This document shows, one piece after another, positions 1 to 8,569 of a stretch of DNA of 8,569 bases. Every line of letters begins with the position of its first letter. Position 1 is the first letter of the stretch. The translations under genes were made by a program, and so were the position numbers. Source of the stretch: Deltaproteobacteria bacterium (GTDB taxonomy: Bacteria; Desulfobacterota; Syntrophia; Syntrophales; Smithellaceae); assembly GCA_009668925.1 (NCBI GenBank), contig SBEK01000170.1, positions 1-8,569 on the forward strand. The letters run 5' to 3'. Under the pieces are notes generated by a model. It searched no databases, was not told the origin of the DNA, and was given only the letters and a program-made list of their open reading frames with translations.

Positions 1-256
1 GTGCCGCGGTTTCCCATCCGTCCAAGTGCAATGCGCCGCCTTCCGATGAAAAGACGCACCGGTCATTTAAAACGGCAGTGGAAAACGGATTCTCCGCTTG
101 TCATTGCGGTCCATTCCGTCCGATAGGATTTTTTGAAATTTCGATTGGTACGGAACGATTATCGGCAAGTCTCCTTGCTGGTTTCAAAGAAAACAAACAT
201 CATTAAGGAAGTAACCGGAAAATGTGATGCACTGAGAATAAACGCATTGACCGGAA
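1..256. other. No recognisable gene
   Basis: The first 256 bases hold no gene I can support. One + strand frame is open from base 1 to a TAG at 124-126 (41 codons, basic and unrecognised), so the tail of a gene starting outside the window is possible. A short - strand frame from about position 72 also runs off the left edge. Neither shows a motif or a clear ribosome binding site. Confidence 0.4.
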
Positions 257-868
257 TCAATCATTTGACTGTGGTTTTTCGAGAATACGTTTGCGGATTC
301 TGCTGAGTGCAACGGGGGTGATGCCCAGATAGGACGCAATGTGATATTGCGACACTCGTTTTTCAACATCCGGATATCTCTTTTGGAAATTCAGGTAGCG
401 GTTTGTGACATCCAGAGACAGTAAATCTCTTTCCCGTTTTTCCTTCTCGATGAAAAGATCTTCCAAATATTTTCGGGCGACGTCATTCCAGCATCTGTGT
501 TCGCTCAAATGTTTCTTTAATTCATTTAAAGGCATGCAGATGAGGAAGCTCGGTTCAAGAGCCTGGATACCGTACCAGGATGGTTCATTCTCCTGAACGG
601 ATCGATAAGCGGATAAAAAACGGTTTTCCCCTCTGAAGACAAGAATCCTTTCATTGCCCTCTTCGGTATTGTAATAAACACGAAAAATCCCGGATATGAC
701 AAAAGCCATTTTATCCGGGATATCTCCGATTCTCAAAAAATGCTGTCCCTTTTGAAGCTTGCAGGGTTCCACCGAAATATGTTTTGAATATTCCCATTCC
801 GATTCCGGTATGGGACCATATTTCATCAGTGCCTGACGTATAAGATACTGATAGGGGGCGGCATCCAT
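257..868 (-). CDS. Crp/Fnr-family transcriptional regulator
   Basis: This 203-residue protein has the two-part layout of Crp/Fnr regulators. A cyclic-nucleotide-binding-like beta-roll spans about residues 36-120, a dimerisation helix about 125-160, and a C-terminal helix-turn-helix about 171-197. The HTH reads SQYHIASYLGITPVALSRIRK, the form common in the Bacteroidetes-like branch of the family. I see no N-terminal cysteine cluster of the Fnr iron-sulfur type; the few Cys are scattered (36, 111, 126). The Arg/Ser pair that grips cAMP in Crp is not evident, so the ligand is unknown. The ATG at 868 is supported by AGGGA 9 bases upstream (878-882) and by a promoter about 57 bases upstream. The gene stands alone, with its neighbour TraB ending 316 bases upstream on the same strand. 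Base composition looks more AT-rich than the hgcAB region, judged by eye. Family assignment is firm; targets are unknown. Confidence 0.88.
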   Translation of the reverse strand: MDAAPYQYLIRQALMKYGPIPESEWEYSKHISVEPCKLQKGQHFLRIGDIPDKMAFVISGIFRVYYNTEEGNERILVFRGENRFLSAYRSVQENEPSWYGIQALEPSFLICMPLNELKKHLSEHRCWNDVARKYLEDLFIEKEKRERDLLSLDVTNRYLNFQKRYPDVEKRVSQYHIASYLGITPVALSRIRKRILEKPQSND

Positions 869-924
869 AGCATCTTTTCCCTATTCGGCGGTTGCATTCT
901 ATATTTTGGTAACACCCGGAGGCC

Positions 925-953
925 ATTATATAAATTTTGAACCGGTTTTTGAA
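925..953 (-). promoter_or_regulatory. Sigma70-like promoter of the Crp/Fnr-type gene
   Basis: Read on the - strand, a perfect TATAAT (925-930) lies 17 bases from TTCAAA (948-953, 4 of 6 matches to TTGACA). This predicts a start near 918 and a leader of about 50 bases to the ATG at 868. The spacer holds the palindrome AACCGGTT (940-947), flanked by two direct TTCAAAA copies, which could be an operator, possibly for the gene's own product. The remainder of the 869-1184 gap holds no gene I can support, only short hairpins at 1034-1049 and 1088-1103 without U-runs. Confidence 0.5.
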
Positions 954-1184
954 GCCATTTTCTCGGTCATGTTCCGCCGCAGCAGAGGATCGAATGAATC
1001 GACCCAAAAAATGTTCATGAGAAATTGATGATCAGAATGCAAACATTCTTCAGGCGCGCTTTTCGTTTGATCAGGCTCCCGGGCATCATGATGATTGCAT
1101 CATTGGTGGAAGCGCGGGCCGGTTCAGGCATTATCCATAGCCGATAACCATCACCAGACCGCTCACGGCCGATCGACGCGGCCG

Positions 1185-2063
1185 CTATCTGCTGAGCTGC
1201 GTCACCTTGAAGCCGCGCCTGCGCAAAAGATCGACAACGCTGTCGCGGCCGGCCAGATGGGCCACCCCGACAATGACCATGGTGTTGATGTTTCCGCCAA
1301 GCGCACTTTCGATCTTCGCAAGCCACTTCTGATTGCGGTTCACAATCAACAGCACATACAATTGCGGATAATTTTTCAGTTCACGCAGCATGACGGCTTC
1401 AATGCCGGCTTCATCGCCTCTGCGCCAGGCGGCGAGGATATCCTCTATTTTACCGTCCAGCCGCGTGAGGTCATCGATGGTTTCACTGAGCTGCTCGTTG
1501 CCCACGCTGCCGTCCATGGCGGCAAGAAACCCGACTTGTTCATCGGCTGTTTCCAGTCCGCCGATGGATTTCCCATCGCGAAGCGCTTTCTGATAATAAA
1601 AATGATCAACGCCGTATCGGGCTTCGACGCCCAGACGGGAGAGCTCCTGCATGGCCAGCATCATCGACAGCATCCAGGGGCGAAACATCTGATATTGATC
1701 GAACGGATAGCCGCGCTCCCGGCAGAATTTTTCCGCCCGGGCGTAAACGGCGGGCGCCACGTGCTGTTTGAGCGTCGTCCCGTCCGGATACATGGCCAGC
1801 GCCATAAGCTTCTGCAGGTATTCGGCCGCTTCCAGATCTCCGGGCGGCGCTTCGAAGATGAGTTGGCGGGAATCCGCATAAGCGGTTTCAAACGGGGCGG
1901 GCAGCGGATGATCGGATGCCCGGAGCACATGGCAGGAGCCGGCCAGATAAACCGTGGCCCCGGCCCCTTTTACGGCCCAGACCGAGCTCTGGGCCCCGGC
2001 CCCGGCGGCCGACAGAAGAACGCTCATCACCCCCAGAGCGATTTTTCCCCAGAAGCATTTCAT
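1185..2063 (-). CDS. TraB/GumN-family exported protein
   Basis: This 292-residue protein matches the TraB/GumN family (Pfam TraB). The N-terminus is a signal peptide: Lys residues, the hydrophobic run IALGVMSVLLSAAGAGA, then a likely cut near residues 24-25 (AGAQ). The mature protein begins with the family's first GxxH motif, GSCH (42-45), followed by a conserved Glu in FEAPP (71). Next come GVDH (151-154), ETADEQ (171-176), RNQKW (243-247) and the second GxxH, GVAH (266-269). Members are suspected metal-dependent proteases (Tiki-like), and the GxxH and Glu residues are the presumed metal ligands; substrates are generally unknown in bacteria. Its ATG follows GGGAG by 7 bases (2071-2075) and lies 35 bases after the C_GCAxxG_C_C gene, so the two are probably cotranscribed. 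Family call is firm; role is unknown. Confidence 0.87.
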   Translation of the reverse strand: MKCFWGKIALGVMSVLLSAAGAGAQSSVWAVKGAGATVYLAGSCHVLRASDHPLPAPFETAYADSRQLIFEAPPGDLEAAEYLQKLMALAMYPDGTTLKQHVAPAVYARAEKFCRERGYPFDQYQMFRPWMLSMMLAMQELSRLGVEARYGVDHFYYQKALRDGKSIGGLETADEQVGFLAAMDGSVGNEQLSETIDDLTRLDGKIEDILAAWRRGDEAGIEAVMLRELKNYPQLYVLLIVNRNQKWLAKIESALGGNINTMVIVGVAHLAGRDSVVDLLRRRGFKVTQLSR

Positions 2064-2098
2064 TGTCTTTCTCCCGGCCTCATCATCGGTTTCCGGCC

Positions 2099-2551
2099 CT
2101 ATTTCGAAGCAATGGCATCTTCAATCAGGGAAGCGGCGTCCCGCACACATGGCCGGCAGATCAGATTGAAATATTCGTTTTCTTTAAAGTAGGCGTGTCC
2201 GTCCGGAGTGGCCAGATCGCAGCCGTCTAATAATTCCCGGCAAATGCAGGAACCATGTCGGTCGGAAAACCGCTTCATAAATTCGCGGACTTTCAGATAG
2301 GTGGCATCCGTTTCGATGCGTTTGTCATTTTCACCCCGGCCGAATTTCAATCCCAGAACCATAATGCCACCGGATACGGCGCCGCACACCTCCCCCTGGC
2401 GTCCCAGGCCGCCGCCGAAACCGCAGGCCAGCTTTAACGCCCGGTCGGCGGTAAGCCCCAGTTCGTCACAGAAGGAAAACAAGACCGATTGGGAGCAGTT
2501 ATAACCTTCCATAAATTTTGCTTCAGCTATTTGGGCATGCGTCGTCATCAT
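2099..2551 (-). CDS. C_GCAxxG_C_C family redox-active protein
   Basis: This 150-residue cytoplasmic protein fits the C_GCAxxG_C_C family, small cysteine-rich proteins common in anaerobes and thought to be redox-active or cofactor-binding. Visible motifs are YNCSQSV (C19), C28, ACGFGGGLG (C43), GEVCGAVSGG (C56), a CxC pair at 102 and 104, C111, and CRPC (132 and 135). The nine cysteines sit in the family's expected order, so the protein appears intact. There are two adjacent ATG codons. The first (2549-2551) is backed by AGGA 9 bases upstream. It leads a - strand operon with the TraB-like gene and is divergent from the MarR-hgcAB unit, sharing a 182-base intergenic region. A redox link with HgcB is only an inference from proximity. 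Confidence 0.85.
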   Translation of the reverse strand: MMTTHAQIAEAKFMEGYNCSQSVLFSFCDELGLTADRALKLACGFGGGLGRQGEVCGAVSGGIMVLGLKFGRGENDKRIETDATYLKVREFMKRFSDRHGSCICRELLDGCDLATPDGHAYFKENEYFNLICRPCVRDAASLIEDAIASK

Positions 2552-2607
2552 TCATCCCTTTCCTCTCACGGGTTTTGCACGTAAAAAGCGCTTTTTTGAC
2601 CGGCCAA

Positions 2608-2635
2608 AGAATAACATTTTTATTTTAATATTCAA
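2608..2635 (-). promoter_or_regulatory. Putative promoter of the C_GCAxxG_C_C / TraB operon
   Basis: On the - strand, TTGAAT (2630-2635) and TATTCT (2608-2613) are 16 bases apart in an AT-rich stretch, each matching consensus at 4 of 6 positions. The predicted start is near 2601, giving a leader of about 50 bases before the ATG at 2551. The leader contains the perfect palindrome AAAAAGCGCTTTTT (2583-2596), a possible operator or small hairpin. Confidence 0.4.
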
Positions 2636-2696
2636 ATGATAATTGCCCCGCCGGTGATCCTCCTCACTTAAAGCCGGACGTCATTAAATTCAGCCC

Positions 2697-2724
2697 TTGA
2701 CAAAAACCGATATAGTTGTATATT
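2697..2724 (+). promoter_or_regulatory. Sigma70-like promoter of the marR-hgcAB unit
   Basis: A perfect TTGACA (2697-2702) is followed after 16 bases by TATATT (2719-2724). Initiation would fall around 2731, only a few bases before the MarR ATG at 2734. The -10 element lies wholly inside the inverted repeat at 2715-2729. It is the best promoter candidate seen upstream of hgcA. Confidence 0.65.
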
Positions 2725-2729
2725 ACAAC
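2715..2729. promoter_or_regulatory. Probable MarR operator, GTTGTA-N3-TACAAC
   Basis: The sequence GTTGTATATTACAAC is an inverted repeat with perfect 6-base arms and a 3-base centre. Its size and symmetry suit a MarR dimer, and it covers the -10 element of the promoter that drives the MarR gene itself. A bound dimer would block polymerase, so negative autoregulation of marR and of downstream hgcAB is the natural reading. The binding protein is inferred from position. Confidence 0.6.
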
Positions 2730-2733
2730 CAAT

Positions 2734-3237
2734 ATGAAAAAGAACGCTTTCGATCACGATGCCTGGATGGGCCTGTTTATCGGGTTGTCACAGGCAGCAC
2801 GCTGCTGCCGGCAGGATACGGCTTTTTGTGAAGGGGTCACCTTCCATCAGTTCATCATTCTCGACGCCGTAATGAAGAACAACGAATTGCATATTGCGGA
2901 TTTGCACCGGATTCTCTCGGTGGAAAAAAGCACAACGACCCGGCTGGTCAATCCTCTGATTCAAAAAGGACTCCTCACGCGCGAGCGGTCGGGCTGTGAT
3001 TCTCGGGCGTTTGTCCTGACGCTGACGAAAGAGGGCCGTGCGGTTCATCACAAGGTGCACGTATGCCTGGAAGGGTTTTTCAATAAAATAGCGATCCATC
3101 TGCCGGCACAGAAGAGCGGCGATATTATGGAAGCGGTACAAATTTTTTTGGACGCCGTGAAAAATGCGGCGGGAATCTACACGTGTTGTAACCAGGTATC
3201 GAGGATAAACGATGGAAGAGAACAAGCAGGGACTTAA
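2734..3237 (+). CDS. Cysteine-rich MarR-family regulator, first gene of the hgcAB unit
   Basis: This 167-residue winged-helix protein has a MarR layout: N-terminal dimerisation helices (about 8-50), HTH with recognition helix VEKSTTTRLVNPLIQKGLL (63-81), and wing RSGCDSRAFVLTLT carrying the family's DxR (89-91). I chose ATG 2734. The in-frame TTG at 2716 lies inside the promoter and operator, upstream of the predicted transcription start. No Shine-Dalgarno precedes 2734, so the message may be nearly leaderless. Seven cysteines stand out: C24-C25, C32, C88 in the wing, C111, and C151-C152 near the C-terminus. Vicinal and clustered Cys suggest sensing of a thiol-reactive ligand, metal or metalloid, which is an inference. 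The 3' end overlaps hgcA by 26 bases, implying shared transcription and perhaps translational coupling. Family is sure; ligand and targets are not. Confidence 0.88.
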   Translation: MKKNAFDHDAWMGLFIGLSQAARCCRQDTAFCEGVTFHQFIILDAVMKNNELHIADLHRILSVEKSTTTRLVNPLIQKGLLTRERSGCDSRAFVLTLTKEGRAVHHKVHVCLEGFFNKIAIHLPAQKSGDIMEAVQIFLDAVKNAAGIYTCCNQVSRINDGREQAGT

Positions 3238-4381
3238 GCCGGCCTATTCATTTGAGTTCCCGGTCATCCGGGAGCAGGCCCTCTGCGGCGGGGATACGGC
3301 GTCTGATGAAACACAACCCTTGGCGAGCCCCGACCAGCCTTTTGTTTCGGGAACGATTTCCACCCCGGCGGGGCCGGTGCCGCAAGTCACGTCCGTCTTG
3401 ACGCGTCAGGATCGATGGGGAACCATTAAGGCCCGTTTGGGCGTCTGGCGAATGAACTACGCCATCGACCCGGGCCTCTATGCGCTGAATAGCCCGGATG
3501 CGGAATCCCCCGTTCTGGTCACGGCCAATTACAAGCTGAGCTTTGACCGGCTGAGAAGCTCCCTGCCCGGACGCGACGCCTGGATCCTGGTTTTGGACAC
3601 CAAAGGCATCAATGTGTGGTGCGCGGCGGGCAAAGGCACCTTCGGCACACTGGAGCTCTTAAAGAGAATTGCGGCAAGCGGCCTGGCCCGCGTGGTCAAT
3701 CATAAAAAGCTCATTCTCCCGCAGCTGGGCGCCCCCGGCGTCGCCGCCCACCAGATCAGGAAGTTCTCCGGTTTCAAGGTTTATTTCGGTCCGGTGCGCG
3801 CCGAGGATTTGCCGGCCTACCTGGATGCCGGACTCGCGGCCGATGAAGCGATGCGGCGGGTCACCTTCGGGCTTGCCGACCGGGCCGTGCTCATCCCGAT
3901 TGAACTTACGGCTACGGTCAAACCCTTTGTGATTCTGTCTTTGGCTTTTTTGCTCGCGGCTGGCCTGCTGGGCCGGGCCGGATTTCTGACCAACGTGCTT
4001 CATGACGGCCTTCTTGCCGTCCTGGCCTTCTTCCTGGCCATTGTTGCCGGAGCCGTATTGAGTCCGCTAATGCTCCCCTGGCTGCCCGGACGAGCCTTCT
4101 CGGTCAAGGGATTTTCTATCGGATTGCTGATTGCCCTGGCGCTGATTATCATGAGCGGCGCCGACCTGCGCTCCTGGGCGGGCCGGGTGGAGGCTCTGGC
4201 CTGGCTCATGATCATACCGGCCGTCTCCGCCTATCTGGCCATGAATTTTACAGGCGCCTCGACCTACACATCGCTGTCGGGCGTAAAGAAGGAAATGCGC
4301 CTGGCCCTGCCTCTGGAAATAGCGGCCGGGGTTCTCGGTCTGGTGGTCTGGATGGCATCGCTTGTCATCAGTTGGACGTAA
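3212..4381 (+). CDS. hgcA: HgcA, corrinoid protein of mercury methylation
   Basis: HgcA is the membrane corrinoid protein thought to transfer a methyl group to Hg(II), forming methylmercury. In this 389-residue protein the corrinoid-binding domain spans about 65-215. It contains the diagnostic cap-helix motif NVWCAAGKGTFGT, in which Cys137 is the expected lower-axial ligand to cobalt. Five membrane segments follow at about 235-256, 264-288, 300-317, 328-346 and 367-388. The highly conserved HgcA block MNFTGASTYTSLSGVKKEMR (343-362) lies between the last two. The ATG at 3212 has GAGG 7 bases upstream (3201-3204), inside the end of the MarR gene. The N-terminus is about 44 residues longer than I recall for Desulfovibrio ND132, where the Cys is residue 93. 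It is followed after 105 bases by hgcB. The methyl donor is presumably the acetyl-CoA/folate pathway, which is not encoded here. All diagnostic residues are intact. Confidence 0.96.
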   Translation: MEENKQGLKPAYSFEFPVIREQALCGGDTASDETQPLASPDQPFVSGTISTPAGPVPQVTSVLTRQDRWGTIKARLGVWRMNYAIDPGLYALNSPDAESPVLVTANYKLSFDRLRSSLPGRDAWILVLDTKGINVWCAAGKGTFGTLELLKRIAASGLARVVNHKKLILPQLGAPGVAAHQIRKFSGFKVYFGPVRAEDLPAYLDAGLAADEAMRRVTFGLADRAVLIPIELTATVKPFVILSLAFLLAAGLLGRAGFLTNVLHDGLLAVLAFFLAIVAGAVLSPLMLPWLPGRAFSVKGFSIGLLIALALIIMSGADLRSWAGRVEALAWLMIIPAVSAYLAMNFTGASTYTSLSGVKKEMRLALPLEIAAGVLGLVVWMASLVISWT

Positions 4382-4393
4382 ATTACAACGTGA

Positions 4394-4445
4394 TAGAACA
4401 AGCGGACTTGCCACCCGTGAGAGGGGGCGGCAACCTCTTGTTCTA
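4394..4445 (+). promoter_or_regulatory. Long imperfect hairpin between hgcA and hgcB
   Basis: The perfect 9-base arms TAGAACAAG (4394-4402) and CTTGTTCTA (4437-4445) enclose further pairing: GG 4404-4405 with CC 4434-4435, TTGCC 4408-4412 with GGCAA 4429-4433, and CCC 4414-4416 with GGG 4425-4427. The apical loop GTGAGAGG (4417-4424) closes it. That gives about 19 pairs in 52 bases. It is followed by ACAAAAAGTTAAG, not a U-run, so it is a poor intrinsic terminator. It may be a processing or stability element that sets the hgcA:hgcB ratio. It starts 12 bases after the hgcA stop. Confidence 0.6.
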
Positions 4446-4475
4446 CAAAAAGTTAAGTTATTACAAATATTTTTT

Positions 4476-4479
4476 GGAG
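4476..4479 (+). promoter_or_regulatory. Ribosome binding site that decides the hgcB start
   Basis: GGAG is followed by two in-frame ATG codons, at 4481 and 4487. The first is a single base away, too close to be used. The second is 7 bases away, a normal spacing, so translation should begin at 4487 (MDKTVYL). Confidence 0.75.
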
Positions 4480-4486
4480 AATGGAA

Positions 4487-4813
4487 ATGGACAAAACGGT
4501 TTATCTGAAAAATGTTGCAACCCTGTCACTGGACACACAAAAATGCACCGGCTGCGGTATGTGCCTTGAGGTCTGCCCCCACGGTGTGTTCAGGATGAAC
4601 CAGAAAAGCGTTCACATCCTTGACCGCGATGCCTGCATGGAATGCGGCGCGTGCAGCCGGAATTGCCCTGCGCAGGCCATCGCCGTGGAAGCCGGTGTCG
4701 GCTGCGCCGCCGCCGTCATCAACAGCCTGCTGGGAAGAAACGGCGGGGAATGCTGCTGTGGACCGCAAACCAACGCCAAGGGAACCTTCGGGAGCGGCGG
4801 CTGCTGCACCTGA
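4487..4813 (+). CDS. hgcB: HgcB, 2[4Fe-4S] ferredoxin of mercury methylation
   Basis: HgcB is the ferredoxin partner of HgcA. It is thought to reduce the cobalt of the corrinoid and possibly to deliver Hg(II). This 108-residue protein has two complete cluster motifs: CTGCGMCLEVCP (C20, C23, C26, C30) and the HgcB-diagnostic CMECGACSRNCP (C50, C53, C56, C60). The conserved VGC Cys at position 73 follows; it corresponds to the essential downstream Cys known from ND132 HgcB. The tail holds a triple Cys (89-91) and a terminal CCT (106-108), which matches the vicinal C-terminal cysteines expected to bind Hg(II). The upstream ATG at 4481 is disfavoured by the Shine-Dalgarno spacing. No convincing promoter was seen between hgcA and hgcB, so it probably depends on the marR-hgcA transcript. 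The pairing with hgcA makes the call firm. Confidence 0.95.
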   Translation: MDKTVYLKNVATLSLDTQKCTGCGMCLEVCPHGVFRMNQKSVHILDRDACMECGACSRNCPAQAIAVEAGVGCAAAVINSLLGRNGGECCCGPQTNAKGTFGSGGCCT

Positions 4814-5134
4814 AGGAGGGATACCGGAAGGTCTGATGATTCCCCCCGCTAAGAACAGCCCCGGCATCCCTACCGGCCTGATCCTGATCCCCATTGGTTT
4901 GCATATAGCCGATATAACTACACTTATTCATTACGCTCTTGACTTTGGCGGCGCATTCCTGTAAGAGGGTTCCGGTCCGCCCCAATGACCTCAATGAATT
5001 ATGGATTTCGGAATTGCTCAACGTTTATACGAATTTACCTTCCGTAACAGCCGTTGGGGATCTATGTGCCTTTCATCTCTTCATCACGACAAAAATCATT
5101 CCCGCCAACACGGGGGTAAAGGAGGAAATATATC
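4814..5134. other. Intergenic region between hgcB and the GAPDH gene
   Basis: These 321 bases hold no gene I can support. They contain the inverted repeat after hgcB and, near the right end, the strong ribosome binding site of the GAPDH gene (AAAGGAGG, 5118-5125, 9 bases before the ATG). A TTGACT at 4939-4944 has no good -10 partner. The GAPDH promoter presumably lies here but I cannot place it. A 42-codon frame at 4836-4964 is discussed among the rejected items. Confidence 0.5.
4817..4871 (+). promoter_or_regulatory. Inverted repeat just after hgcB
   Basis: Arms 4817-4827 (AGGGATACCGG) and 4861-4871 (CCGGCATCCCT) pair over 11 positions with one A-C mismatch, enclosing a 33-base loop. No U-run follows, so this is more likely a 3' stability structure or chance than a classical terminator. 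Confidence 0.3.
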
Positions 5135-6406
5135 ATGAGTAACAGCAGCACAAAGGAAAGCAAGGGGCCGGTACTCGGCATTAACAGTCTGGGACGAATC
5201 GGCAAGCTGACGTTATGGCATCATGTCGGCAGAAAGTATTTCAAGGAAATCATCGTCAATCAGGGCCGCGATGTGGGAACGGGGATGGAAACCATCGCCC
5301 GGCTGATTGAAACGGACGCCACTTACGGTTTGCTCCACCGGTTTCTTTACGGCTATAAAGCAAAACCTTGCGTACAGATTACGGACGAAAAGAACGGCAA
5401 ACTGCTCATCGACGGCGTGCCGGTGACCATTCTGCGCGAGGAGCGCAACCCGCTCAATATTCCCTGGCGTCAGTACGGTGCGGACATCGTTGTGGACTGC
5501 AGCGGAAACTTTAAAGATCCGACCGTTCCCGTCGACGACAAGAAAGGGTCGATCCGGGGCCATTTGAACGGGGGCGCCAAGGTGGTAATCCATTCCGCGC
5601 CGTTCAAGATCAAAAACAAGGCCCTGTCCGTGCCGGACGACACCACCACGCTGATTTACGGCATCAACCACACGGCTTTCGACCGCAAGAAGCATCTGCT
5701 CGTTTCCGCCGCGTCCTGCACAACAACGGGGCTTGCCCACATGGTGAAGCCGCTTCTGGATAATGAGGAAACCAGCACGATTTTGACCGCGTCCATGTCC
5801 ACGATCCACGCCGTCACCAATACGCAGAGCGTTCTGGATAAACTGCCCAAGGCGGGAGAAAAGGACATCCGCAAGACGCGCAGCATTCTGAACAATATTA
5901 TTCTGACGTCGACGGGCGCGGCGAAGGCCCTGGCCGAGGTGATTCCGGAAGTCAAAAACATCGGGTTCATGGGCGATTCCATCCGGGTGCCAACCAATAC
6001 CCTTTCGCTCATCATCCTGAACGCGACGTTTCAGGCGCGGCCCAACGGCAAAGGCGACGCCGCAAATATCGACACGAAGAAGCTCAATGATATTTACGAG
6101 AAGATCGCCCAGAACAATCCCCTGGTCCGCTTTACGATGCAGCAGAATGTCTCGACCGACCTGATCGGCGAAGACGCGGCGGTGATTATTGAAGGTCAGT
6201 TCAATCACACGAGAACCGCTTTCATTCCGGTTGATCTGTCGCACATTCCGAATCTGCCGGCGGGCGTTCTCCAGACCCTCGGTGGAAAAATGCTGCAGGT
6301 CCCGGTGGTCCATGCCAAGATCTTCGGCTGGTATGACAACGAGTTCGGCAGCTACACGAACCGCATGGGTGATTTGACCGTTTATATCCACAAGAATATT
6401 CAATAA
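5135..6406 (+). CDS. gap: Glyceraldehyde-3-phosphate dehydrogenase, long variant
   Basis: This enzyme oxidises glyceraldehyde-3-phosphate to 1,3-bisphosphoglycerate with NAD(P)+ and phosphate, or runs in reverse in gluconeogenesis. The N-terminal dinucleotide motif is NSLGRIGKL (17-25). The catalytic loop SAASCTTTGLAH carries Cys195, and the partner His225 lies in MSTIHAVTNTQ. Downstream are ILTSTGAAKAL (256-266), the substrate-binding segment IRVPTNTLSL (283-292) and WYDNEFGSYTNRMGDL (399-414). At 423 residues it exceeds the usual 330-340. The extra length lies in an N-terminal extension and insertions around 70-110, 130-145 and 300-325. Some near-invariant positions differ: SCTTN is SCTTT and NEWGYSN is NEFGSYTN. 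The active site is intact, so function is likely retained. It has its own strong ribosome binding site and terminator. Cofactor preference cannot be told. Confidence 0.93.
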   Translation: MSNSSTKESKGPVLGINSLGRIGKLTLWHHVGRKYFKEIIVNQGRDVGTGMETIARLIETDATYGLLHRFLYGYKAKPCVQITDEKNGKLLIDGVPVTILREERNPLNIPWRQYGADIVVDCSGNFKDPTVPVDDKKGSIRGHLNGGAKVVIHSAPFKIKNKALSVPDDTTTLIYGINHTAFDRKKHLLVSAASCTTTGLAHMVKPLLDNEETSTILTASMSTIHAVTNTQSVLDKLPKAGEKDIRKTRSILNNIILTSTGAAKALAEVIPEVKNIGFMGDSIRVPTNTLSLIILNATFQARPNGKGDAANIDTKKLNDIYEKIAQNNPLVRFTMQQNVSTDLIGEDAAVIIEGQFNHTRTAFIPVDLSHIPNLPAGVLQTLGGKMLQVPVVHAKIFGWYDNEFGSYTNRMGDLTVYIHKNIQ

Positions 6407-6427
6407 GCGATACTGAGCGAGTGAATG

Positions 6428-6462
6428 AGACCCCCGCTTCTCTTTCGGGAGGCGGGGGTTTT
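6428..6462 (+). terminator. Intrinsic terminator of the GAPDH gene
   Basis: CCCCCGCTTCTC (6431-6442) and GGGAGGCGGGGG (6447-6458) form a 12-pair stem with two G-T wobbles and the tetraloop TTTC. An outer A-T pair and TTTT (6459-6462) follow. It starts about 22 bases after the GAPDH stop and is the clearest terminator in the window. Confidence 0.9.
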
Positions 6463-6495
6463 CACAAGGGCCGGCGGGGGCTCTATCCCTTGGTC

Positions 6496-6524
6496 TTGGC
6501 AATTTAGGAAAAGTGGTGTAGAAC
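6496..6524 (+). promoter_or_regulatory. Putative promoter of the PAS-GGDEF gene
   Basis: TTGGCA (6496-6501, 5 of 6 matches) and TAGAAC (6519-6524, 4 of 6) are separated by 17 bases, just after the GAPDH terminator. The predicted start is near 6531. A stem with 7-base arms (6523-6529 with 6549-6555) overlaps the start region and sits just before the Shine-Dalgarno-like AGGAAAGG (6563-6570). Confidence 0.45.
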
Positions 6525-6580
6525 GCCGGCATATAAAAAACTTTTGCACCGGCGTGAACATCAGGAAAGGCGTTTTTGCT

Positions 6581-7564
6581 GTGGCTGTCAAATCGGAACA
6601 CATAAACATCGGCCCGCCGGAGCTCGCGAACCAGTTCAACAGGATGGTCGATGAAAACAAGCGGCTGCAGATCCAATTTTCCGCCGCCGCCAAACAGGTT
6701 CATGAACTCAACGAGTTTATCCAGATCATGCTGAACCTCTCTCCCTTCGGCATCTGCATCATCCAGAAATACAGATTGATTTATAGCAATAAGGCCTTTA
6801 CGGAAACTTTCGGATTTACGTCCAAGCAGCTGCGGGACATGTCGGCGCTGGATATCGTTTACGCGGAAGATCGGGAGCATGTCCGGAAGAGCGTCGATGC
6901 CATGCTCAACGGCGAGACCCAATCGTTCTTCATGTTCCGCGTAATGACCCCTCAGGATAAGATCAAATGGATCATGGGTTCCGTCGCCCTCATTCACATG
7001 AATGAAAAACGGGCCGTCCTGGGCAATTTTGTTGATCTGACCGAAGGGCGGGTCATACAGCTCGCGTATAACGATCCGCTGACGGGGCTGGCCAACCGGA
7101 TGCTGATGATGGACCGTCTGGAACAGGCCATCGTCACGGCCAAAAGAAGAAGTGGCCAGCTGGCTCTGCTGTTCCTCGATCTGGACGAATTCAAGGAAGT
7201 CAATGACGCCCACGGCCATCTGGTCGGAGACGCTCTGCTCGTGGAGATCGCCAACGGACTTAAGGGCGTTATCCGGCGTGAAAATGACACCATCGCCCGG
7301 ATCGGCGGCGACGAGTTTCTCATTCTGCTCACGGATATCGCGCAGAAGGAGCACATCGAAGCTATCGTGGGCCATCTTTTTGAAAGATTTCAGGAACCCT
7401 TATTGTTGGGCAATCCGCCGCTTCGGATCAAGGTCAACTTCAGCATCGGCATCGCGCTGTTTCCGCAAAACGGTGAAGACTCGGACACGCTGATCCGCAG
7501 CGCCGATATGGCGATGTACAGAATCAAAAAAGCCAAGGGAAAAAATCATTTCTGTTTTTTCTGA
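6581..7564 (+). CDS. PAS-GGDEF diguanylate cyclase
   Basis: This protein should make cyclic di-GMP from two GTP. From the GTG at 6581 it has 327 residues: a coiled-coil-prone stretch (about 15-45), a PAS sensor domain (about 46-155, starting LNLSPFGICIIQKYRLIYSNKAF) and a GGDEF domain (about 161-324). The GGDEF domain begins DPLTGLANR, has LDLDEFKEVND for Mg/GTP binding and an intact GGDEF active site (242-246). An RxxD inhibitory I-site (REND, 233-236) sits exactly five residues before it, so product inhibition is expected. No membrane segment is seen, so it is cytosolic. I chose GTG 6581 because AGGAAAGG lies 10 bases upstream and the frame's first ATG (6425) lies within the GAPDH terminator; GTG 6554 is an alternative. 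The PAS ligand is unknown. Confidence 0.88.
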   Translation: MAVKSEHINIGPPELANQFNRMVDENKRLQIQFSAAAKQVHELNEFIQIMLNLSPFGICIIQKYRLIYSNKAFTETFGFTSKQLRDMSALDIVYAEDREHVRKSVDAMLNGETQSFFMFRVMTPQDKIKWIMGSVALIHMNEKRAVLGNFVDLTEGRVIQLAYNDPLTGLANRMLMMDRLEQAIVTAKRRSGQLALLFLDLDEFKEVNDAHGHLVGDALLVEIANGLKGVIRRENDTIARIGGDEFLILLTDIAQKEHIEAIVGHLFERFQEPLLLGNPPLRIKVNFSIGIALFPQNGEDSDTLIRSADMAMYRIKKAKGKNHFCFF

Positions 7565-7765
7565 GGAAATCTTTTTACCATTCACGCCCATGCCAGATCA
7601 TCCTGAATTCAGAACGCCCTTCCTTGAGAAGGTTCAAAGACGCGGTTTGCCGCTTTGCCCTGATAGATGTTTCGGGGCGGACCGGTTGCGGGGGGAAACG
7701 CTTGCCGCCTTCATTTGCAAAGGATCGGCGGCAATCCGGGGCGAGACCAAGCCTGCCCCGCCGTT
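7565..7765. other. Convergent intergenic region with two hairpins
   Basis: No gene is visible in these 201 bases. TTGCCGCC (7702-7709) pairs with GGCGGCAA (7727-7734) across a 17-base loop. CGGGGC (7737-7742) pairs with GCCCCG (7755-7760) and is followed by CCGTTTTAT on the + strand, a weak terminator candidate for the cyclase gene. Confidence 0.35.
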
Positions 7766-8569
7766 TTATATGGTCTCCAGTTTCTTATCGAGCACGCGCT
7801 TGAATGCTTCGACGACTTGAGGATCAAACTGCTTGCCGGTATTGATCATAATTTGTTCGCGAGCCTGCCAGGGCGGCATGCCCTTGCGGTACGGACGATC
7901 CGTTGTCATGGCATCGAAGGCGTCGGCGACGGCCAGGATCCGCGCTCCCAAAGGTATCTTTCTTTCCTTTAGGGCATCATTATCCAAGTTTTCGTTGTTG
8001 GAGAAGTACTCATGGTGGGCCATGACGATGGGGACAACCTCCTTGAGAACCGACCCCACAGAGGAAAGAATCATGGCTCCCTTCTCGGCATGTTTGTCGA
8101 TCTCATCCTTCTCTTCAGTTGTGAGGTCAGCTGCCTTGCGTAGAATTTCTCCGCTCACCTCCACCTTTCCAATGTCATGGAGCAATCCCGCCACCCGGAT
8201 GTTCTCGACGTCGGTACGATACAGCTCCATGGCAATAGCAATGTCCATGGCCAGTTCTGAGACGCGGACAGAATGCCCCTTTGTGTCGCGGTCCGTCGAC
8301 TCGAGATATTTAGACAGTATCTCCAGGATTCCGACGTAGGCATTTTGCAGGTCATGCAGCTGGCGTCTGTTCATCTCATAGAGACTGCCGACCGTGATGC
8401 TCGCCAGGATGAGAAAACCTGTCCAGGAGCAAAGCCTGCAGATATCCTGTAACAACGTATTGGGGGTGAAAAATCTGGAGGGATAAACGGTGGCAAAGGC
8501 AATGATCAGCAGAACGGACAGGATCGCGATGAGAAGCCCCGAACGGCGCCCCAGCAAATAGGCCCCCAT
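7766..8569 (-). CDS. Membrane-anchored HD-GYP-like protein, partial at the window edge
   Basis: The 267 visible residues carry two membrane segments (about 12-29 and 48-66), a linker helix (about 67-95) and an HD phosphohydrolase domain of the HD-GYP type (about 78-262). Metal-site residues are present: H99 in KGHS, the HD pair in LLHDIGK (131-132), H160, HHE (185-187) and D216 in ILAVADAFDAMTTDRPYRKG. The loop after HHE, which normally reads like DGxGYP, is here YFSNNENLDNDALKERKIP and lacks GYP. HD-GYP proteins hydrolyse c-di-GMP to GMP or pGpG, but loss of GYP makes substrate and GGDEF-partner binding uncertain. The frame is open to the last base and ends on an ATG there. The start LLGRRSGLLIAILSVLL resembles the middle of a multi-membrane sensor region, so the true N-terminus probably lies beyond the window. 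It converges on the diguanylate cyclase gene. Confidence 0.85.
   Translation of the reverse strand: MGAYLLGRRSGLLIAILSVLLIIAFATVYPSRFFTPNTLLQDICRLCSWTGFLILASITVGSLYEMNRRQLHDLQNAYVGILEILSKYLESTDRDTKGHSVRVSELAMDIAIAMELYRTDVENIRVAGLLHDIGKVEVSGEILRKAADLTTEEKDEIDKHAEKGAMILSSVGSVLKEVVPIVMAHHEYFSNNENLDNDALKERKIPLGARILAVADAFDAMTTDRPYRKGMPPWQAREQIMINTGKQFDPQVVEAFKRVLDKKLETI

What the first reader, a model, noticed from the sequence alone, without database searches (positions are those of the whole stretch)
3212..4813. Complete hgcAB mercury-methylation gene pair
HgcA has NVWCAAGK plus the NFTGASTYTSLSG block and five membrane segments. HgcB has both cluster motifs including CMECGAC, the conserved downstream Cys and a Cys-rich tail. 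The families are known from the 2013 discovery of hgcAB, and an intact pair is the accepted genetic marker of methylmercury formation. All diagnostic residues are present, so the organism is a predicted mercury methylator.
Basis: partly seen in the sequence, partly recalled or inferred. Interest (0 to 1): 0.85.

Follow-up and report, generated by a model that had tools for sequence, protein, structure and literature searches.

The report
Mercury-methylation operon with dedicated MarR regulator
An uncultured Smithella-like bacterium carries an intact pair of mercury-methylating genes and, just in front of them, a small cysteine-rich MarR-type gene with its own DNA switch that in the related genomes examined stays with this gene pair, so it is probably the on/off switch for making methylmercury.

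Summary
3212-4381 is HgcA (NF040863, 460.8 bits, cut-off 275) and HgcB is real (NF040864, 124.2 bits, cut-off 99), but hgcB more likely starts at 4487. HgcA branches inside a Smithellaceae/Syntrophaceae set. As an hgcAB pair this is ordinary.

A MarR-family gene (2734-3237) overlaps hgcA by 26 nt; its promoter carries a palindrome (core 2716-2728) that contains the -10 hexamer, predicting a leaderless marR-hgcA-hgcB mRNA. In 155 genomes of one order 54 have this MarR: 53 directly upstream of hgcA, one cut by a contig end. Operator-like sites elsewhere: 30, against 29 for a reversed pattern. C32 and C111 are invariant in the two sets aligned. Two genomes without hgcAB keep a broken marR.

Best reading: a dedicated, thiol-type MarR repressor of hgcAB. 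Repression and ligand are inferred; methylation is untested. A MarR gene upstream of hgcA is in print for two strains; searches showed no account of this conserved regulator-operator unit.

The parts
2697..2702 (+). -35 hexamer TTGACA of the marR-hgcAB promoter
   Evidence: Only sigma-70-like site found in 2500-5150, both strands, 11 of 12 matches, 16-nt spacer (shuffles give 1.7 on average, so the weight comes from conservation: exact TTGACA 15-18 nt before the -10 in 40 of 45 contexts)
2719..2724 (+). -10 hexamer TATATT, inside the operator
2712..2732 (.). 21-bp operator palindrome ATAGTTGTATATTACAACCAA (core TTGTATATTACAA 2716-2728); 7 of 10 arm pairs symmetric here, 10 of 10 in six relatives; ends 1 nt before the marR ATG here
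2734..3237 (+). marR: MarR-family one-component regulator, 167 aa, Cys 24, 25, 32, 88, 111, 151, 152; first gene of the operon
   Evidence: Pfam PF12802 48.8 bits and PF01047 33.1 bits, both over cut-off; conservation and linkage; pN 0.17-0.25 against pS 0.66-0.73 in three comparisons
3212..4381 (+). hgcA: corrinoid-binding domain plus five-helix membrane domain, 389 aa; GAGG at 3201-3204 as ribosome-binding site; overlaps marR by 26 nt
3611..3634 (+). cap-helix motif NVWCAAGK (residues 134-141; Cys137 corresponds to Cys93 of ND132)
4394..4445 (+). stem-loop in the hgcA-hgcB gap (TAGAACAAG...CTTGTTCTA); role unknown
   Evidence: z = -4.2 against 200 shuffles, inverted repeat I1; gap 105 nt here against 9-25 nt in 16 of the 19 relatives that could be measured
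4487..4813 (+). hgcB: two-cluster ferredoxin with Cys73 and Cys-rich tail, 108 aa (start moved from 4481)
5135..6406 (+). GAPDH-like gene, downstream neighbour, not part of the system; marks the site where G072 has lost hgcAB

Best explanation
This is a three-gene marR-hgcA-hgcB operon of a Smithellaceae-like bacterium. HgcA and HgcB are the standard mercury-methylating pair: HgcA carries a cobalamin held by Cys137 and moves a methyl group to Hg(II), HgcB is the reducing ferredoxin whose Cys73 and tail cysteines handle mercury. The MarR protein is their dedicated regulator. Its dimer would bind the 21-bp palindrome that contains the -10 element and reaches to (in most relatives into) the marR start codon, blocking RNA polymerase and so holding its own gene and hgcAB down; the mRNA is predicted to be leaderless or nearly so. 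A thiol-reactive signal (a soft metal or metalloid such as As(III) or Hg(II), or an oxidant) at the conserved cysteines C32, C111 and C151/C152 would release it. Shown here: the genes, the conserved promoter-operator, the near-exclusive linkage to hgcAB in the genomes searched, the cysteine conservation, broken marR copies in two genomes without hgcAB. Inferred: repression, leaderless start, thiol signal, methylation by this organism.
For: HgcAB identity. MarR upstream of hgcA in 26 of 80 HgcA loci (24 close, 2 distant: L077, L078) plus the window. In 395 genomes drawn from the phylum (at most 9 candidates scored per genome), 9 have it at E < 1e-40: 5 belong to that order and were already counted, the 4 others (G020, G274, G352, G511) all have hgcA next to it. 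Operator: within one mismatch before 45 of the 54 MarR genes; the other nine are explained (seven two-mismatch variants at the same place, one split between two contigs, one cut by a contig end). Other sites in the 155 genomes: 33, of which three are marR promoters too (G053 split, G072 and G091 remnants), leaving 30 against 29 for the reversed pattern (my tally). Control: motif near hgcA in 1 of 54 loci without MarR. Cys: C32 and C111 in 24 of 24, C151 in 23 of 24 (A2); all three in 45 of 45 (A3: the window and 44 that I picked from 120 listed). Co-loss: G072 keeps operator and a marR fragment beside the same GAPDH gene but no hgcAB; G142 keeps a marR with an internal stop and no hgcA. Repression rather than activation: G091 has marR cut to its first part while promoter, operator and hgcA stay.
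Against: No expression, binding or methylation data. 25 of 78 hgcA+ genomes of the order do without this MarR, so it is not needed for hgcAB as such; of these 25 I looked only at G091. The window's own operator is less symmetric than most (7 of 10 arm pairs) and does not run into its ATG. The profile was built from hgcA-linked MarRs, so it defines the group by that link; that no unlinked close member turned up is informative, but more distant MarR proteins exist away from hgcA (E about 1e-16 in G005, G018, G152, G155; 2e-24 in G233). The script did not find HgcB next to hgcA in 4 of the 26 MarR loci (L006, L008, L012, L029). Perfect off-target sites lie beside transposase-like genes in G014 and G057. 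On the HgcA tree the MarR label needs up to 7 changes. No structure model could be made.
Confidence: 0.8

Rival explanations
1. Ordinary hgcAB pair with a MarR neighbour that is there by chance or by shared ancestry of the gene order, without regulating it.
For: Smithellaceae-type relatives also share other neighbours: of the 24 close MarR loci searched, 5 have the C_GCAxxG_C_C gene (L001-L005) and 5 the GAPDH gene downstream (L002, L004, L005, L006, L029), as far as contigs reach.
Against: The MarR link reaches beyond that gene order, to loci titled Desulfobacterales, Desulfobacteraceae or unplaced deltaproteobacteria and to four phylum genomes outside the order (L039, L042, L044, L162-L165), and in these the operator lies at the promoter too; the gene is found broken in two genomes where hgcAB is gone.
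Confidence: 0.07
2. The MarR activates hgcAB instead of repressing it.
For: Some MarR proteins activate (recalled); the -10 is imperfect in some copies, such as CATAAT.
Against: The palindrome covers the -10 and reaches the start codon, a position suited to blocking polymerase; G091 keeps an hgcA with an intact promoter although its marR is cut short.
Confidence: 0.1
3. The MarR is a repressor but a redox switch like MexR, or senses an organic ligand, not a metal or metalloid.
For: Profile column C32 aligns with a Cys of MexR (its number, Cys30, is recalled for that chain), and C30 forms the intermonomer disulfide with C62 in oxidised MexR (PMC6018408 passage); many MarR proteins bind small aromatics (recalled).
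Against: Other conserved cysteines sit near the middle of the C-terminal half (C111) and at the C-terminus, and the ten unrelated hgcA-linked ArsR and AbrB/MazE regulators I examined are Cys-rich as well, which suggests a shared thiol-seeking signal; neither argument excludes oxidation.
Confidence: 0.35
4. HgcAB in this lineage is not mainly a mercury methylator; mercury is a side substrate of another corrinoid methyl transfer, and the MarR reports the true substrate.
For: The native role of HgcAB is open, and carriers of hgcAB are reported to be no less susceptible to Hg (PMC7305189 passage); an ArsR-like regulator of hgcAB in ND132 answers to arsenic (as told in PMC10349881).
Against: The residues that the passages seen tie to mercury methylation in ND132 are kept: cap-helix Cys, the cluster cysteines, Cys73 and a cysteine pair in the tail.
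Confidence: 0.25

Closest known systems
HgcA-HgcB of Pseudodesulfovibrio mercurii (Desulfovibrio desulfuricans) ND132
   Same: Cap-helix Cys, five membrane segments, two CxxCxxCxxxCP motifs, Cys73 at the same number, cysteines in the tail.
   Different: The cap-helix Cys is residue 137 here against 93 in ND132, so about 44 more residues lie in front of it; the regulator upstream is MarR, not ArsR.
ArsR-like regulator of hgcAB in ND132 (Gionfriddo et al. 2023; paper not held; known from PMC10349881)
   Same: A one-component regulator gene upstream of hgcA.
   Different: Different family (MarR: PF12802/PF01047; not PF01022). Its operator was not available for comparison.
[quoted passage not shown]
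   Same: MarR family, upstream of hgcA.
   Different: Named there in one sentence without operator, cysteines or distribution; homology to the present group was not tested here.
Putative transcriptional regulator upstream of hgcAB in 112 genomes (McDaniel et al. 2020, PMC7438021 passages)
   Same: A regulator gene conserved right before hgcAB.
   Different: Its family is not given in the passages seen; some of those 112 could be this MarR or the ArsR type.
MexR (redox MarR) and AdcR/ZitR (zinc MarR)
   Same: Family and fold; C32 aligns with a MexR Cys; AdcR draws metal ligands from the helix 1-2 loop and the middle of helix 5 (PMC6224198 passages), the regions where I would place C32 and C111 (inference).
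   Different: A column-by-column match of C32/C111 to AdcR ligands was not shown; different targets and distant sequence.

Membership tests
HgcA | Full-length match to the HgcA equivalog model over its curated cut-off | tested here: met
   460.8 bits against 275, residues 56-384 on model 1-323 of 325
HgcA | Cap-helix motif NVWCAAGK with the cobalt-ligand Cys | tested here: met
   NVWCAAGK at residue 134; invariant in the 28 aligned sequences, window included
HgcA | C-terminal domain of five membrane helices | tested here: met
   Five hydropathy clusters; hydropathy only, no structure
HgcA | Placement among HgcA rather than CFeSP/CdhD | tested here: met
   Nested among Smithellaceae/Syntrophaceae HgcA; CFeSP gamma model 72.0 bits, below its cut-off of 306; no CFeSP outgroup in the tree
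HgcB | HgcB equivalog model; two CxxCxxCxxxCP motifs, Cys73, Cys in the tail | tested here: met
   124.2 bits against 99; Cys 20, 23, 26, 30, 50, 53, 56, 60, 73, 89-91, 106-107
Mercury methylator (phenotype) | Formation of methylmercury by the host | not testable with these tools
   Metagenome contig, no whole genome or organism in hand
MarR family regulator | MarR winged-helix domain over Pfam cut-off | tested here: met
   PF12802 48.8 bits (cut-off 27), PF01047 33.1 bits (cut-off 24.6)
MarR family regulator | Binds a palindromic operator at its own promoter | tested here: inconclusive
   Operator predicted by conservation and symmetry; no binding data
ArsR-like regulator of hgcAB (ND132 type) | ArsR-type helix-turn-helix (PF01022) | tested here: not met
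   PF01022 not among the window protein's hits; present in the 7 hgcA-linked ArsR examples scanned

The most novel reading that the evidence does not exclude
hgcAB operons across bacteria are run by at least three unrelated, dedicated, cysteine-rich one-component regulators (MarR, ArsR, AbrB/MazE type) that have converged on the same kind of thiol-seeking signal. hgcAB would then be a regulated answer to a soft metal or metalloid, with the Syntrophales branch using a MarR protein that has only this one target. This would make the native function of HgcAB, and the environmental trigger of methylmercury production by syntrophs, directly testable in vitro.
Probability: 0.35. Interest if true: 0.8.

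Novelty: new variant of a known kind. Interest (0 to 1): 0.55.

Why it matters
Smithella-type bacteria are among the hgcA-expressing organisms of bogs (PMC7438021 passage), yet the papers I could reach name an experimentally confirmed switch of hgcAB for one ArsR case only (PMC10349881). A regulator with apparently one target and a defined operator gives a handle: its ligand should reveal what the cell itself treats as the substrate or signal of HgcAB, which is an open question. It also gives a sequence marker (marR plus operator) for reading the regulation type of hgcAB from metagenomes.

Tried and rejected
Own genome: none held for the window, so no paralogue or pathway check of the host was possible. 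Riboswitch or other known RNA: no Rfam match in the window. CdhD-like corrinoid protein in place of HgcA: rejected by scores and tree. A wider regulon of the MarR: not supported, since sites away from marR promoters (30 after taking out G053, G072 and G091) match the reversed-pattern control (29; both my tallies). Of the 12 extra sites in MarR-positive genomes of the order I looked at 7, plus one in G020: G053 is the marR promoter itself split by a contig end; G006, G015 and G020 lie inside long reading frames and G007 among overlapping ones; G014 and G057 lie beside transposase-like genes (IS1595-type for G057, a weaker DDE-type match for G014) and G048 beside IS-like repeats judged by eye. 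A homologous AdcR-type metal site: not established. The stem-loop as a shared control of hgcB: rejected as general, since 16 of 19 relatives have a 9-25 nt gap. A single gain of the MarR on the HgcA tree: not shown; the tree needs up to 7 changes with many weak branches, 3 forced by well-supported ones, so transfer of the cassette or repeated loss is open.

Limits of the counts. The ArsR and AbrB/MazE labels (11 and 4 of the 54 loci without MarR) were given by eye, and some of these genes lie up to about 0.6 kb from the hgcA frame; Pfam confirmed the 7 ArsR and 3 AbrB/MazE examples that I scanned. The Cys comparison covers those 10 regulators, the window MarR, the A2 set and five other window proteins. 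The co-occurrence counts come from tables that I copied by hand out. N-terminal Cys counts of HgcA depend on a crude choice of start codon. One search looked in the wrong place for L146 (its site is), took a false site at the contig edge of L009, and missed the L154 site, which lies 99 nt upstream. Loci L155-L158, fetched, were not analysed.
Full report
What is there. The window is an 8.6-kb metagenome contig with no whole genome held. Reading frame 3212-4381 is HgcA and the frame ending at 4813 is HgcB; both pass curated NCBIfam equivalog cut-offs with room (460.8 against 275 bits, 124.2 against 99 bits). HgcA has NVWCAAGK at residue 134, NFTGASTYTSLSG at 345 and five hydropathy clusters in its C-terminal half. 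HgcB is better started at 4487 than at 4481: GGAG at 4476-4479 is 7 nt before that ATG, the relatives' HgcB line up with it, and the cysteines then fall at 20, 23, 26, 30, 50, 53, 56, 60 and 73, the numbers given for ND132 HgcB (PMC7305189 passages). By sequence the PDB holds only the distant CFeSP large subunit as a relative of HgcA (4 distinct chains at E up to 0.001).

Whose it is. In a tree of 81 HgcA sequences (the 80 loci plus the window, quick method) the window sits in a set of 8 (SH-aLRT 99) with MAGs titled Smithella sp., Smithellaceae, Syntrophaceae or unplaced deltaproteobacteria, itself inside a set of 21 (96), all of which carry the MarR gene. Gene order agrees in part: of the 24 close MarR loci searched, 5 have the C_GCAxxG_C_C gene (L001-L005) and 5 the GAPDH gene downstream (L002, L004, L005, L006, L029); a sixth, L051, has GAPDH on the other side.

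The gene that was missed. A MarR-family gene runs from the ATG at 2734 to 3237 (PF12802 and PF01047 over cut-off) and overlaps hgcA by 26 nt. Among the 80 HgcA loci (the tool kept the best 80 of 582 relatives found in a collection of one genome per species), 26 have such a gene upstream of hgcA; 24 are close relatives, L077 and L078 distant ones. In the other 54 loci the upstream gene is of many kinds, among them ArsR (11 by eye) and AbrB/MazE (4 by eye) regulators; Pfam confirmed the 10 that I scanned.

Linkage. In the 155 held genomes of the order of G002 (the Smithella MAG of L002), HgcA is present in 78 (75 over cut-off) and the MarR at E < 1e-50 in 54. Of these 54, 53 lie directly before hgcA on the same strand and one, G062, is cut by a contig end; 25 hgcA+ genomes lack it and 76 genomes have neither (Fisher p 8e-21, which takes no account of relatedness). 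In 395 genomes drawn from the phylum, with at most 9 candidates scored per genome, 9 have the MarR at E < 1e-40; 5 belong to that order and were already counted, and in the other 4 hgcA follows it. Weaker matches without hgcA beside them exist (2e-24 in G233; about 1e-16 in four genomes). The profile was made from hgcA-linked genes, so this says that the orthologous group stays with hgcAB, not that no cousin exists elsewhere.

Promoter and operator. The window has TTGACA at 2697-2702, a 16-nt spacer and TATATT at 2719-2724, the only sigma-70-like site in 2500-5150 (shuffles give 1.7 on average, so alone it means little). The -10 lies inside TTGTATATTACAA (2716-2728). Of 47 distinct marR contexts among the loci held, 45 show TTG-N7-CAA at the promoter; one of these (L009) is a false match at a contig edge and one (L147) is a pseudogene; of the two without, L154 has its site 99 nt upstream and L146 was misread by the script. 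TTGACA is exact in 40 of the 45 at 15-18 nt (30 at 16). The wider consensus is ATRGTTGTATNATACAACYAT; six copies are perfect palindromes of 10 + 1 + 10, and in 34 of 45 the final AT is the start of an ATG. In the window and its nearest relatives the ATG comes a few bases later; in the window it starts 1 nt after the 21-mer. The -10 ends 6 or 9 nt before the ATG in 23 of the 25 MarR rows with a palindrome, so the mRNA should be leaderless or nearly so (inference).

Specificity of the site. GTTGTATNATACAAC with up to one mismatch was searched in the 155 genomes. It stands before 45 of the 54 MarR genes. The other nine are accounted for: G003, G015, G076, G078, G081, G130 and G132 have two-mismatch forms at the same position, G053 has it on the other side of a contig break, G009 begins inside the gene. 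The per-genome table holds 33 further sites; three of them are marR promoters as well (G053, and the remnants in G072 and G091), which leaves 30 against 29 for the reversed pattern (my tallies). There is thus no sign of a second target beyond chance at this stringency; more degenerate targets would be missed. Two perfect extra sites (G014, G057), in MarR-positive genomes, lie beside transposase-like genes.

Loss and decay. In G072, with no HgcA in the genome search, the sequence runs from an operator and a shortened marR straight into the same GAPDH gene that follows hgcAB in the window (window 2867-3036 and 4911-6408 align to adjoining stretches). G142 has a marR with a stop codon and no HgcA. 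G091 is the reverse: promoter, operator and the first part of marR remain, the rest of marR is gone and hgcA follows. So in these cases the regulator gene is not kept intact without hgcAB, while hgcA can outlive it with its promoter, which fits a repressor better than an essential activator. The other 24 hgcA+ genomes without MarR were not examined for remnants.

Sensor. In the 24 aligned proteins of A2, C32 and C111 are invariant, C151 is kept in 23, C25 in 21; in a second set (the window and 44 picked from the 120 listed) C25, C32, C111 and C151 are all invariant. C32 aligns with a Cys of MexR; C30 is one partner of the disulfide in oxidised MexR (PMC6018408 passage), and that the aligned Cys is C30 is my reading of the alignment. 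AdcR takes zinc ligands from the helix 1-2 loop and the middle of helix 5 (PMC6224198 passages), the regions where I would place C32 and C111, but the columns were not shown to match. The seven ArsR and three AbrB/MazE regulators examined from other hgcA loci are also cysteine-rich (5-10 Cys in 90-133 residues) against 0.9% Cys in five other window proteins. My reading is that the signal is thiol-seeking; an ArsR-like regulator of hgcAB in ND132 is reported to answer to arsenic (as told in PMC10349881; the paper itself is not held).

How the enzymes work. [quoted passage not shown] in ND132 HgcB, Cys73 is essential and at least one of the two C-terminal cysteines is needed for full activity (PMC7305189 passages). 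I saw nothing in the window that departs from this.

Novelty. hgcAB in Smithella is known. A MarR-family gene upstream of hgcA is named for two cultured strains in one sentence of PMC10349881 (section 18), and a regulator of unstated family before hgcAB in 112 genomes in PMC7438021 (passages). Searches of the paper library listed no paper on a conserved MarR-operator unit of hgcAB; most subscription papers are not held, so this is no proof of absence. I call it a new variant of a known kind.

Noticed in passing
L144 2735-3722; L103 1500; L145 3316: A perfect copy of the hgcAB operator with a TTGACA-N16-TATGAT promoter stands right before an IS1595-type transposase gene in G057; another perfect copy lies near a DDE-transposase-like gene in G014 and a near-copy near IS-like repeats in G048, all MarR-positive genomes. 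Either a chance likeness of promoters or insertion elements that answer to the same MarR.
   Followed up: partly
window 3212-3360 and HgcA of the 80 loci: HgcA of this group has a 40-50 residue N-terminal extension, usually with a CC or CxC motif (two or more Cys in 21 of 27 MarR-linked rows, window included, and 13 of 54 others, crude start choice); the window's copy keeps a single Cys (C25). A mercury-docking tail is conceivable.
   Followed up: partly
window 4394-4445: Strong stem-loop between hgcA and hgcB (z -4.2); the gap is short (9-25 nt) in 16 of 19 relatives, while L005 has a 91-nt gap with a similar AGAACAAG/CCTGTTCT hairpin, so perhaps a dispersed repeat.
   Followed up: partly
L146 (G072), L147 (G142), L153 (G091): Natural loss series: two genomes with a broken marR and no hgcAB, and one with hgcA and promoter but a cut marR.
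   Followed up: yes
L027, L034, L035, L059 upstream of hgcA: AbrB/MazE-type regulators with CC pairs (three of the four scanned) form one branch of the HgcA tree (97), in Syntrophaceae UBA2188 and deltaproteobacterial MAGs, not only in archaea as stressed in PMC10349881.
   Followed up: partly
window 6425-7564 and 7766-8569: A PAS-GGDEF diguanylate cyclase and an HD-domain (HD_5) protein follow the operon; a GGDEF neighbour is also in L005, L006 and L029.
   Followed up: no
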